DNA of 64,000 nucleotides from Pseudomonas sp. R76. Lineage in GTDB: Bacteria; Pseudomonadota; Gammaproteobacteria; Pseudomonadales; Pseudomonadaceae. Positions within the stretch are counted from its first letter, which is position 1. Every line of letters begins with the position of its first letter. Positions 1-64,000 of this stretch are shown here, in pieces. Location of the stretch: contig NZ_CP019428.1 of the NCBI RefSeq assembly GCF_009834565.1, positions 2,046,001 to 2,110,000 on the forward strand, in the 5' to 3' direction. Position numbers and translations under genes: made by a program. The notes under the pieces are model-generated. The model searched no databases. It saw only the letters and a list, made by a program, of their open reading frames with translations, and was not told where the DNA came from.

Positions 1-256
1 ACCTGGGGTTTACCGATCTCAATGGTCAGGCAACGTTTTTTACTCCTGATGTTTTTAGAAGATGATTTTCTACTTCTTGTCGTTTGGATAAAACCGCGGA
101 TCTTAAGTAGATAATTGCGCCGTATATTTTGGTTTGACCCCGATATCCTATGGTCTGCCTCTATTTCTGTATGGGATCAGAAAAGACCAATTGCAGTTGT
201 CGTGGTCTGGCTCCGATATATTTGCCGATATTCCGACCCCAATATTCCAATGCGGC

Positions 257-1039
257 TCAGTGCATAAGTTGCTCGATTTTCAGATAGTTGTTTATTGCTG
301 TTAAAATTTCTTCCGCTTTGGGCTCGAAAGCAATTCGCTTGCTGTTGTATAAGTTTGCAGCCAAGCTTGGATTGAATTTTTGCAAGTCGGATGTTCGCGG
401 AGCTAGATCTGGCATTCTTTGGGAGAACTCAGTAGTGGATTCTCCAACCAGAAATAGATTTTTTGTGATTAGATCATTGAACTCTGTAATAAGCCTTCTG
501 ATGTTCGATGGTAGGATGGGAGATATGGATAATCGCTTAAGTTCGGCTTGGGTATCCGCTAATTTCTCGGTATACGCAATCGCGGGGTGCTCATATTTCT
601 GCCAATTTGAAAGCAGAATTGCGGGGTTTGTAATGACTTTTTTAGGAGGCTCGGTGGCGGAATCTTCAGGCCCTTCTGTGATAGGTCTCAAATATTTTTC
701 AGAAACAATGGCCCTGGTAAGTATTTTATATACTTCTTTTTGATGTTCTTTGTCAATTTTCACTTCAGATGCAAAGAAATTATCTACGTAGCTATCTACC
801 ATTTGATAGGTGTTTAACCTGATGATTAGATTTAGGTCGCATTCCTTAATAAACTCTATTTCAGTTTTATTCTGAAAAAAACCCAACACTTCTTCGAAGA
901 TTTTAAGTTGTAGCTTGAAAACTTCGGTTCTTATAGGTGCGAATAGAGTTTTTCTAGCTTGCAGGTAACTTAAAATTGTTATCGATCCTACGATCAAAAA
1001 AAATAATATATTTGTAATTTCTTTGATGTCTGTAATCAT
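257..1039 (-). CDS. Hypothetical protein with one N-terminal membrane segment
   Basis: I do not recognise this protein. From the ATG at 1039 it is 260 residues. That start has a GGAG six bases upstream and is preferred over an in-frame ATG at 1051. Residues about 10-28 form one hydrophobic segment, probably a membrane anchor; the rest is a soluble, mostly helical, Lys/Glu-rich domain. The gene is clearly more AT-rich than the neighbouring core genes, which suggests acquired DNA. It stands alone, with nothing recognisable on its 5' or 3' side. No function can be assigned. The open frame is long for AT-rich sequence and the start has an RBS, so I think it is real. Confidence 0.55.
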   Translation of the reverse strand: MITDIKEITNILFFLIVGSITILSYLQARKTLFAPIRTEVFKLQLKIFEEVLGFFQNKTEIEFIKECDLNLIIRLNTYQMVDSYVDNFFASEVKIDKEHQKEVYKILTRAIVSEKYLRPITEGPEDSATEPPKKVITNPAILLSNWQKYEHPAIAYTEKLADTQAELKRLSISPILPSNIRRLITEFNDLITKNLFLVGESTTEFSQRMPDLAPRTSDLQKFNPSLAANLYNSKRIAFEPKAEEILTAINNYLKIEQLMH

Positions 1040-1337
1040 GAACTGCTCCATTGTTAGCGTATTTATCGGTCCTAAACGTATAGTAACTGTGGGCTATCAC
1101 CCGCGGCAATGCGTTATTCTGGAACGATGCCGAACCATTGGTGAATTACTCTGGATTTTCATTTGTATGTAGGTAAAAGTTTTCAGCTTTCGTGGGGAAA
1201 AATCCCACGGCTTTCTAAGCTTGCCCGTCAGACCTTACACCGCTAACCTCCTCAAGCCGCTACAAACCCAGCGGCCGGAGGTGGAAGTCCGTATTGCTAA
1301 GGCGTTTTAACTCCCGAAAATATTTGGAGCTTCGCCC
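1040..1337. other. Intergenic region with a CGTGGG/CCCACG inverted repeat
   Basis: No gene is seen between the divergent hypothetical and DUF6124 genes. The stretch holds an inverted repeat at 1191-1209 (CGTGGG, 7-base spacer, CCCACG) that closely resembles one at 62920-62940. A GGAG ribosome-binding site lies eight bases before the 1338 start. Confidence 0.5.
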
Positions 1338-1706
1338 ATGCCTAACAAATCACGCAAACCTTATGTCGATCAAAACACTGCGCCCGTCGATGCCAAGCTA
1401 CAAACGGCTGCCCAACGAGCAATTCACCATTACCTGCCACCATCTGACGACAACGCCGCCCCCGCCGACCACCCAACCGGCAATCTATTCTCCGTCAGCC
1501 CCAACATCGACACCGAAACCCTCCTAGCCAACGCATCCGAAAACCTCGACTCCGCCAACCAAATGGCCGCCACCCTGGCCTTCGACCTCGAAGACCCGCA
1601 CCGCGCCATCCTCCTCGGCATCCAACAACTCATCGACCTAAGCGCTCTACTCGTCGCCCGAGCCCAGGAGCAAGTCGCACCTGCCGCCAACCCAGCCAAA
1701 GCCTGA
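1338..1706 (+). CDS. DUF6124 family protein
   Basis: A 122-residue soluble protein with the pattern I associate with the Pseudomonas DUF6124 family. It has a polar N-terminus with a Lys/Arg cluster, a central 'LFSVSP' segment, then a helical part (residues about 55-110) with an 'LLANASENLDSANQMA' motif and an 'HRAILLGIQQLI' segment. The function is unknown; these small proteins are common as isolated genes in Pseudomonas. The ATG start has a GGAG eight bases upstream. Codon use is GC-rich, unlike the gene before it. An overlapping frame from 1294 is a shadow. No signal peptide or membrane segment is seen. Confidence 0.75.
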   Translation: MPNKSRKPYVDQNTAPVDAKLQTAAQRAIHHYLPPSDDNAAPADHPTGNLFSVSPNIDTETLLANASENLDSANQMAATLAFDLEDPHRAILLGIQQLIDLSALLVARAQEQVAPAANPAKA

Positions 1707-1851
1707 CCCCAACCCCGCCGCCTCACCCCAAGGCGGCAACCTGAACCCATGCTGTCACCCCGCAAAGTTTCATAATTCCCTGCACCGTTGAGGACTACGC
1801 TCCCACTTAAGAGAGGCCCCCCGCACCTCCAGCCCATAGGGAACTGAAAAC

Positions 1852-2073
1852 ATGATCTCGAACCTGGTTAAAGTCGTGATGATTGCTGGCACGCTGCTGT
1901 TGGGCGCTTGTTCGACGGGTTCGTCGGGCGGAGGCAGTGACCCTTGTTTTTCAGGCGGATGCCAGGCGTTTGGGGACCATAGCCCGAGCAAGGCGGCCAA
2001 GATGAATTTTGGCGGGAGTGGGTTGGGGAGTAGTTATGGGGAGTATGGGTCGGGGTTGTTGCATGATGATTGA
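1852..2073 (+). CDS. Small lipoprotein
   Basis: A 73-residue predicted lipoprotein. A hydrophobic signal (residues about 4-19) ends in the lipobox LLGAC with Cys20, so the mature part would be lipidated. The mature part is only about 54 residues, very rich in Gly and Ser, with a CFSGGC pair of cysteines near its start. The +2 residue is Ser, which usually sends lipoproteins to the outer membrane. It is a single gene with no obvious partner, followed by a REP element. Function is unknown. Confidence 0.6.
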   Translation: MISNLVKVVMIAGTLLLGACSTGSSGGGSDPCFSGGCQAFGDHSPSKAAKMNFGGSGLGSSYGEYGSGLLHDD

Positions 2074-2112
2074 TGGGGTGGTGGGGCAGTCATTTGTTGG
2101 TTGACTGACCCA

Positions 2113-2141
2113 CCGCTATCGCGGGCAAGCCCGCTCCCACA
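2113..2141. repeat. Single REP element
   Basis: One copy of the Pseudomonas REP core, with GCGGGCAAGCCCGCTCCCAC readable at its centre, lying between the lipoprotein and the MFS gene. It is unpaired, unlike most of the other copies in the window. Confidence 0.75.
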
Positions 2142-2180
2142 TTAGAGTTTCCACATTGGGGTGTGGTGGTGTGGGAAATA

Positions 2181-3368
2181 TCAGTGGCCGCCTTTCATGC
2201 GGCGGGCGATGAGGTAGATGCCCAGGCCGGCCAGCGCTGTGGCGGCGCCGATGTAGCCGGTGCTGGTCCAGCCGTAACCCGCCGTAATCGCCATGCCGCC
2301 AAACCACGGCCCCAGCGCATTCGCCAGGTTGAATGCTGCGTGGTTGGACGCTGCCGCCAGGCTTGGGGCTTCGTGGGCGATGTCCATCAGGCGGATTTGC
2401 AGCGGTGCGGCCAACGCCACCATGGTGCCGACCAGGCCCATGCTCAGCAGCACGCCCCACAGCGACGATGCCGCGAAGGGGAAGAACAGCAACACGGCTA
2501 TCGACCACACCAATATCAAGCCCACGGCGCGAAATTGCATACGGTCGAACAGTTTGCCGCCGGCAATGTTGCCGATGATGCCGCCGACGCCAAACGCAGC
2601 GAGGCCGAAGGGGATCCATTGTGGCGAGACTTTGGTCACTTCGAGCATGGTCGGGGCGAGGTAGCTGAACACGCAGAACATGCCGGCAAAGCCAATCGCG
2701 CCAATCGACAGGGCCATCCACACTTGGGGTTTGGTGAAGGCGCGCAGTTCTTTGCGCGGGTCGCTGCGTGGTTCGTCGTGGCGGTCGGGCACGAATTGCC
2801 AGACGAGGAAGAGGGTGCACACGGCGATGGCGCTGACCAGGGCGAACGCCGAGCGCCAGCCCAGGTGTTGGCCCAGGAAGGTGGCGATGGGGTTGCCGAG
2901 CAGCATGGCGAGGGTGAGGCCCATCATCACGCGGGCCACGGCGCCGGCGCGTTTGTCGTTGGGCACCATGCTGGAGGCGACGACGGCGGCGATGCCGAAG
3001 TAGGCGCCGTGGGGCAGGCCGCTGATGAAGCGGAAGGCCACCAGCGAGCCGAAAGTCGGGGTGAAGGCGGTGGCGAGGTTGCCCAACGCGTACAGGCCCA
3101 TCAGTAATAAGAGCATGTGTTTGCGCAGCAGCTTGGCGCCGAGGATGGCCAGCAATGGCGCGCCGACCATGACGCCGAGGGCGTAGGCGCTGATGGCGTG
3201 GCCGACTTGCGGTTCGCTCAAGTTCAAATTGTGGGCGATGTCGGGCATCAAGCCCATGATGGCGAATTCGCCGGTGCCGATCGCGAAGGCGCCCACGGCC
3301 ATGGCAGCTTCCATTTTGGCGGCGCTGCGCGCGGGCAGTACGTGCCCGGGTGTTTGCTGGATAGTCAT
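2181..3368 (-). CDS. MFS transporter, AraJ/sugar-efflux type
   Basis: A 395-residue major facilitator protein with about twelve hydrophobic segments. The N-terminal half has 'GTGEFAIMGLMPDIA' just after the first membrane segment, typical of the AraJ/arabinose-efflux (DHA1) group, and an 'LLRKHMLL' loop in the place of the conserved loop between segments 2 and 3. The C-terminal half repeats the six-segment fold. It is probably a proton-driven inner-membrane exporter of sugars, arabinosides or drugs; the substrate cannot be read from the sequence. The ATG at 3368 is chosen because it starts just before the first polar stretch; a GTG at 3395 would add nine residues. It is a single gene, divergent from mqo. 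Confidence 0.85.
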   Translation of the reverse strand: MTIQQTPGHVLPARSAAKMEAAMAVGAFAIGTGEFAIMGLMPDIAHNLNLSEPQVGHAISAYALGVMVGAPLLAILGAKLLRKHMLLLLMGLYALGNLATAFTPTFGSLVAFRFISGLPHGAYFGIAAVVASSMVPNDKRAGAVARVMMGLTLAMLLGNPIATFLGQHLGWRSAFALVSAIAVCTLFLVWQFVPDRHDEPRSDPRKELRAFTKPQVWMALSIGAIGFAGMFCVFSYLAPTMLEVTKVSPQWIPFGLAAFGVGGIIGNIAGGKLFDRMQFRAVGLILVWSIAVLLFFPFAASSLWGVLLSMGLVGTMVALAAPLQIRLMDIAHEAPSLAAASNHAAFNLANALGPWFGGMAITAGYGWTSTGYIGAATALAGLGIYLIARRMKGGH

Positions 3369-3862
3369 GGGTAACTCTGTTTGGAAGGATTGCACGAAGG
3401 ACTGCCGCCGATGCTACGCAAGCAACGGCGAAGGTGTCTAGAACAGCCGTTTGCCGCGGAGTTCAGTTTCATCTAGGCGCCTGTGACGCCACGTCGCGCC
3501 TGTCAGGCTTGACACTGACGGGTTAAAACCCGCGATTTAGAGCTGTCAATTGGCCAAAGGACGCATAAACGCCGTTTAGCGTGATATTCTGCGCGCCGTC
3601 TTGGTCTAGTCTTTCCCCGGTGCGTACACCCGTATACGTCCCGGCGGTTGGCTGTCGCCCAGGTAGCTGAAGCCAATAATGATAAAAAGTCAGCGCAGAA
3701 GGGACATAAACAGTGAGGTCGATACGTCGGCCTTGTGTGCCCACCCTGCGGTTCTCATGTGAATGTGCAAACCCCGCGGCGCGCTGCCTGGCGCGGCGTG
3801 ATTGAGGGTTGCCCATGATCAGGGGCGGTGGGGCGGATGGCGTTTTATCATAGGTGCTACTG
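3369..3862. other. Intergenic region upstream of mqo
   Basis: About 490 bases between the divergent MFS gene and mqo. I see no convincing gene; the longest frames here are short and have poor codon use. It must hold the promoters of both genes. A TAGGTG sequence just before 3863 can serve as the mqo ribosome-binding site. Confidence 0.5.
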
Positions 3863-5509
3863 ATGTTTAAAAAAGTAAACACTGCCCTGCTGGGGCTGGC
3901 TTTGTCGATGGGGATCACGTCCGTTCACGCGGAAGAGGCAAAGAAAGTCGATGTGCTGCTGATCGGCGGCGGCATCATGAGTGCGACCCTGGGTGTTTGG
4001 CTCAACGAGCTGCAGCCGGACTGGTCGATGGAGATGGTTGAGCGTCTTGATGGCGTGGCCGAAGAAAGCTCCAACGGCTGGAACAACGCCGGTACCGGTC
4101 ACTCGGCCCTGGCTGAGCTGAACTACACCCCGGAAGACAAGAACGGCAACGTTGAGATCCCGAAAGCGGTCGAGATCAACGAAGCGTTCCAGATCTCCCG
4201 TCAGTTCTGGTCCTGGCAGGTCCAGCAGGGCGTGCTGAAGAACCCGCGTTCGTTCATCAACTCCACACCGCACATGAGCTTTGTGTGGGGCGATGACAAC
4301 ATCAAGTTCCTGAAAAAACGCTACGAAGCCCTGCAGGCGAGCCCGCTGTTCGCCGGCATGCAGTACTCCGAAGACCCGGCGCAAATCGCCAAGTGGGTTC
4401 CGCTGATGATGGAAGGGCGTGACCCGAACCAGAAAATCGCGGCCACCTGGACCCCGATCGGCACCGACGTGAACTTCGGCGAGATCACCCGCCAGTTCGT
4501 CGCTCACCTGCAAACCACGCCGAAGTTTGACTTGAAACTGTCGAGCGAAGTGCAGGACATCACCAAGAACGCCGACGGTTCGTGGCGTGTGAGCTACAAA
4601 AACCTCAAAGACGGCACCAAGACTGAAACCGACGCCAAGTTTGTGTTCATCGGCGCCGGCGGCGGTGCCCTGCACCTGCTGCAGAAGTCGGGCATTCCTG
4701 AAGCCAAGGAATACGCAGGCTTCCCGGTTGGCGGTTCGTTCCTGGTGACCGATAACCCGGCCATCGCCGAGCAGCACCTGGCCAAGGCCTACGGTAAGGC
4801 TTCGGTTGGCGCACCACCGATGTCGGTTCCGCACCTGGACACCCGCGTGCTGGATGGCAAGCGTGTAATCCTGTTTGGCCCATTCGCGACCTTCTCGACC
4901 AAGTTCCTGAAAGAAGGCTCGTACCTGGACTTGCTGACCAGCACCACCACCCACAACATCTGGCCAATGACCAAAGTCGGTATTCGTGAATACCCACTGG
5001 TTGAGTACCTTGCCGGCCAACTGATGCTGTCGGATGACGACCGCTACAACGCGCTGAAAGAGTACTTCCCGAACGCCAAGAAAGAAGACTGGCGCCTGTG
5101 GCAAGCCGGTCAGCGCGTGCAGATCATCAAGCGTGACGAAGAGCAGGGCGGCGTCCTGAAACTCGGCACCGAAGTGGTCAGCTCCGCCGACAACACTATT
5201 GCAGGCCTGTTGGGTGCATCGCCAGGCGCGTCCACCGCGGCTCCGATCATGCTGACCGTGCTGCAAAAAGTGTTCAAGGACAAGGTGGCGACCCCTGAGT
5301 GGCAAGCCAAGCTGCACCAGATCGTACCGAGCTACGGCACCAAGCTGAACGACAGCCCTGAAGCTGTTGCCAAGGAATGGGCCTACACCGCCGGTATCCT
5401 GCAACTGACGCCGCCGCCTGCGATTCCGCAGTTGAACGCGCCAAAGGCTACCGAGGCTGCCAAGCCAGCGGCTGAGCCGAGCAAGCCGGCGTCTGACCTG
5501 GCGCTGTAA
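3863..5509 (+). CDS. mqo: Malate:quinone oxidoreductase
   Basis: A 548-residue FAD-dependent enzyme that oxidises malate to oxaloacetate and passes electrons to the quinone pool, replacing or supplementing NAD-dependent malate dehydrogenase in the TCA cycle. The dinucleotide-binding motif is [16 protein letters not shown] at residues 29-44, followed by the Mqo-typical '[22 protein letters not shown]' region and, near the C-terminus, '[16 protein letters not shown]'. Residues 1-23 look like a cleavable signal peptide (Lys-Lys, hydrophobic core, then VHA before EE), and there is an Ala/Pro/Lys-rich tail of about 30 residues. Both are unusual for a peripheral cytoplasmic enzyme. Length is slightly above the usual 490-530 for this reason. 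It is monocistronic and followed by a strong terminator. Confidence 0.95.
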
Positions 5510-5532
5510 GCCAAAGGTTAAACCGCTGTAAG

Positions 5533-5569
5533 AAGCCCGCTGAACCGGTAACGGTCAGCGGGCTTTTTT
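5533..5569 (+). terminator. Intrinsic terminator of mqo
   Basis: The arms AAGCCCGCTGA (5533-5543) and TCAGCGGGCTT (5555-5565) pair perfectly around an 11-base loop and are followed by a run of T. It starts 24 bases after the mqo stop. Confidence 0.9.
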
Positions 5570-5629
5570 GTGCCCAGTGTTTACACCTTGAAGTGCCTGA
5601 CTTGCTCATGCAGGTGCAAGGCCAGTGCA

Positions 5630-5980
5630 TTGCCGGGATCGCACAGCAGGTACAGCCGCCATCCTCGCGGCACTGCAGCCCTTGATGACGGCGGCGTTAT
5701 CGACCGGCAGCAGCGCCGAGCGCAGCGGTGGCTGGCAGTGGGCCGGGCTGATCACCAGCTTTGCTGGGGTCTGTATCGTGATCGCCGGGCAATACAGCAA
5801 TAGCGGCCAAAGCGTCGGGCTGGTTATGTATTTGCTGCCACTGGCCGCCGCGTTGGGGCTTACGCTGGCCACCCTGTATGAGCGCCGCAGTGGGCAACGC
5901 CAGGACGCAGGCTTGGTGCTGCCGCTGTTCTCCAGTCGCTGCTGACCTTGATCGGCTTCACCTTTGCAGTAACCGACCGT
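5630..5980 (+). pseudogene. Remnant of an EamA/DMT-family transporter gene
   Basis: An internal fragment of a drug/metabolite transporter. The frame from about 5660 to 5945 encodes 'AAILAALQPLMTAALS', then 'WAGLITSFAGVCIVIAG', then a third hydrophobic segment 'VMYLLPLAAALGLTLATLYERR', which is the EamA pattern. The frame breaks near 5930: the expected continuation 'QSLLTLIGFTFAVT' is readable in another frame (about 5934-5976) and then stops. The N-terminal half is absent; upstream sequence no longer reads in frame. I infer a decayed gene, with the 5' part deleted and at least one frameshift. No functional product is expected. Confidence 0.75.
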
Positions 5981-6128
5981 CGCGTGCGCTTCCTGAGGCC
6001 TGCCAGTTCAGCAAGCTGACAGACATCACCTGTTACAAAGAACCCAGGCCTAAGCAGGAGCGTGGCTGAAACATGGGGGCATTTTTTACTGGTGCAGGTG
6101 TTGGGCTGTAACGCCCGAGGATTTTTGT

Positions 6129-6458
6129 ATGTTGCTACGTTATGCAGCAATGGCGGCAGTGGTCGTCGCGGCATCCGGGTGTGTGCAAGAGCGCGTTGTG
6201 CATGACCGCAGGCCGGTACAGCGTGAATATGTCGAAGTGGTTGCGCCACAACCGCCACCGGTCCAGGTGATCGAAGTCGAACCCGCGGCACGTTACGGCT
6301 ATGTGTGGTCGCGCGGTTACTGGCGCTGGGAAGGCGGGCGATACGTCGCGGTACACGGCCATTGGGAGCAAGTGCGCGAAGGCTATCGTTATGTGCATCC
6401 GCACTGGGTGCAGCGCAATGACGGTTACCACTGGCAGGGCGGCGGCTGGGTGCGTTGA
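6129..6458 (+). CDS. YXWGXW-repeat-type lipoprotein
   Basis: A 109-residue predicted lipoprotein. The signal ends in AASGC with Cys18. The mature part is rich in Tyr, Trp and His, with repeated units of the form 'YGYVWSRGYWRWEGG', 'YVAVHGHWEQVREG', 'YRYVHPHWVQRNDG' and 'YHWQGGGWVR'. These are the hallmark of the YXWGXW-repeat family of small envelope proteins, whose function is not known. A GAGGA ribosome-binding site lies seven bases before the ATG. It is convergent with the next gene, with only seven bases between the stops. Confidence 0.8.
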   Translation: MLLRYAAMAAVVVAASGCVQERVVHDRRPVQREYVEVVAPQPPPVQVIEVEPAARYGYVWSRGYWRWEGGRYVAVHGHWEQVREGYRYVHPHWVQRNDGYHWQGGGWVR

Positions 6459-6465
6459 GCCTGCG

Positions 6466-6840
6466 CTAGATCGGCTTCTGGGTGCCCAGGAGCCGAACCT
6501 CCCGCAACAACGCGGCACCGAGTTGATCGGTGCCCAGTTCCTTGTAGCCCACTGCCTTGATCTCGCCGTTCTCTTCGGCCTGGATGATGATCACCGGCGT
6601 TTCTTTGCCCGTGGCTTCGTCCACATGCACGGCATATTGGGGAATCTCCAGCTTGATCGGCGTACCCGCCGCTTTGCCTTGCACGTTGATCAAGAACGCT
6701 GCACAGCCGGTGTCCACATCCGCGCTGGTGGCAGAGCGACCACTGACGAAACAGCTTTTCGGCAGGTCGGGCCAGGCGATGGTGTCGGCGGCAGCCAGGG
6801 TGGAGGCCAAGCTCAAAGTAGCGAGTAGCAGGATGCGCAC
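6466..6840 (-). CDS. Secreted hypothetical protein
   Basis: I do not recognise a family. From a GTG at 6840 the product is 124 residues and begins directly with a signal peptide (hydrophobic core 'ILLLATLSLASTLAAA'), so I prefer it to the upstream ATG at 6882, which would place 14 charged residues before the signal. The mature domain of about 105 residues contains two cysteines ('KSCFVSG' and 'DTGCAAF'), which could form a disulfide in the periplasm. It is probably periplasmic, with unknown role. The cysteine pair and clean signal make it credible as a real gene. Confidence 0.65.
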   Translation of the reverse strand: MRILLLATLSLASTLAAADTIAWPDLPKSCFVSGRSATSADVDTGCAAFLINVQGKAAGTPIKLEIPQYAVHVDEATGKETPVIIIQAEENGEIKAVGYKELGTDQLGAALLREVRLLGTQKPI

Positions 6841-6910
6841 GTGAGTCTGTCTCTTGATCAAGGTTGAACGCGGTTTTACCAAAGCCTGAACAGCGTCGCA
6901 ATGGTGTGGC

Positions 6911-7306
6911 TCAGCCCAGCCGTTTCATGCCTGTGGCCTTGGCCGCGTTTTGATCAAAGGTGGCGGTGTATTCACAACCGGCCGCATGGGCGCAGCGCTC
7001 TATCAGGTAGTCGGCGAAGTCGGCTTTGCCTGCGGTGAATCGGCGCAGAGCCTGCCAGATGATCTCGGCATGTTCGACGGTCAATTCACGTGTGCGCAAC
7101 AGCGTTTCCAGCACGGTCACCACCTCACTCTTGGCCGACTCGTAGCAGCTTTGTAACACCCAGACCAGTTCCACCACCGACACCAGGCTGACAAAGCCTG
7201 GCGACAATGTGGTGAGTGATTCGATCAGCTCCGATGCCTTGGGCGATTGGACCGGGTCATCCTGGGTGACATAACGCACCAGCACATTGGTATCCAGGCC
7301 GATCAT
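6911..7306 (-). CDS. vapC: PIN-domain toxin, VapC-like
   Basis: A 131-residue PIN-domain protein, the usual length for VapC ribonuclease toxins. The acidic residues expected to bind the catalytic metal are all present: Asp5 in 'MIGLDTNVLVRY', Glu46 in 'VVELVW', Asp96 and Asp99 in 'KADFADYLI', and Asp118 in 'ATFDQNAAK'. VapC toxins cut specific RNAs (often initiator tRNA) when their antitoxin is lost. The gene overlaps the antitoxin by four bases (ATGA) and so is translationally coupled to it. The substrate cannot be read from the sequence. All catalytic positions are intact, so it is probably an active toxin. Confidence 0.9.
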   Translation of the reverse strand: MIGLDTNVLVRYVTQDDPVQSPKASELIESLTTLSPGFVSLVSVVELVWVLQSCYESAKSEVVTVLETLLRTRELTVEHAEIIWQALRRFTAGKADFADYLIERCAHAAGCEYTATFDQNAAKATGMKRLG

Positions 7307-7560
7307 CGCGCTTTTGCTCCCTGGGTGGCGATGGCGTGGTTCATGGCATTGATCGACACGGCCTGGGCGGGCTTGCGGATCAACCCCTTGAGGTCCTGCA
7401 CGGTTTTGCTCGCGGCAATGATGGAAAACTTTCCGTCTTCCGTTTCGACAAATTCAACCCGGTCGCCGGTTTCCAGGCCCAATGCGGTGCGCACTTGGAT
7501 AGGAATGGTGATTTGCCCTTTTGAGGTAAGTTTTGCGGTGGCCATAGCTAATAACTCCAT
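7303..7560 (-). CDS. AbrB/SpoVT-type antitoxin of the PIN toxin
   Basis: An 85-residue antitoxin with an N-terminal swapped-hairpin AbrB domain: 'AKLTSKGQITIPIQVRTALGL' then 'GDRVEFVE'. This domain binds DNA; the C-terminal 40 residues would wrap around and block the PIN toxin. I use the ATG at 7560, which has AAGGAA seven bases upstream. A second ATG at 7545 with GGAG nine bases upstream would give 80 residues and is nearly as good. The pair should repress its own promoter through the palindrome just upstream (7570-7587). Confidence 0.88.
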   Translation of the reverse strand: MELLAMATAKLTSKGQITIPIQVRTALGLETGDRVEFVETEDGKFSIIAASKTVQDLKGLIRKPAQAVSINAMNHAIATQGAKAR

Positions 7561-7569
7561 CGTGATATT

Positions 7570-7587
7570 CCTTACCCTAAGGTAAGG
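7570..7587. promoter_or_regulatory. Putative operator of the toxin-antitoxin operon
   Basis: A perfect inverted repeat, CCTTACC-CTAA-GGTAAGG, ends ten bases before the antitoxin ATG at 7560. AbrB-type antitoxins with their toxins usually autorepress by binding such palindromes. The site also overlaps the AAGGAA ribosome-binding sequence, so binding or folding could affect translation too. Confidence 0.65.
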
Positions 7588-7715
7588 ATTGATGAAGGGC
7601 AAGATCCGTTGGTCCATAGGTCGCTCTGCTGGTGTGAGTAAATGGGAACAGGTAAAACCCTAGTTCGAACTGTTCGCGCTCACACGCTTTCCTGCACCCC
7701 AAAGAGATACAAGCT

Positions 7716-8108
7716 ATGACCGACCGCAAGCTCATCATCCCTCCTGCCATGCAACCCATTGTTGAGCGCGCGGGCTACGTGCCAGCCGTTAAAGTTGGAA
7801 ACACTTTGTACTGCGCAGGCCAGGTTGGCCGCACGCCGGAACTGGCCGTGATTGAAGACCCCGAGGCGCAATTCATGGCTGCCTGGGGCAACCTGCGGCA
7901 GGTATTGGAGGAGGGCGGTTGCAGCTTTGATGACGTGGTCGACATGACCACGTATCACGTGAACATGAGCCAGCACATGGCGGTTTTTCGCGAGGTGAAA
8001 AACCGCCTGTTTCCACGCGGGCATCGCGCCTGGACGACCATCGGCGTGTCAGAACTGGCGCATCCCGGGTTGCTGGTGGAAATCAAATGCGTGGCGGTGC
8101 AGCGTTAG
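7716..8108 (+). CDS. Rid-family (RidA-like) protein
   Basis: A 130-residue protein of the YjgF/YER057c/UK114 (Rid) family; members form trimers, and the RidA type hydrolyses reactive enamines and imines. Family features are 'YVPAVKVGNTLYCAGQVG' (residues 21-38), 'NLRQVLEEGGCSFDDVVDMTTY' (59-80) and 'HPGLLVEIKCVAV' (116-128). The Arg that binds the substrate carboxylate in RidA (in the usual P-A-R-T/S motif) is replaced: here the segment reads HRAWTTIGV, with Trp106 at that place. It is therefore probably not a classical imine deaminase but one of the Arg-less Rid subgroups of unknown activity. It is a single gene, convergent with ppnN, with the stops next to each other. Confidence 0.85.
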   Translation: MTDRKLIIPPAMQPIVERAGYVPAVKVGNTLYCAGQVGRTPELAVIEDPEAQFMAAWGNLRQVLEEGGCSFDDVVDMTTYHVNMSQHMAVFREVKNRLFPRGHRAWTTIGVSELAHPGLLVEIKCVAVQR

Positions 8109-9482
8109 TTATTGGACCACGCGATAACACGGCACATACGCCGCGCCGCCCGGCAACTTCATACGGTGCTGGGCAACAAACGCCTGTAGCAGCTCATCCA
8201 GCGGCTTCATGATTGCCGGGTCGCCGTGAATCTCATACGGCCCATGCTGCTCGATCAAGCGAATGCCTTTGTCCTTGACGTTACCCGCCACAATCCCCGA
8301 AAACGCGCGGCGCAGGTTGGCTGCGAGTTCGTGGGGCGCCAGCGCGTGGCTGAGTTGCAGGCTGGCCATGTTTTCGTGGGTCGGGTCGAACGGGCGCTGG
8401 AAACCTTCGTCGATCTTCAGCAGCCAGTTGAAGTGGAACGCGTCGTTGCGCTCACGGCGGAACTGCTTCACGGCCTTGAGCCCGGCAGTCATCTGGCGCG
8501 CCACTTCGGCGGGGTCGTCGATGATGATCTGGTAGTGCGCCTGCGCCGCTTCGCCCAGGGTGGCGCCGACGAAGGCGTGCAGCTGTTGCAGGTACGGCGC
8601 GGCGTGTTTCGGCCCGGTGAGGATGACCGGAAACGGCACGTCACGGTTGTCCGGGTGCATCAGGATGCCCAGCAGGTACAGGAACTCTTCGGCCGTGCCG
8701 GCGCCGCCCGGGAAGATGATGATGCCGTGGCCGACGCGCACGAAGGCTTCCAGGCGTTTTTCGATGTCCGGCAAAATCACCAGTTCGTTAACGATGGGGT
8801 TCGGCGCTTCGGCGGCGATGATGCCCGGCTCGGTCAGGCCCAGGTAGCGCCCGCCGGTGATGCGTTGTTTGGCGTGGGAAATGGTCGCGCCCTTCATCGG
8901 CCCTTTCATCACGCCGGGGCCGCAGCCGGTGCACACGTCGAGGCTGCGCAGGCCCAGTTCGTGGCCGACTTTCTTGGTGTATTTGTATTCTTCGGTGTTG
9001 ATCGAGTGCCCGCCCCAGCACACCACGATTTTCGGTTCCACGCCCGGGCGCAGCGTACGGGCGTTGCGCAGCAGGTGGAACACGTAGTCGGTGATGCCTT
9101 GGGAGTTGCTCAGGTCGATGCGCTGGCTGTCCAGCTCGTTCTCGGTGTAGACGATGTCGCGCAGGGCGCTGAACAGCATTTCGCGGGTGCTGGCGATCAT
9201 TTCGCCATCGACGAAGGCGTCGGCCGGTGCGTTCAACAATTCCAGGCGCACGCCGCGGTCCTGCTGATGGATACGCACTTCAAAATCTTGATAGGCGTCG
9301 AGGATGGTCTTGGCGTTGTCGATATGCGCGCCGGTGTTGAGGATGGCCAGGGCGCACTGGCGGAACAACGTATAGATGCTGCCGGTGCCGGCTTCACTCA
9401 GTTGTTGGACTTCACGTTGGGACAGGGTTTCGAGGCTGCCCTTGGGGCTGACGGAGGCGTTGATGACTTGACGTTGGGGCAT
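8109..9482 (-). CDS. ppnN: Nucleotide 5'-monophosphate nucleosidase PpnN (YgdH), LOG family
   Basis: A 457-residue enzyme that cleaves purine and pyrimidine nucleoside monophosphates into base and ribose 5-phosphate. In E. coli it is stimulated by (p)ppGpp and helps balance nucleotide pools. The LOG-fold signature 'PGGAGTAEE' is present in 'GIIIFPGGAGTAEEFLYLLG', preceded by 'VCTGCGPGVMKGPMKGA'. An N-terminal domain and a C-terminal extension flank it as in YgdH, and the length matches (454 in E. coli). The ATG at 9482 has AAGGA upstream with good spacing; the frame stays open to 9605 but the extra residues are not family-like. It is a single gene. Confidence 0.92.
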   Translation of the reverse strand: MPQRQVINASVSPKGSLETLSQREVQQLSEAGTGSIYTLFRQCALAILNTGAHIDNAKTILDAYQDFEVRIHQQDRGVRLELLNAPADAFVDGEMIASTREMLFSALRDIVYTENELDSQRIDLSNSQGITDYVFHLLRNARTLRPGVEPKIVVCWGGHSINTEEYKYTKKVGHELGLRSLDVCTGCGPGVMKGPMKGATISHAKQRITGGRYLGLTEPGIIAAEAPNPIVNELVILPDIEKRLEAFVRVGHGIIIFPGGAGTAEEFLYLLGILMHPDNRDVPFPVILTGPKHAAPYLQQLHAFVGATLGEAAQAHYQIIIDDPAEVARQMTAGLKAVKQFRRERNDAFHFNWLLKIDEGFQRPFDPTHENMASLQLSHALAPHELAANLRRAFSGIVAGNVKDKGIRLIEQHGPYEIHGDPAIMKPLDELLQAFVAQHRMKLPGGAAYVPCYRVVQ

Positions 9483-9631
9483 TCTGATTCCTTGAAGGCG
9501 CAGCCATCGCACCCGTCTAGGGCAGCGATGGCCTGAAAATGGTGAGCGCCGAATTCGGTCGCACGAGACTGTAGTTTGGCCGCCTCTCGGGCAGGGCGCA
9601 AACACCGTCCAGCACCATCATGCCGCAGAAC

Positions 9632-10456
9632 TTACTGAATCAGCTTCCAGTTTTTGTAGAAAACCCGACGCAGGGTAAACACCAGCCCGGCAAAGCCTGC
9701 GATCACGGCGTTGAGCACTGAAGGCAGCAGGGTCGGCCGCACGATATCAATGAACAGGCAGTAACGTTTTGCGTCGTTCTTGTTGAAGGACGCGTGCATC
9801 AGCGTGTCATCGAAAATAAACAGCGGGTTGTCGTGCCAGTAGTGCTTGTGCTTGCCCACCTGGATATAGACACCCTCATGGTGCGGCGCCGGCGCCATGT
9901 TGTAGAGCACGCGGAACATCATGCGCAGCGGGCCGAAGTGGAAGGACGTCGAGCGGTTTTCGTTGAACACTGAGACGCCAATGGTCTTCACATACGGCAG
10001 TTTTTTGCGCAGTTGCGGAATGTCCAAAGTGGTTTCAATCGGGCGGCCGTACCATTGGAAAAACAACATGCCGCGCTTCTTCTCGGCCATGCGTTCATCC
10101 AGGTAGCTGATGATTTCATCCTTGTTGGCCATGGCATCGTCGATCACCTGCTGCAGGTCTTCACGCCAGGCCGGCGGCAGGTCGCGCATGGTGTAGACAT
10201 GGCGGTTGCGCAGGCTCAGCAGGTCGAACAGGGTGTTGAACGGCGCCAATATCCAGGTATTACGGCCGCTGCCGATGAAGTACTTTTTGATCGTGTCGGC
10301 GTCATACAGGCCGTTGCGCAGGAAGTCGTAGACCCCGCAAACCAGCACCAGGCCGAGAAATACCGCAGTGGTCATGGGAAACAGGCAAATAATCAGCAGG
10401 ACGCCGATTGCCCAGGCGACCGACACTGCATTTTTGCGTAAGGCAGACTTGCTCAT
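9632..10456 (-). CDS. Aspartyl/asparaginyl beta-hydroxylase family protein, LpxO-like
   Basis: A 274-residue membrane-anchored Fe(II)/2-oxoglutarate-dependent oxygenase. Two hydrophobic segments near the N-terminus (about residues 10-45) and one near the C-terminus flank the catalytic domain, in which 'ENRSTSFHFGPLR', 'PHHEGVYIQVGKHKHYWHDN', 'FDDTLMHASFN' and 'RYCLFIDIVRP' give the expected iron- and 2-oxoglutarate-binding positions. LpxO enzymes of this group 2-hydroxylate a secondary acyl chain of lipid A at the inner membrane, and that is the likeliest role. Start choice is uncertain: the ATG at 10456 has GGAG nine bases upstream; the frame is open to 10612, and an ATG at 10540 would add 28 residues. 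Confidence 0.8.
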   Translation of the reverse strand: MSKSALRKNAVSVAWAIGVLLIICLFPMTTAVFLGLVLVCGVYDFLRNGLYDADTIKKYFIGSGRNTWILAPFNTLFDLLSLRNRHVYTMRDLPPAWREDLQQVIDDAMANKDEIISYLDERMAEKKRGMLFFQWYGRPIETTLDIPQLRKKLPYVKTIGVSVFNENRSTSFHFGPLRMMFRVLYNMAPAPHHEGVYIQVGKHKHYWHDNPLFIFDDTLMHASFNKNDAKRYCLFIDIVRPTLLPSVLNAVIAGFAGLVFTLRRVFYKNWKLIQ

Positions 10457-10830
10457 GAAACTCAGCTCCAGCTGGACGCCATTCGACAGGTCCGGATCCG
10501 TGGCTGCGAGTGGTGGGGGTGTTGAAACATGTTGATACATCCCCCTTATGATAAGGCGTTCAGCGACGAATAGGCGTTTTAAATATTGCGAAATTGTGAA
10601 GGAATTGAACAAATCTTCACGGTTATGGTCTGGCGCAGAGTTTACGCCGCAAACCCGTAGGAGGGTGAACGGTAGCAGGCATACGCCAAAAAGCGCTGCG
10701 CCGATTGAATTTTGTAAACAGAAGATTTGCGACTATCGTGACGCTTCGGTTTTTTGGACGTCATAGACCGGTACGATTAAGTTGAATGGCCACCATTGGC
10801 CTTCGGCACCTTGGAAGAGGCAGAAATTTT
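10457..10830. other. Intergenic region between the hydroxylase gene and fabV
   Basis: About 370 bases between two divergent genes, AT-rich relative to both. It must hold both promoters. I see no gene or repeat. GGAAGAGG at about 10813-10820 can serve as the ribosome-binding site for fabV. Confidence 0.5.
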
Positions 10831-12024
10831 ATGATCATCAAACCGCGGGTTCGTGGCTTTATCTGTGTGACCGCTCACCCTGTTGGCTGTGAAGCGAACG
10901 TCAAGGAACAGATCGACTACGTGACCCAACACGGCGTCATCGAAGGCGGCCCTAAAAAGGTGCTGGTCCTCGGCGCTTCCACCGGTTACGGCCTGGCCGC
11001 GCGCATCAGTGCTGCGTTTGGCTGCGGCGCCGACACCCTGGGTGTGTTTTTTGAGAAAGAAGGCGAAGAAGGCAAGCTGAGCTCCGCCGGCTGGTACAAC
11101 AGCGCTGCGTTCGAGAAGTTTGCGGTTGAAAAAGGCCTGTACGCCAAGAGCATCAACGGCGACGCGTTCTCTGACGAGATCAAGCGCCTGACCATCGAAA
11201 CCATCAAGAAAGACCTGGGCAAGATCGACCTGGTGGTCTACAGCCTGGCCGCGCCACGCCGTACCGACCCGCAAGGCGTGGTGCACAACTCCACCCTCAA
11301 GCCAATCGGCAAGGCCGTGACCCTGCGCGGTATCAACACCGACAAAGGCGTTGTGGTCGACACCACGCTTGAGCCTGCAACCCAGGAAGAAATCGACGGC
11401 ACCGTGAAAGTCATGGGCGGCGAAGACTGGCAGCTGTGGATCGACGCCCTGCGTGACGCCGATGTATTGGCCGAAGGCGCCAAGACCACCGCGTTCACCT
11501 ACCTCGGCGAGAAGCTGACCCAGGACATCTACTGGAACGGCTCCATCGGCGAAGCCAAGAAAGACCTGGACAAAAAAGTCCTGACCCTGCGCGACAACCT
11601 CGCCGCGCTGAAGGGCGACGCCCGTGTGTCGGTGCTCAAGGCCGTGGTCACCCAGGCCAGCTCGGCGATCCCGATCATGCCGCTGTACCTGTCGTTGCTG
11701 TTCAAAGTGATGAAAGAGCAGGGCACCCACGAAGGCTGCATCGAGCAGGTCTACGGCCTGTTCAAGGACAGCCTGTACGGCAGCGAGCCGAAGCTGGACG
11801 CCGACGGCCGCCTGCGCGCCGACCTGGCCGAGCTGGAGCCGAAAGTCCAGGACGCCGTGGCCGCGCTGTGGAACCAGGTGACCGACGACAACGTCAACGA
11901 GATCAGCGATTTTGCCGGCTACAAGGCTGAGTTCCTGCGCTTGTTCGGCTTTGAAATCGACGGCGTGGATTACGAAGCCGATGTAAACCCGACCGTGAAA
12001 ATCAATGGCCTGATCCAAGCCTAA
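10831..12024 (+). CDS. fabV: Enoyl-ACP reductase FabV
   Basis: A 397-residue NADH-dependent trans-2-enoyl-ACP reductase that does the last step of each fatty-acid elongation cycle. The cofactor loop is GASTGYGLA at residues 48-56, and the FabV-specific catalytic pair Tyr-x8-Lys is Tyr234 and Lys243 in '[12 protein letters not shown]'. The length is right for the family, which is about 50% longer than FabI. FabV enzymes are naturally resistant to triclosan; that holds in P. aeruginosa and is inferred here. The ATG at 10831 begins with the conserved '[12 protein letters not shown]' and has a GGAAGAGG upstream. It is a single gene followed by a REP pair. Confidence 0.96.
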
Positions 12025-12038
12025 AACACGGTCAAAAA

Positions 12039-12141
12039 TGTGGGAGCTGGCTTGTGTGGGAGCTGGCTTGCCTGCGATGCAGCCACCTCGGTGTTTCAGT
12101 TGCACCGCGGTGATGCCATCGCAGGCAAGCCAGCTCCCACA
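12039..12141. repeat. Paired inverted REP elements with a partial duplication
   Basis: Two REP copies in opposite orientation (GTGGGAGCTGGCTTGCCTGCGAT and its complement) around a 40-base spacer, able to form one long hairpin downstream of fabV. The first 16 bases of the left copy (TGTGGGAGCTGGCTTG) are repeated in tandem at 12040-12055 and 12056-12071. Confidence 0.9.
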
Positions 12142-12249
12142 CATGTCTGCTCCACACACATCTCTGCTCCTGCACTTCATCACGCTCCCGCGCACCCTCA
12201 CAATCTGCCAGACTCCTTGCGCTATCAAGCCACGCTAACGGAGGATCTG

Positions 12250-12873
12250 ATGACGATTCGTGCAGTAGTTTTTGATTTCGGCGGTGTCCTGTTCGACTGG
12301 AACCCGCACCACCTGTACCGCCAGCTGATCACCGACGATCACGAGCGGCAGCACTTTCTTGACACCATTTGCACCCAAGCCTGGAACACCGAGCAAGACG
12401 CCGGCCGCAGCCTGGCCGAAGGCACGCGCCACCTGATCGAGCAGTACCCAAAGCACGAACGCCTGATCCAGGCGTACTACGACCGTTGGCACGAGATGCT
12501 GCGTGGCGCGTTGCCGGAAGGCGTGGCGATCCTTGAGGCGCTGCATAAGGCCAATATGCCGCTGTTCGGGCTCACCAACTGGTCGGCGGAAACCTTCCCC
12601 TATGCGCGCGCCAACTATCCGTTCCTGCAGCATCTGCGCGATATCGTGGTCTCGGGCGAGTTGAAGCTGATCAAGCCGGACCCTGCGATCTATCACGCCA
12701 GCCTCAATCAGGTGCGCGCCTATCTGCCGGATATTCAGCCCGGTGAAGTGGTGTTTATCGATGATGTCGCCGGCAATATCGAGGCGGCCGTGGCCCTCGG
12801 TTGGCAGGGCATTCACCACGTGTCGGCCGAGCGCACGGCGGCGCGCCTGCGGGAGTTGGGCGTGGCCTTCTAG
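12250..12873 (+). CDS. HAD-superfamily hydrolase, subfamily IA
   Basis: A 207-residue HAD-like phosphatase or dehalogenase. Motif I is 'VVFDFGGVLFDWNP' with the nucleophile Asp9 (the second Asp of the usual DxD is replaced by Gly, as in the YihX/HAD-IA-v3 group). Motif II is 'LTNWS', motif III includes Lys in 'GELKLIKPDPAIY', and motif IV is 'VFIDDVAGNIEAA'. The YihX group includes sugar-phosphate phosphatases such as alpha-glucose-1-phosphatase; the substrate here is unknown. The ATG at 12250 has GGAG upstream. Its stop shares the palindrome CTAG with the stop of the convergent LysR gene. Confidence 0.88.
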   Translation: MTIRAVVFDFGGVLFDWNPHHLYRQLITDDHERQHFLDTICTQAWNTEQDAGRSLAEGTRHLIEQYPKHERLIQAYYDRWHEMLRGALPEGVAILEALHKANMPLFGLTNWSAETFPYARANYPFLQHLRDIVVSGELKLIKPDPAIYHASLNQVRAYLPDIQPGEVVFIDDVAGNIEAAVALGWQGIHHVSAERTAARLRELGVAF

Positions 12874-13775
12874 AGCGCCCACTTTTCCATGGCGAAATCC
12901 ACAAAGGCGCGCAGCTTGGGCAGGCGGTAACGGTCCTGGCGGTAGAGCAGGTGCATGGGGCGGCTGGACAGTTGATAGGTGGTCAGCAAGGCCACCAGCT
13001 TGCCGCTCTCCAGGTCCGGTTGCACCAGGGCATCGGCGAGCATGATGATGCCCATGCCGTTGACGGCCGCCTGGCGCAAGCCTTGCGAGCTGTTGATGGT
13101 CAATGTGCCCGCCACCGGGACTTCCACCTCGCCTTCTTCGCCGGTCATGCGCCAGAGCTTGTCGGTGTCGCGCCAGTTGTCGGTCGCCGGGTAGGCGAAC
13201 GCCAGGCAGTCGTGCTGGCGCAGGTCGTCGGGGGTGTGCGGCGTGCCACGTCGCGCCAGGTACGCAGGTGACGCGCAGAGGGTGAGGGTGTAGGCCTGCA
13301 TGGGCCTGGCGATCAGGCTGGAGGTTTCCAGTTCGCCGAGACGGATCGCCACGTCGAAGCCGCTGTCGACCAAGTCCATTCGCTCGTTGCTCAACTCCAC
13401 GTGCAGGTTGATCAGCGGGTAGCGCTGGGAGAATTCGCTCAAGGCTGGTGCCAGGCGCTCGGTGCCGAACACCGGTGGCGCGGTGATGCGCAGGCTGCCT
13501 TTGGGGACTTCGCTGTGCGCCTGCTCTGCCAGCAACTCGGAGTCGGCCACCAGCCCCAGCACTTCCAGGCAGCGCTGGTAATACTGCCCGCCAAATTCGG
13601 TGAGGCTTTGTTTGCGCGTGGTGCGCTTGAGCAGGCTGACGCCCAGGCGCTGTTCCAGGGCGCGCAAGTGATTGCCGACCATGGTGGTCGACATCCCGCA
13701 TTCTTGCGCGGCGGCCGTCATGCTGCCGGTCTCGACCACTTTCACATACACCGACATTGCCTGGAACAGATCCAT
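12870..13775 (-). CDS. LysR-family transcriptional regulator
   Basis: A 301-residue regulator with an N-terminal winged helix-turn-helix (residues about 1-60: 'MSVYVKVVETGSMTAAAQECGMSTTMVGNHLRALEQRLG') and a C-terminal effector domain starting near 'GSLRITAPPVFGTERLAPALSEF'. The sequence fits the large CrgA/DsdC-like group common in Pseudomonas, in which the regulator usually controls a nearby gene. It is divergent from the aminotransferase gene across about 100 bases, so that gene is the probable target; the effector is unknown. The ATG at 13775 is preferred over one at 13799. Its stop codon overlaps that of the HAD gene. Confidence 0.9.
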   Translation of the reverse strand: MDLFQAMSVYVKVVETGSMTAAAQECGMSTTMVGNHLRALEQRLGVSLLKRTTRKQSLTEFGGQYYQRCLEVLGLVADSELLAEQAHSEVPKGSLRITAPPVFGTERLAPALSEFSQRYPLINLHVELSNERMDLVDSGFDVAIRLGELETSSLIARPMQAYTLTLCASPAYLARRGTPHTPDDLRQHDCLAFAYPATDNWRDTDKLWRMTGEEGEVEVPVAGTLTINSSQGLRQAAVNGMGIIMLADALVQPDLESGKLVALLTTYQLSSRPMHLLYRQDRYRLPKLRAFVDFAMEKWAL

Positions 13776-13878
13776 TATCAAGCCCTGGTTTAAAGTCATT
13801 GCAGGAATACGCAGTTTATCCAGCTCTAGTGGCTAACGATACTGCACGCATCCCAACGATGCACTGGAGCTTGCCACC

Positions 13879-15048
13879 ATGACCGCCGCCTGCCTGATGA
13901 CCACGTATCAACCCCTGGCCCTGAGCTTTACCCGTGGCCTGGGCACGCGCCTGTGGGACCAGCAGGGCCGTGAATACCTCGACGCGGTGGCCGGTGTGGC
14001 GGTGACCAATGTCGGCCATTCCCACCCCAGACTGGTGACGGCGATCAGTGAGCAGGCGGGCTTGTTGCTGCACACCTCCAACCTTTACAGCATCGACTGG
14101 CAACAGCGCCTGGCCCAGCGTTTGGCACAGCTGTCCGGCCTGGACCGTGCGTTCTTCAACAACTCCGGCGCCGAAGCCAACGAGACGGCGCTGAAACTCG
14201 CTCGGCTGCATGGCTGGAAAAAAGGCATCGAAGAACCGCTGGTGGTGGTGATGGAAAACGCCTTTCACGGGCGCACCCTCGGCACCATGGCGGCCAGCGA
14301 CGGGCCGTCGGTGCGCCTGGGCTTCCAGCGCTTGCCGGGGGATTTTCTCAAGGTGGCTTTTGGCGACCTGGCGGCACTGGAAGCCATCACTCAACAGTTC
14401 GGCACGCGCATCGCGGCCGTGCTGCTGGAGCCGATCCAGGGCGAAAGTGGCGTGCTGCTGGCGCCGCTCGGCTACTTGAAAGCCCTGCGCGATCACTGCA
14501 CGCGCCACGGTTGGCTGATGATGCTGGATGAAATCCAGACCGGCATCGGCCGCACCGGCGCCTGGTTTGCGTTCCAGCATGAAGGCATCACCCCGGACGT
14601 GATGACCCTGGCCAAAGGCCTCGGCAACGGCGTGCCCATCGGCGCCTGCCTGGCCAAGGCTGCGGTGGCGCAGCTGTTTACCCCCGGCAGCCACGGCAGC
14701 ACGTTTGGCGGCAACCCGCTGGCCTGCCGCGTCGGCTGCACGGTGCTGGATATTATTGAGGAGCAAGGCTTGCTGCAGAACGCTGCGCAACAGGGCGAGC
14801 GGCTGCTGGCAAGGTTGCGGGTGGAATTGAGCGAGCATCCACAGGTGCTGGCGATTCGCGGGCAGGGTTTGATGATCGGCATCGAACTGGCTCGCCCTTA
14901 TCGCGACCTGGCCTACCGCGCAGCGCAGGAGCACGGCCTGCTGATCAACGTGACGCGCGGCACGATCATCCGGTTGCTGCCGCCGCTGACGCTGGATGCA
15001 AAAGAGGTGGAGATGATCGTAAGGGCCATCACCCGTCTATTGGATTAG
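13879..15048 (+). CDS. Class-III aminotransferase, acetylornithine aminotransferase (ArgD)-like
   Basis: A 389-residue PLP-dependent aminotransferase. Family segments are '[21 protein letters not shown]', '[18 protein letters not shown]' (residues 92-109), '[15 protein letters not shown]', '[13 protein letters not shown]' and '[15 protein letters not shown]', where Lys246 should bind PLP. It resembles ArgD, which uses N-acetylornithine and glutamate in arginine synthesis. In Pseudomonas the main ArgD/AruC lies elsewhere, so this is probably a paralogue acting on a related omega-amino acid such as 4-aminobutyrate or succinylornithine. The divergent LysR regulator supports inducible use in catabolism. 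The substrate is not certain. Confidence 0.85.
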
Positions 15049-15062
15049 AAACCGGATCGAAA

Positions 15063-15151
15063 TGTGGGAACGGGCTTGCTCGCGAATGCGCAGGGTCAGG
15101 CAATACAGTGGGTGACTGACCCACCGCATTCGCGAGCAAGCCCGCTCCCAC
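15063..15151. repeat. Paired inverted REP elements
   Basis: Two REP copies of the CGGGCTTGCTCGCGAATGCG subtype in opposite orientation with a 35-base spacer, between the aminotransferase gene and convergent punR. They can fold into a long hairpin serving both transcripts. Confidence 0.9.
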
Positions 15152-15170
15152 AGGGGATCTCCTTCATCCT

Positions 15171-16085
15171 TTAGAGATCTGGGCCATTCAACCATTCCTG
15201 ATTCATGGTTTCGGTATCGCCCAGGTACTCCAGCAACCAACTCATCGCCGGCGACAGCTTGTTCTGCGCCCACGCCACGCACGACGGGCTGGCCGGGAAC
15301 GGTCGGCTCAATTGCAGCGCCACCAGCTCGCCGCGTTCAATCCACGGCAGCACTTGATGCGCCGGGGCCATGCCGACGCACAGGCCATCGCGCAGGCAAT
15401 CCAGCGCCGAGGCCCAGTTGGGCACCACCAGCCGGCGTTGGTTATCCAGGGTCCAGGTGTCGCGCTTGGGCAGGTTGCGCGAGGTGTCGGTCATGCACAG
15501 CGACGCGAACGGGCGCAGTTGGTCGTCGCTGAGCAAGCCGTCCATCGCCGCCAGTGGGTGCCTGGCGCTGACCACACACAGCCAGTTCAGCAGCCCCATG
15601 TCACGAAAGGTGAAGTGGCTGGCCACCGGTACGGCGCTGGTGGCGCCGATCACGATGTCGGTGCGCTCATCGGCCAAGGCGTCCCACACGCCGTTGTACA
15701 CCTCGTATTCCAGCAACAGTTCCACTTCGGGGAACTGCCGGTAGAAGTCCAGTACCAACTGCCGACAGCGCTGGGGTTTGACGATTGAGTCCACGGCCAC
15801 CTTCAATTGGCCGCTCCAGCCATTCGCCACCTGTTGGCACAAGCGCCGGGTGCCGAGCATTTTTTTCATCACGCCGCGGGCTTCGTCTATAAATAAACGG
15901 CCGGCGGGCGTCAGTTCTACATCGCGATGCCTGCGCACAAACAGTGGCACCGCCAGCCATTCTTCAAGCTGGCGCACGGTGTAGCTGATGGCGGACGGCA
16001 CGCGATGCAGTTCCTGGGCGGCGGCGCTGAAGCTGCCGTGGCGTGCCACGGCATCGACGACGTCCAGTGAATATTCTGACCACAT
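15171..16085 (-). CDS. punR: LysR-family purine regulator PunR (YdhB-like)
   Basis: A 304-residue LysR regulator that closely follows E. coli PunR (YdhB) through most of its length: 'MWSEYSLDVVDAVARHGSFSAAAQELHRVPSAISYTVRQLEEWLAVPLF' at the N-terminus, then 'LPKRDTWTLDNQRRLVVPNW' and 'LSPAMSWLLEYLGDTETMNQEWL' at the end. In E. coli PunR activates the neighbouring punC purine-nucleoside transporter gene. Here the gene is divergent from a PunC homologue, the same arrangement. The ATG at 16085 is chosen because it begins with the conserved MWSEYSL; an upstream ATG at 16100 adds five residues. Confidence 0.9.
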   Translation of the reverse strand: MWSEYSLDVVDAVARHGSFSAAAQELHRVPSAISYTVRQLEEWLAVPLFVRRHRDVELTPAGRLFIDEARGVMKKMLGTRRLCQQVANGWSGQLKVAVDSIVKPQRCRQLVLDFYRQFPEVELLLEYEVYNGVWDALADERTDIVIGATSAVPVASHFTFRDMGLLNWLCVVSARHPLAAMDGLLSDDQLRPFASLCMTDTSRNLPKRDTWTLDNQRRLVVPNWASALDCLRDGLCVGMAPAHQVLPWIERGELVALQLSRPFPASPSCVAWAQNKLSPAMSWLLEYLGDTETMNQEWLNGPDL

Positions 16086-16207
16086 TACGGCTGCCTTCAA
16101 ATTATTTGATAAGAGTGTCCAATTATTATCGCTTCACACACTCACTGTCAGCTTAATAATAGGCGCCAGTCAGCAAATAGTTTGATGGCAGGTTCAGCAA
16201 GGCTTCA

Positions 16208-17392
16208 ATGAAAAATTCTTTTGGTTTCACCTGGTATCTGGCGGGGCTGAGCATGCTCGGTTATCTCGCCATGGACATGTACTTGCCGGCGTTCGGCGCC
16301 ATGGGCGAGCAATTGCACATTAGCGCGGGCGCCGTGGGCGCCAGCTTGAGTATTTTCCTCGCCGGCTTTGCGGTGGGGCAGTTGTTGTGGGGGCCGTTGT
16401 CCGACCGACTGGGGCGCAAGCCGATTCTACTGACCGGCCTGAGCCTGTTCGTGCTGGGTTGCGCAGGCATGTTCTGGGTCGAAACTGCGCCTCAGCTGTT
16501 GGCGTTGCGGTTTATGCAGGCGATTGGCGTGTGTTCCGCCGCCGTCAGTTGGCAGGCGCTGGTGATCGACCGTTACCCGGCTGACAAGGCGCACCGCGTG
16601 TTCGCCAGCATCATGCCGCTGATGTCGCTGTCACCGGCGCTGGCGCCGTTGCTGGGGGCGATGGTGTTGAATCACTTCGGCTGGCAGGCGATCTTTGCGG
16701 TGTTGCTGGGCGTGTCGCTGCTATTGCTGCTGCCGACGCTGTTCCTGCGCAAGATGCCGAAACGTCGCGCAGAGCAGGGCGGGCCTTCGCGCCTCGGTTA
16801 TGGGCAGTTGCTGACCTCGCGCGTGTTCACCGGCAACGTGATGATCTTCGCCGCCTGTTCCGCCAGTTTCTTTGCCTGGCTGACCGCGTCGCCGTTCATC
16901 CTCGGCGATATGGGTTACAGCCCGAATGACATCGGCCTGAGCTACGTGCTGCCGACCCTGGCTTTTCTGATCGGTGGTTACAGCTGCCGCAGCGCGTTGC
17001 AGCATTACCAGGGCAAAACCCTGCTGCCCTGGTTGCTGGTGGCGTATTGCATCAGCATGGTGGCGTTGTACCTGGTCGCCACGTTGACGGTGCCGACCCT
17101 GACCACTTTGCTGATCCCGTTCTGCCTGATGGCGCTGGTCAACGGTGCGAGCTACCCGATCGTGGTGGCGAATGCGCTGATGCCGTTTGCGGAAAATTCC
17201 GGCAAGGCGGCAGCACTGCAAAACACCTTGCAACTGGGGCTGTGCTTTCTCAGCAGCCTGCTGGTGTCGTCGATGATTGATCAGCCGTTGTTGATCACTG
17301 TGATTGTGATGTTGGCGACGGCGCCGCTGGCGGTGTTGGGTTACTGGCTGGCGCGGCCGAAGGCGGACAATTCCGAGCTCGCCAACGCCTAA
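16208..17392 (+). CDS. punC: Purine nucleoside MFS transporter PunC (YdhC-like)
   Basis: A 394-residue major facilitator with twelve hydrophobic segments and clear similarity to E. coli PunC/YdhC of the Bcr/CflA branch. Shared segments include '[24 protein letters not shown]', the motif-A loop '[11 protein letters not shown]', '[18 protein letters not shown]' and '[13 protein letters not shown]'. PunC imports purine nucleosides such as adenosine in E. coli; older annotation calls this family multidrug efflux. The divergent punR gene (123 bases between starts) and the Tsx-like and NCS2 genes that follow favour purine uptake over drug export. A REP pair follows the stop. Confidence 0.88.
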
Positions 17393-17412
17393 AGCTGAAA
17401 TGGGATCAAACC

Positions 17413-17499
17413 TGTGGGAGCGGGCTTGCCTGCGATAGCATCGACTCGGTGATTCTGAAGTACCGAGGTGTCTGCATCGCAGGCAAGCCAGCTCCCACA
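17413..17499. repeat. Paired inverted REP elements
   Basis: GTGGGAGCGGGCTTGCCTGCGAT and an inverted partner ending in AAGCCAGCTCCCACA, with a 40-base spacer, lie between the convergent punC and Tsx-like genes. The two arms are of slightly different subtype (CGGG against CTGG). Confidence 0.9.
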
Positions 17500-17521
17500 G
17501 TTGATTGGGTTTGTTCAGTGG

Positions 17522-18358
17522 CTAGAAGGTGACTTCCATATTCAACGTCGGCGTTGACGTTCGAGTACCCCGCCCACCATCCACGCCGAACTTGTTGTGC
17601 CAGTACTCATACCCCACGCCGAGATACAGGTTCGGCTTCACGCTTTTACCCGGCCGCACCGCCACCATCAGCGCGCTGCGCATCAGTGTTTCCGGTGCGG
17701 TGTCACGGCCGTGGTAGTCCTCGCCTTTTTCCCCGACGTAATTGATGAACCCCTGGAACTTCGCCGCGTGGTTGGCGATGTCGAACGGGCGCATCCACGT
17801 CAGGTTGAGCATGTAGGTGTCGTCGAACGTGTGGTTCGACTCCTGCGCGCCGGGGATGCCGGTGTGGTTTCTTTCCTTGTAGTACATCAGGCTCAAATCC
17901 AGCACGCCGACGGTGTTGAACTTCAACGTCGGGCCGATCACCAGTGCGCGTTTTTTGGCTGAGGCAGCGTTGTTGTTGTTGCGGTTGGCGTCGAAGCCCA
18001 GGGTCAGCGCATAGTCCTTGATCAGCCCGGTGCCGAGCGGCACGTCAAATACCCGCGACGCGTACAGCTGATGCCGGTAAACAGCGTAAACCTCACTGCC
18101 GCCATGGTCGGTGCCCTTGCGCGGGTCGTGGCTGTCGGACAGGAACACATCCAGGTTCAGGTAGTTGCTGCCGTATTGGTAGCCGCTGGCGTGGGTAAAG
18201 CTGTAGATGCGCTTGCTGAAATCATTCGGGTTATTCGGATTGGTGAAGTGCTGGCCGTAGCGAAATCCTACGCTGTTGTTCATCCATTCCACCGCGACAG
18301 CCTCCCCGCCGCCGAGAAGGGTGAGTGCAACGGTTGCGCCCTGTAATGCCTTTTTCAT
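17522..18358 (-). CDS. Tsx-like nucleoside-specific outer-membrane channel
   Basis: A 278-residue predicted outer-membrane beta-barrel. A signal peptide (residues 1 to about 22, ending AVA before VEWMNN) precedes a series of alternating strands rich in Tyr/Trp girdle residues, ending in 'TLNMEVTF' with the C-terminal Phe needed for barrel assembly. The pattern 'WMNNSVGFRYGQHFTNPNNP' fits the Tsx/OmpK nucleoside-channel family. It would let nucleosides or bases cross the outer membrane. The neighbours are a purine-nucleoside transporter on one side and a divergent NCS2 base permease on the other. The ATG at 18358 has AAAGGA nine bases upstream. Confidence 0.82.
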   Translation of the reverse strand: MKKALQGATVALTLLGGGEAVAVEWMNNSVGFRYGQHFTNPNNPNDFSKRIYSFTHASGYQYGSNYLNLDVFLSDSHDPRKGTDHGGSEVYAVYRHQLYASRVFDVPLGTGLIKDYALTLGFDANRNNNNAASAKKRALVIGPTLKFNTVGVLDLSLMYYKERNHTGIPGAQESNHTFDDTYMLNLTWMRPFDIANHAAKFQGFINYVGEKGEDYHGRDTAPETLMRSALMVAVRPGKSVKPNLYLGVGYEYWHNKFGVDGGRGTRTSTPTLNMEVTF

Positions 18359-18439
18359 TGTTATCGGTCCTTTGGCGTTCTGGCTCATGACGGCCGGATT
18401 GTTTTTGTAACGCCGATGGAGGGTATCTTGTTCGATTGA

Positions 18440-18483
18440 TTGTATACAACTATATGGACATCAAGTCCAAACATTGCATACAG
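18440..18483. promoter_or_regulatory. Two operator-like palindromes between the porin and NCS2 genes
   Basis: A perfect 10-base palindrome TTGTATACAA (18440-18449) and a degenerate copy TTGCATACAG (18474-18483) lie 34 bases apart, about three helical turns, in the 158-base divergent promoter region. TTGTATACAA-type sites are bound by many GntR-family regulators. I infer a shared operator that couples the outer-membrane channel to the inner-membrane permease; the regulator is not identified. Confidence 0.55.
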
Positions 18484-18516
18484 TGTTCGCACAACAAAAA
18501 CAGAGAACCCCTCACC

Positions 18517-20019
18517 ATGACTATCCCGAAGGCGTCACCGCAGCGGCCAGAAGATGAGAATCTCGGCGTCGCGGCCAACATGGCTTACGGCCTGCAGCAT
18601 GTGCTCACCATGTACGGCGGCATTGTTGCCGTGCCGTTGATCGTTGGCCAGGCGGCCGGTTTGTCTCCGGCGGACATCGGCCTGTTGATTGCCGCGTCAT
18701 TGTTTGCCGGTGGCTTGGCCACGCTGTTGCAGACGCTCGGCCTGCCGTTTTTTGGCTGCCAGCTGCCGCTGGTGCAGGGCGTGTCGTTTGCCGGTGTGGC
18801 AACCATGGTGGCGATTGTCGGCAGTGATGGCGCGGGCGGGGTGCCGGCGATTCTCGGGGCGGTGATGGCCGCGTCGTTTATCGGGCTGTTGATCACGCCG
18901 GTGTTCTCACGGATCACCAAGTTTTTCCCGCCACTGGTCACCGGCATTGTGATCACCACGATTGGCCTGACGCTGATGCCAGTGGCAGCGCGCTGGGCCA
19001 TGGGCGGCAACAGCCGCGCGGCGGATTTCGGCAGCACGGCCAATATCGGCCTGGCGGCGCTGACCCTGGTGCTGGTGTTGTTGCTGAGCAAGATCGGCAG
19101 CGCGACCATCTCGCGCCTGTCGATCCTGCTGGCCATGGTGATCGGCACCGTGATCGCGGTGTTTCTCGGCATGGCCGACTTCTCCGGCGTTGCTCAAGGG
19201 CCGATGTTCGGTTTCCCCACACCTTTCCATTTCGGCATGCCGACCTTTCACCTGGCGGCGATCATTTCCATGTGCATCGTGGTCATGGTGACCTTGGTGG
19301 AAACCTCGGCGGACATCCTCGCGGTGGGCGAGATCATCGACACCAAGGTCGACTCCAAGCGCCTGGGTAACGGCTTGCGCGCCGACATGCTGTCGAGCAT
19401 GTTCGCGCCGATCTTTGGCTCATTCACCCAAAGTGCGTTCGCCCAGAACGTCGGTTTGGTGGCGGTAACCGGGGTGAAAAGTCGCTTTGTGGTGGCGACG
19501 GGCGGGGTGTTCCTGGTGGTGCTCGGCCTGCTGCCCTTTATGGGCCGGGTGATTGCCGCCGTGCCCACCTCGGTGCTCGGCGGCGCCGGGATTGTGCTGT
19601 TCGGCACCGTGGCGGCCAGTGGTATTCGCACCTTGTCGAAGGTGGATTACCGCAACAACATGAACCTGATCATCGTTGCCACCTCCATCGGTTTCGGCAT
19701 GATCCCCATCGCCGCGCCGAACTTCTACGACCACTTCCCAACGTGGTTCGCGACCATTTTCCACTCAGGCATCAGTTCGTCGGCGATCATGGCGATCCTG
19801 CTGAACCTGGCGTTCAACCACTTCACCGCCGGTAACTCGGACCAGCAATCGGTGTTCGTGGCGGGGACTGAGCGCAGCTTGTGCTTCCACGATGTGGCGG
19901 CATTGCGCGATGGGGATTACTTCAGCGGCGGCAAGTTGTTTGATGCTGAGGGGAAGGAGATTCCGGTGGTGGCGGATGTACCCAGGAAGACGGTGAAGCC
20001 CGAGACGACCGAAGTCTAA
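18517..20019 (+). CDS. NCS2 nucleobase:cation symporter (xanthine/urate permease family)
   Basis: A 500-residue permease with about fourteen hydrophobic segments. It carries NCS2 signatures: '[20 protein letters not shown]' near the start, '[18 protein letters not shown]', and in the second half '[19 protein letters not shown]' and '[22 protein letters not shown]' (the Q-N-x-G region that takes part in substrate binding). It imports a purine, most likely xanthine, urate or a related base, with protons or sodium. The ATG at 18517 fits the family; the frame opens upstream at 18436 but those residues cover the operator palindromes and are not family-like. It completes a purine uptake block with punR, punC and the Tsx-like channel. 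Confidence 0.9.
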
Positions 20020-20031
20020 ATGATCGCTCCC

Positions 20032-20134
20032 ACGCTCTGCGTGGGCGTGCATTCTGTGACGCTCCGCGTCACGACCTTGAGAGCGGACGCAGAGCGTCCA
20101 AGGGCGCATTCCCACGCGGAGCGTGGGAACGATC
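20032..20134. repeat. Compound palindromic repeat, GATCG..CCCACGCTCTGCGTGGG type
   Basis: A repeat unlike the main REP family: outer arms GATCGCTCCCACGCTCTGCGTGGG and its near complement enclose inner arms with GACGCTCCGCGTC and GGACGCAGAGCGTCC. A second copy lies at 28279-28392, 8 kb away, so the PipR-like locus sits between two copies. It closes the NCS2 transcript. Confidence 0.85.
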
Positions 20135-20136
20135 AA

Positions 20137-21069
20137 TTAGCCGGCCTTGAGGACTTTGTGCGGCATTGAACAGGCCTCATCCAAAAACTTCACCACTGTG
20201 CCCATGCACGCCTGGCGCTCTTCCACGTGGGGCATGTGGCTGGAGTCTTCAAACAGCGCCCAGCGCACGTCCGCGATTTCATCCAGGAACGGCTTGACCA
20301 CTAACGGCGTGGCCTCGTCGTGCCGGCCGGAGATCACCAGGGTCGGCACCTTGATCGCCGACAGCCGGCCAATCACATTCCAATCCTTCAAGCTGCCGAT
20401 CACGTGAAACTCGGTCGGGCCACTCATGGCGTGGTACACAGTCGGGTCGGCATCCACGGCGGCAAAAGTGCGCGCCACTTCTTCCGGCCACGGGTTGACG
20501 CGGCACACGTGCTGGTCATAAAAAATCCGCGAAGCGACGAGGTATTCCGGGTCCTGGTAGGTGCCGGCCTGTTCGTGTTTAAGCAGGGTTTCATGCACGC
20601 CTTCCGGCAACAGTTTGCGCAGGCGGTTGGCTTCGCTGACCCAGGTGCGCATGCACGTGGGGGAGTTCGCCGGGATAAACGCGCGCAGGCCCTTGGGCTG
20701 CAAAATCGCGTGTTCGCTGCCGAGCATGCCGCCCCAGGATTGCCCGAGGATCGCGTAGTTATCGCTGATTTGCAGGTGGTCGAGCAGGTTGTCCAACTCG
20801 GCGAGGAACAGGTCGATGGTCCAGAACGACGCGTCCTTATCCGGCAAGTGGGTGGAGCGCCCATTGCCCAGTTGGTCGTAGTGAATCACCGCATGGCCGC
20901 TGGCCGCCACGTCTTTGAAGGCGTCGACATAGTCGTGCGTGCAGCCGGGGCCGCCGTGAATGATCACCAACGGTGTACGGCCGGTGGTCAGGTCGCCTGT
21001 CACGCGATACCAGGTCTGGTAGGCGCCGAAGGCCGCATAGCCTTCGCGGACTTTCTCGAAGAATTCCAT
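20137..21069 (-). CDS. Proline-iminopeptidase-family alpha/beta hydrolase (first copy)
   Basis: A 310-residue alpha/beta hydrolase of the S33 proline iminopeptidase family, which removes N-terminal proline or related residues from peptides and amides. The catalytic triad is visible: Ser111 in GQSWGG, Asp250 in 'SGRHDEATP' and His277 in 'EDSSHMPH'. The oxyanion motif HGGPG is at residues 38-42. No signal peptide, so cytoplasmic. The gene is on the same strand as the LuxR regulator and downstream of it, with a lux-box-like repeat 62 bases before its ATG. The start at 21069 has AGGG upstream; the longer frame to 21117 adds hydrophobic residues that are not family-like. The substrate may be the plant-derived inducer or a peptide. 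Confidence 0.88.
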
Positions 21070-21130
21070 TTCGTACCCTGCTCTGAAAAAAAGGATCAGG
21101 GCTACAATAATCGTCACGCAACGTTTAAGT

Positions 21131-21151
21131 AACTAGCAAAACAGCTAGGTT
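21131..21151. promoter_or_regulatory. Lux-box-like inverted repeat upstream of the first hydrolase gene
   Basis: An imperfect 21-base inverted repeat. The left arm is AACTAGC and the right arm GCTAGGTT, with GCTAG/CTAGC pairing exactly. It lies between the LuxR stop and the hydrolase start, 62 bases before the latter. Its CTAGGTT arm is shared with the repeat at 22007-22028 on the other side of the luxR gene. Confidence 0.6.
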
Positions 21152-21162
21152 TTGCTGACGGG

Positions 21163-21948
21163 TCAGTCTTCCAGCAAACGGTAATGGGTGGCGCGCACCA
21201 CCGCCTGCACGCGGTTCTTGGCCCCCAGTTTGTGCATCGCCGAGGCCAGGTGCAGGGTCACTACCGCCAATGAGCGGCTCAACTGCGTGGCGATTTCAGC
21301 GGCCGTAAGGCCATCGGCGGCCCATTTCAGGCATTCGCGTTCGCGTTTGGTCAGGTGAATATGCGGGTACGTGCGTAGTTCTTTGCTGAACAGCGGGTAG
21401 GCCGCTTCCTGCAGGGCATGGGTGATCAGGCTGAAGTCCGCCAGGGTCTGCTGCGCGTCCTTCAATACCGTACGCGCCTTGCCGGTGCGCAGGCCGGTCA
21501 GTGACGCGAAGCCGCCGCGCGGCAAGTGGATGGGCACGCTGACACCGCAGGTCAGTTGGCGCTCATGCAGGTAAGAGGAAACCGGCGCGTGGCACGGGTC
21601 GATGATCTTTTGCAGTGCGGTATCGGCTTTCGCCTCGTAGGACCACACGAACGGCGACACCGTGCTCAGGGCCAGATGTTGCACCGGGTCGATCTGGTAG
21701 AAGCCTTCGCTGCACCATAACGCGTGCCAGTCGGGCGGCGTATTGCGCAGTTCCAGCACCGAAGGGGTGATCAGTGAGCCGTCCTGGTCAATCGGCACCG
21801 GCGTGTAGTCGTACACCAGCGCATCGAAGCCCAACTGCTGGGCGAGGATAAACGTATTGTCCATCTGTTCATCCAGGCTCCTGCCTGGCATGAGACGGTT
21901 ATTGAAGGCAGTAAGCTTGGCCAGCATCCGTTCTGCTCCCGAATTCAT
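21163..21948 (-). CDS. LuxR-type solo regulator, PipR-like
   Basis: A 261-residue LuxR-family regulator with an N-terminal ligand-binding domain (residues about 20-175) and a C-terminal helix-turn-helix ('LTKRERECLKWAADGLTAAEIATQLSRSLAVVTLHLASAMHKLGAKNRVQAV'). No luxI-type synthase gene is in the window. Aligned by eye to TraR/LasR, the ligand-pocket positions are Trp74 (TraR Trp57), Trp78 in place of Tyr61, Asp87 (Asp70) and Trp102 (Trp85). Tyr61 to Trp is a mark of the plant-responsive LuxR group (OryR, PsoR, PipR), which does not sense acyl-homoserine lactones. Flanking iminopeptidase and ABC-transporter genes match the PipR locus. The ATG at 21948 is chosen; a GTG at 21981 is possible. 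Confidence 0.87.
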   Translation of the reverse strand: MNSGAERMLAKLTAFNNRLMPGRSLDEQMDNTFILAQQLGFDALVYDYTPVPIDQDGSLITPSVLELRNTPPDWHALWCSEGFYQIDPVQHLALSTVSPFVWSYEAKADTALQKIIDPCHAPVSSYLHERQLTCGVSVPIHLPRGGFASLTGLRTGKARTVLKDAQQTLADFSLITHALQEAAYPLFSKELRTYPHIHLTKRERECLKWAADGLTAAEIATQLSRSLAVVTLHLASAMHKLGAKNRVQAVVRATHYRLLED

Positions 21949-22006
21949 TTGAATCTCGACTTGCGGCAAGTAGAATGCCACGCCCCGGCGAAGGACTGCC
22001 AGGCCA

Positions 22007-22028
22007 AACCTATAAGAAATACTAGGTT
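22007..22028. promoter_or_regulatory. Lux-box-like inverted repeat upstream of the second hydrolase and ABC operon
   Basis: A 22-base inverted repeat with perfect arms AACCTA and TAGGTT and a 10-base spacer. It lies 59 bases from the luxR start and 82 bases before the hydrolase gene at 22110. This spacing and symmetry fit a lux-box site for the regulator encoded next to it. Confidence 0.68.
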
Positions 22029-22109
22029 ATGGACGCGCGGCATCCTCGGTAGTGTTGGCCTGTAAACGGCCGCTACCTGCCAGGCCGATACAACACAAGG
22101 AATGTATGC

Positions 22110-22997
22110 ATGTGGCGTGAAGTTGCCCCCGACCAGCAATACAACGTGCAAGTCGACGGCCATAACCTCGTGGTCTACAGCTTTGGCGATGGCGATGAGG
22201 TGCTCTTGTGTCTCAACGGCGGTCCGGGCCTGCCGTGTGACTACTTGCGCGACGCCCATGGCTGGCTCAAAGACCATAACCTGCGAGTGGTTGCATTCGA
22301 CCAGCTTGGCACCGGCGCATCAGCCAGACCCACCGACGTTGCCTTGTGGGAAATCGGCCGTTATGTCGAAGAAGTCGAAACCGTGCGCCAGGCCCTCGGC
22401 TTGGGCCGTGTGCACTTGCTCGGGCATTCCTGGGGCGGCTGGTTGGGCATCGAATACGCCATCCACTATCCCCATGCGCTGAAAAGCCTGATCCTTTCAA
22501 ATACCGTCGGCGACATTCCGCACCTGTCCCAGGAGCTTGAACGCCTGCGCGGCGCCCTCGGCAGCGAAACCGTGGCCATGATGCAGCGCCACGAAGCCAT
22601 GGGCACCTTGGATCATCCGCAATACCAGGCCGCCATTACCTTGCTCAACTACCGCCACGTCTGCCGGCTGGACGAATGGCCGGAGCCGGTCAAGCGCTCG
22701 CTCGGTGACTGGAACATGGGCCCCTACGAAACCATGCAAGGCCCTAACGAGTTCCTCTACATCGGCAACCTCAAGGACTGGAACCGCATCCCCGAGATGG
22801 CCGAGTTCAGCATGCCGATCCTGATCACCACCGGCCAGCACGATGAGCTCACGCCCGCCTGTGCCCATCGCATGAAACTGGCCGCCAGGCATGCCGAACT
22901 GCACGTGTTCCCCAACAGCAGCCACATGCCTTTTTATGAGGAGCCCCACGCGTACTTCCCGGTGCTGCTGGACTTCCTCGCGCGTCACCGGGGCTGA
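22110..22997 (+). CDS. pipA: Proline-iminopeptidase-family hydrolase, PipA-like (second copy)
   Basis: A 295-residue S33-family alpha/beta hydrolase. The triad is Ser107 in GHSWGG, Asp245 in 'TGQHDELTP' and His272 in 'NSSHMPF'; the oxyanion motif GGPG is at residues 37-40. It differs widely from the first copy at 20137-21069, so the two are not a recent duplication. It starts an operon with five ABC-transporter genes; the first permease begins three bases after its stop. In the PipR system of Pseudomonas GM79 the pipA gene next to pipR is strongly induced by plant material through PipR, and that is the likely regulation here. The protein is cytoplasmic and would process the imported compound. 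Confidence 0.87.
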   Translation: MWREVAPDQQYNVQVDGHNLVVYSFGDGDEVLLCLNGGPGLPCDYLRDAHGWLKDHNLRVVAFDQLGTGASARPTDVALWEIGRYVEEVETVRQALGLGRVHLLGHSWGGWLGIEYAIHYPHALKSLILSNTVGDIPHLSQELERLRGALGSETVAMMQRHEAMGTLDHPQYQAAITLLNYRHVCRLDEWPEPVKRSLGDWNMGPYETMQGPNEFLYIGNLKDWNRIPEMAEFSMPILITTGQHDELTPACAHRMKLAARHAELHVFPNSSHMPFYEEPHAYFPVLLDFLARHRG

Positions 22998-23000
22998 CGG

Positions 23001-23948
23001 ATGAACCTGGCGCGCTACCGTTTTGTGCTGTCCCGGCCGCTGCAATTGCTGCCGGTGCTGTTTGGCATCAGCCTGATCACCTTTGTGCTGGTGCGTTCGA
23101 TTCCCGGCGACCCGGCGCGGGCCTTGCTCGGCTCGCGCAGCACGCCGGATGCCCTGCTGAAAATCCGTGCCCAATACGGCCTCGATCAGCCGTTGTGGCT
23201 GCAATATTTCTACTTCCTCAAGAACCTGCTCAAGGGCGATCTCGGCCAATCCCTGCTGTATAAGGTCGACGCGTTGAAGCTGATCGTCACCCGTATCGAG
23301 CCGACGCTGGTGCTGGTGCTCGGCAGTGTGGTGCTGGCGCTGTTGATTGCGCTGCCGTTGGCGACCTGGGCGGCGCGCAATAAAGGCGGCTGGGCAGACA
23401 ACCTGATCCGGGTGTTCACCACGGTCGGCCTGGGCATGCCCGCATTCTGGCTGGGCTTGATGTTGATTCTGTTGCTGAGTGTGAAGTGGGGCCTGTTCCC
23501 GGTGTCCGGCTATGGACGCACCTGGCTGGATAAAGCCCACCATATGCTGCTGCCGTGCCTGACCATCGCTCTGGCCCTGTCGGCGGTGCTGGTGCGCAAC
23601 CTGCGGGCGAGCATGTTGATGGAGTTGCAGGCCGATCACGTCACCGCCGCCCGCGCGCGTGGGCTGTCGGAGGCCGCCGTGTTCCGCCGGCATGTGTTGC
23701 CCAATTCGCTGGTGCCGGCGGTCAACCTGCTGGCGGTGAATATCGGCTGGCTGATCAGCGGCACGGTGGTGATCGAGAGCCTGTTCGCGATTCCCGGCAT
23801 CGGCCAATTGCTGGTGCGCGGCATCTTCACCCGCGACTACATGGTGGTGCAGGGCGTGGCGATGGTGCTGGCGTGTGCGACGGTGGTGGTCAACTTCCTC
23901 GCCGACGTGGTGACAGTCACCCTCGACCCACGGGTGAACATGCAATGA
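23001..23948 (+). CDS. Dpp/Opp-type ABC transporter permease (DppB-like)
   Basis: A 315-residue inner-membrane permease with six hydrophobic segments. The DppB/OppB pattern is clear: 'PVLFGISLITFVLVRSIPGDPARALLG' at the start, and the loop that contacts the ATPases in 'QADHVTAARARGLSEAAVFRRHVLPNSLVPAVNLLA' (the EAA-type motif). It forms the translocation channel with the next gene product. The start follows the hydrolase stop by three bases and its stop overlaps the next start by four bases (ATGA), so the operon is translationally coupled. Confidence 0.93.
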   Translation: MNLARYRFVLSRPLQLLPVLFGISLITFVLVRSIPGDPARALLGSRSTPDALLKIRAQYGLDQPLWLQYFYFLKNLLKGDLGQSLLYKVDALKLIVTRIEPTLVLVLGSVVLALLIALPLATWAARNKGGWADNLIRVFTTVGLGMPAFWLGLMLILLLSVKWGLFPVSGYGRTWLDKAHHMLLPCLTIALALSAVLVRNLRASMLMELQADHVTAARARGLSEAAVFRRHVLPNSLVPAVNLLAVNIGWLISGTVVIESLFAIPGIGQLLVRGIFTRDYMVVQGVAMVLACATVVVNFLADVVTVTLDPRVNMQ

Positions 23949-24802
23949 GCAGCCGCCCACTGATTGCCCCCTGGCGTTTGCGCCTGCGTTTCGGTTTTCG
24001 CAACGGTCGGCTGACCGCCGCGTGGGGCCTGTTGATTCTGCTGCTGTGGTTGGCCCTGGCGCTGTTTGCGCCGTGGATCGCACCTTTTGACCCGATTGCG
24101 CAAAACACCGAGATCAGTTTGCTCGGGCCCAGCCTGGCCCATCCGTTTGGCACGGATAACTACGGGCGCGACATTCTTTCGCGGGTGATCTGGGGCGCGC
24201 GCATCGACCTGCAACTGGCGATTGTCGGGGTGATTTTCCCTTTCATGATCGGCACTTTCATTGGCGCGGTGTCCGGCTATATCGGCGGGCGCTTCGACAG
24301 CTTCTGCATGCGTGTGATCGACGTGATCCTGGCCTTTCCGTTCCTGGTGTTGATGCTGGCGATCATGGCCATCCTCGGCCCCGGCTTGCAGAGCTTCTAT
24401 ATCGCCATGGCGCTGGTGGGCTGGGTGTCGTACGCGCGGCTGATTCGCTCGCAAATCCTGGTGCTCAAGGAAAGCGAGTTCGCCCTGGCCGCCAAGAGCC
24501 TGGGCTTTGGCCATGGGCGCATTCTGTTTCGGCACTTGCTGCCCAACGCGATGTTCGGCTCGATCGTGTTTTCCATGTCTGACGCGGTGCTGGTGCTGCT
24601 CAACGGCGCCGCCGTGAGCTACTTGGGCCTGGGCGTGCAGCCGCCGACCGCCGAGTGGGGCACGATGGTCGCCGAAGGGCAGGCGTTTATCACCACCGCC
24701 TGGTGGATCTGCACGTTTCCGGGGCTGGCAATCGTCACCTTGGCCATGGGTTTCAGCCTGCTCGCCGATGGCGTGGCGCACGTGTTGGGGGAGCGCACAT
24801 GA
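23945..24802 (+). CDS. Dpp/Opp-type ABC transporter permease (DppC-like)
   Basis: A 285-residue second permease. An N-terminal hydrophobic segment ('WGLLILLLWLALALFAPWIAPFDP') is followed by the DppC/OppC signature 'HPFGTDNYGRDILSRVIWGARIDL' and the ATPase-contact loop 'SEFALAAKSLGFGHGRILFRHLLPNAM'. It has six predicted membrane segments and pairs with the preceding permease. It overlaps the gene before it by four bases and the ATPase gene after it by four bases, so all three are made together. Confidence 0.93.
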   Translation: MSSRPLIAPWRLRLRFGFRNGRLTAAWGLLILLLWLALALFAPWIAPFDPIAQNTEISLLGPSLAHPFGTDNYGRDILSRVIWGARIDLQLAIVGVIFPFMIGTFIGAVSGYIGGRFDSFCMRVIDVILAFPFLVLMLAIMAILGPGLQSFYIAMALVGWVSYARLIRSQILVLKESEFALAAKSLGFGHGRILFRHLLPNAMFGSIVFSMSDAVLVLLNGAAVSYLGLGVQPPTAEWGTMVAEGQAFITTAWWICTFPGLAIVTLAMGFSLLADGVAHVLGERT

Positions 24803-25836
24803 GCCTGCTTCAGGTGCGGGACCTCAGCGTGATCGCCCACAATGCCGGGCGCGATGTCACCTTGGTCGACCGGGTGTCCTTTGACCTGGCCGAAGGTGAG
24901 ATCCTCGGGCTGGTGGGCGAGAGCGGCTCGGGCAAGACCATGGCCTGTCGCGGGCTGATGCGCCTGTTGCCGTCGCCCAACCTGCGCGTGCAAGGCGGTG
25001 CTGTGCGCCTGGCCGGGCAAGACTTGTTGGCGTTGGATGACGCCGGCATGCGCGCCATACGCGGCGGGCAATTGGGCATGATCTTCCAGAACCCCAGCAG
25101 CCACCTCGACCCGTTGATGCGCATCGGCGAGCAGATCGCCGAGGGCATCCGCCTGCACCAGGGCGCGTCGAAAAAAGACGCGCGCCTGCAGGCCATCGAG
25201 GTGCTGCGTCAGGTGGGCATTCCCGATCCCAAGGTGCGGGTCGACAATTACCCACACGAGTTTTCCGGTGGCATGCGCCAGCGCGCGATGATTGCCGTGG
25301 CGCTGGGTTGCAACCCGAAAGTGCTGATCGCCGACGAGCCGACCACCGCCCTCGATGTGACGGTGCAGGCGCAAATCCTGCGCCTGTTGCTGGACCTGCG
25401 CGACAGGCGCGGCCTGTCGATCATCATGATCACCCACGACCTCGGGGTGGTGGCGCAGACCTGCGACTCCATCGCGGTGATGTACGGGGGGCGCCTGTGC
25501 GAGCACGGCAGCAAGTACGACCTGCTGGCCCATCCGCAACACCCGTACACCGCCGGCCTGATCGATTGCCAACCGGCCCACAGCAGTGGCCACGCCTTGC
25601 TGCGCACGATTCCCGGGCAGCCGCCGTTGCTGGATGCATTGCCCGACGGTTGCCGCTTCAACCCGCGCTGCCCGCAGGCGCGCGCGTTGTGTACCGAGGT
25701 GCTGCCGGAAGGCACGCGGGTGGCGTGTCACTATCCGTTGGGAGATCGCCCACAAGCCTGTTGCAGATCAAGGACCTTGAGGTGCGTTTTGCCGCGTCCG
25801 GCACGGGCATGTTCAGCCTCAATAAACAGTGGGTGA
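24799..25836 (+). CDS. Dpp/Opp-type ABC transporter ATPase (DppD-like), with an out-of-frame tail
   Basis: A 345-residue ATP-binding subunit. Walker A is GESGSGKT, the ABC signature is FSGGMRQR and Walker B is [11 protein letters not shown]; the C-terminal oligopeptide-type domain contains '[14 protein letters not shown]'. The domain normally ends just after 'VACHYPL'. Here the frame runs on for about 30 more residues that are rich in Cys and Arg and simply read the next gene's codons in another frame. I infer that the ancestral stop was lost by a small change near 25740. The core ATPase should still be intact. Confidence 0.9.
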
Positions 25837-26750
25837 GGGCGGTCAACGGCGTGTCGCTGAACCTGGCCGCAGGCGAAACCCTGGGGCTGGTCGGCGAGTC
25901 CGGCAGCGGCAAGAGCACGCTCGGCCGGGCGATCCTGCACCTCAACCCGATCAGCGCCGGCCAAGTGCTGTTTGACGGCATCGACATGGCCCACGGCAGT
26001 GCCATCGATATCGCGCGCCTGCGGCATGATACCGCGATGATCTTCCAGGACCCGTACGCCGCGCTGAACCCCCGCCACACCATCGGCGAAACCATCGGCG
26101 AAGTGTTACGCGTGCAGCGCAAAGTCGCCCCGCAACAGATCGCGGCGCGCGTCAATGAACTGCTCGACCTGGTCGGCCTGCGCCCCGAACTGGCTAGTCG
26201 CAAACCCGCTTCCCTCAGCGGCGGCCAGTGCCAGCGCGTCGGTATCGCGCGTGCCTTGGCGGTGGAGCCGCGCTTGATCATCGCCGATGAATGCGTGGCG
26301 GCGCTGGATGTGTCGATCCAGGGCCAGATCATCAACCTGCTGCTGGAACTGCAACAGCGCATGAACCTGGCGATTCTGTTTATCGCCCACGACCTGGCCA
26401 TTGTGCGTCGCCTGTGCGACCGCGTGGCGGTGATGTACTTGGGCAAGATCGTCGAAGAAGGGCCGGTGGAAGCGGTGTTTACCGCGCCGCGCCATCCGTA
26501 CACGGCGGCGTTGATCGAGGCGATCCCCGAGATCGATCCGCATCGGCCATTGCCTGCAGAACCATTGCCGGGCGAGCCACCAAGCCCGCTGAATTTGCCT
26601 ACAGGCTGCGCCTTTCACCCGCGTTGCCGACATGCCCGGACGATGTGTTCCGTGGTGTTGCCGCCGACGCATTTCCTGCACGAGCATCGATACAGTTGCG
26701 TGCTTGAACAGCCATTGACCCTTTCTGCCGTCCTAAACAAGGAGTTATGA
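25725..26750 (+). CDS. Dpp/Opp-type ABC transporter ATPase (DppF-like)
   Basis: A second ATPase subunit of about 341 residues. Walker A is GESGSGKS, the signature LSGGQCQR, and Walker [13 protein letters not shown], where the usual Pro after DE is Cys. The C-terminal domain has '[14 protein letters not shown]'. The first family-like residues, [11 protein letters not shown], begin near 25758, but no ATG precedes them: the options are a GTG at 25725 or a TTG at 25761. Either start makes the gene overlap the previous one by 76-112 bases, far more than the four-base overlaps elsewhere in this operon. It forms a heterodimer with the DppD-like subunit. Confidence 0.85.
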
Positions 26751-26751
26751 C

Positions 26752-28266
26752 ATGCAATCCCGTCACTTGAAGTTGCTCGCCGCCGCTACATTAACGGCGT
26801 GGTCTCTTACCGCTGGCTTGGCGCAAGCCGCCGGCGTACTGACCATCGGCTGCCGTGAAGACAGCACCACCTTCGACCCGATCAAAAGCGCGCAAAACCG
26901 CGACACCTGGGTGTTCGCCAACGTCTACGACACGCTGGTGCGCGTGGATAACCTGGGCACCAAGATGGAACCGGGCCTGGCGCAAAGCTGGGAGATTTCC
27001 AAGGACGGCCTGACCTACACCTTCAAATTGCGCGAGGCGAAGTTCTCCGACGGCTCGCCGATCACCGCCGACGATGCGGCGTTCAGCTTGCTGCGTATCC
27101 GCGACAACAAGGCCTCGCTGTGGAGCGACCCGTTCAGCCTGATCAACACCGCCAAGGCGTCGGACCCGCAAACGCTGGTAGTCACCCTGAAAACCCCGGC
27201 TGTAGCCTTCCTCTCGCAATTGGCGTCGCCGACGGTGTCGATCCTGTCGGAAAAGGCCATGACCAAAATGGGCGAAGACGCCTACTCGGAAAACCCGGTG
27301 ACCTCCGGAGCGTTTACCGTGGAAGAGTGGCGCAAGGGCGATCGGGTCATTCTCAAGAAGAACCCGAACTTCTGGCAGGCCAAAAACGTCAGCCTGGATG
27401 GCGTGGAGTGGGTGTCGGTCACCGATGACAATACGCGCATGCGCATGGTGCAGAACAACGAACTCGACACGGCGATCTTCGTACCGTTCTCCCGCGTCGA
27501 AGAGCTGAAGAAAGACAAAAACGTAGTGATCCACGCCGACCCGTCCACCCGTGAAGATCACTTGCTGATCAACCACGCCCACGGCCTGCTGGCCAAGCAG
27601 CAGGTGCGCGAGGCGCTGGACATGGCCATCGATAAACAATCGCTGGTCAAGACCGCCACCTACGGTCAAGGCACCGTGGCCTATTCCTACATCCCCAAAG
27701 GCTCGCTGTACCACTACGCCAACAACCTGCAACGCCCGTATGACCCGACCGCTGCCAAGAAACTGCTGGAAGAGGCTGGCGCCAAGGACTTGAAGCTCAA
27801 TTACGTGGTCAACGCCGGCAACGAAGCCGACGAGCAGATTGCGGTGATCATCAAGGACCAGTTGGCCAAGGTTGGTGTGACCGCCAACCTGCAGAAAGTC
27901 GACCCGACCCAAAGCTGGCAGATGCTGGTGGACGGTGAGTACGATATTTCGGTGATGTACTGGACCAACGACATCCTCGACCCGGACCAGAAGACCACCT
28001 TCGTGCTGGGCCACGACACCAACCAGAACTACATGACCCGCTACAAGAACGACAAGGTCAAGGCACTGGTGGCGGCGGCGCGGATCGAGGCCGACCCGGT
28101 CAAGCGTGAGCAGATGTATGTGGAATTGCAGAAGCTGGCGAAACAGGACGTGAACTGGATCGACTTGTACTACAGCCCGTACATCAACATCTCACGCAAG
28201 AATGTGAGCAACTTCCTGCAGAACCCGCTGGGGCGTTTTACCCTGGAAGAAGTGGTGAAAAACTAA
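26752..28266 (+). CDS. ABC transporter substrate-binding protein (SBP family 5, DppA-like)
   Basis: A 504-residue periplasmic binding protein. A signal peptide (residues 1-26, ending AQA before AGVLTIGC) precedes a family-5 domain: 'FANVYDTLVRVDNLGTKMEPGLAQSWEISKDGLTYTFKLREAKFSDG'. AAGGAG lies eight bases before the ATG. Family-5 proteins bind peptides, nickel, opines or sugars; the ligand is not readable. As the last gene of the hydrolase/ABC operon it should capture the peptide-like or amide compound that the LuxR regulator responds to. In the PipR system the transporter is required for the response. Confidence 0.92.
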   Translation: MQSRHLKLLAAATLTAWSLTAGLAQAAGVLTIGCREDSTTFDPIKSAQNRDTWVFANVYDTLVRVDNLGTKMEPGLAQSWEISKDGLTYTFKLREAKFSDGSPITADDAAFSLLRIRDNKASLWSDPFSLINTAKASDPQTLVVTLKTPAVAFLSQLASPTVSILSEKAMTKMGEDAYSENPVTSGAFTVEEWRKGDRVILKKNPNFWQAKNVSLDGVEWVSVTDDNTRMRMVQNNELDTAIFVPFSRVEELKKDKNVVIHADPSTREDHLLINHAHGLLAKQQVREALDMAIDKQSLVKTATYGQGTVAYSYIPKGSLYHYANNLQRPYDPTAAKKLLEEAGAKDLKLNYVVNAGNEADEQIAVIIKDQLAKVGVTANLQKVDPTQSWQMLVDGEYDISVMYWTNDILDPDQKTTFVLGHDTNQNYMTRYKNDKVKALVAAARIEADPVKREQMYVELQKLAKQDVNWIDLYYSPYINISRKNVSNFLQNPLGRFTLEEVVKN

Positions 28267-28278
28267 ACCTCACCGCTT

Positions 28279-28418
28279 GATCGTTCCCACGCTCTGCGTG
28301 GGAATGAATCCTATGACGCTCCGCGTCACCCTTGCATAAGCGGGACGCGGAGCGTCCTTGGCGGCATTCCCACGCGGAGCGTGGGAACGATCAGCGGAGT
28401 GTGGGAACGATCAGCGGA
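28279..28418. repeat. Compound palindromic repeat with a 20-base tandem tail
   Basis: Second copy of the repeat at 20032-20134: outer arms GATCGTTCCCACGCTCTGCGTGGG and complement, inner arms around GACGCTCCGCGTC. Its right end continues with a near-tandem 20-base unit (CGGAGYGTGGGAACGATCAG, twice), which suggests replication slippage. It separates the convergent ABC operon and yciK. Confidence 0.85.
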
Positions 28419-28426
28419 GCGGCAGG

Positions 28427-29167
28427 TTACTGCGCATCAAACGCTTGCCCATTGATGCCGGCACTGTCCGGCCCCATCAGGTACAGGTACACCGGCATGA
28501 TTTCTTCCGGCGCCGGCCGTTCCATCGGGTTTTCACCGGGGTAGGCCTGGGCGCGCATGCTGGTGCGTGTACCGCCTGGGTTGATGCTGTTGGCGCGTAC
28601 CGAGGCGACGTCTTCCAGCTCATCGGCCAGGGTTTGCATCAAGCCTTCGGTTGCAAATTTCGACACGCCATACGCGCCCCAGTACGCCCGGCCTTTGCGC
28701 CCGACGCTGCTGGAGGTGAACACCACCGACGCGTCCTGGGACAGCTTGAGCAGTGGCAGCAAGGTGCTGGTCAGCATGAACATTGCGTTGACGTTGACGT
28801 GCATCACTCGCATGAAGTTTTCACCGGACAACTGCTCGATCGGCGTGCGTGGGCCGATGATCGAGGCGTTGTGCAGCAGGCCGTCGAGGTGGCCGAACTC
28901 CTTTTCGATCATCGCGGCCAGCTCATCGTATTGATGGGGCAGGGCGGTTTCCAGGTTGAACGGAATCACCACCGGCTGCGGTTGGCCCGCCGCTTCGATC
29001 TCGTCATACACCTGGGCCAGGTTGGCTTCGGTCTTGCCCAGCAACAACACGGTGGCGCCATGGGCGGCGTAGGTTTTTGCCGCTGCGGCGCCAATCCCGC
29101 GACCGGCACCGGTCACCAGGATTACCCGGCCTTTGAGCAGTTCTGGGCGTGCGGAGTAATCAAACAT
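28427..29167 (-). CDS. yciK: Short-chain dehydrogenase YciK
   Basis: A 246-residue SDR oxidoreductase. The cofactor loop GAGRGIG is at residues 20-26; the catalytic segment 'VVFTSSSVGRKGRAYWGAYGVSKFATEG' supplies Ser, Tyr and Lys. The ending 'GINGQAFDAQ' and the N-terminal 'LLKGRVILVTGAGRGIG' fit YciK, an NADP-dependent enzyme of unknown physiological substrate. It is the last gene of a group on this strand (mtaD, ubiG, mupP, yciK) in the P. aeruginosa order, though a REP pair and about 180 bases separate it from mupP. Confidence 0.92.
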   Translation of the reverse strand: MFDYSARPELLKGRVILVTGAGRGIGAAAAKTYAAHGATVLLLGKTEANLAQVYDEIEAAGQPQPVVIPFNLETALPHQYDELAAMIEKEFGHLDGLLHNASIIGPRTPIEQLSGENFMRVMHVNVNAMFMLTSTLLPLLKLSQDASVVFTSSSVGRKGRAYWGAYGVSKFATEGLMQTLADELEDVASVRANSINPGGTRTSMRAQAYPGENPMERPAPEEIMPVYLYLMGPDSAGINGQAFDAQ

Positions 29168-29222
29168 AAATAGCCTCGACAGAATTCAAGGTGATACAGC
29201 TCTTGAAGTGGAATCCATTTCA

Positions 29223-29311
29223 GGTGGGAGCTGGCTTGCCTGCGATGGCGGTCTGCCAGCCAGCACCTCTGGCGACAGGTAATCCGTCATCGCAGGCAAG
29301 CCAGCTCCCAC
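29223..29311. repeat. Paired inverted REP elements
   Basis: GTGGGAGCTGGCTTGCCTGCGAT and its inverted partner with a 40-base spacer lie between mupP and yciK, inside a same-strand gene series. They could act as an RNA-processing or stability hairpin between the two. Confidence 0.9.
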
Positions 29312-29344
29312 AGTGATCTCAGTGTGGGTGAGATCTTCGAACAA

Positions 29345-30016
29345 TCAGCAACTGCACAGTGCGTTATCCAGCACCTTGCGCAGTTCCAGCGGGTGATCCA
29401 CCACCACATCGGCGCCCCAATTGCGCGGGTTGTCGTCCGGGTGGATGTAGCCGAACGTAACCGCGGCGGTGCGGGTGCCGGCGTCGCGGCCGGACTCGAT
29501 GTCACGCAGGTCATCGCCCACGAACAGCACGCTGGCCGGGTCCAGGTCGAGCATCTTGCACGCCAGGATCAGCGGTTCCGGGTCTGGCTTGCTGTTCTTT
29601 ACGTGGTCCGGGCAGATCAGCAGCGCCGAGCGCTCGGCCAGGCCCAACTGCTGCATGATCGGTTCGGCAAAGCGCAGCGGCTTGTTGGTGACCACGCCCC
29701 ACACCAGCTTGGATTTTTCGATGTCCTGCAGCAGTTCTTCCATGCCGTCGAACAGTTTGCTGTGGATCGCGCAGCCCTTGAGGTAGCGCTCCAGGAACTC
29801 CAGGCGCAGTTCTTCAAAGCCTGGGGATTCGGGGTCCATCGAGAAGGTCACGGCGACCATCGCCCGCGCGCCACCGGAGATTTCATCACGGATGTGCTGG
29901 TCGTTGATCGGCGCCAGGCCGCGATCGGCGCGCATCGCCTGGCAGATCGCGATGAAGTCCGGCGCGGTGTCCAGCAACGTACCGTCCATATCGAAGAGAA
30001 CCGCTCGCAACTTCAC
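29345..30016 (-). CDS. mupP: N-acetylmuramic acid 6-phosphate phosphatase MupP
   Basis: A 223-residue HAD-IA phosphatase, often annotated as phosphoglycolate phosphatase. Motif I is '[15 protein letters not shown]' with Asp9 and Asp11; motif II 'VVTNKP'; motif III Lys in '[10 protein letters not shown]'; motif IV '[14 protein letters not shown]'. In Pseudomonas the gene beside ubiG and yciK encodes MupP, which dephosphorylates MurNAc-6-phosphate in the recycling route that bypasses de novo peptidoglycan synthesis and gives intrinsic fosfomycin tolerance. The call rests on family and gene order. It starts four bases after ubiG, so the two are co-translated. Confidence 0.88.
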
Positions 30017-30020
30017 AGGC

Positions 30021-30719
30021 TTACTCCTCGCGCAGGGTCTGGATCATGTAGTTGACGTCAACGTCGCTGGCCAACTTGTAGTGCTTGGTCAGTGGGTTGT
30101 AGGTCAGGCCGATGATGTCTTTGACGGTCAGCCCGGCCTGACGGCTCCAGGCGCCCAGCTCGGAGGGGCGGATGAATTTCTTGAAGTCATGGGTGCCGCG
30201 TGGCAGCAGCTTCATGATGTATTCAGCGCCGATGATCGCGAACAGGTAGGCCTTGGGGTTGCGGTTGATGGTGGAGAAGAACACCTGGCCGCCCGGCTTG
30301 ACCATGCGAAAGCACGCGCGGATCACCGAGGACGGGTCGGGCACGTGCTCGAGCATCTCAAGGCAGGTGACCACGTCGAACTGCTCGGGCATTTCCTCGG
30401 CCAGGGCTTCGGCGGTGATCTGGCGGTATTCCACGCTCACGCCGGATTCCAGCTGGTGCAGTTGAGCCACGGCCAGTGGCGCTTCGCCCATGTCGATGCC
30501 CATTACGGTGGCGCCACGCTGGGCCATGGCTTCGCTGAGGATGCCGCCGCCGCAACCGACGTCGAGCACCTTCTTGCCGGCCAGGTTGACGCGTTCGTCA
30601 ATCCAGTTGACCCGCAGCGGGTTGATGTCGTGTAGGGGTTTGAACTCGCTTTCGCGGTCCCACCAGCGGTGAGCCAGGGCTTCGAATTTGGCGATTTCGG
30701 CGTGGTCGACGTTGCTCAT
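30021..30719 (-). CDS. ubiG: Ubiquinone biosynthesis O-methyltransferase UbiG
   Basis: A 232-residue SAM-dependent methyltransferase that does both O-methylations of the ubiquinone ring. The SAM-binding motif is [16 protein letters not shown] (residues 51-66); the N-terminus '[21 protein letters not shown]' and '[15 protein letters not shown]' are typical of UbiG, as is '[17 protein letters not shown]' in the C-terminal half. The ATG at 30719 is chosen over the open frame to 30821. It lies downstream of mtaD and directly upstream of mupP. Confidence 0.96.
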
Positions 30720-30783
30720 GGTGAATCCTCTAAATCTGATAAATCGGTCTGCCGGTCTTGAACGCCAGGGTTCAAGATCGGCG

Positions 30784-32115
30784 TTATTCGCTGTGCCCGC
30801 TGATGCGTTGGCCCCAGGCAATGGCCGTGGCGGTCAACTGTTGTTCATCCATGCGGGTCAATTGCCGGTCGTCGAGCAACTGCTTGCCGGCGACCCAAAG
30901 GTGTTTCACACAATCGCGTCCGGTGGCATATATAAGCTGTGAGACCGGATCGTAGATCGGTTGTTGCGCCAGCCCTGAAAGATCAAAGGCCACGATATCG
31001 GCAGCCTTGCCGACTTCCAGCGAGCCAATCTCGCTTTCCATGCCCATGGCGCGGGCGCCGTTGAGCGTGGCCATGCGCAGGGCGCGGTGGGCATCCAGGG
31101 CGGTGGCCGAGCCGGCGACGGCCTTGGCCAGCAGCGCGGCGGTACGGGTTTCGCCCAACAGGTCAAGGTCATTGTTGCTGGCGGCGCCATCGGTGCCGAT
31201 CGCCACGTTGACGCCAGCCTGCCACAGACGCTCCACCGGGCAAAAGCCGCTGGCCAGTTTCAGGTTCGATTCCGGGCAATGGATGATGCTGGTGTTGCTT
31301 TCTACCAGCAAAGCCAGGTCATCCTCGCTGATTTGGGTCATATGAACGGCCTGGAAGCGCGGGCCGAGCAGGCCGAGGCGGCCCAGGCGCGCCAATGGGC
31401 GCTCACCCGTCTTCTCGACGGCTTGCTGCACTTCGAAGGCGGTTTCGTGCACGTGCATATGAATGGACGCGTCCAGCTCTTCGGCGATGATGCGGATTTT
31501 CTCCAGGTTTTCGTCGCACACGGTGTACGGCGCGTGGGGCCCGAAGGTGATCTTGATGCGCGGGTGGTGCTTGAGGTCGCCGAACAGCTCGACGCCCTGG
31601 CGAATCGCCTCGTCGGGTGTGCTGGCGCCGGGAATCGGGAAGTCGAGGATCGGAATCGCGATTTGCGCGCGCATGCCGCTGTTGTGCACGCAGTCGCTGG
31701 CGACCTTGGGGTAGAAGTACATGTCGGAGAAGCAGGTGATGCCACCCTTGAGCTGTTCGGCGATAGCCAGGTCGGTGCCGTCGCGCACGAAGGCTTCATC
31801 GACCCATTTGGCTTCGGCGGGCCAGATATGCTTTTCCAGCCAGGTCATCAATGGCAGGTCATCGGCCAGGCCGCGAAACAGGCTCATCGCCGCGTGCCCG
31901 TGGGCGTTGATCAGACCGGGGCTGAGCAACATGCCCGGCAGCTCGCGTACTTCACTGGCCGCCAGCTTCAAGGCCGCAGCCCGCGGCCCGATAAAGGCAA
32001 TGCGCCCATCACGGATGCCCAGGCCATGTTCCTTGAGCACCACGCCGGCAGGTTCGACAGGCACCAGCCAAGTGGGCAGCAGCAACAGGTCGAGCGGGGC
32101 GGCAGTGGAGGTCAT
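30784..32115 (-). CDS. mtaD: 5'-Methylthioadenosine/S-adenosylhomocysteine deaminase (TRZ/ATZ family)
   Basis: A 443-residue amidohydrolase. Metal-binding His72 and His74 sit in '[18 protein letters not shown]'; further ligands are in '[14 protein letters not shown]' and the Asp of '[15 protein letters not shown]'. In P. aeruginosa the orthologue at this position deaminates methylthioadenosine to methylthioinosine as the first step of an alternative methionine-salvage route. It is divergent from mtnA across 109 bases, which fits a shared role. It is the first gene of the mtaD-ubiG-mupP-yciK series. Confidence 0.92.
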
Positions 32116-32224
32116 CGCAGGCTTCTTCCCAGGCAGCTATAAAAGAAGGGCGAAGTATACCCGAGCGTCCTGGCTGGCGGATCGCTATAATCGGCGGCTT
32201 TTGTTCATGAGTGCGGGGTAAGGG

Positions 32225-33295
32225 ATGCGCGACCGACTGTTAGCGGCAGACAACGTGAGGGCCATCGAGTGGCGTGATGGCGCACTGCACCTGCTCGATC
32301 AGCGTGCCTTGCCGTCCCGGGAAGCCTGGGTTGCCTGCACTACCGCGGCTGAAGTCGCCGACGCGATTCGCACGATGGTGGTGCGCGGCGCCCCGGCGAT
32401 TGGTATCAGCGCCGCCTATGGCCTGGTGCTCGCCGCCCGTGAACGCATCGCTGAAGGCGGTGATTGGCAGGCTGCGTGGGAAGAAGACTACGCGCTCCTG
32501 GCCGATAGCCGCCCGACCGCGTCGAACCTGTTCTGGGCCTTGAAGCGCATGCGCGATCGCCTCGACCGCGTCAAGAAGCACGCCGACCCGCTGGCGGTGC
32601 TGGAAGCCGAAGCCATCGCGATCCATGAAAGTGATCGGGAGGCCAATGTGGTCATGGCCCAATTGGGCCTCGATCGGATTCGCAAACACCAAGGCAACGC
32701 TCAGGCGATCCTGACCCACGGCAATGCCGGTGCGCTGGCCACGGGCGGCGTCGGCACGGCCCTTGGGGTGGTTCGCGCGGCCTTCCTTGAAGGTTTGGTT
32801 GAACATGTCTATGTCAATGAAACGCGGCCCTGGCTGCAAGGTTCGCGGCTGACCGCGTGGGAGCTGGCAGGCGAGGGCATCCCGGTGACGGTCAATGCTG
32901 ACTCGGCCGGCGCGCATATCCTCAAGACCAAGGGCGTGACCTGGGTGATCGTCGGCGCCGACTGCATTGCCGCCAACGGTGATGTGATCGGCACCATCGG
33001 CACCTATCAGCTGGCCGTGTGCGCGATGCACCATGGCGTGCGCTTCATGGTGGTGGCGCCGAGTTCGACGCTTGATTTGATGATGGCCACCGGCGAAGAC
33101 GTCAGCCTGGAAGAGCGTGAGGCGGCTGAGTTGCTGGATGTGATGGGCCAGCGCTTGGAGGTTGCGGCGTTTAACCCGGTGTTTGACGTGACGCCGGCCG
33201 ACCTGATTGATGTGATCGTGACCGAAAAAGGCGTCGTCGAGCGGCCGGATACGGCCAAGTTGGCCAAGTTGATGTGCCGTAAGCGGTTGCATTGA
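32225..33295 (+). CDS. mtnA: MtnA homologue (methylthioribose-1-phosphate isomerase) with an altered active site
   Basis: A 356-residue protein that matches MtnA over its full length ('[22 protein letters not shown]', '[14 protein letters not shown]', '[10 protein letters not shown]', '[14 protein letters not shown]'). MtnA isomerises methylthioribose-1-phosphate to the ribulose form. However, residues that are nearly fixed in the family are changed: the catalytic Cys of the HCN(T/A)G motif is Gly166 (THGNAG), the Arg after the catalytic Asp246 in GADR is Cys247, and the Asn-Lys of the NKIGT motif is Gly256-Thr257. The frame is intact and gene order conserved. It may be inactive, re-purposed, or recently decayed. 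The last change arises from a 9-base tandem copy (ATCGGCACC twice). Confidence 0.85.
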
Positions 33296-33318
33296 GGAGG
33301 GTGGCGCCTGTGAGATTG

Positions 33319-33393
33319 CATTCGCGAGCAAGCCCGCTCCCACATTTGAATTGTGAACACATTCAAGTGTGGGAGCGGGCTTGCTCGCGAATG
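33319..33393. repeat. Paired REP elements, close tail-to-tail arrangement
   Basis: CATTCGCGAGCAAGCCCGCTCCCACA (33319-33344) and its exact complement (33368-33393) with only 23 bases between them. The orientation is opposite to most pairs here, with the GTGGGA ends facing inward. It forms a 26-base-pair hairpin and may end the mtnA transcript. Confidence 0.9.
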
Positions 33394-33719
33394 GGCCTTC
33401 AAAGTCAACAAAATCCTTGGATCTGAACCTTGAAAATAGCATCAACCCACTTCTGAGCCTCTCTCGTCCCCCTCAAGCCTGTCATCCGTCAAATTACTAG
33501 CCTCCATGCGCATCAGGGGGATAGGTGCGTGGCGGCGATTGTGATAACATCCGGCGGTTTCCAGGGTGGCCCCGAGGGGCTGCCTATAACGTGCAGATCC
33601 GTGTCATAACTCGTTGATTTGTCGTAAGTCGTTGTCAGGCACTCTGCCGGCAGCGGCGAGCTTCGTTCGTCCCATATGGATGTGACGAGGTTTCACCCGA
33701 AAAAGGAATCAGGCTTCTC
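33394..33719. other. Intergenic region upstream of gyrA
   Basis: About 325 bases between the REP pair and gyrA. It should hold the gyrA promoter. I see a short GC hairpin (GGCCCCGAGGGGCT near 33567) and AAAAGGA about a dozen bases before the ATG as ribosome-binding site. No gene is recognisable. Confidence 0.5.
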
Positions 33720-36374
<2,655 letters not shown>

Positions 36375-36384
36375 GCGGACACAC

Positions 36385-36419
36385 AGGGGGCGGATGAAGA
36401 TTCGCCCCCTTGTTGTTTG
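36385..36419 (+). terminator. Intrinsic terminator of gyrA
   Basis: The arms AGGGGGCG and CGCCCCCT (36385-36392 and 36403-36410) pair around a 10-base loop and lead into TTGTTGTTTGT. It begins ten bases after the gyrA stop. Confidence 0.8.
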
Positions 36420-36458
36420 TCCCCTTTGAAACACAAGTTTTTGTCCTGGCTCGGTCCC

Positions 36459-36545
36459 TGTGGGAGCTGGCTTGCCTGCGATAGCATCACCTCGGTATCA
36501 CTGAGCTACCCAGGTGCCTGTATCGCAGGCAAGCCAGCTCCCACA
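36459..36545. repeat. Paired inverted REP elements
   Basis: GTGGGAGCTGGCTTGCCTGCGAT and inverted partner with a 40-base spacer, between the gyrA terminator and serC. Confidence 0.9.
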
Positions 36546-36616
36546 AAGGTCCGCTCCAGAGAAAGCGCGTTACCGAACATGATTGCAGCCCCAACCAGAG
36601 CAGAGTGAGATTGGAT

Positions 36617-37702
36617 GTGAGCAAGAGAGCCTATAACTTCTGTGCCGGTCCCGCGGCGCTTCCTGAAGCAGTCCTGCAGCGTGCGCAGGGTGAACTCCTC
36701 GACTGGCATGGAAAAGGCCTCTCCGTGATGGAAATGAGCCATCGCAGCGATGAGTTCGTGTCCATTGCCACCAAGGCCGAGCAGGATTTGCGCGACTTGC
36801 TGGACATCCCATCCGATTACAAAGTGTTGTTCCTGCAAGGCGGCGCCAGCCAGCAGTTTGCCCAGATTCCGCTGAACCTGCTGCCCGAAGGCGGCACTGC
36901 CGACTATATCGACACCGGTATCTGGGGCCAGAAGGCCATTGAAGAGGCCTCGCGCTACGGTCACGTCAATGTGGCCGGCACCGCCAAGCCTTACGACTAC
37001 TTCGCGATTCCGGGTCAGAACGAGTGGAAGTTGTCTGCGGATGCGGCCTACGTTCACTACGTCGCCAACGAAACCATCGGCGGCCTGGAATTCGACTGGG
37101 TACCGCAAGTGGGTGACGTGCCATTGGTGTGCGACATGTCCTCGGACATCCTCTCGCGCCCGATCGACGTGTCCAAGTACGGCATGATCTACGCCGGTGC
37201 ACAGAAAAACATCGGCCCGAGCGGCATCCTGGTCAACATCATCCGTGAAGACTTGCTGGGTCGCGCCCGTTCGCTGTGCCCGACCATGCTCAACTACAAG
37301 GTCGCGGCCGATAACGGTTCGATGTACAACACCCCGCCGGCGTTTGCCTGGTATTTGTCCGGTTTGGTTTTCGAGTGGCTCAAGGAGCAGGGCGGTGTCG
37401 CCGCCATGGGCAAGCTGAACGAAGAGAAGAAGCGCACCCTGTACGACTTCATCGACGCCAGCGGCCTGTACAGCAACCCAATCAACCTCACCGACCGCTC
37501 GTGGATGAACGTGCCGTTCCGTCTGGCTGATGATCGTCTGGACAAGCCGTTCCTGGCCGGTGCCGACGCGCGTGGCCTGCTGAACCTCAAGGGCCACCGT
37601 TCGGTCGGTGGCATGCGCGCCTCCATTTACAACGCTGTCGACATCAACGCCATCAAGGCGCTGGTTGCCTACATGGCAGAGTTCGAAAAGGAACACGGCT
37701 AA
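36617..37702 (+). CDS. serC: Phosphoserine aminotransferase
   Basis: A 361-residue PLP enzyme that makes phosphoserine from phosphohydroxypyruvate and also serves pyridoxal phosphate synthesis. It begins with 'MSKRAYNFCAGPAALP', the family start, from a GTG; the GTG at 36605 would add four residues. PLP-binding Lys197 is in 'IYAGAQKNIGPSG', and 'EMSHRS' (residues 39-44) and 'GGASQQF' (75-81) are conserved. The length matches the E. coli enzyme (362). Its TAA stop overlaps the pheA ATG by one base, so translation is coupled into the aromatic operon. Confidence 0.97.
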   Translation: MSKRAYNFCAGPAALPEAVLQRAQGELLDWHGKGLSVMEMSHRSDEFVSIATKAEQDLRDLLDIPSDYKVLFLQGGASQQFAQIPLNLLPEGGTADYIDTGIWGQKAIEEASRYGHVNVAGTAKPYDYFAIPGQNEWKLSADAAYVHYVANETIGGLEFDWVPQVGDVPLVCDMSSDILSRPIDVSKYGMIYAGAQKNIGPSGILVNIIREDLLGRARSLCPTMLNYKVAADNGSMYNTPPAFAWYLSGLVFEWLKEQGGVAAMGKLNEEKKRTLYDFIDASGLYSNPINLTDRSWMNVPFRLADDRLDKPFLAGADARGLLNLKGHRSVGGMRASIYNAVDINAIKALVAYMAEFEKEHG

Positions 37703-38796
37703 TGTCTGAGCAAGAACTCAAGGCTCTGCGCGTACGCATTGACAGTCTGGACGAGAAAGTCCTAGAGCTGATCAGTGAGCGCGCGCGGTGCGCCCAGGAA
37801 GTGGCACGGGTGAAAATGGCGTCCCTGGCGGAAGGCGAAGTGCCGGTGTTCTACCGGCCCGAGCGCGAAGCCCAGGTGCTCAAGCGCGTCATGGAACGTA
37901 ACAAGGGCCCGTTGGGCAACGAAGAGATGGCGCGGTTGTTCCGTGAAATCATGTCGTCGTGCCTGGCCCTTGAGCAGCCGTTGAAAGTCGCGTACCTCGG
38001 CCCTGAAGGCACCTTCACCCAGGCGGCGGCCATGAAGCACTTCGGCCACGCGGTGATCAGCAAGCCGATGGCGGCGATCGACGAAGTGTTCCGTGAAGTG
38101 GCGGCCGGTGCGGTGAACTTTGGCGTGGTGCCGGTGGAAAACTCCACCGAAGGCGCGGTCAACCACACGCTGGACAGCTTCCTTGAGCACGACATGGTGA
38201 TCTGCGGCGAAGTCGAGCTGCGCATCCACCACCACCTGCTGGTGGGTGAGAACACCAAGACCGACAGCATCAGCCGTATCTACTCCCACGCCCAGTCCTT
38301 GGCCCAGTGTCGCAAGTGGCTGGATGCGCATTACCCGAATGTCGAGCGCGTGGCGGTCTCCAGTAACGCTGAGGCGGCCAAGCGGGTCAAGGGTGAGTGG
38401 AACTCGGCGGCGATTGCCGGTGATATGGCCGCGGGCCTCTACGGCCTGACGCGCCTGGCCGAAAAAATCGAGGACCGCCCGGATAACTCCACGCGCTTCT
38501 TGATGATCGGCAGCCAGGAAGTGCCGCCGACCGGCGACGACAAGACCTCGATTATTGTCTCCATGAGCAACAAGCCCGGCGCGTTGCATGAGCTGCTGGT
38601 GCCGTTCCACGACAACGGGATTGACCTGACGCGAATCGAAACTCGCCCTTCGCGCAGCGGTAAATGGACGTATGTGTTCTTTATCGACTTCATCGGCCAC
38701 CACCGCGACCCGCTGGTTAAAGGTGTGCTGGAGAAAATCAGTCAGGAAGCCGTAGCACTCAAGGTGCTGGGCTCTTACCCGAAAGCGGTTTTGTGA
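37702..38796 (+). CDS. pheA: Chorismate mutase/prephenate dehydratase (P-protein)
   Basis: A 364-residue bifunctional enzyme of phenylalanine synthesis. The N-terminal chorismate mutase domain (residues about 1-95, 'LKALRVRIDSLDEKVLELISERA') turns chorismate into prephenate. The dehydratase domain ('AYLGPEGTFTQAAAMKHFG' to 'NSTRFLMIG', with the catalytic Thr-Arg-Phe) makes phenylpyruvate. The C-terminal ACT domain ('TSIIVSMSNKPGALHELLVPFHDNGIDLTRIETRPS') should give feedback inhibition by phenylalanine. It is coupled to serC before it and sits nine bases before hisC. Confidence 0.97.
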   Translation: MSEQELKALRVRIDSLDEKVLELISERARCAQEVARVKMASLAEGEVPVFYRPEREAQVLKRVMERNKGPLGNEEMARLFREIMSSCLALEQPLKVAYLGPEGTFTQAAAMKHFGHAVISKPMAAIDEVFREVAAGAVNFGVVPVENSTEGAVNHTLDSFLEHDMVICGEVELRIHHHLLVGENTKTDSISRIYSHAQSLAQCRKWLDAHYPNVERVAVSSNAEAAKRVKGEWNSAAIAGDMAAGLYGLTRLAEKIEDRPDNSTRFLMIGSQEVPPTGDDKTSIIVSMSNKPGALHELLVPFHDNGIDLTRIETRPSRSGKWTYVFFIDFIGHHRDPLVKGVLEKISQEAVALKVLGSYPKAVL

Positions 38797-38805
38797 GGCT
38801 TTAAC

Positions 38806-39918
38806 ATGAGTGGCAACTTCCTCGCCCTGGCTCAGCCGGGCGTGCAACAACTGTCGCCTTACGTACCAGGCAAGCCTGTGGATGAGCTGGCGCGTGAGTT
38901 GAACCTGGACCCGTCGAAGATCGTCAAGCTGGCCAGTAATGAAAACCCGCTGGGGCCAAGCCCGAAGGTACTGGCGGCGATTCGTGAAGAGTTGGCCGAG
39001 CTGACGCGCTATCCGGACGGCAACGGTTTTGCCCTCAAATCCCTGCTGGCGGAAAACTGCCGGGTCGAGCTGAACCAGGTGACCCTGGGTAACGGTTCCA
39101 ACGACATTCTTGAACTGGTCGGCCGCGCGTATCTGGCGCCAGGGCTGAATGCAGTGTTCAGCGAGCACGCATTCGCGGTCTATCCGATTGTTACCCAGGC
39201 TGTCGGTGCCGATGCGCGCGTGATTCCCGCCAAGGATTGGGGGCACGACCTGCCGGCCATGTTGGCCGCCATCGACGCCCAGACCCGCGTGGTGTTTATC
39301 GCCAACCCGAACAACCCGACCGGCACCTGGTTCGATGCGCAAGCGTTGAACGACTTCCTGCAAGACGTGCCGGAGCACGTGTTGGTGGTGCTGGACGAGG
39401 CCTATATCGAGTACGCCGAAGGCAGCGACCTGCCGGATGGCCTGGACCTCCTGGCGGCTTACCCGAACCTGCTGGTGTCGCGCACCTTCTCCAAGGCCTA
39501 TGGCCTTGCCTCACTGCGGGTTGGCTACGGCCTGTCCACGGCGGTGGTCGCCGACGTGCTGAACCGCGTGCGCCAGCCGTTCAACGTCAACAGCCTTGCC
39601 CTGGCGGCGGCGTGTGCTGCGGTGAAAGATGCCGAGTACCTGGAAGAAGGGCGACGCATCAACGAAAGCGGCATGCTGCAACTGCAGGAAGGCTTCCGTG
39701 AGTTGGGCCTGGGCTGGATTCCGTCCAAAGGCAATTTCATTTGCGTCGATCTCGCTCAAGTGGCCGCCCCGGTGTTCCAGGGCCTGCTGCGCGAAGGCGT
39801 AATTGTGCGTCCGGTCGCCAACTACGGCATGCCGAACCACCTGCGTATCACGATTGGTTTGCCGGCGGAAAACAGCCGCTTACTGGAGGCGTTGGCCAAG
39901 GTTCTGGCTCGTGGTTGA
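38806..39918 (+). CDS. hisC: Histidinol-phosphate/aromatic aminotransferase
   Basis: A 370-residue class-II PLP aminotransferase. 'KLASNENPLGPSPKVLAAI' (residues 41-59), 'FIANPNNPTGTW' and the PLP lysine Lys230 in 'SRTFSKAYGLASLRVGYG' identify the HisC family. In Pseudomonas this copy sits among aromatic genes (often called hisC2) and may mainly serve phenylalanine and tyrosine synthesis from phenylpyruvate and prephenate rather than histidine. The placement between pheA and tyrA supports that; it is an inference. Confidence 0.93.
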   Translation: MSGNFLALAQPGVQQLSPYVPGKPVDELARELNLDPSKIVKLASNENPLGPSPKVLAAIREELAELTRYPDGNGFALKSLLAENCRVELNQVTLGNGSNDILELVGRAYLAPGLNAVFSEHAFAVYPIVTQAVGADARVIPAKDWGHDLPAMLAAIDAQTRVVFIANPNNPTGTWFDAQALNDFLQDVPEHVLVVLDEAYIEYAEGSDLPDGLDLLAAYPNLLVSRTFSKAYGLASLRVGYGLSTAVVADVLNRVRQPFNVNSLALAAACAAVKDAEYLEEGRRINESGMLQLQEGFRELGLGWIPSKGNFICVDLAQVAAPVFQGLLREGVIVRPVANYGMPNHLRITIGLPAENSRLLEALAKVLARG

Positions 39919-39946
39919 TGTCACTGCATTGCAACCTGCTGTGCCT

Positions 39947-42157
39947 ATGATCGGTCGCCTGGTGGTGGTCGGTCTGGGGTTGATCGGCGGCTCTTTCGCC
40001 AAAGGCCTGCGTGAAAGCGGGCTGTGTGGCGAAGTGGTCGGTGTGGACCTGGACCCGCAATCGCGCAAGTTGGCGGTTGAATTGGGCGTGGTGGATCGCT
40101 GTGAAGCAGACCTGGCGCTCGCGTGCCAGGGCGCGGATGTGATTCAGCTCGCGGTGCCGATTCTGGCGATGGAGAAATTGCTGGGCTTGTTGGCGGGCAT
40201 GGACCTGGGGCAGGCGATCCTGACGGATGTCGGCAGTGCCAAGGGCAATGTGGTGCGCGCGGCGCAAGTGGCGTTTGGCGGCATGCCGGCGCGCTTTGTG
40301 CCGGGGCATCCGATTGCCGGTTCCGAGCAGAGTGGGGTGGAGGCGTCCAATGCGCAGCTGTTCCGCCGCCACAAGGTGATTCTGACGCCGCTTGAGCAGA
40401 CCGATCCGGCCGCCTTGGCGGTTGTGGATCGCCTGTGGCGCGAGTTGGGCGCCGATGTCGAGCATATGCAGGTTGAGCGTCACGACGAAGTGCTGGCGGC
40501 AACCAGCCATTTGCCGCATCTGCTGGCGTTTGGTTTGGTGGACTCGCTGGCCAAGCGTAACGAAAATCTCGATATTTTCCGCTACGCCGCCGGTGGCTTC
40601 CGCGATTTCACGCGCATTGCCGGCAGTGATCCGGTGATGTGGCACGACATCTTCCTCGCCAATCGCGAGGCGGTGTTGCGCACCCTGGACACTTTCCGCA
40701 GTGACCTTGACGCCTTGCGCGATGCGGTCGATGCCGGAGATGGCCATCAATTATTGGGCGTGTTCACCCGTGCGCGGGTGGCGCGCGAGCATTTCAGCAA
40801 GATCCTGGCGCGCCGGGCCTACATGGAAACCGCTGTGAACGCCGATGAGCAGACCTTTATCGCCAACCCCGGTGGCCGCTTGAGCGGGCAGATTCGGGTG
40901 CCTGGCGACAAGTCGATCTCCCATCGTTCGATCATGTTGGGTTCGTTGGCCGAGGGCGTGACCGAGGTTGAAGGTTTTCTTGAGGGCGAAGATGCCCTGG
41001 CGACCTTGCAGGCGTTTCGCGACATGGGGGTGGTGATTGAAGGGCCGCACCATGGGCGTGTCACCATTCATGGCGTGGGCTTGCATGGCCTGAAGCCCGC
41101 GCCAGGCCCGATCTATCTGGGTAATTCCGGTACGTCGATGCGCCTGTTGTCCGGCTTGCTGGCGGCGCAGCGCTTCGACAGCGTGTTGACTGGCGATGCT
41201 TCGCTGTCCAAGCGCCCGATGAGTCGCGTGGCCAAGCCGCTGCGGGAAATGGGGGCTGTGATCGAAACCGGGCCGGAAGGGCGTCCGCCGTTGACCATTC
41301 GCGGTGGCCAGGCGTTGAAGGGGCTGACCTATGCACTGCCGATGGCGAGCGCCCAGGTCAAATCCTGCCTGTTGCTGGCGGGTTTGTATGCCGAGGGTAA
41401 AACCTCGGTGACCGAGCCTGCGCCAACCCGTGACCACACCGAGCGCATGCTGCGCGGCTTCGGGTACCCGGTGCAAGTGCAGGGCGCTACGGCGTCGGTC
41501 GAGTCGGGCCATGCATTGACCGCTACGCATATTGAAGTGCCGGGGGATATTTCTTCTTCGGCGTTTTTTCTGGTGGCAGCGTCGATTGCCGAGGGCTCCG
41601 AGTTGCTGCTGGAGCATGTCGGCATCAACCCGACACGTACTGGGGTGATCGATATCCTGCGGCTGATGGGCGCGGATATCACCCTGGAAAACCTGCGTGA
41701 AGTCGGTGGTGAGCCGGTTGCGGATCTGCGCGTGCGGGCTGCAGCGCTGAAGGGTATCGAGATTCCTGAAGCGTTGGTGCCGTTGGCTATCGATGAGTTC
41801 CCGGTGCTGTTCGTCGCGGCGGCGTGTGCGCAAGGGCGCACGGTATTGCGCGGCGCTGAAGAGCTGCGCGTGAAGGAGTCCGACCGTATCCAGGTCATGG
41901 CCGACGGTCTGCTGGCCCTGGGTGTGAAGTGTGAACCGACACCTGATGGGATTATCATTGACGGTGGCCTGATGGGTGGCGGTGAAGTGCATGCCCATGG
42001 CGATCACCGGATTGCCATGGCGTTCAGCGTGGCCTCCCTGCGTGCGGCGGCGCCGATTCGTATCCGTGACTGCGCCAATGTTGCTACATCTTTTCCGAAT
42101 TTTCTTACACTGTGTGCCCAAGTCGGCATCCGTGTTGCCCAAGAGGCTCAATTGTGA
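39947..42157 (+). CDS. Fused prephenate dehydrogenase and EPSP synthase (TyrA-AroA)
   Basis: A 736-residue fusion. Residues 1 to about 295 are prephenate/arogenate dehydrogenase, with the NAD-binding '[19 protein letters not shown]' at the start and '[15 protein letters not shown]'. From about residue 305 the protein is 5-enolpyruvylshikimate-3-phosphate synthase: '[21 protein letters not shown]' near 316, '[17 protein letters not shown]', 'DASLSKRPM' and '[10 protein letters not shown]'. The fusion is normal in Pseudomonas. The ATG at 39947 lacks a clear RBS; a GTG at 39911, eight bases inside hisC with AAGG upstream, would add 12 residues. Its TGA overlaps the cmk GTG by four bases. Confidence 0.95.
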
Positions 42158-42843
42158 ATATCAAAGCACCGGTGATTACCATCGACGGGCCAAGCGGCTC
42201 GGGCAAAGGCACGATTGCCGGCATCCTGGCCAAGCGCCTGGGCTGGTGCCTGCTGGATTCCGGCGCGCTGTACCGCTTGCTGGCATTTGCCGCACGCAAC
42301 CATGGCGTCGACCTGACCAACGAAGAATCCTTGAAGCTGTTGGCGGCGCACCTTGATGTGCAGTTCGTCGGCGCGACGGAAGGTCATCCACAGCGCATTA
42401 TCCTTGAAGGGGACGATGTGACGGATGATCTGCGTAATGAGCAAGTCGGCTCGTGGGCTTCCCAGGTTGCCGCGCTGCCGGCCGTGCGCGACGCTTTGCT
42501 GCAGCGTCAGCGGGCATTTCAGGAGCCGCCGGGTTTGGTGGCCGACGGTCGTGATATGGGCACCGTGGTGTTTCCGGAGGCCCCATTGAAGATTTTCCTG
42601 ACCGCCAGCGCCGAGGAGCGGGCTCGCCGCCGCTACTTGCAGTTGAAGGGCAAAGTCGATGGTGTTAGTCTGTCCAGTCTGCTAGATGAGATCCGTGCAC
42701 GCGATGAGCGTGATACCCAGCGTGCGGTAGCCCCGCTTAAGCCGGCGGCTGACGCCATACAGCTGGATTCCACGGAGTTGTCCATCGAGCAGGTGCTGGA
42801 ACGCATCTTGAGTGAAATCGCCATTCGCGATATTGCCGGGTGA
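42154..42843 (+). CDS. cmk: Cytidylate kinase
   Basis: A 229-residue kinase that phosphorylates CMP and dCMP. The P-loop is [10 protein letters not shown] (residues 11-20), followed by '[15 protein letters not shown]', '[15 protein letters not shown]' and '[17 protein letters not shown]', all typical of Cmk. It starts with GTG in a four-base overlap with the tyrA-aroA stop. The order aroA-cmk-rpsA is also found in E. coli, so the block is old and conserved. Confidence 0.97.
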
Positions 42844-42903
42844 CCAAGAAGGCTGCAGGGGACCAGTCATAGTCCTGTGGTGCTTCTTTTAATTGAAACT
42901 GAC

Positions 42904-42944
42904 CCACACCGTCTGGGGTGTGGAGATGGGCGTATTCTTCGCCC
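42904..42944 (+). promoter_or_regulatory. Two-hairpin leader of rpsA, candidate S1 autoregulatory site
   Basis: Two adjacent hairpins: CCACACC/GGTGTGG (42904-42910 with 42917-42923) and GGGCG/CGCCC (42928-42932 with 42940-42944). They end 18 bases before the rpsA ATG, and the spacing sequence has only a short AGGA. E. coli S1 represses its own translation through a structured leader with a weak Shine-Dalgarno, and this layout fits such a site. Confidence 0.55.
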
Positions 42945-42962
42945 TTATCAACAGGAATTAAA

Positions 42963-44657
42963 ATGAGCGAAAGCTTTGCGGAACTCTTTGAAGAAAGCCT
43001 AAAAACCCTGAACCTTCAGGCAGGCTCCATCATCACCGGTGTTATCGTTGATATCGATTACCAAGCTCGCTGGGTAACCGTTCACGCTGGTCTGAAGTCT
43101 GAAGCTCTGATCCCGCTGGAACAGTTCTACAACGATGCTGGTGACCTGACTATCAATGTCGGTGACGAAGTTCACGTTGCTCTGGACTCGGTTGAAGACG
43201 GTTTCGGTGAAACCAAGCTGTCCCGTGAAAAAGCCAAGCGCGCTGAATGCTGGATTGTTCTCGAAGCAGCCTTCGCAGCTGAAGAAGTGGTCAAGGGCGT
43301 TATCAACGGTAAGGTTAAAGGCGGCTTCACTGTCGACGTTAACGGCATCCGTGCGTTCCTGCCAGGTTCTTTGGTCGACGTTCGTCCAGTGCGCGACACC
43401 ACGCACCTGGAAGGCAAAGAACTCGAATTCAAGGTCATCAAGCTCGACCAGAAGCGCAACAACGTTGTCGTTTCCCGTCGCAGCGTCCTGGAAGCAGAGA
43501 ACTCCGCCGAGCGTGAAGCTCTGCTGGAATCCCTGCAGGAAGGCCAACAAGTCAAAGGTATCGTCAAGAACCTCACCGATTACGGCGCATTCGTCGATCT
43601 GGGTGGCGTCGATGGCCTGCTGCACATTACCGACATGGCTTGGAAGCGTATCAAGCATCCTTCCGAAATCGTCAACGTTGGCGACGAGATCGATGTCAAG
43701 GTTCTGAAGTACGATCGCGAGCGTAACCGTGTTTCCCTGGGCTTGAAGCAGCTGGGCGAAGATCCATGGGTTGCTATCAAAGCTCGTTACCCAGAAAGCA
43801 CTCGCGTCACCGCGCGTGTTACCAACCTGACCGACTACGGCTGCTTCGCTGAGCTGGAAGAAGGCGTTGAAGGCCTGGTACACGTTTCCGAAATGGACTG
43901 GACCAACAAAAACATCCACCCTTCGAAAGTCGTACAAGTCGGCGACGAAGTGGAAGTTATGGTTCTGGACATCGACGAAGAGCGTCGTCGTATCTCCCTG
44001 GGCATCAAGCAGTGCAAATCTAACCCATGGGAAGATTTCTCTGGCCAGTTCAACAAGGGCGATAAAATCTCCGGCACCATCAAGTCGATCACCGATTTCG
44101 GTATCTTCATTGGTCTGGACGGCGGCATCGACGGCCTGGTTCACCTGTCCGACATCTCCTGGAACGAAGTGGGCGAAGAAGCTGTTCGTCGTTTCAAGAA
44201 GGGCGACGAGCTGGACACCGTTATCCTGTCGGTTGACCCAGAGCGCGAGCGTATCTCCCTGGGTATCAAGCAACTGGAAAGCGACCCGTTCTCTGAATAC
44301 GTTCAGGACAACGACAAAGGCGCAATCGTTAAAGGCATCGTGAAAGAAGTTGACGCTAAAGGCGCCATCATCACTCTGGCCGACGATATCGAAGCGACTC
44401 TGAAAGCCTCCGAAATCAGCCGTGACCGCGTTGAAGACGCGCGCAACGTTCTGAAAGAAGGCCAGGAAGTAGAAGCCAAGATCATCAGCGTTGACCGCAA
44501 GAGCCGCGTAATCCAGCTCTCCATCAAGTCGAAAGACGATGCTGAAGAGAAAGAAGCAATCCAGAGCCTGCGCGACAAGCCAGCTACCTCTGAAATTGCT
44601 GCTGGTCCTACCACTCTGGGCGACCTGCTGCGTGCACAAATGGAAAAACAGAACTAA
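42963..44657 (+). CDS. rpsA: 30S ribosomal protein S1
   Basis: A 564-residue protein made of six S1 RNA-binding repeats. The first two, near the N-terminus, dock it on the ribosome; the later four bind mRNA. Repeats three to six show the pattern '[27 protein letters not shown]' and '[24 protein letters not shown]'. S1 is needed to start translation on structured or weak-Shine-Dalgarno mRNAs. Codon use is that of a highly expressed gene (frequent GTT, GCT, CGT). The ATG at 42963 starts [13 protein letters not shown]. It is followed by a strong terminator. Confidence 0.98.
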
Positions 44658-44675
44658 GTTCTGTCAGACCATAGA

Positions 44676-44704
44676 AAAAGGGCGACTTCGGTCGCCCTTT
44701 TTTG
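44676..44704 (+). terminator. Intrinsic terminator of rpsA
   Basis: GGGCGAC-TTCG-GTCGCCC followed by six T. The UUCG tetraloop makes it very stable. It starts about 18 bases after the rpsA stop. Confidence 0.95.
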
Positions 44705-44818
44705 TGCCTGAAATTTGTTGAATCAACAACTTAGAACCAAGGCGTGCAGTCGGCTGTCAGAACTGACTATAGTTTTAATGCTGGCTATCCCCGTGTTGCT
44801 GCTTCAATAAGGATTTGA

Positions 44819-45100
44819 ATGAACAAGTTTATTGTCATCTTCTCAATCGTACTGCTTGCAGGGTGCTCCACCAGTGCCAAGACTCATGCCAGGCATGGCG
44901 TCAGCGGCATCGAGATTGACTGTTCGGGGCTTGGTTCCAATTGGGAGAAGTGCGAGAAGCGTGCTGCCCGTGAGTGCAAGATGCAGGGCTATAAGGTTGT
45001 AACGCGTTCCAGTGACGCTAAAGACGAAGAGGGCGACTACGTGTTTGGTTGGAACCCGGCAGGTGCAGTGACCCGCACGATGCTGGTGATCTGCAAATGA
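44819..45100 (+). CDS. Small lipoprotein
   Basis: A 93-residue predicted lipoprotein with a short signal and lipobox LLAGC (Cys16). The mature part has four further cysteines ('DCSGLGSNWEKCEKRAARECKMQGY' and the last-but-one residue), which could form disulfides. The segment from 'GIEIDCSGLGSNWEKC' resembles small Pseudomonas proteins found singly; no function is known. An AAGGA sequence lies shortly before the ATG. It sits between rpsA and ihfB and is less GC-rich than both. Confidence 0.75.
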   Translation: MNKFIVIFSIVLLAGCSTSAKTHARHGVSGIEIDCSGLGSNWEKCEKRAARECKMQGYKVVTRSSDAKDEEGDYVFGWNPAGAVTRTMLVICK

Positions 45101-45232
45101 AGAGGTAAGGTACTTTTTGAGGGCGTTAAACCAACCTGAAGATAAGTTAAAGCGTGGGCTGTTCAAATTCACCAAGTCATGCTAAAACCTTTGGAGCGCT
45201 TTTCCTAGCTGCTTGAAAAAGAAGGGAAAAAT

Positions 45233-45529
45233 ATGACGAAGTCGGAGTTGATCGAACGAATTGTCACCCATCAAGGGCTGCTTTCATCCAAGGATGTAGA
45301 GCTGGCTATCAAGACCATGCTCGAGCAAATGTCCCAATGCCTCGCCACGGGGGATCGAATCGAGATCCGTGGCTTTGGTAGTTTTTCCTTGCACTACCGC
45401 GCGCCGCGAGTGGGCCGTAACCCGAAAACCGGGCAGTCCGTCAGCCTTGACGGTAAGTTTGTGCCGCATTTCAAACCGGGCAAGGAATTGCGCGATCGAG
45501 TGAACGAAGACGAGGAAGAGGGCGTCTGA
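45233..45529 (+). CDS. ihfB: Integration host factor subunit beta
   Basis: A 98-residue HU/IHF-family DNA-bending protein. '[67 protein letters not shown]' is the IHF-beta pattern; the arm '[12 protein letters not shown]' inserts its proline in the minor groove. With IhfA it bends DNA at specific sites in recombination and sigma-54 promoter activation. It lies between rpsA and the O-antigen cluster, as in P. aeruginosa. Confidence 0.97.
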
Positions 45530-45553
45530 GTGGTTTTAGGGTAGGAGTAAGTT

Positions 45554-45799
45554 ATGCGTGGGATTAAACGCGTTTTTCTGGTGTTGGCAGTGCTGGCTGT
45601 CGCACTGGTGGTTTTGGCCTTTGTGTTGGAAAACCAACAAGGCGTTTCTCTTTCGTTCTTGGGTTGGACCACCCTGCAACTGCCGGTGGCAGTGTATGTT
45701 GTGGCTGCGCTGATTGTCGGGTTGATGGTGGGGCCGCTGTTGTGCGTGCTGGTCAGCGCTACCCGTCGTCACAAGCGAGCGTCGATCGTGCGTGAGTAG
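45554..45799 (+). CDS. LapA-family (DUF1049) inner-membrane protein
   Basis: An 81-residue protein with two hydrophobic segments (residues about 7-25 and 42-65) joined by 'ENQQGVSLSFLGWTTLQLPV', the LapA/DUF1049 pattern. In E. coli LapA takes part with LapB in control of lipopolysaccharide synthesis. It lies 24 bases after ihfB and is probably co-transcribed. Its place next to an O-antigen cluster is suggestive, but the ihfB-lapA pairing is conserved in many genomes without it. Confidence 0.85.
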   Translation: MRGIKRVFLVLAVLAVALVVLAFVLENQQGVSLSFLGWTTLQLPVAVYVVAALIVGLMVGPLLCVLVSATRRHKRASIVRE

Positions 45800-46279
45800 C
45801 GTCCTCCTCGCTGCTGCTTGCGCTTATAAGGTGGGTTGGGGGCATAGGCTTCCAGCATCCTCTTAGTAACGTACGCGTTATTTGGGGGACCACTATGAAT
45901 GCGCCCCCCCTTCAGTCAATCGGGTCAGCCGATATCGCACATTTAGCCCTTTTCCCCAAAAAACAGAGAGCTCTGAAGGGCTAGCCTTGGGCGAGCGTTA
46001 TAAAATAGACGCTTCACGGTTCAAAGTGTGCCGGATATGGGGTAACATGCGGCCCGTTAATGACAACTGCCATCTTGCCTCTTCATTACATGATAGGTGT
46101 GCAGGCGTTGGGCGTTCATTTGCTAAAGCAAACACTATCGTTTCTGTATTTAACTCCGCAAATGTATGTGTCCCGGACAAGTGCCAGGGCCGAAACTAAT
46201 TAGATCCCGACTAAGCCTATTTCGCGGATCTTGCCTTTAAGTAACTATCGGGTTTAAGCCGACTATTCAAAAAATGTTA

Positions 46280-46307
46280 ACGGTGAGACCACCGTAAACG
46301 ACTTTTT
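46280..46307 (+). terminator. Possible terminator or attenuator upstream of the O-antigen cluster
   Basis: ACGGTG-AGAC-CACCGT (46280-46295), extendable by a few A-T pairs, followed after seven bases by TTTTT. It lies between lapA and the first cluster gene and could stop read-through from ihfB-lapA. The stem is short, so this is tentative. Confidence 0.35.
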
Positions 46308-46730
46308 GCAATTCGTCGTTGTATGTGCATGAGGGAATGTCTACCCGTCCCGAACCCTATGCGCGCGTCAGTTGAGGGGATTTACTAAACATTGAGCTGC
46401 GTCGGCCGATAATGAGGCTTGCGATGGCGCAGGGCAGGCTTTCCATGCCTGGGGTAAATGCCACAAAGTGTTGCGTGGTAACCCTGCGCAGTGGTGGCCA
46501 GCCGTTGGGATCCTTCGATTGATGCCCAGCCCTCTGACGCCTGGCGCGGGCGATATTCAATCAGCAAAGCTATGACGTGTGATGAGTGTCTATTGCGCAG
46601 GTTTGGCACGATTAGGGTTGTGTTGACCCCGTCGCAGGAGGGGGAAGGATAAGAATTGCTCTGAAATGATTCTCCTTGGTGTGTTGCGTTCAGAGCGCAA
46701 ACCAAGGGAAAATTTGTGTGATCAATTTTT

Positions 46731-46755
46731 ATGCTTTAGAGCGCGCATAAAGCAT
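46731..46755. promoter_or_regulatory. Perfect inverted repeat upstream of the O-antigen cluster
   Basis: ATGCTTTA and TAAAGCAT pair exactly around GAGCGCGCA. The repeat lies about 190 bases before the wecE start, within AT-rich sequence. It could be a regulator-binding site for the cluster promoter; no known consensus is recognised. Confidence 0.4.
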
Positions 46756-46946
46756 CGCATGTCATCGTCGGTGTTGGAGCGGTGGTTATTTTCCGGCGCA
46801 GTGTCGGCTTAGGGATGTACAGTGAGGGCGTTGGCAACTGTTACTAAAGGTACTGATGCTCGGGGTGCTTATACTGGAGCGCCTGCAAAACGAGTCAGAA
46901 CAGAAAGATTGATTACGGCTAGAAAAAGAATTTTAGGGTGAGCTTG

Positions 46947-48092
46947 ATGAAAATTCCATTTAACAAACCACCCTATACGGGTAATGAAGATCAATATGTT
47001 ACGCGCGCCATGCGCAGTGCCAAGATGTCGGGTGACGGTGAATTTACCATTAGTTGCCAACAATGGTTTGAAGAAACATTTTCATGTGAAAAGGCCCTGC
47101 TGACGCCCTCGTGCACCCAAGCACTCGAAATGGCCGCCATTTTGATAGATATACAGCCGGGTGATGAAGTGATCATGCCCAGCTTTACCTTTGTCAGTAC
47201 GGCGAACGCATTCGTGCTTCGGGGCGCGAAAATTGTTTTTGTCGATATTCGCCCGGACACCATGAATATCGATGAGACGCTTATCGAGGCGGCGATCACC
47301 GCAAAGACCAAAGCCATCGTCCCCGTTCATTATGCAGGTGTCGCCTGTGAAATGGACGTGATTATGGACATTGCCCAGCGGCATGATTTATTTGTCGTGG
47401 AAGACGCCGCGCAAGGCATGATGTCGACGTATAAAGGCCGTTGGTTGGGCACGATCGGGCATCTGGCGGCCTATAGTTTTCATGAAACTAAAAACTACAC
47501 GAGTGGTGGTGAAGGCGGCTTGTTGTTAATCAACGATAAGCGGTTCATTGGTCGCGCCGAAATCATCAGAGAGAAAGGCACTAACCGCAGTCAGTTTTTC
47601 CGAGGGATGATCGACAAATATACCTGGGTGGATATCGGCAGTAGCTATTTGCCGGGTGAGTTGCAAGCGGCCTATTTGTTTGGTCAATTGGAAGAAGCGA
47701 AGAACATTAACGATTTCAGGCTCGGCATTTGGCAGCGCTATAACCTGGCGTTCGCTGGGTTGGTCGCGGCGGGCCTGCTTGAAGTGCCAACGGTCCCCGA
47801 AGCGTGTATCGCCAATGGGCACATGTTTTATATTAAAGTTAAGAACATCGACGCGCGCAAGTCAGTGCTCAGTTATCTGAACGCTGCGGGTGTGGGGGCG
47901 GTATTTCATTATGTTCCGCTGCACAGTGCACCGGCGGGTATTTTACTCGGTCGGTTCACCGGCGAAGACCGGTTTACGACCCAGGAAAGCGAGCGTCTTA
48001 TTCGCCTGCCCATCTGGTATGGCATGACAGAGCCTGAAATGCAGCATGTCATCAATTCGGTGATAGGTGCAGTTGATGCCGCGGGTCGGTGA
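46947..48092 (+). CDS. wecE: dTDP-4-amino-4,6-dideoxygalactose transaminase (WecE/RffA)
   Basis: A 381-residue PLP sugar aminotransferase of the DegT/DnrJ/EryC1 family. It follows E. coli WecE (RffA) closely: 'LLTPSCTQALEMAAILIDIQPGDEVIMPSFTFVSTANAFVLRGAKIVFVDIRPDTMNIDETLIEAAI' and 'VEDAAQGMMSTYKGR'; PLP Lys182 is in 'SFHETKNYTSGGEGG'. WecE turns dTDP-4-keto-6-deoxyglucose into dTDP-4-amino-4,6-dideoxygalactose (dTDP-Fuc4N). The RmlA and RmlB enzymes that make its substrate are not in the window. The ATG at 46947 has GGGTGAG upstream. It is the first gene of the cluster and overlaps wzx. Confidence 0.93.
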   Translation: MKIPFNKPPYTGNEDQYVTRAMRSAKMSGDGEFTISCQQWFEETFSCEKALLTPSCTQALEMAAILIDIQPGDEVIMPSFTFVSTANAFVLRGAKIVFVDIRPDTMNIDETLIEAAITAKTKAIVPVHYAGVACEMDVIMDIAQRHDLFVVEDAAQGMMSTYKGRWLGTIGHLAAYSFHETKNYTSGGEGGLLLINDKRFIGRAEIIREKGTNRSQFFRGMIDKYTWVDIGSSYLPGELQAAYLFGQLEEAKNINDFRLGIWQRYNLAFAGLVAAGLLEVPTVPEACIANGHMFYIKVKNIDARKSVLSYLNAAGVGAVFHYVPLHSAPAGILLGRFTGEDRFTTQESERLIRLPIWYGMTEPEMQHVINSVIGAVDAAGR

Positions 48093-49356
48093 ATTGAAGG
48101 GCTCAAACCGCAGCATGCTGTTCGGCGCTTTCTTTACAAGCGCCGCGCAAGCGTCAAAGATACTTGTTGGCTTCTGCATATTAAAGTTAATCGCCCTGTA
48201 CCTGGGGGTCGACGGCCTCGGCAAGCTCGGACATTTCATGAGCTTAGTGTCTATCGCCGTCCTCCTGGCGGGAGGAGGGATAAGCCACGGTATAATAAAG
48301 TACGTCGCGGAATTTAAAAGCAACCCATTCAAGTTATATAAGTTGTTCTCGACATCGGCGTTCTACGCTTTCGGATTCTGCCTGGTGTCATTTGTTTTAC
48401 TGGCGGTCTTTTCAGCGCAGGTGTCGAATTTTGTATTTGGGCATCCTGAGGACTACTGGATCATTGTCCTGCTGGCGCTCGCTCAGTTTGTCTTTGCGTT
48501 CAATACGCTGTTTTCAGGTTTTTTTAATGGCCTTGGAAAACTTAAAGTCAACGCCAGCGTTCAAGTAACGGCTAACCTTGTTGTGCTGCCCATTATCTGG
48601 TGGCTGATTTCCGCATTTGGCCTGCCCGGTGCGGCAATTGCCATGCTGACTATCTTCACTATGCCGGCGCTCATCTCTTTGGTTTATCTGAAGGGCATGC
48701 CGCTGTTCAGATTGTTCACGTGGCGCAAGGTGGATGTTGCACTGAGCAAGAAGTTTTCCAAGTTTGGGTTGATGTTGCTGGTCAGTGCATTGATGTTTCC
48801 CGTGGTCGAGATAGTTATCAGGGAATCGTTGATAGCACGGGTAGGCTACTCCGAGGCGGGCATCTGGCAAGGGAGCATCAAGCTGTCGAGCGCGTACATC
48901 GGTTTTTTCAGTGTGTTTCTGGCGTCGTACTACATGCCGATGGTGTCAGCGACCCAAGACAAGGCCGTGATCAAAGCGCAAGTGATAAAGTTTATGCTGT
49001 TGGTGATGGCGGTGTTTTTAGCTGGCGCGAGCGTGTTGTACGTAGGGCGAAGTTTTTTTATTCCGGTGTTGTTGTCTTCCGAATTTCATGAGTTGGAAGG
49101 TTATATAATTTATCAGCTGATTGGCGACTTCTTCAAAGTTGCTGCCTATGTCATAGGTTTTGTTGTGGTGGCCAAAGCCGCGACGAAATTGTACATCTTC
49201 TCCGAGGTGTTGCAGGCGCTGCTGTTTGTTGGCTTGACGTTCACCGTGGGGCGCGAAGTCGGCGGTGTGTACGGCGTGATGTATTCTTATATGTTGGCTT
49301 ATATAGTATTTTTTATGATTTCCATTGCCGGTTTTATCTCTTGGGCACGCAACTGA
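48076..49356 (+). CDS. wzx: O-antigen flippase Wzx (WzxE-like)
   Basis: A 426-residue MOP-superfamily membrane protein with about twelve hydrophobic segments. It resembles the enterobacterial-common-antigen flippase WzxE in segments such as 'GGGISHGIIKYVAEFKSNPFKLYKLFSTS', 'SEAGIWQGSIKLSSAYIGF' and 'YQLIGDFFKVAAYVIGFVVVAKAATKLYIFSEVLQ'. It should move the undecaprenyl-linked repeat unit across the inner membrane. The wecE-wzxE order is that of the enterobacterial-common-antigen operon. The ATG at 48076 overlaps wecE by 17 bases; an ATG at 48115 is an alternative. Confidence 0.9.
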   Translation: MPRVGELKGSNRSMLFGAFFTSAAQASKILVGFCILKLIALYLGVDGLGKLGHFMSLVSIAVLLAGGGISHGIIKYVAEFKSNPFKLYKLFSTSAFYAFGFCLVSFVLLAVFSAQVSNFVFGHPEDYWIIVLLALAQFVFAFNTLFSGFFNGLGKLKVNASVQVTANLVVLPIIWWLISAFGLPGAAIAMLTIFTMPALISLVYLKGMPLFRLFTWRKVDVALSKKFSKFGLMLLVSALMFPVVEIVIRESLIARVGYSEAGIWQGSIKLSSAYIGFFSVFLASYYMPMVSATQDKAVIKAQVIKFMLLVMAVFLAGASVLYVGRSFFIPVLLSSEFHELEGYIIYQLIGDFFKVAAYVIGFVVVAKAATKLYIFSEVLQALLFVGLTFTVGREVGGVYGVMYSYMLAYIVFFMISIAGFISWARN

Positions 49357-50471
49357 TGGGCCTGGAATTCTCCTTCCCGCTGTACCTCGTATTCGGATTT
49401 CTGGTCATCGTTGCCGCGTGGGATACCCTGAGTGACCACGCGTTGCCGCGGGCAGCGGTGGGCGCCCTGATGGGGGTTCCTCTTATCCTGCTGGCGACAT
49501 TCAGGATCGCAGGCGTGGGCAGTGATGATCTCGCCTACCTGAGAATGATGCAGGAAGTTCCCTCGGTGCTAGAGTGTCGCCATCTGTTTTGCGACTACAG
49601 CTACTCAACATTTAATATCGAATTCGGTTTCTATATTGTCCTCTCGGTGTTGGCCGTATTAGGGCGTAATTCTTTTATCTTATTTGGCTTCTGCTCGCTG
49701 CTGGCGGTTTCTCTCAACCTCAGAAGCATACGGTACTTCTCTCCTTACTTTGCCTTGGGTGTGTTGGTCTATTTTGCACACTTTTTCCTTGCCAAAGAGC
49801 TGAATGCAATACGCTTGGGTGTCGCTTCCAGTCTAGTTTTTTTGGCCGCCACGTATCTTCATAGAAAAGAATACGCGCTACTGGCGGTTTATCTTGCGCT
49901 AGCAATGATGGTGCACGTGTCGTCGGTGTTTTTTGTGGTGCCTGTTGTGTTGTATTGGCTAAAACCCTCGCGGGCTTTTTACCTTGGGCTCAGTGGCATT
50001 CTTTTATTGGCCGCGTCGTTTGTTGATTCAAAGCTCCTGCTGCGACAACTGGAATTTATCAGTTTTATCAGTGATAAAATTGAGTCCTACCTGACGACGG
50101 AAAAGTACGGCTATGCACTGCCTTTGTTCGACATGGTCAATGTCAAAAACCTGATCCTGGTGGTCGCTGGATTGATCTGGTCGCAAAAGCTGGATGCACG
50201 CTACCCAACGTTCAAGCTGGTGTTTTGCGTGTTTTATTGCGCAACGTTTTTGCGAATAGTGATGGGCGATTTTGCCATACTCGCAGGTCGCGGGTATGCG
50301 AGCATTTCCATGTTTGAATACGTGCTGCTGCCGATGTTGGCAGTGCACTTGTTGGGTAAGAAACTGGGCGTTGTCATGGTCTCACTATATGCGCTCGCCA
50401 CCTTGTACCTGAATTTGAGTAGTAACTTGGGTTGGACCGGCAATTCCGAAGTTTTTTTTAGTTTTCTATAA
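49356..50471 (+). CDS. wzy: O-antigen polymerase Wzy, EpsG-type
   Basis: A 371-residue protein with about ten hydrophobic segments and little else conserved, as usual for polymerases. The segments 'FRIAGVGSDDLAYLRMMQEVPS' (residues about 47-68) and 'NIEFGFYIVLSVLA' match the EpsG family pattern, in which an Asp/Tyr loop follows an Arg. It should link repeat units in the periplasm. It overlaps the wzx stop (TGATG) and is followed 16 bases on by a glycosyltransferase gene. The position, topology and EpsG-like loop make the call fairly safe, although the family cannot be verified here. Confidence 0.82.
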   Translation: MGLEFSFPLYLVFGFLVIVAAWDTLSDHALPRAAVGALMGVPLILLATFRIAGVGSDDLAYLRMMQEVPSVLECRHLFCDYSYSTFNIEFGFYIVLSVLAVLGRNSFILFGFCSLLAVSLNLRSIRYFSPYFALGVLVYFAHFFLAKELNAIRLGVASSLVFLAATYLHRKEYALLAVYLALAMMVHVSSVFFVVPVVLYWLKPSRAFYLGLSGILLLAASFVDSKLLLRQLEFISFISDKIESYLTTEKYGYALPLFDMVNVKNLILVVAGLIWSQKLDARYPTFKLVFCVFYCATFLRIVMGDFAILAGRGYASISMFEYVLLPMLAVHLLGKKLGVVMVSLYALATLYLNLSSNLGWTGNSEVFFSFL

Positions 50472-50487
50472 TTAGTGTGGTGGGCGT

Positions 50488-51699
50488 ATGAAGAATATCT
50501 TGTTTGTGGTAGGGGGCTTGGCCATCGGTGGGGTTGAGACCTACGTCGTCCGATTGGCTAAATACCTCAGCCAGGCCGGGTATACGGTAACGGTGAGGGT
50601 GCTGTCGAATAAATGTGATGCAGGGCTGTTCGACGAGCTGTCTCGTCACGCCCAAATCGATGTCGTCGAGCATGTACCCTTTCTGTCTGCGTCCAGCTGG
50701 ATAAATGCGCTGTTGCCAGCCAAAAAAGATCCGAACGTGTACGACATTGTTCACGTTGTAGACATATTGACATTGGCTTATGTTTTTCTGAACAAGACAC
50801 GCTTGAAGTTTTCCTTTCTCAGTGTCGGTATCTACCATGCTATGGAAATCAGCTGGTGGCGTGGGCGGAATGTATATTTCAGAAAAAAAATGCTTGAACT
50901 GTATGACCGTAACGTCCAGTTGACGTTGTTTCCCAATGAGCGAACAGCCGAAATGGCTGCGGCGCTGGCGCAGGTTGACGTGGCGACGCTGGATGTATTG
51001 CCCCTGGGCATTTCCTTCGAAAACTACAGCGCTCGGCAGCCGCTTCAATCGTCTCTGCGGATCGTCTCGGTAGGGCGTTTAGTCGATTTCAAAGTTTACA
51101 ATAAGCACGTCATCACGCAGTTGAGTGAGCTGCGTAAGCGCGCAAACTTTGAATACTTCATCTACGGTTCGGGGCCTGAACACGCGGCGCTGGTTTCATT
51201 GGCGCAGGCCTGTGGCGTCAGTGAATACGTGCACTTTATGGGCGAGGTCGAGTATGCCGAGCTGCCTGCCCTTTTTGATGGCGCGTTTTGTTTTGTCGGT
51301 TCAGGTACGACCATCATCGAAGCCTCCGCCGCCGGAATACCCTCGGTGGTGGGCATTGAATCCATAGAGTTACCACAGACCTGTGGGTTATTTTCCGATA
51401 TTTCAGGCTATTCCTACAATGAAGAGTCGGCGACGACGGTGAGAATGGGGATTCTGGAAACCATCGAGAAGCTGCACACTATGAGTCCCGAACAATACAA
51501 TGAAGTGTCCGATAAGCATCGACAAAAAGCGAAAGCGTTTGATATTGTCGAAACATCAAAAAGATTTGTAGAGCTGTCTAATCGCACGCCCGTTTTTGAC
51601 GGTTCGATGAATCGCTGGGTTGCGATATTGTCATTTTTAAAGTCCGTAATTGTGCAAGGGCCCAAGGCGCTTAAATCCCGATTTGATAGTGTGGGATGA
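50488..51699 (+). CDS. Glycosyltransferase family 4 protein
   Basis: A 403-residue GT-B transferase. The N-terminal 'FVVGGLAIGGVETYVVRLAKYLSQAGY' (acceptor domain) and the C-terminal 'LRIVSVGRLVDFK', 'FIYGSGPEHAAL' and 'GTTIIEASAAGIPSVVG' (E-x7-E-like donor motif) are GT4 features. No signal peptide; it acts at the cytoplasmic face of the inner membrane. It is one of only two non-initiating transferases in the cluster, so it probably adds either the WecE-made sugar or the L-amino sugar. Which one cannot be told. Confidence 0.88.
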   Translation: MKNILFVVGGLAIGGVETYVVRLAKYLSQAGYTVTVRVLSNKCDAGLFDELSRHAQIDVVEHVPFLSASSWINALLPAKKDPNVYDIVHVVDILTLAYVFLNKTRLKFSFLSVGIYHAMEISWWRGRNVYFRKKMLELYDRNVQLTLFPNERTAEMAAALAQVDVATLDVLPLGISFENYSARQPLQSSLRIVSVGRLVDFKVYNKHVITQLSELRKRANFEYFIYGSGPEHAALVSLAQACGVSEYVHFMGEVEYAELPALFDGAFCFVGSGTTIIEASAAGIPSVVGIESIELPQTCGLFSDISGYSYNEESATTVRMGILETIEKLHTMSPEQYNEVSDKHRQKAKAFDIVETSKRFVELSNRTPVFDGSMNRWVAILSFLKSVIVQGPKALKSRFDSVG

Positions 51700-51700
51700 T

Positions 51701-52936
51701 ATGTCTTTGAATATTGCGATTGTCACTCAGTATTTTTATCCTGAGAGCTTTATTATCAATGATATTGTTGAGGAGCTGGCTTGCCTTGGGCACACGGTTG
51801 AAGTCTTTACCGGGCAACCTAATTACCCGGACGGTGAGACCTATCAAGACTATGATCAAACGGCTTGCAGTGAGCAGGTGTATAAGGACAGTGTAAAAAT
51901 ACACCGCGTTCCGTTGAGGCCGCGAAAGTCAGGCGGTGCCCGCAACCTGATTCTCAACTATCTCTCCTTTGTGAAAAACGGAATCAGGTATTTTCCCAAG
52001 CAGAGTGCCGGTAAGCAGTTCGACGCGATTATTGTCTTTGCGGTCTCGCCGATTACCGCAGCTATTCCAGCCATCGTATTGAAGCGTTCCAGCAACGCTC
52101 ATTTGATGGTTTGGGTGCAGGATTTATGGCCCGAGACGCTTGAGGCGACGGGGTTCATCACCAATTCGCTGCTCTTGAAGGCGATTGGGGTTTTAGTCCG
52201 TTTTATTTACGCCAAGGCCGACACGGTGCTGGTGCAGTCCGAGGCGTTTATTTCCTCGGCGTCCAAGTATGTGGCAAAAGACAAGCTGGTCTACTACCCC
52301 AACTCTTACCGTGTTCCTGCCGCTCAGACAGACCCTTGCGACCGTCTGCCGCTGGAGGTCAGCCGATTATTATCGTCCAATTTTTGTGTGGTCTTCGCCG
52401 GGAACCTCGGGTTTGCGCAGTCCTTGGAAACGATAGTCGATGCCGCAAAAGCACTGCTTCAGTTGGACTGCAAGATTGTCGTGGTGGGCAGTGGCAGCCG
52501 TTTGGATTGGATGCATGAGCAGAAGCGTCAACACAACCTGCATAATCTTGAGCTCGTAGGGCGTTTGCCTTCCTCGGTCATGCCTGAACTGTTTTCAAAA
52601 AGTGAGGCGCTACTGGTCACACTCAAGCGCGAGGAAATATTCGCGCTGACCATACCCAGTAAGATCCAGGCGTATATGGCGGCGGGCAAGCCTATCCTGG
52701 CCGCCCTGGATGGAGAGGGAGCCAGAATAGTGGAGCAGGCAGGTGCCGGGTTGTGTTCTCAGGCAGAGGACGCAGCAGCGCTTGCCAGGAACATCGAGTC
52801 GCTCTACGAGGCTTCGCCGGAAAAAAGAGCCGCCTACGGGGCGGCGTCGTTCAGCTTTTTCTGTAACAATTACGAAATGAAAACGCAGTGCCGTCGATTG
52901 GTACAGATTATTAAAGAACGAATTGGCAACCTTTAG
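51701..52936 (+). CDS. wbuB: WbuB-family glycosyltransferase (GT4)
   Basis: A 411-residue GT4 transferase of the WbuB type, which usually adds N-acetyl-L-fucosamine or a related L-amino sugar. Family features are 'IVTQYFYPESFIINDIVEELACLGHTVEVFTGQPNYP' at the N-terminus, 'VWVQDLWPETLEATGF', and 'FAGNLGFAQSLETIVDAAK' with 'IPSKIQAYMAAGKPILAALDGEGARIVEQAGAG' at the C-terminus. It directly precedes three genes for an L-QuiNAc/L-FucNAc-type precursor, a common pairing. The ATG at 51701 follows the previous stop by one base. Confidence 0.9.
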   Translation: MSLNIAIVTQYFYPESFIINDIVEELACLGHTVEVFTGQPNYPDGETYQDYDQTACSEQVYKDSVKIHRVPLRPRKSGGARNLILNYLSFVKNGIRYFPKQSAGKQFDAIIVFAVSPITAAIPAIVLKRSSNAHLMVWVQDLWPETLEATGFITNSLLLKAIGVLVRFIYAKADTVLVQSEAFISSASKYVAKDKLVYYPNSYRVPAAQTDPCDRLPLEVSRLLSSNFCVVFAGNLGFAQSLETIVDAAKALLQLDCKIVVVGSGSRLDWMHEQKRQHNLHNLELVGRLPSSVMPELFSKSEALLVTLKREEIFALTIPSKIQAYMAAGKPILAALDGEGARIVEQAGAGLCSQAEDAAALARNIESLYEASPEKRAAYGAASFSFFCNNYEMKTQCRRLVQIIKERIGNL

Positions 52937-52945
52937 AGATAAACC

Positions 52946-53803
52946 ATGAAAATATTAGTGTTGGGCGTGACGGGAATGCTTGGTAGTGCGGTGTTCAAGT
53001 ATCTTTCCAATCACACATCACATAGTGTTTTCGGCACTATGCGTGGGCAAAGCGGGGCAGCGTATTTTGAAGAAAAGCATCGGGGCAGCTTTTATTCAAA
53101 TGTTGACGTTCTGGATTACGAGTCGCTGGTCTCGGTGTTTGAAGACAATCGTCCGGACGTGGTGATCAACTGCGTCGGCTTGATCAAGCAATTAGCCCAC
53201 GCCAATGACCCGCTGTCGACGTTGCCGCTCAACTCGATGTTACCCCATCGGTTGTCCAAATTATGCAAGCTGGCCAACGCGCGGCTGATTCATATCAGTA
53301 CCGATTGTGTCTTTACCGGCTCGAAGGGCATGTACCTCGAGTCGGATATTTCCGATGCCGTCGACTTGTATGGAAAGTCCAAGTTTATTGGCGAGTTGAA
53401 TGATCAGCCTCACGCGATCACCTTGCGCACCTCTATCATCGGCCATGAGTTAGCGAGCACCGCGTCTCTGGTTGATTGGTTTCTGTCCCAGGAAGGGTCG
53501 GTAAAGGGGTTCACGAAAGCTATTTTTTCGGGCGTGCCTACTGCAGAACTGGCGCGCATCATTGTTGAGTATGTGCTGCCGAACGAGCAGTTGTTCGGCC
53601 TCTATCACGTCTCGGTTAACCCTATTGATAAGTTCACGCTGCTGAATGAAATCGCCAAGGTCTATCAAAAGGAAATTGATATTATTCCCGATGATAAATT
53701 GGCGATTGATCGTTCCCTTGACTCGACACGCTTCCGTGACGCCGTGGGTTACCTCCCACCGTCATGGCCGGACTTGATTCAGTTTATGCGTGCACAGCGA
53801 TAG
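52946..53803 (+). CDS. RmlD-type sugar-nucleotide 4-reductase (WbvR/QnlA-like)
   Basis: A 285-residue SDR reductase related to RmlD. The cofactor loop GVTGMLG is at residues 7-13; 'HISTDCVFTGSKGMYLESD' and Tyr-x3-Lys in 'DLYGKSKFIGE' are catalytic. It lies between a WbuB transferase and a WbjB/FnlA-type dehydratase, so it should reduce the keto sugar that enzyme makes from UDP-GlcNAc. The UDP-L-FucNAc route uses FnlB/WbjC, which is about 370 residues with a C-terminal cupin domain. This protein has no such domain, so I favour the UDP-L-QuiNAc (L-RhaNAc) route, where the reductase is short. Confidence 0.8.
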   Translation: MKILVLGVTGMLGSAVFKYLSNHTSHSVFGTMRGQSGAAYFEEKHRGSFYSNVDVLDYESLVSVFEDNRPDVVINCVGLIKQLAHANDPLSTLPLNSMLPHRLSKLCKLANARLIHISTDCVFTGSKGMYLESDISDAVDLYGKSKFIGELNDQPHAITLRTSIIGHELASTASLVDWFLSQEGSVKGFTKAIFSGVPTAELARIIVEYVLPNEQLFGLYHVSVNPIDKFTLLNEIAKVYQKEIDIIPDDKLAIDRSLDSTRFRDAVGYLPPSWPDLIQFMRAQR

Positions 53804-53815
53804 TTAGGAGTTGGT

Positions 53816-54826
53816 ATGTTTGATAATAAAGTATTGATGATCACCGGCGGCACCGGTTCTTTTGGTAATACCGTGCTGAAGCGTTTTCTCGACACGCAAG
53901 TCAAAGAAATTCGTGTGTTCAGTCGCGACGAGAAAAAACAGGAAGATATGCGCATTGCGCTCGGCAATGACAAAGTCAAATTTTATATTGGTGATGTGCG
54001 CGATTACGCCAGCATTTCCCAAGCCATGGTCGGTGTGAACTATATCTTTCACGCGGCGGCACTCAAGCAGGTGCCGTCGTGTGAGTTCTACCCGATGGAA
54101 GCGGTTAAAACCAACGTTCTGGGTACGGAAAATGTGCTGAATGCAGCCATTGCCAACAACGTAGAACGTGTCGTTGTGTTGAGCACTGACAAAGCGGTAT
54201 ACCCGATCAATGCCATGGGGATTTCCAAGGCCATGGCGGAAAAGTTGGTGGTGGCCAAATCCCGGATGATCCCGCAAGGCGGCCCGGTTATTTGCTCCAC
54301 GCGGTACGGTAATGTGATGGCTTCGCGGGGCTCGGTGATCCCGTTGTTCATCAATCAATTGAAACAGGGCGGTGAACTCACGGTCACCGACCCGAATATG
54401 ACCCGCTTCCTGATGTCGCTGGAAGACTCCGTTGACCTGGTGCTGCATGCGTTCGAATTCGCCCAGCAGGGTGATATTTTCGTGCAAAAAGCACCGGCGT
54501 CGACCGTGGCGGATCTGGCGCAGGCACTCAAGGAACTCTTCAACCGCTTAAACGCAATTAAAGTCATTGGCACGCGTCATGGCGAGAAGCTCTACGAGTC
54601 GCTGATTTCTCGCGAAGAGATGGCCAAGTCCGAAGACATGGGCCGCTACTACCGTATTCCGGCGGACAACCGCGACCTGAACTATGAAAAGTATTTTGTC
54701 GAAGGTGAAACGCACATCTCCGAGCTGGATGATTACACCTCGCATAACACCGAACGCCTGGACGTCGAGGGCGTTAAAGCGCTGCTGTTGAAGTTGGAAT
54801 TTATCCAGGAGCAGCTCAATGCTTAA
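53816..54826 (+). CDS. UDP-GlcNAc 4,6-dehydratase/5-epimerase, WbjB/FnlA/CapE type
   Basis: A 336-residue SDR dehydratase. The cofactor loop is GGTGSFG (residues 11-17); the catalytic region 'VVLSTDKAVYPINAMGISKAMAEKLVV' has Met-x3-Lys instead of Tyr-x3-Lys, as in the inverting FlaA1/WbjB group. 'STRYGNVMASRGSVIPLF' and 'GTRHGEKLYESLISREEM' complete the match. It starts the route from UDP-GlcNAc to UDP-2-acetamido-2,6-dideoxy-L-hexoses. It is followed by the epimerase gene with an eight-base overlap. Confidence 0.92.
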   Translation: MFDNKVLMITGGTGSFGNTVLKRFLDTQVKEIRVFSRDEKKQEDMRIALGNDKVKFYIGDVRDYASISQAMVGVNYIFHAAALKQVPSCEFYPMEAVKTNVLGTENVLNAAIANNVERVVVLSTDKAVYPINAMGISKAMAEKLVVAKSRMIPQGGPVICSTRYGNVMASRGSVIPLFINQLKQGGELTVTDPNMTRFLMSLEDSVDLVLHAFEFAQQGDIFVQKAPASTVADLAQALKELFNRLNAIKVIGTRHGEKLYESLISREEMAKSEDMGRYYRIPADNRDLNYEKYFVEGETHISELDDYTSHNTERLDVEGVKALLLKLEFIQEQLNA

Positions 54827-55946
54827 GGTTATGACGCTGGTCGGCACGCGCCCGGAACTCATCAAGATGAGCCGCGTGATCGCTGAGCTCGATAAGCAAA
54901 CTCATCATATTCTGGTTCACTCGGGGCAGAATTATGACTATGAGCTTAATCAGGTCTTCTTTGACGACTTGGACATTCGCAAACCCGATCATTTCCTGGG
55001 CGCCGTGGGCGACACTGCAGCGCAGACAATTGCACAGGTCATCGCCAAATCCGACGAGCTTTTCGAATTGGAAAAGCCGGATGCGTTGCTGCTTTACGGT
55101 GATACGAATACTTGCCTGGCGGTCATTTCCGCCAAGCGGCGCAAAATCCCGGTTTTCCATATGGAAGCGGGAAATCGCTGTTTTGATCAGCGTGTGCCTG
55201 AAGAGCTCAATCGCAAGGTGCTTGACCATTTGAGCGACATCAATATGGTGCTGACCGAGCATGCTCGTCGTTATCTGCTTGATGAAGGCGTGCGTCCTGA
55301 AACAATCATCAAGACCGGCTCGCATATGGCGGAAGTCCTGGATCACTACATGCCGAAGATTCAAGCCTCGGATGTTCTCGCACGGGAAGGCCTGGCAGCA
55401 GGGGAGTATTTTGTTGTCAGCGCGCACCGCGAGGAAAACGTTGATACGCCCGACAACCTGAGAGACTTGCTGGCATCGCTGAAGGCCTTGGTCGACAAAT
55501 ACCAATACCCGGTCATCGTGTCGACTCACCCGCGCACCCGTAAACGTCTCGAGGCACTGGGCGAGTCGCTGGATCATCCTTTGATTCGCTTCGTTAAACC
55601 GTTTGGCTTGCTCGACTACATCAAGTTGCAGATGGAAGCGTTTTGCGTGCTGTCCGACAGCGGCACTATCACCGAAGAGGCTTCGCTGCTGAACCTGCCT
55701 GCGGTCACCATCAGGAACGCGCATGAGCGCCCGGAGGGCATGGATGAAGGCACGCTGATCATGTGCGGGCTGAAAGCTGAGCGCGTGCTTGATGCGGTGC
55801 GTGTCGTCACGACACAACACGTGCGTGGCGAGCGGGTAATGTCGGTGGTCGGTGATTATCTTGGCGGTGCCGTCTCCAAGAAAGTCGTGCGTATTGTGCA
55901 CAGCTACACCGATTACATTAACCGCACCGTCTGGTCCAAATCGTAA
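54819..55946 (+). CDS. UDP-sugar C2-epimerase, WbjD/FnlC/WbvD type (non-hydrolysing)
   Basis: A 375-residue epimerase of the UDP-GlcNAc 2-epimerase family. 'LVGTRPELIKMSRVIAEL' opens the protein; 'FHMEAGNRCFDQRVPEELNRKVLDHLSDINM', 'VSAHREENVDTPDNL' and 'LSDSGTITEEASLLNLPAVTIR' are the catalytic and UDP-binding motifs. The 'AGNRCFD..VPEE' form is typical of the FnlC/WbjD branch, which turns the L-talo/L-rhamno intermediate into UDP-L-FucNAc or UDP-L-QuiNAc, and not of WecB-type ManNAc enzymes. It completes the three-gene L-sugar module and overlaps the gene before it. Confidence 0.92.
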   Translation: MLKVMTLVGTRPELIKMSRVIAELDKQTHHILVHSGQNYDYELNQVFFDDLDIRKPDHFLGAVGDTAAQTIAQVIAKSDELFELEKPDALLLYGDTNTCLAVISAKRRKIPVFHMEAGNRCFDQRVPEELNRKVLDHLSDINMVLTEHARRYLLDEGVRPETIIKTGSHMAEVLDHYMPKIQASDVLAREGLAAGEYFVVSAHREENVDTPDNLRDLLASLKALVDKYQYPVIVSTHPRTRKRLEALGESLDHPLIRFVKPFGLLDYIKLQMEAFCVLSDSGTITEEASLLNLPAVTIRNAHERPEGMDEGTLIMCGLKAERVLDAVRVVTTQHVRGERVMSVVGDYLGGAVSKKVVRIVHSYTDYINRTVWSKS

Positions 55947-55960
55947 GCAAGGAGCTTTGC

Positions 55961-56920
55961 GTGCACATATTCGTGACTGGGGCTTCGGGATTCGTGGGAA
56001 GCCGGTTGGTCCAAGTGTCAGCCGCTCGCAATGATGTTCGCGTCACTGTTGCAGCAAGAGGCAGCCGCTTTACCTGTGCAACGGCTACGCGCGTGGTTCG
56101 ATTCGATGACCTCTCGACTGCAGACTTTTCGGCTGGACTTGCCGGTGTGGACGCGGTGGTTCATTGCGCCGCTCGCGTGCACGTCATGAACGAGCTGGAC
56201 GCAGACCCGCTGCAGGCCTTCCGCCATGTCAACGTCGAGGGCACGCTTAACGTGGCTCGCCAGGCCGCAGCGGCCGGGGTGCGCCGATTTGTTTTTATCA
56301 GCTCGATCAAGGTCAACGGCGAAGGTACAGAGCCCGGCGTACCGTTCACAGCGGATCAGCCAGCCAACCCCGCAGATCCTTACGGCGTTTCAAAGATGGA
56401 AGCCGAGCAGGGCCTTCGGGAACTGGCCGTGGCCACCGGTATGGAAGTCGTGATCATTCGGCCCGTACTTGTTTATGGGCCAGGGGTAAAAGCCAATTTC
56501 CTCAGCATGATGCGTTGGCTGCACAAAGGTGTACCGTTGCCTTTCGGCGCCATTCATAACGCTCGCAGCCTTGTGGCCCTGGACAACCTGGTTGACCTGG
56601 CCCTCCTGTGCACGAGCCATCCAGCCGCAGCCAATCAGACCTTTATGGTCAGCGATGGCGAAGATTTGTCGACCACCGTTCTGCTACGCAAGATGGCGTC
56701 AGCGTTGGGCAAGCCGGCACGTCTTCTGCCTGTCCCGGCGGTTTTGCTGAGCGCCGCTGCAAGGCTGCTGGGCAAGCGCAGCCTTTCTCAACGTTTGTGT
56801 GGCTCATTGCAGGTTGATATCGCCAAGACGCGCGCTGTTTTGGATTGGACGCCGCCGCTGTCAGTGGACCAGGCGCTGAAAGTGACAGCCTCCGATTACA
56901 TGGAAAATGAAAAGACATGA
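55961..56920 (+). CDS. SDR sugar-nucleotide 4-reductase/epimerase, WbpV-like
   Basis: A 319-residue extended SDR. The NAD motif is GASGFVGSRL (residues 7-16); 'VFISSIKVNGEG' and Tyr-x3-Lys in 'DPYGVSKMEAEQGL' are catalytic. In P. aeruginosa serotype O6 WbpV works with WbpM to make UDP-D-QuiNAc (or D-FucNAc), and the gene order wbpV-wbpL-wbpM is the same here. It starts with GTG, preceded by AAGGAG, and its stop overlaps the wbpL ATG by four bases. Whether it yields the gluco or galacto product cannot be told. Confidence 0.87.
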   Translation: MHIFVTGASGFVGSRLVQVSAARNDVRVTVAARGSRFTCATATRVVRFDDLSTADFSAGLAGVDAVVHCAARVHVMNELDADPLQAFRHVNVEGTLNVARQAAAAGVRRFVFISSIKVNGEGTEPGVPFTADQPANPADPYGVSKMEAEQGLRELAVATGMEVVIIRPVLVYGPGVKANFLSMMRWLHKGVPLPFGAIHNARSLVALDNLVDLALLCTSHPAAANQTFMVSDGEDLSTTVLLRKMASALGKPARLLPVPAVLLSAAARLLGKRSLSQRLCGSLQVDIAKTRAVLDWTPPLSVDQALKVTASDYMENEKT

Positions 56921-57930
56921 GTGAGTGGTGGATCGTTCTTGCTGTTGCATTGATTTCATTTTTGATGACTGCTGTATTAAGACGCTATGCGCTTTCGCGC
57001 AGCATAATTGACATCCCGAATGCACGCAGTTCCCATTCGGTGCCTACCCCGCGAGGCGGTGGTGTCGCGATTGTCCTGGCGTTTCTGGTGATGATCCCTG
57101 TGTTGGGGTGGCAGGGGCTGGTGGGTGGCGACATGTTGATCGCAGTGGGAGGCGCGGGTGCGCTGGTGGCCGTCTTGGGTTTTATGGACGATCATGGTCA
57201 CATTGCTGCCCGCTGGCGCCTGGCAGGCCATTTTGCAGCGGCGGCATGGGCGTTGTTCTGGATGAACGGGCTTGCGCCGCTGACGGTATTTGGCTGGGAC
57301 CTGCACCTGGGGCTGATCGGCAATATCCTGGCTGCGATCTATCTGGTCTGGATGCTCAACCTCTACAATTTCATGGATGGAATTGATGGGATCGCCAGTG
57401 TAGAAGCGATCTGCGCCTGCCTTGGCGGCTGTCTGCTGTATGCGCTGAGTGGTCATCAGGGCATGATTTGGCTGCCGCTGCTGTTGGCCGCGGCGGTAGG
57501 TGCGTTCCTGGTGTGGAATTTCCCGCCTGCCAAAATCTTCATGGGCGATGCCGGCAGTGGGTTCCTGGGCGTTATCCTGGGCTGTTTCTCTATTCAGGCC
57601 GCCTGGGTTAACTCTTCTTTTTTCTGGGCGTGGTTGATTTTGCTGGGCATATTCGTGGTCGACGCTACGTTTACGCTTGTGCGCCGCCTGCTACGGGGCG
57701 ATAAGGTCTATGAAGCGCATCGCAGTCATGCCTATCAGTTTGCTTCACGCAAGTTTGGTAAACACCTGCCGGTGACGTTGGCAGTGGCGGCCATTAACCT
57801 CGTTTGGTTATTGCCCATTGCACTCGGTGTTGTTCTGTATGGATGGGATGGAGCGTGGGCACTGGTTCTCGCATACGTGCCGCTGATCCTCCTGGCAATC
57901 AAGTTTCACGCCGGCGAGCTTGAGCGGTAA
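56917..57930 (+). CDS. wbpL: Undecaprenyl-phosphate sugar-1-phosphate transferase WbpL
   Basis: A 337-residue membrane protein of the WecA/MraY/WbpL family with about ten hydrophobic segments. Catalytic and UDP-binding motifs are 'NARSSHSVPTPRGGGVAIV' (residues about 29-47), 'GFMDDHGH', 'NLYNFMDGIDGIAS' and 'FPPAKIFMGDAGSGFLG', and 'HRSHAYQ' in the last cytoplasmic loop. WbpL starts O-unit assembly by moving a D-FucNAc/D-QuiNAc-1-phosphate to undecaprenyl phosphate in the inner membrane. It overlaps the gene before it by four bases. Confidence 0.94.
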   Translation: MSEWWIVLAVALISFLMTAVLRRYALSRSIIDIPNARSSHSVPTPRGGGVAIVLAFLVMIPVLGWQGLVGGDMLIAVGGAGALVAVLGFMDDHGHIAARWRLAGHFAAAAWALFWMNGLAPLTVFGWDLHLGLIGNILAAIYLVWMLNLYNFMDGIDGIASVEAICACLGGCLLYALSGHQGMIWLPLLLAAAVGAFLVWNFPPAKIFMGDAGSGFLGVILGCFSIQAAWVNSSFFWAWLILLGIFVVDATFTLVRRLLRGDKVYEAHRSHAYQFASRKFGKHLPVTLAVAAINLVWLLPIALGVVLYGWDGAWALVLAYVPLILLAIKFHAGELER

Positions 57931-58037
57931 CGGTGGCAACTAGTCGCACGTGCAGCCAGCCTTAAAGCCTTCAGAGGGTTCATGGATGGCCTTACAAAGG
58001 CAAAGTAATAGGATGTTAAGAGGTGTTTGAAACCGCT

Positions 58038-60032
58038 ATGGATAAGTTACGGGCCTATTTGGTCGCTTTGCCCAGACGAAAAAAACGACTGATTCAGGTC
58101 GGCACGGATGTGTTTGTCGTTTGGGCTGCCTTGTGGCTTGCGTTCGTTGTACGCCTGGGCATCGATGAATTGGTCAACCCGGTTCGTCTTCACCTCTGGT
58201 TGTTCATCGCCGCTCCAGTGATTGCCATTCCGCTGTTCATCCGCTTCGGCATGTACCGGGCAGTGATGCGCTACTTCGGCAACGACGCATTGATCGCGAT
58301 TATCAAGGCGGTCAGCTTGTCCTCGCTCATCCTTGGCGTGGTGGTTTACTGGTACAGCAACCATCAAAATGTGGTGCCGCGCTCCATTATCTTCAACTAC
58401 TGGTGGCTCAGCCTGATCATGGTGGGCGGCGTGCGGTTGGCCATGCGCCAATATTTCATGGGCGACTGGTTCTCCGCGGCACAACATGTGCCGTTTACCA
58501 ACCGCGAGGATGGCCTGCCTCGTGTCGCCATCTACGGCGCAGGTTCTGCCGGCAATCAGCTGGTAGCGGCCTTGCGAATGGGCCGTGTGATGCGGCCGGT
58601 GGCATTTATTGACGATGATTCAAGTATTTCCGAGCGCGTGATTTCCGGGCTGCAAGTGTATAAGCCCAAGCACATCCAACGCATGATCGACGCGACGGGC
58701 GCGCAGGAAATATTGCTGGCGATTCCTTCCTCCAACCGCGGGCGTCGCCGTGAGATCCTCGGGTTTCTTGAAGGTTTCCCTCTGCATGTGCGCAGTGTTC
58801 CCGGGTTCATGGACCTGGCCAGTGGCAGGGTGAAGGTCGACGATATCCAGGAAGTCGATATTGCAGACCTTTTGGGCCGGGACACGGTGCCTGCCCAGCA
58901 CGAATTGCTCGAACGCTGTATCAAAGGGCAGAACGTGATGGTAACGGGGGCGGGCGGCTCAATTGGTTCAGAATTGTGCCGGCAGATCCTGACACTGCGC
59001 CCGACATCGTTGCTGCTGTTCGAACACAGTGAGTTCAATCTATACAGCATCCTGTGCGAGCTGGAAGAGCGTATAAATCGCGAGTCGTTACCGGTCAAAA
59101 TCTTGCCCATCCTGGGTTCGGTGCGTAATCAATCCAAGTTGCTGGATGTGATGAAAGCCTGGCACGTCAGCACGGTTTATCACGCTGCCGCGTACAAACA
59201 CGTGCCGATGGTCGAGCACAACATCGCCGAAGGTGTGTTGAATAATGTCATAGGCACACTGAACACTGCGCAAGCTGCATTGCAGGCAGGCGTGGCCAAT
59301 TTCGTGCTGATCTCTACCGACAAGGCGGTGCGCCCGACCAATGTCATGGGCAGTACCAAGCGCCTCGCCGAATTGACCCTGCAAGCCCTTAGCCGCGAAG
59401 TAGCCCCGGTATTGTTTGGCGACAAATCGAATGTCTCGCGTGTTAACAAGACCCGATTCACCATGGTGCGTTTCGGCAATGTACTCGGCTCCTCCGGTTC
59501 GGTGATTCCGCTGTTTCATAAGCAAATCAAGTCGGGTGGCCCGGTGACTGTCACTCACCCGAAGATAACCCGCTACTTCATGACCATCCCGGAAGCTGCG
59601 CAGCTGGTGATTCAGGCCGGTTCAATGGGCCTGGGCGGTGACGTATTCGTGCTGGACATGGGCGAGCCGGTGAAAATCGTCGAACTCGCGGAGAAGATGA
59701 TTCACTTGTCTGGCCTGAGTGTGCGTTCGGATAAAAACCCGCATGGCGATATCGCCATCGAGTTTTCAGGCCTGCGCCCTGGTGAAAAGCTTTACGAAGA
59801 GTTACTCATTGGCGACAACGTAGTAGCCACTCAGCACCCGATGATCATGAGTGCCAATGAAGACCACCTGGCCTGGGATCTGCTCAAGGTCAAGTTGAAC
59901 GAACTGCTGGGGGCCGTGGATCAGGATGATTACTCCCGCGTTCGACAGCTGCTGCGCGACACCGTAAGTGGCTACTCGCCGGACGGTGAAATCGTCGATC
60001 TGATTTTCCAGCAGCGCCGTTTGGAGCCTTAA
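58038..60032 (+). CDS. wbpM: UDP-GlcNAc 4,6-dehydratase WbpM
   Basis: A 664-residue membrane-bound dehydratase. Four membrane segments lie in residues about 15-135, then a first nucleotide-binding fold ('RVAIYGAGSAGNQLVAALR'), then the catalytic SDR domain with 'VTGAGGSIGSELCRQI' near residue 302, 'AAAYKHVPMVEHN' and Met-x3-Lys in 'NVMGSTKRLAE'. It makes the 4-keto-6-deoxy sugar used by WbpV for the first sugar of the unit. The ATG at 58038 matches the P. aeruginosa start; a GTG at 58023 has a better-spaced AGGA and is possible. It is the last gene of the cluster and is followed by a terminator. Confidence 0.95.
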   Translation: MDKLRAYLVALPRRKKRLIQVGTDVFVVWAALWLAFVVRLGIDELVNPVRLHLWLFIAAPVIAIPLFIRFGMYRAVMRYFGNDALIAIIKAVSLSSLILGVVVYWYSNHQNVVPRSIIFNYWWLSLIMVGGVRLAMRQYFMGDWFSAAQHVPFTNREDGLPRVAIYGAGSAGNQLVAALRMGRVMRPVAFIDDDSSISERVISGLQVYKPKHIQRMIDATGAQEILLAIPSSNRGRRREILGFLEGFPLHVRSVPGFMDLASGRVKVDDIQEVDIADLLGRDTVPAQHELLERCIKGQNVMVTGAGGSIGSELCRQILTLRPTSLLLFEHSEFNLYSILCELEERINRESLPVKILPILGSVRNQSKLLDVMKAWHVSTVYHAAAYKHVPMVEHNIAEGVLNNVIGTLNTAQAALQAGVANFVLISTDKAVRPTNVMGSTKRLAELTLQALSREVAPVLFGDKSNVSRVNKTRFTMVRFGNVLGSSGSVIPLFHKQIKSGGPVTVTHPKITRYFMTIPEAAQLVIQAGSMGLGGDVFVLDMGEPVKIVELAEKMIHLSGLSVRSDKNPHGDIAIEFSGLRPGEKLYEELLIGDNVVATQHPMIMSANEDHLAWDLLKVKLNELLGAVDQDDYSRVRQLLRDTVSGYSPDGEIVDLIFQQRRLEP

Positions 60033-60088
60033 ACTCACACTCTGTAACCCCTGCGTTTTTGACTCCTTCCAAACATCGCCTAAGTTTG

Positions 60089-60116
60089 AAAAGCAGCTTC
60101 GGAAAGCTGCTTTTCT
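60089..60116 (+). terminator. Intrinsic terminator of the O-antigen cluster
   Basis: AAAAGCAGCTT-CGGA-AAGCTGCTTTT, a perfect 11-base-pair stem with a four-base loop, lies 57 bases after wbpM and overlaps the leader of the ComEA-like gene. The T-rich end continues TTTTCTTCT. Because it is symmetric in A and T it could act in both directions. Confidence 0.85.
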
Positions 60117-60142
60117 TCTACCGATGTCATGGAGCGTCACCA

Positions 60143-60475
60143 ATGCAAAACACTTACATCTCTTCCCTGATCTTTGCCTTCCTCACCACGTTCTCAGTTG
60201 CCGCCAACGCAGCGCCCTCTATCAAACCCGAAGCCCCAACCCCCATCGCCGCACAGATGAACAAGGCCGAGCAATCCGCCAAGGTCAACCTGAACGCCGC
60301 CGACGCGGAAACCCTGCGTCGCGACCTCTTCGGCATCGGCGCGGCCAAAGCCAAGGCGATCATCGCTTATCGCGAAAGCAATGGCCCGTTCACGGCAGTG
60401 GATGAGTTGTTGGAAGTTAAAGGCATCGGCAAGGCGTTGCTGGAGAAGAACCGCGACAGGCTGGCGATCAATTGA
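60143..60475 (+). CDS. ComEA-family helix-hairpin-helix protein
   Basis: A 110-residue secreted DNA-binding protein. A signal peptide (residues 1 to about 23, ending ANA) precedes a short linker and two helix-hairpin-helix motifs: 'VNLNAADAETLRRDLFGIGAAKAKAIIAYRE' and 'VDELLEVKGIGKALLEKNRDRL'. ComEA proteins bind incoming DNA in the periplasm during natural transformation. This short form follows wbpM in P. aeruginosa as well, so it is a core gene and not part of the O-antigen set. GGAG lies eight bases before the ATG. Confidence 0.92.
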   Translation: MQNTYISSLIFAFLTTFSVAANAAPSIKPEAPTPIAAQMNKAEQSAKVNLNAADAETLRRDLFGIGAAKAKAIIAYRESNGPFTAVDELLEVKGIGKALLEKNRDRLAIN

Positions 60476-60502
60476 GGATGTGAACGTTGCCAGGGAGGCC
60501 GG

Positions 60503-61081
60503 TCATTGACCGGCCTTTTCAGCCTCTGCAACCTGCGCCTTCAAACTGGCGCGTACCACGTCCAGGATGCGCGTCGCCAACTGCGTACTTTCGACACTGC
60601 GGGCCAGTACCAGCGCGCCCACCAGCGTCGACATCAACACCAGGCTTTGTTCATCGGCATTCGCGCTGCCAAGCGCCGCCTCGACTTGTTTCAACCGAGC
60701 CCCAAGTACCGCATCCGTGGTCGGACTATGCTGGCCTTTGAGGCCAAGTTCCGAAGACATGGTCGTTAGCGGGCAGCCCTGATCCGGCGAGGTCTGGTGC
60801 CATTCAGACAGGTAGCTGTCGATAAACGCATCCAGCGGCCGTTCCTGGCTGAACAGCATTTCGCAATGTGCATCCAGTTCTGCAGCGGCTGCCTGCAGGG
60901 CTTTTTCCACCAACTCGTGTTTGGATTTGAAATGGGCATAAAACCCGCCGTGCGTCAGGTCCAGCGCTTTCATCAACGGCTGCAGGCCAGTGGCGCCAAT
61001 GCCGTCGCGGCGAAAGCGCACCGAGGCTTCCTTGATGATGCGTTGGTGAGTCTAGGCTTTATGGTCTGACGAATAACGCAT
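60503..61081 (-). pseudogene. TetR/AcrR-family regulator gene interrupted by an amber codon
   Basis: A TetR-type regulator: the full frame from the ATG at 61081 would encode 192 residues, beginning 'MRYSSDHKA', then a TAG codon (61052-61054) at codon 10, then 'THQRIIKEASVRFRRDGIGATGLQPLMKALDLTHGGFYAHFKSKHELVEKAL', the complete helix-turn-helix. The ancestral codon was most likely CAG (Gln). The C-terminal ligand domain is intact. Re-initiation at a GTG at 61021 would lose most of helix 1 of the DNA-binding domain, so I expect little or no function. It may regulate itself or the ComEA-GntR neighbourhood; the target is unknown. Confidence 0.8.
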
Positions 61082-61212
61082 AGGACTGCCTCGTGAACAA
61101 GCGCGCATTTTAACGGGTAACGCTGTTTTAAACATCCAGACAACGCTAAACCGCGTTGGCATGAAAAGTGGTTACATCTTGCCAGTGATTGTTCAACAAT
61201 CGTGAGGTGGTC

Positions 61213-61857
61213 ATGACGCTCAGCTTGTCTTTAGCCGATCAGATAGCGCTTGAATTGCGTGCCGACATCATTGGCGGGCGGCTGTTACCTGGAATGGCGT
61301 TGGTCGAGGCGGACCTGGTCAAGGCCTATAACGCCTCGCGCAATACCATCCGCGAGGCCTTGCATCGTTTGGGGCAGGAGGGGCTTACACGCTACGTGCG
61401 CAACAAAGGTGTGATGGTGCGGCGGTTGGAGCGAGACGAGGTGCGTGATCTGTTCGTCGTGCGGCGTACCCTCGAATTGCAGGCCATCACCCAGAGCGGC
61501 GCGCTCACCGATGCTCAGGCCGAGCACATGCAAAACGCCATTGAGGCCACCACGCTGGCCCGCGACCGTGAAGACTGGCGCGCCGTGGCGACGCACAGCC
61601 TGGTGTTTCACCAGCAGATTGTCGGCCTGATGCGCAGCCCATTGTTCGATGAGTTCTTCGCCCAGGTCATTGCCCAACTGCGCCTGGTGTTTTGTTCCGC
61701 CATTGATGAGCAACGCTTCCAGTCGCCCTGGCTGGAGCGAGACCGCGAGATTTACGCGTTATTGGTTCAAGGGGACAAACCGGCGGCGGGTCAAGCGATG
61801 AGCTTGTACCTGGATGATTCGGAGCGCCTGACATTGGCCCTGTTTACTCAACCCTGA
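61213..61857 (+). CDS. GntR-family regulator, FCD (FadR) subgroup
   Basis: A 214-residue regulator with an N-terminal winged helix ('LADQIALELRADIIGGRLLPGMALVEADLVKAYNASRNTIREALHRLGQEGLTRYVRNKGVMVRRL') and an all-helical FCD effector domain (residues about 80-205). FCD proteins usually sense small carboxylic acids or related metabolites and repress a neighbouring operon. The DUF1989 gene begins 14 bases after its stop, so the two are co-transcribed and probably work on one pathway. The ATG at 61213 has GAGG five bases upstream. Confidence 0.92.
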   Translation: MTLSLSLADQIALELRADIIGGRLLPGMALVEADLVKAYNASRNTIREALHRLGQEGLTRYVRNKGVMVRRLERDEVRDLFVVRRTLELQAITQSGALTDAQAEHMQNAIEATTLARDREDWRAVATHSLVFHQQIVGLMRSPLFDEFFAQVIAQLRLVFCSAIDEQRFQSPWLERDREIYALLVQGDKPAAGQAMSLYLDDSERLTLALFTQP

Positions 61858-61871
61858 TCGAGGATCGCAGC

Positions 61872-62720
61872 ATGTACAAAGACTATCCGGCCGCTTACCA
61901 GGTCAGTAAAGGTTCGGCCCTGCAGGTGGACACGGCGTTCTACGAGCGCATTCGTGACCAGGCGCACAAACGCACGTTGGTCGAGCAGTTCGAAGTGCCG
62001 ATTCGCACGGGCAGGGCATGGAAAGTGCCGGCCGGGCATGTGTTCCGTGTCACCACGCCGGTGGGGCCGCAGGTCGGCGACTTTAATGTGTGGAACGCCA
62101 ACGACCCGCGCGAACGCTTGTGGGCGGCGCGCACCCGACAGTTGCAGGGCGCGCATGTCAGCACCCATGACCGGCTGTGGTCGAACCTGCCGTTTTTGCG
62201 GCCTTTGGTCACCATCACCGATGACAGCCTGGCGAGCTACGGCATCGATGAACATGGCGGGCGCCTGCATGATTTGCTTGGCACGCGTTGCGACCCGTAT
62301 GTGAACCGCATGCTCACCGGCGAAGACTTTCACCACCATTGCCATTCAAACCTGACCCGCGCTGTACTGCCCCATGGCCTGACCGAATTCGATGTACATG
62401 ACGTGTTGAATATCTTCCAGTGCACGGGCCTCAACCACGATGACATGTACTTCATGAAGGCCTGCCCGGCGCAGAAGGGCGACTACCTGGAGTTTTTTGC
62501 CGAAATTGATTTGCTGTGCGCGCTGTCGACGTGTCCCGGCGGGGATCTGTCGCTGCCGATGTGGGGGCCGGACGCGCAAGACCCGCTGACGGTATGTCGC
62601 CCGCTGGGTGTGGAGATTTATCGGTTGGAGGATGAGTTGCTCAAGGGCTGGAGCCAACCCGAGCGTGCGGCCTATAAAGGCCAGCACGGGTTGCATATCG
62701 CCAAGGCGGCGTGGGAGTAG
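61872..62720 (+). CDS. DUF1989 (urea carboxylase-associated) family protein
   Basis: A 282-residue protein of the DUF1989 family. Markers are 'WKVPAGHVFRVTTPVGPQVGDFNVWNANDPRERLWAARTR' (residues about 50-89), 'DLLGTRCDPYVN', 'HHHCHSNLTRAVLPHGL' and 'CPGGDLSLPMWG'; the His- and Cys-rich segments suggest a metal site. Family members are found beside urea amidolyase and amine-use genes, and some act as guanidine-related carboxyguanidine deiminase subunits, but this longer single-gene form has no proven role. The GntR regulator upstream and the ethanolamine permease gene nearby hint at amine or amide metabolism; that is an inference. Confidence 0.85.
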   Translation: MYKDYPAAYQVSKGSALQVDTAFYERIRDQAHKRTLVEQFEVPIRTGRAWKVPAGHVFRVTTPVGPQVGDFNVWNANDPRERLWAARTRQLQGAHVSTHDRLWSNLPFLRPLVTITDDSLASYGIDEHGGRLHDLLGTRCDPYVNRMLTGEDFHHHCHSNLTRAVLPHGLTEFDVHDVLNIFQCTGLNHDDMYFMKACPAQKGDYLEFFAEIDLLCALSTCPGGDLSLPMWGPDAQDPLTVCRPLGVEIYRLEDELLKGWSQPERAAYKGQHGLHIAKAAWE

Positions 62721-62728
62721 CGGCAGGT

Positions 62729-62896
62729 TCAGCGGTCCTGGGCGTCCTTTGAGTCCGCTTGGGCGTTGCGCTCGGCCACGCGTTTGCGTTGTTCGTCGGT
62801 GAGTTCCACCTTGTTGGCGCTGTCACGCAGCATCAATAAACCACCGACGATCGAACCGATCGCGACCACTAAAATCAACCAGGCATACCACGGCAT
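62729..62896 (-). CDS. DUF2897-family small membrane protein
   Basis: A 55-residue protein: one hydrophobic segment (residues about 4-22, 'YAWLILVVAIGSIVGGLLML') and a charged C-terminal half. The pattern matches DUF2897, found in many Pseudomonas with unknown role. The ATG at 62896 has a strong AAGGAGA upstream, better than the longer frame to 62938. It is convergent with the DUF1989 gene, nine bases apart. Confidence 0.8.
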   Translation of the reverse strand: MPWYAWLILVVAIGSIVGGLLMLRDSANKVELTDEQRKRVAERNAQADSKDAQDR

Positions 62897-62919
62897 AGGG
62901 CTCTCCTTGAGGCAGCAAA

Positions 62920-62940
62920 CCGTGGGGAAATTTCCCACGG
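62920..62940. repeat. Perfect 7-base inverted repeat CCGTGGG/CCCACGG
   Basis: CCGTGGG and CCCACGG flank GAAATTT. It lies 24 bases upstream of the DUF2897 gene. A closely related repeat is at 1191-1209, suggesting a dispersed short palindrome or a common regulatory site. Confidence 0.45.
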
Positions 62941-63006
62941 TAATAGCTGCTTTGAGTAACGGGCTTTCTTAGTAGTTCATTGTAGGCCCGTTCTGCTCCA
63001 GTAGCC

Positions 63007-64000
63007 TCACAGCCCGGTCAACATCGCATCCGCCGGTGCATCGGCGCGGTCCTGCGCGGTCAGTTGGAAGTACACAAACCCCACCACCATGAAACCCAGG
63101 AAAATCAGCCCGATCAGCGCGTTGAACCAGGCCATGGCCACCAGGCACACCAGCGCCAGTACCAGCGCAATGCCCGGCACAATCGGGTAGCCCGGCGCAC
63201 GGAAGGTACGCTCCAGCAGCGGCTCGGTCTTACGCAGCTTGAACAGGCTGAGCATGCTCATGATGTACATCACGATGGCCCCGAACACCGCCATGGTGAT
63301 CATCGCCGCCGTCAGTGTCATGCCGCCCAGGTTGATCAGGCCGTCGCTCTAGATGGCCGCGATACCGACCACGCCACCGGCGATGATTGCCCGGTGCGGT
63401 GTCTGAAAGCGCGACAGTTTGGCCAGGAAAGACGGCAAGTAACCGGCGCGGGCCAGGGCGAAGAACTGGCGCGAGTAACCGAGGATGATGCCGTGAAAGC
63501 TCGCCACCAGGCCGAACAGGCCGATCCACACCAGCATGTGCAGCCAGCCGGAGCTGTCGCCTACCACGGTTTTCATGGCTTGCGGCAACGGGTCATTGAT
63601 GTTCGATAGGGTGCGCCAGTCGCCCACGCCGCCGGCGAAGAACATCACGCCCATGGCCAGGATCACCAGCGTCAGGATGCCGCTGATGTAGGCTTTTGGA
63701 ATGGTGCGTTTAGGGTCTTTTGCCTCCTCGGCCGCCATGGCTGCGCCTTCGATGGCGAGAAAGAACCAGATGGCAAAGGGAATGGCGGCAAACATCCCGG
63801 CAATGGCCGGAGCGCTGAAGGTGTCTGAACCGGCCCAGCCATTCAGGGCAAAGTTGCTGAAGCTGAACGCAGGCGCGACCACGCCCATGAACACCAGCAA
63901 TTCGGCGACGGCCAGCACGCACACCACCAGTTCGAAGGTGGCGGCGAGCTTCACGCCGAGAATATTCAAGCCCATGAACACGATGTAGGCGCCGACCGCC
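63007..64000 (-). pseudogene. Ethanolamine permease gene (3' part) interrupted by an amber codon
   Basis: The gene runs off the right edge of the window, so its start is not seen. The visible part encodes the C-terminal two-thirds of an APC-superfamily permease of the ethanolamine type: 'IPFAIWFFLAIEGAAMAAEEAKDPKRTIPKAYI', 'GLVASFHGIILGYSRQFFALARAGYLPSFLAKL' and, at the end, 'MSMLSLFKLRKTEPLLERTFRAPGYPIVP'. A TAG at 63349-63351 follows 'GGVVGIAAI', and the frame goes on as 'SDGLINLGGMTLTAAM' without any shift. The ancestral codon was probably TAC or TAT (Tyr). Truncation there would remove the last membrane segments, so function is probably lost unless the codon is a read error. Confidence 0.82.

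Follow-up and report, generated by a model that had tools for sequence, protein, structure and literature searches.

The Pip/Aap locus of Pseudomonas GM79 encodes PipR, a LuxR solo for which pipA is a strong target and aapA a weak one. The two target genes encode hydrolases with different preferences, AapA for alanine and PipA for proline, and loss of either raises the response. GM79 PipR also responds to peptone and Ser-His-Ser, and six AHLs left it unresponsive. GM79 wild type and the pipR mutant grow alike in M9-succinate, and the role reported for the system is signalling (PMC4981722). HEHEAA, an ethanolamine-derived plant compound, is imported and sensed by a related bacterium. PDB 7KZ9 is the HEHEAA-bound AapF of Pseudomonas sp. 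PDC86 (PMC11168924).

The window, a 64,000-nucleotide stretch of the Pseudomonas sp. R76 genome, very probably holds an orthologous Pip/Aap plant-signal locus with HEHEAA-type import and sensing as in GM79. All eight genes of pipA-pipR-aapABCDEF occur in the order and orientation of the GM79 locus (L036, NZ_AKJE01000085.1), with protein identities of 73-88%, so the layout is the one that the preliminary description had recognized. The two loci also share the position of the pipA box and a Trp/Trp receptor pocket. In contrast, the Lys that GM79 PipR has at the K96 position is Glu in window PipR. The genes, their order, the boxes, the pocket residues, and the near-identity of AapF are established for the window itself. 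The locus type is already described, and Pseudomonas sp. R76 adds another case of a known system.

Between 20137 and 28266, the eight genes all have uninterrupted reading frames and the Pfam domains expected of them, just where the preliminary description had placed a complete locus with a LuxR solo, two iminopeptidase-type hydrolases, and a peptide-type ABC importer. The arrangement is divergent, with pipA and pipR on the minus strand and aapA plus the five-gene importer on the plus strand, as in a GM79-type locus. Translation of pipA (20137..21069, minus strand) from ATG 21069 gives a 310-aa proline-iminopeptidase-type alpha/beta hydrolase (Abhydrolase_1) with triad motifs, 76% identical to its GM79 counterpart and scoring 508 bits against PDB 7a6g, a "putative proline iminopeptidase". 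The ORF list starts this gene at GTG 21117, and the Pfam search used the 326-aa ORF form of pipA and the 272-aa ORF form of pipR. The 295-aa product of aapA (22110..22997, plus strand) is an alanine-aminopeptidase-type alpha/beta hydrolase by Pfam, 87% identical to that of GM79, and its best matches among solved structures are proline iminopeptidases. In both hydrolases the Ser-Asp-His motifs are intact (GHSWGG/GQHDELTP/SSHMPF in one of them), and the two are 34% identical to each other over 268 residues, in agreement with the earlier view that both triads are intact and the enzymes widely different. The further suggestion that they act on different substrates agrees with the Ala and Pro preferences in GM79; it is not new, because two differing hydrolases are part of that published system.

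The importer follows on the plus strand, with percentages again giving identity to GM79. The permeases are AapB (23001..23948; BPD_transp_1; 88%) and AapC (23945..24802; BPD_transp_1 and OppC_N; 85%). The ATPases, each with ABC_tran and oligo_HPY domains, are AapD (24799..25836; 79%) and AapE (25737..26750; 80%), the latter overlapping aapD and having an uncertain start. The periplasmic binding protein AapF (26752..28266; SBP_bac_5; 80%) is identical to the AapF chain of PDB 7KZ8/7KZ9 from PDC86 at 458 of 480 aligned residues, and two of the 22 differences fall at the first two aligned positions.

The regulator gene pipR (21163..21927, minus strand) is best started at ATG 21927, which is preceded by a Shine-Dalgarno-like GGGAG (21936..21940, minus strand). 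The product has 254 aa, with longer forms of 261 or 272 aa possible, and is 73% identical to GM79 PipR. It shows two features of PipR/OryR-type solos, namely Autoind_bind and GerE domains and an adjoining pip gene. The tree proposed earlier as a check places window LuxR with GM79 PipR in a set of 27 PipR-type proteins, which a 99/99 branch separates from five long-branched comparators (an RhlR variant, QscR, SdiA, and two further LuxR solos of the host); OryR, XccR, and NesR are outside this tree. Trp occupies the position of TraR Tyr61 in all 27, and the Trp78 cited for the window in 261-aa numbering is the same residue as Trp71 of the preferred 254-aa form. Window PipR has Thr where the five comparators have Tyr, a position that we take to be TraR Tyr53.

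An AHL receptor eavesdropping on quorum sensing would fit the retained equivalents of Trp57, Asp70, and Trp85. However, the Tyr61 to Trp change, the Thr, and the placement with PipR speak against such a receptor, as does the indifference of GM79 PipR to the six AHLs. This identity is scarcely credible, and the tree and the pocket residues led to its rejection. At the Trp57 position, Trp is found in the window, in GM79 PipR, and in 17/17 Pseudomonas rows, and Met in 10/10 other rows. Met at this position has been described for the PipR/OryR group (PMC10134790), with GM79 PipR as an exception that keeps Trp (PMC4981722). Since all Pseudomonas rows do the same, Met is not defining for the GM79 branch. 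The description of the regulator as lacking a synthase gene also holds, a LuxI profile search of its own genome giving 0 matches in a run in which no control genome matched; the same model matched in 2/4 other genomes in a separate run.

The PipR-type box of pipA, AACCTAGCTGTTTTGCTAGTT (21131..21151, minus strand), has its dyad centre at -71.5 relative to ATG 21069, which agrees with the published GM79 position (PMC4981722). A putative -10 element, TATTGT (21104..21109, minus strand), is spaced about 34 nt from the centre of the box. The box of aapA, AACCTATAAGAAATACTAGGT (22007..22027, plus strand), is centred at about -92.5, with a candidate -10 element, TAGTGT (22050..22055, plus strand), about 35 nt away. 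In the GM79 paper the aapA box lies inside the annotated pipR (PMC4981722), whereas in the window neither this box nor a -24/-12 element falls within pipR in its 254-aa form. The strict shared box pattern has 2 matches in the whole genome, both at the locus. This count is not above chance because the reversed control pattern gave 4; position and conservation carry the weight. A loose search allowing 2 mismatches was uninformative about a wider PipR regulon, with 1113 matches against 4057 for the reversed control. The preliminary description had proposed the promoter of the gene at 22110 as the readout; this is aapA, the weak target in GM79, and the strong one is pipA (ATG 21069, minus strand; PMC4981722).

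By analogy with GM79 and the crystallised homologue, from which alone the ligand, the need for import, activation, and feedback are known, periplasmic AapF would capture HEHEAA or a close analogue for import by AapBCDE. Cytoplasmic PipR, with its changed ligand pocket, would then bind the imported compound and activate pipA strongly and aapA-F weakly from the boxes at -71.5 and about -92.5. Acting in turn on the peptide-like signal, PipA and AapA would reduce the response. The amide of HEHEAA is a glycinamide whose secondary-amine N-terminus resembles an N-terminal proline. The hydrolases may cut it and release ethanolamine, which the host, whose genome contains a EutB match, could use.

The same machinery might instead serve another peptide-like compound of plant or microbial origin, which appears improbable. 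Lys is replaced by Glu at the pocket-roof K96 position of window PipR, and Glu is also printed for PsrR of Kosakonia, where the pip promoter of strain KO348 gave no response to HEHEAA, ethanolamine, or root macerate (PMC7301841). Together with the 73% identity to GM79 PipR, this counts against the HEHEAA reading, and the peptone and Ser-His-Ser responses of GM79 point the same way. Against another ligand, window AapF departs from the HEHEAA-bound chain at no more than 22 of 480 aligned residues. The Kosakonia loci (L065 and others, which we term PsrR-type after PMC7301841) resemble the window in having a LuxR solo, pip, an importer, and a sigma-54-type element, but aapA is absent from 4/4 of them and Met stands at the Trp57 position. 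The Pseudomonas protegens FD6 locus (L063, which we label PsoR-type) has a same-group LuxR solo beside pipA, whereas aapA and the importer were not found in its 18.8 kb and its -12 half is degraded. For PsoR of strain CHA0, pip and a peptide transporter are tabulated in a review, an arrangement not seen in the FD6 locus. HEHEAA-type sensing remains the preferred reading, and it places a complete locus of this kind in another fluorescent Pseudomonas lineage. With a near-identical importer protein and a receptor pocket that differs at a named position, receptor and importer specificity can be tested against each other.

A nutritional operon that scavenges dipeptides or ethanolamides, is controlled by a nutrient-responsive regulator, and takes part in plant signalling only incidentally is unlikely. 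A Dpp/Opp-type importer, two aminopeptidase-type hydrolases, the EutB match, and the sigma-54-type element ahead of pipR are consistent with it. A weak further point is a Xylella pip, perhaps not of PipR type, whose expression rose under nitrogen starvation (PMC3224663). The signalling role and the equal growth reported for GM79 argue against scavenging. The two readings are compatible and not mutually exclusive.

The -24/-12 element TGGCATTCTACTTGC (21966..21980, minus strand) fits GG-N10-GC with TGGCAY-N5-TTGC; the sigma-54 consensus is printed as TGGCACG-N4-TTGC in PMC3224663. Such an element precedes pipR in 26 of 27 close Pseudomonas regions, 18 of the 28 other Pseudomonas regions, all 9 from Enterobacterales, and none of the 16 from Rhizobiales, and an rpoN-type gene (Sigma54_DBD) is present in the host genome. 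The motif by itself is weak evidence: searched genome-wide, the strict pattern TGGCAYN5TTGCW had 9 matches, compared with 5 for the control, and it misses the window's own site (next base C). Position and conservation carry the case. Among the literature matches listed, no description of such an element ahead of pipR was found. NtrC-like sites ahead of the element reached 8-11/14 at best in the loci of 20 relatives, none convincing.

The conserved block TGGCATTCTAC could instead be an extended -10 of sigma-70 type or some other element, a serious contender falling just short of probable. No intact -12 half is left in 8/28 more distant Pseudomonas-type regions, 1/27 close ones, and 3/5 added later, where it is either gone or degraded, and TGGCATTCTA, judged by eye, is kept in all twelve; in L057 the GC of the -12 half stays and the TT is gone. 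In a P. syringae pathovar, the psaR2 promoter is highly active and not autoregulated (PMC3909224). Against this reading, both halves are kept despite changing spacers in 9/9 Enterobacterales (5 spacers) and in 5/5 loci that we class as P. syringae-type. A search for further Enterobacterales yielded too few loci for an independent test: the single match among 369 genomes of the class was that of the window itself, and of the 2 matches among 394 genomes of the order, one was the previously included genome of L078.

Transcription of pipR from a sigma-54-type promoter therefore stays a prediction because the -12 half has decayed in some Pseudomonas loci and the published promoter result is not in favour of strict gating. 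If such a promoter operates in many Pseudomonas and Enterobacterales, plant sensing would be an AND gate, in which an enhancer-binding protein, possibly one that reports nitrogen status, licenses the receptor before imported HEHEAA can induce the peptidases. The locus would thereby combine scavenging and sensing in a nitrogen-aware module, with a gate that has decayed in some putida-type and protegens-type lineages and is missing from Rhizobiales loci. This proposal is tentative and somewhat short of probable. A real element would show what governs the receptor's own expression and may help to explain weak or absent plant-extract responses in some laboratory tests.

The block as an N-terminal coding extension of pipR is disfavoured, as the spacing between block and ATG differs from one Pseudomonas locus to another (53, 58, 62, 66, 67, and 71 nt), partly out of frame, and in-frame stops intervene in some relatives (e.g., L032, L035, and L046). 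The block also reads like conserved codons in the putida-type branch, which keeps this judgement short of a rejection.

Eight open-frame genes at 20137-28266 correspond to pipA, pipR and aapABCDEF of Pseudomonas sp. GM79. On the minus strand lie pipA, encoding an alpha/beta hydrolase of 310 aa (start ATG 21069), and pipR, encoding a LuxR-type protein with Autoind_bind and GerE domains (ATG 21927, 254-aa frame). Divergent from this pair, the plus-strand genes, spaced by short gaps or overlaps, run from aapA, a second hydrolase starting at 22110, through two permeases and two ATPases to the family-5 binding protein aapF, ending at 28266. Proline iminopeptidases are the best solved relatives of both PipA and AapA. 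The preliminary description was right that both catalytic triads are intact (Ser-Asp-His motifs occur in each) and that the two hydrolases diverge widely (34% identity over 268 residues). Between a xanthine/uracil permease gene and pipA, a short GC-rich repeated element (CCCACGC...GCGTGGG; CGCTCCGCGT) occupies 20019-20140 and is probably a dispersed intergenic repeat.

The locus is a well-supported new member of the GM79-type Pip/Aap system and is ordinary in kind. Named genomes were scanned with the LuxR alignment, and the best 80 of at least 474 confirmed loci, GM79 (L036, NZ_AKJE01000085.1) among them, were used. GM79 has counterparts of all eight proteins in the same order and orientation, as expected from the initial recognition of a Pip-type locus, with identities of 76% (pipA), 73% (pipR), 87% (aapA), 88% (aapB), 85% (aapC), 79% (aapD), 80% (aapE), and 80% (aapF). 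AapF shares 458 of 480 aligned residues with PDB 7kz8/7kz9, also named AapF; 7KZ9 is described as the HEHEAA-bound protein from Pseudomonas sp. PDC86 (PMC11168924). The complete set (pipA, aapA and aapBCDEF, each above 50% identity) is present in 64 of these best 80 of at least 474 loci; aapA is missing from 12, aapF from 1 and aapDEF from 1, while 2 retain pipA alone, and contig ends may explain some of the incomplete loci. The second hydrolase seems dispensable in some lineages, because 12 loci keep pipR, pipA and the importer with no aapA above 50% identity (L041, L042, L046, L051, L052, L056, L078, L083, and the Kosakonia loci L065, L068, L070, and L075). In the genus sample, the LuxR protein is found at E <= 1e-60 in 41 of 199 genomes, host counted, and this LuxR-solo subgroup has already been called very widespread among fluorescent pseudomonads (PMC8546723). 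Pseudomonas sp. FEN carries two pipR-type genes (L032, L053), the second on a 17.9-kb contig with its pipA match almost 9 kb distant, as if duplicated and rearranged. Another genome of the genus holds, in addition to its normal copy, a second pipR-like gene (G101:C15:70252-70992) with 45% identity to that of the window.

With 6.83 Mb in 2 contigs, the genome of the host encodes three Autoind_bind proteins and gave no LuxI match, in agreement with the earlier view of a LuxR without a synthase; no control genome matched in that run, and the same model matched in two of four genomes in a separate run. The two further LuxR solos are L003 (G000:C1:5649389) and L001 (G000:C1:5882157), the latter adjoining a gene that by eye resembles a ferredoxin-NADP reductase (PpoR-type); PpoR-type proteins are assigned to subgroup A of LuxR solos (PMC8546723). 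When 27 PipR-type proteins are placed in a tree with five comparators (an optimised RhlR, QscR, SdiA and these two solos, leaving out OryR, XccR and NesR), a 99/99 branch separates all 27 from the comparators, and the anticipated grouping with PipR is thereby borne out. Because long branches lead to the comparators and the remaining 26 PipR-type rows come from relatives found by the LuxR-alignment scan, the informative point is the presence of GM79 PipR among the 27. At the TraR Tyr61 position all 27 have Trp, which in the protein of this locus was correctly identified beforehand as Trp78 (261-aa numbering), whereas four of the five comparators have Tyr and one has Asp. The Trp57 position keeps Trp in all 17 Pseudomonas rows and is Met in the other 10, while the Asp70 and Trp85 equivalents are retained in all 27. 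The roof position, K96 in GM79 PipR, is Glu in the window, as printed for Kosakonia PsrR (PMC7301841); this residue counsels caution about ligand identity.

A putative PipR box, AACCTAGCTGTTTTGCTAGTT, has its centre at -71.5 relative to the pipA ATG, the distance also printed for GM79, and a second, AACCTATAAGAAATACTAGGT, lies at about -92.5 from aapA, compared with a printed -91.5 in GM79 (PMC4981722). AACCTA-N10-TAGTTA is kept in 11 of 12 aligned pipA upstream regions, window counted, the exception being L063 of P. protegens, and the TATAGGTTT half is kept in all 10 aligned aapA-pipR regions. The common box pattern has exactly two matches in the genome, both here (reversed control, four). 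Putative -10 hexamers lie about 34 (pipA) and 35 nt (aapA) downstream of the box centres, and a spacing of ~34-35 nt is that expected for LuxR-type activation.

By analogy with GM79 or the crystallised homologue, AapF and AapBCDE would import HEHEAA, and PipR would bind it and activate pipA and, weakly, aapA-F, with both hydrolases dampening the response. In GM79 the response needs aapB and increases when either hydrolase is lost, and six AHLs are without effect; PipR dependence is strong for pipA and weak for aapA, so that a reporter at the 22110 promoter, as originally suggested, is the weaker choice (PMC4981722). Since HEHEAA is an N-substituted glycinamide, an iminopeptidase could, on chemical grounds, cleave its amide to release ethanolamine, which the host, with an EutB match in its genome, could use.

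The part of the locus that may be new is a sigma-54-type -24/-12 element, TGGCATTCTACTTGC, ahead of pipR at 21980-21966 (minus strand; GG-N10-GC arrangement), separated by 38 nt from ATG 21927, a start with a GGGAG of its own. The consensus is printed as TGGCACG-N4-TTGC (PMC3224663). TGGCAYN5TTGC matches once in the window, which carries little weight because chance alone predicts 0.60 matches and at least one occurs in 42 of 100 shuffles; the conservation of the element carries more. Counted over distinct upstream regions, with GG/GC required and no more than one other mismatch to TGGCAYN5TTGCW (whose final W is customary) allowed, the element occurs in 26 of 27 regions with LuxR identity of at least 85%. 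At 58-85% identity, in regions titled Pseudomonas or drawn from the genus bar one MAG titled Paucimonas, 18 of 28 have it, two more show two mismatches, and eight miss. It is present in 9/9 Enterobacterales regions versus 0/16 from Rhizobiales, L083 (titled Martelella alba) being counted with the former because its protein falls there in the tree. The Enterobacterales elements contain five different spacers, and three more occur within five loci that we take to be P. syringae-type (L041, L042, L046, L051, L052). Across 23 loci of 18 kb, the background is 0.002-0.004 elements per 140 nt; within the 140 nt that precede the matched start of pipR, the element is found in 8/9 Enterobacterales loci (the ninth site, in L078, lies a few nt beyond), 5/5 P. 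syringae-type loci, and 9/9 of a last group preselected from loci known to carry it. A coding explanation is opposed by stops in frame and by distances that vary and are partly out of frame; the aapA box, said to overlap pipR in the GM79 paper (PMC4981722), therefore lies outside the 254-aa frame here.

That the element is a sigma-54 promoter, as predicted, is given slightly less than an even chance. A second set of 12 regions comprised seven repeats and five new regions, two of which match and three of which are without the -12 half. These three and several earlier misses resemble part of the putida-type branch, where GTGGCATTCTAC is retained and GC lost; the element survives in other putida-type members, among them L040 and L045, and is degraded differently in L056, L057 and L063. 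Retention of GTGGCATTCTAC where GC is lost suggests that the -24 half has another function as well, perhaps that of a sigma-70 extended -10. A search of 20 loci gave no convincing NtrC site. In P. syringae pv. actinidiae, the psaR2 promoter is reported as highly active (759 Miller units) and without autoregulation (PMC3909224), which may also count against sigma-54. Upstream of pipR, nine loci (L039, L048, L050, L054, L055, L100, L126, L128, and L130) keep TGGCATTCTAC, or nearly so, and not the -12 half; this block seems to be conserved for a further reason.
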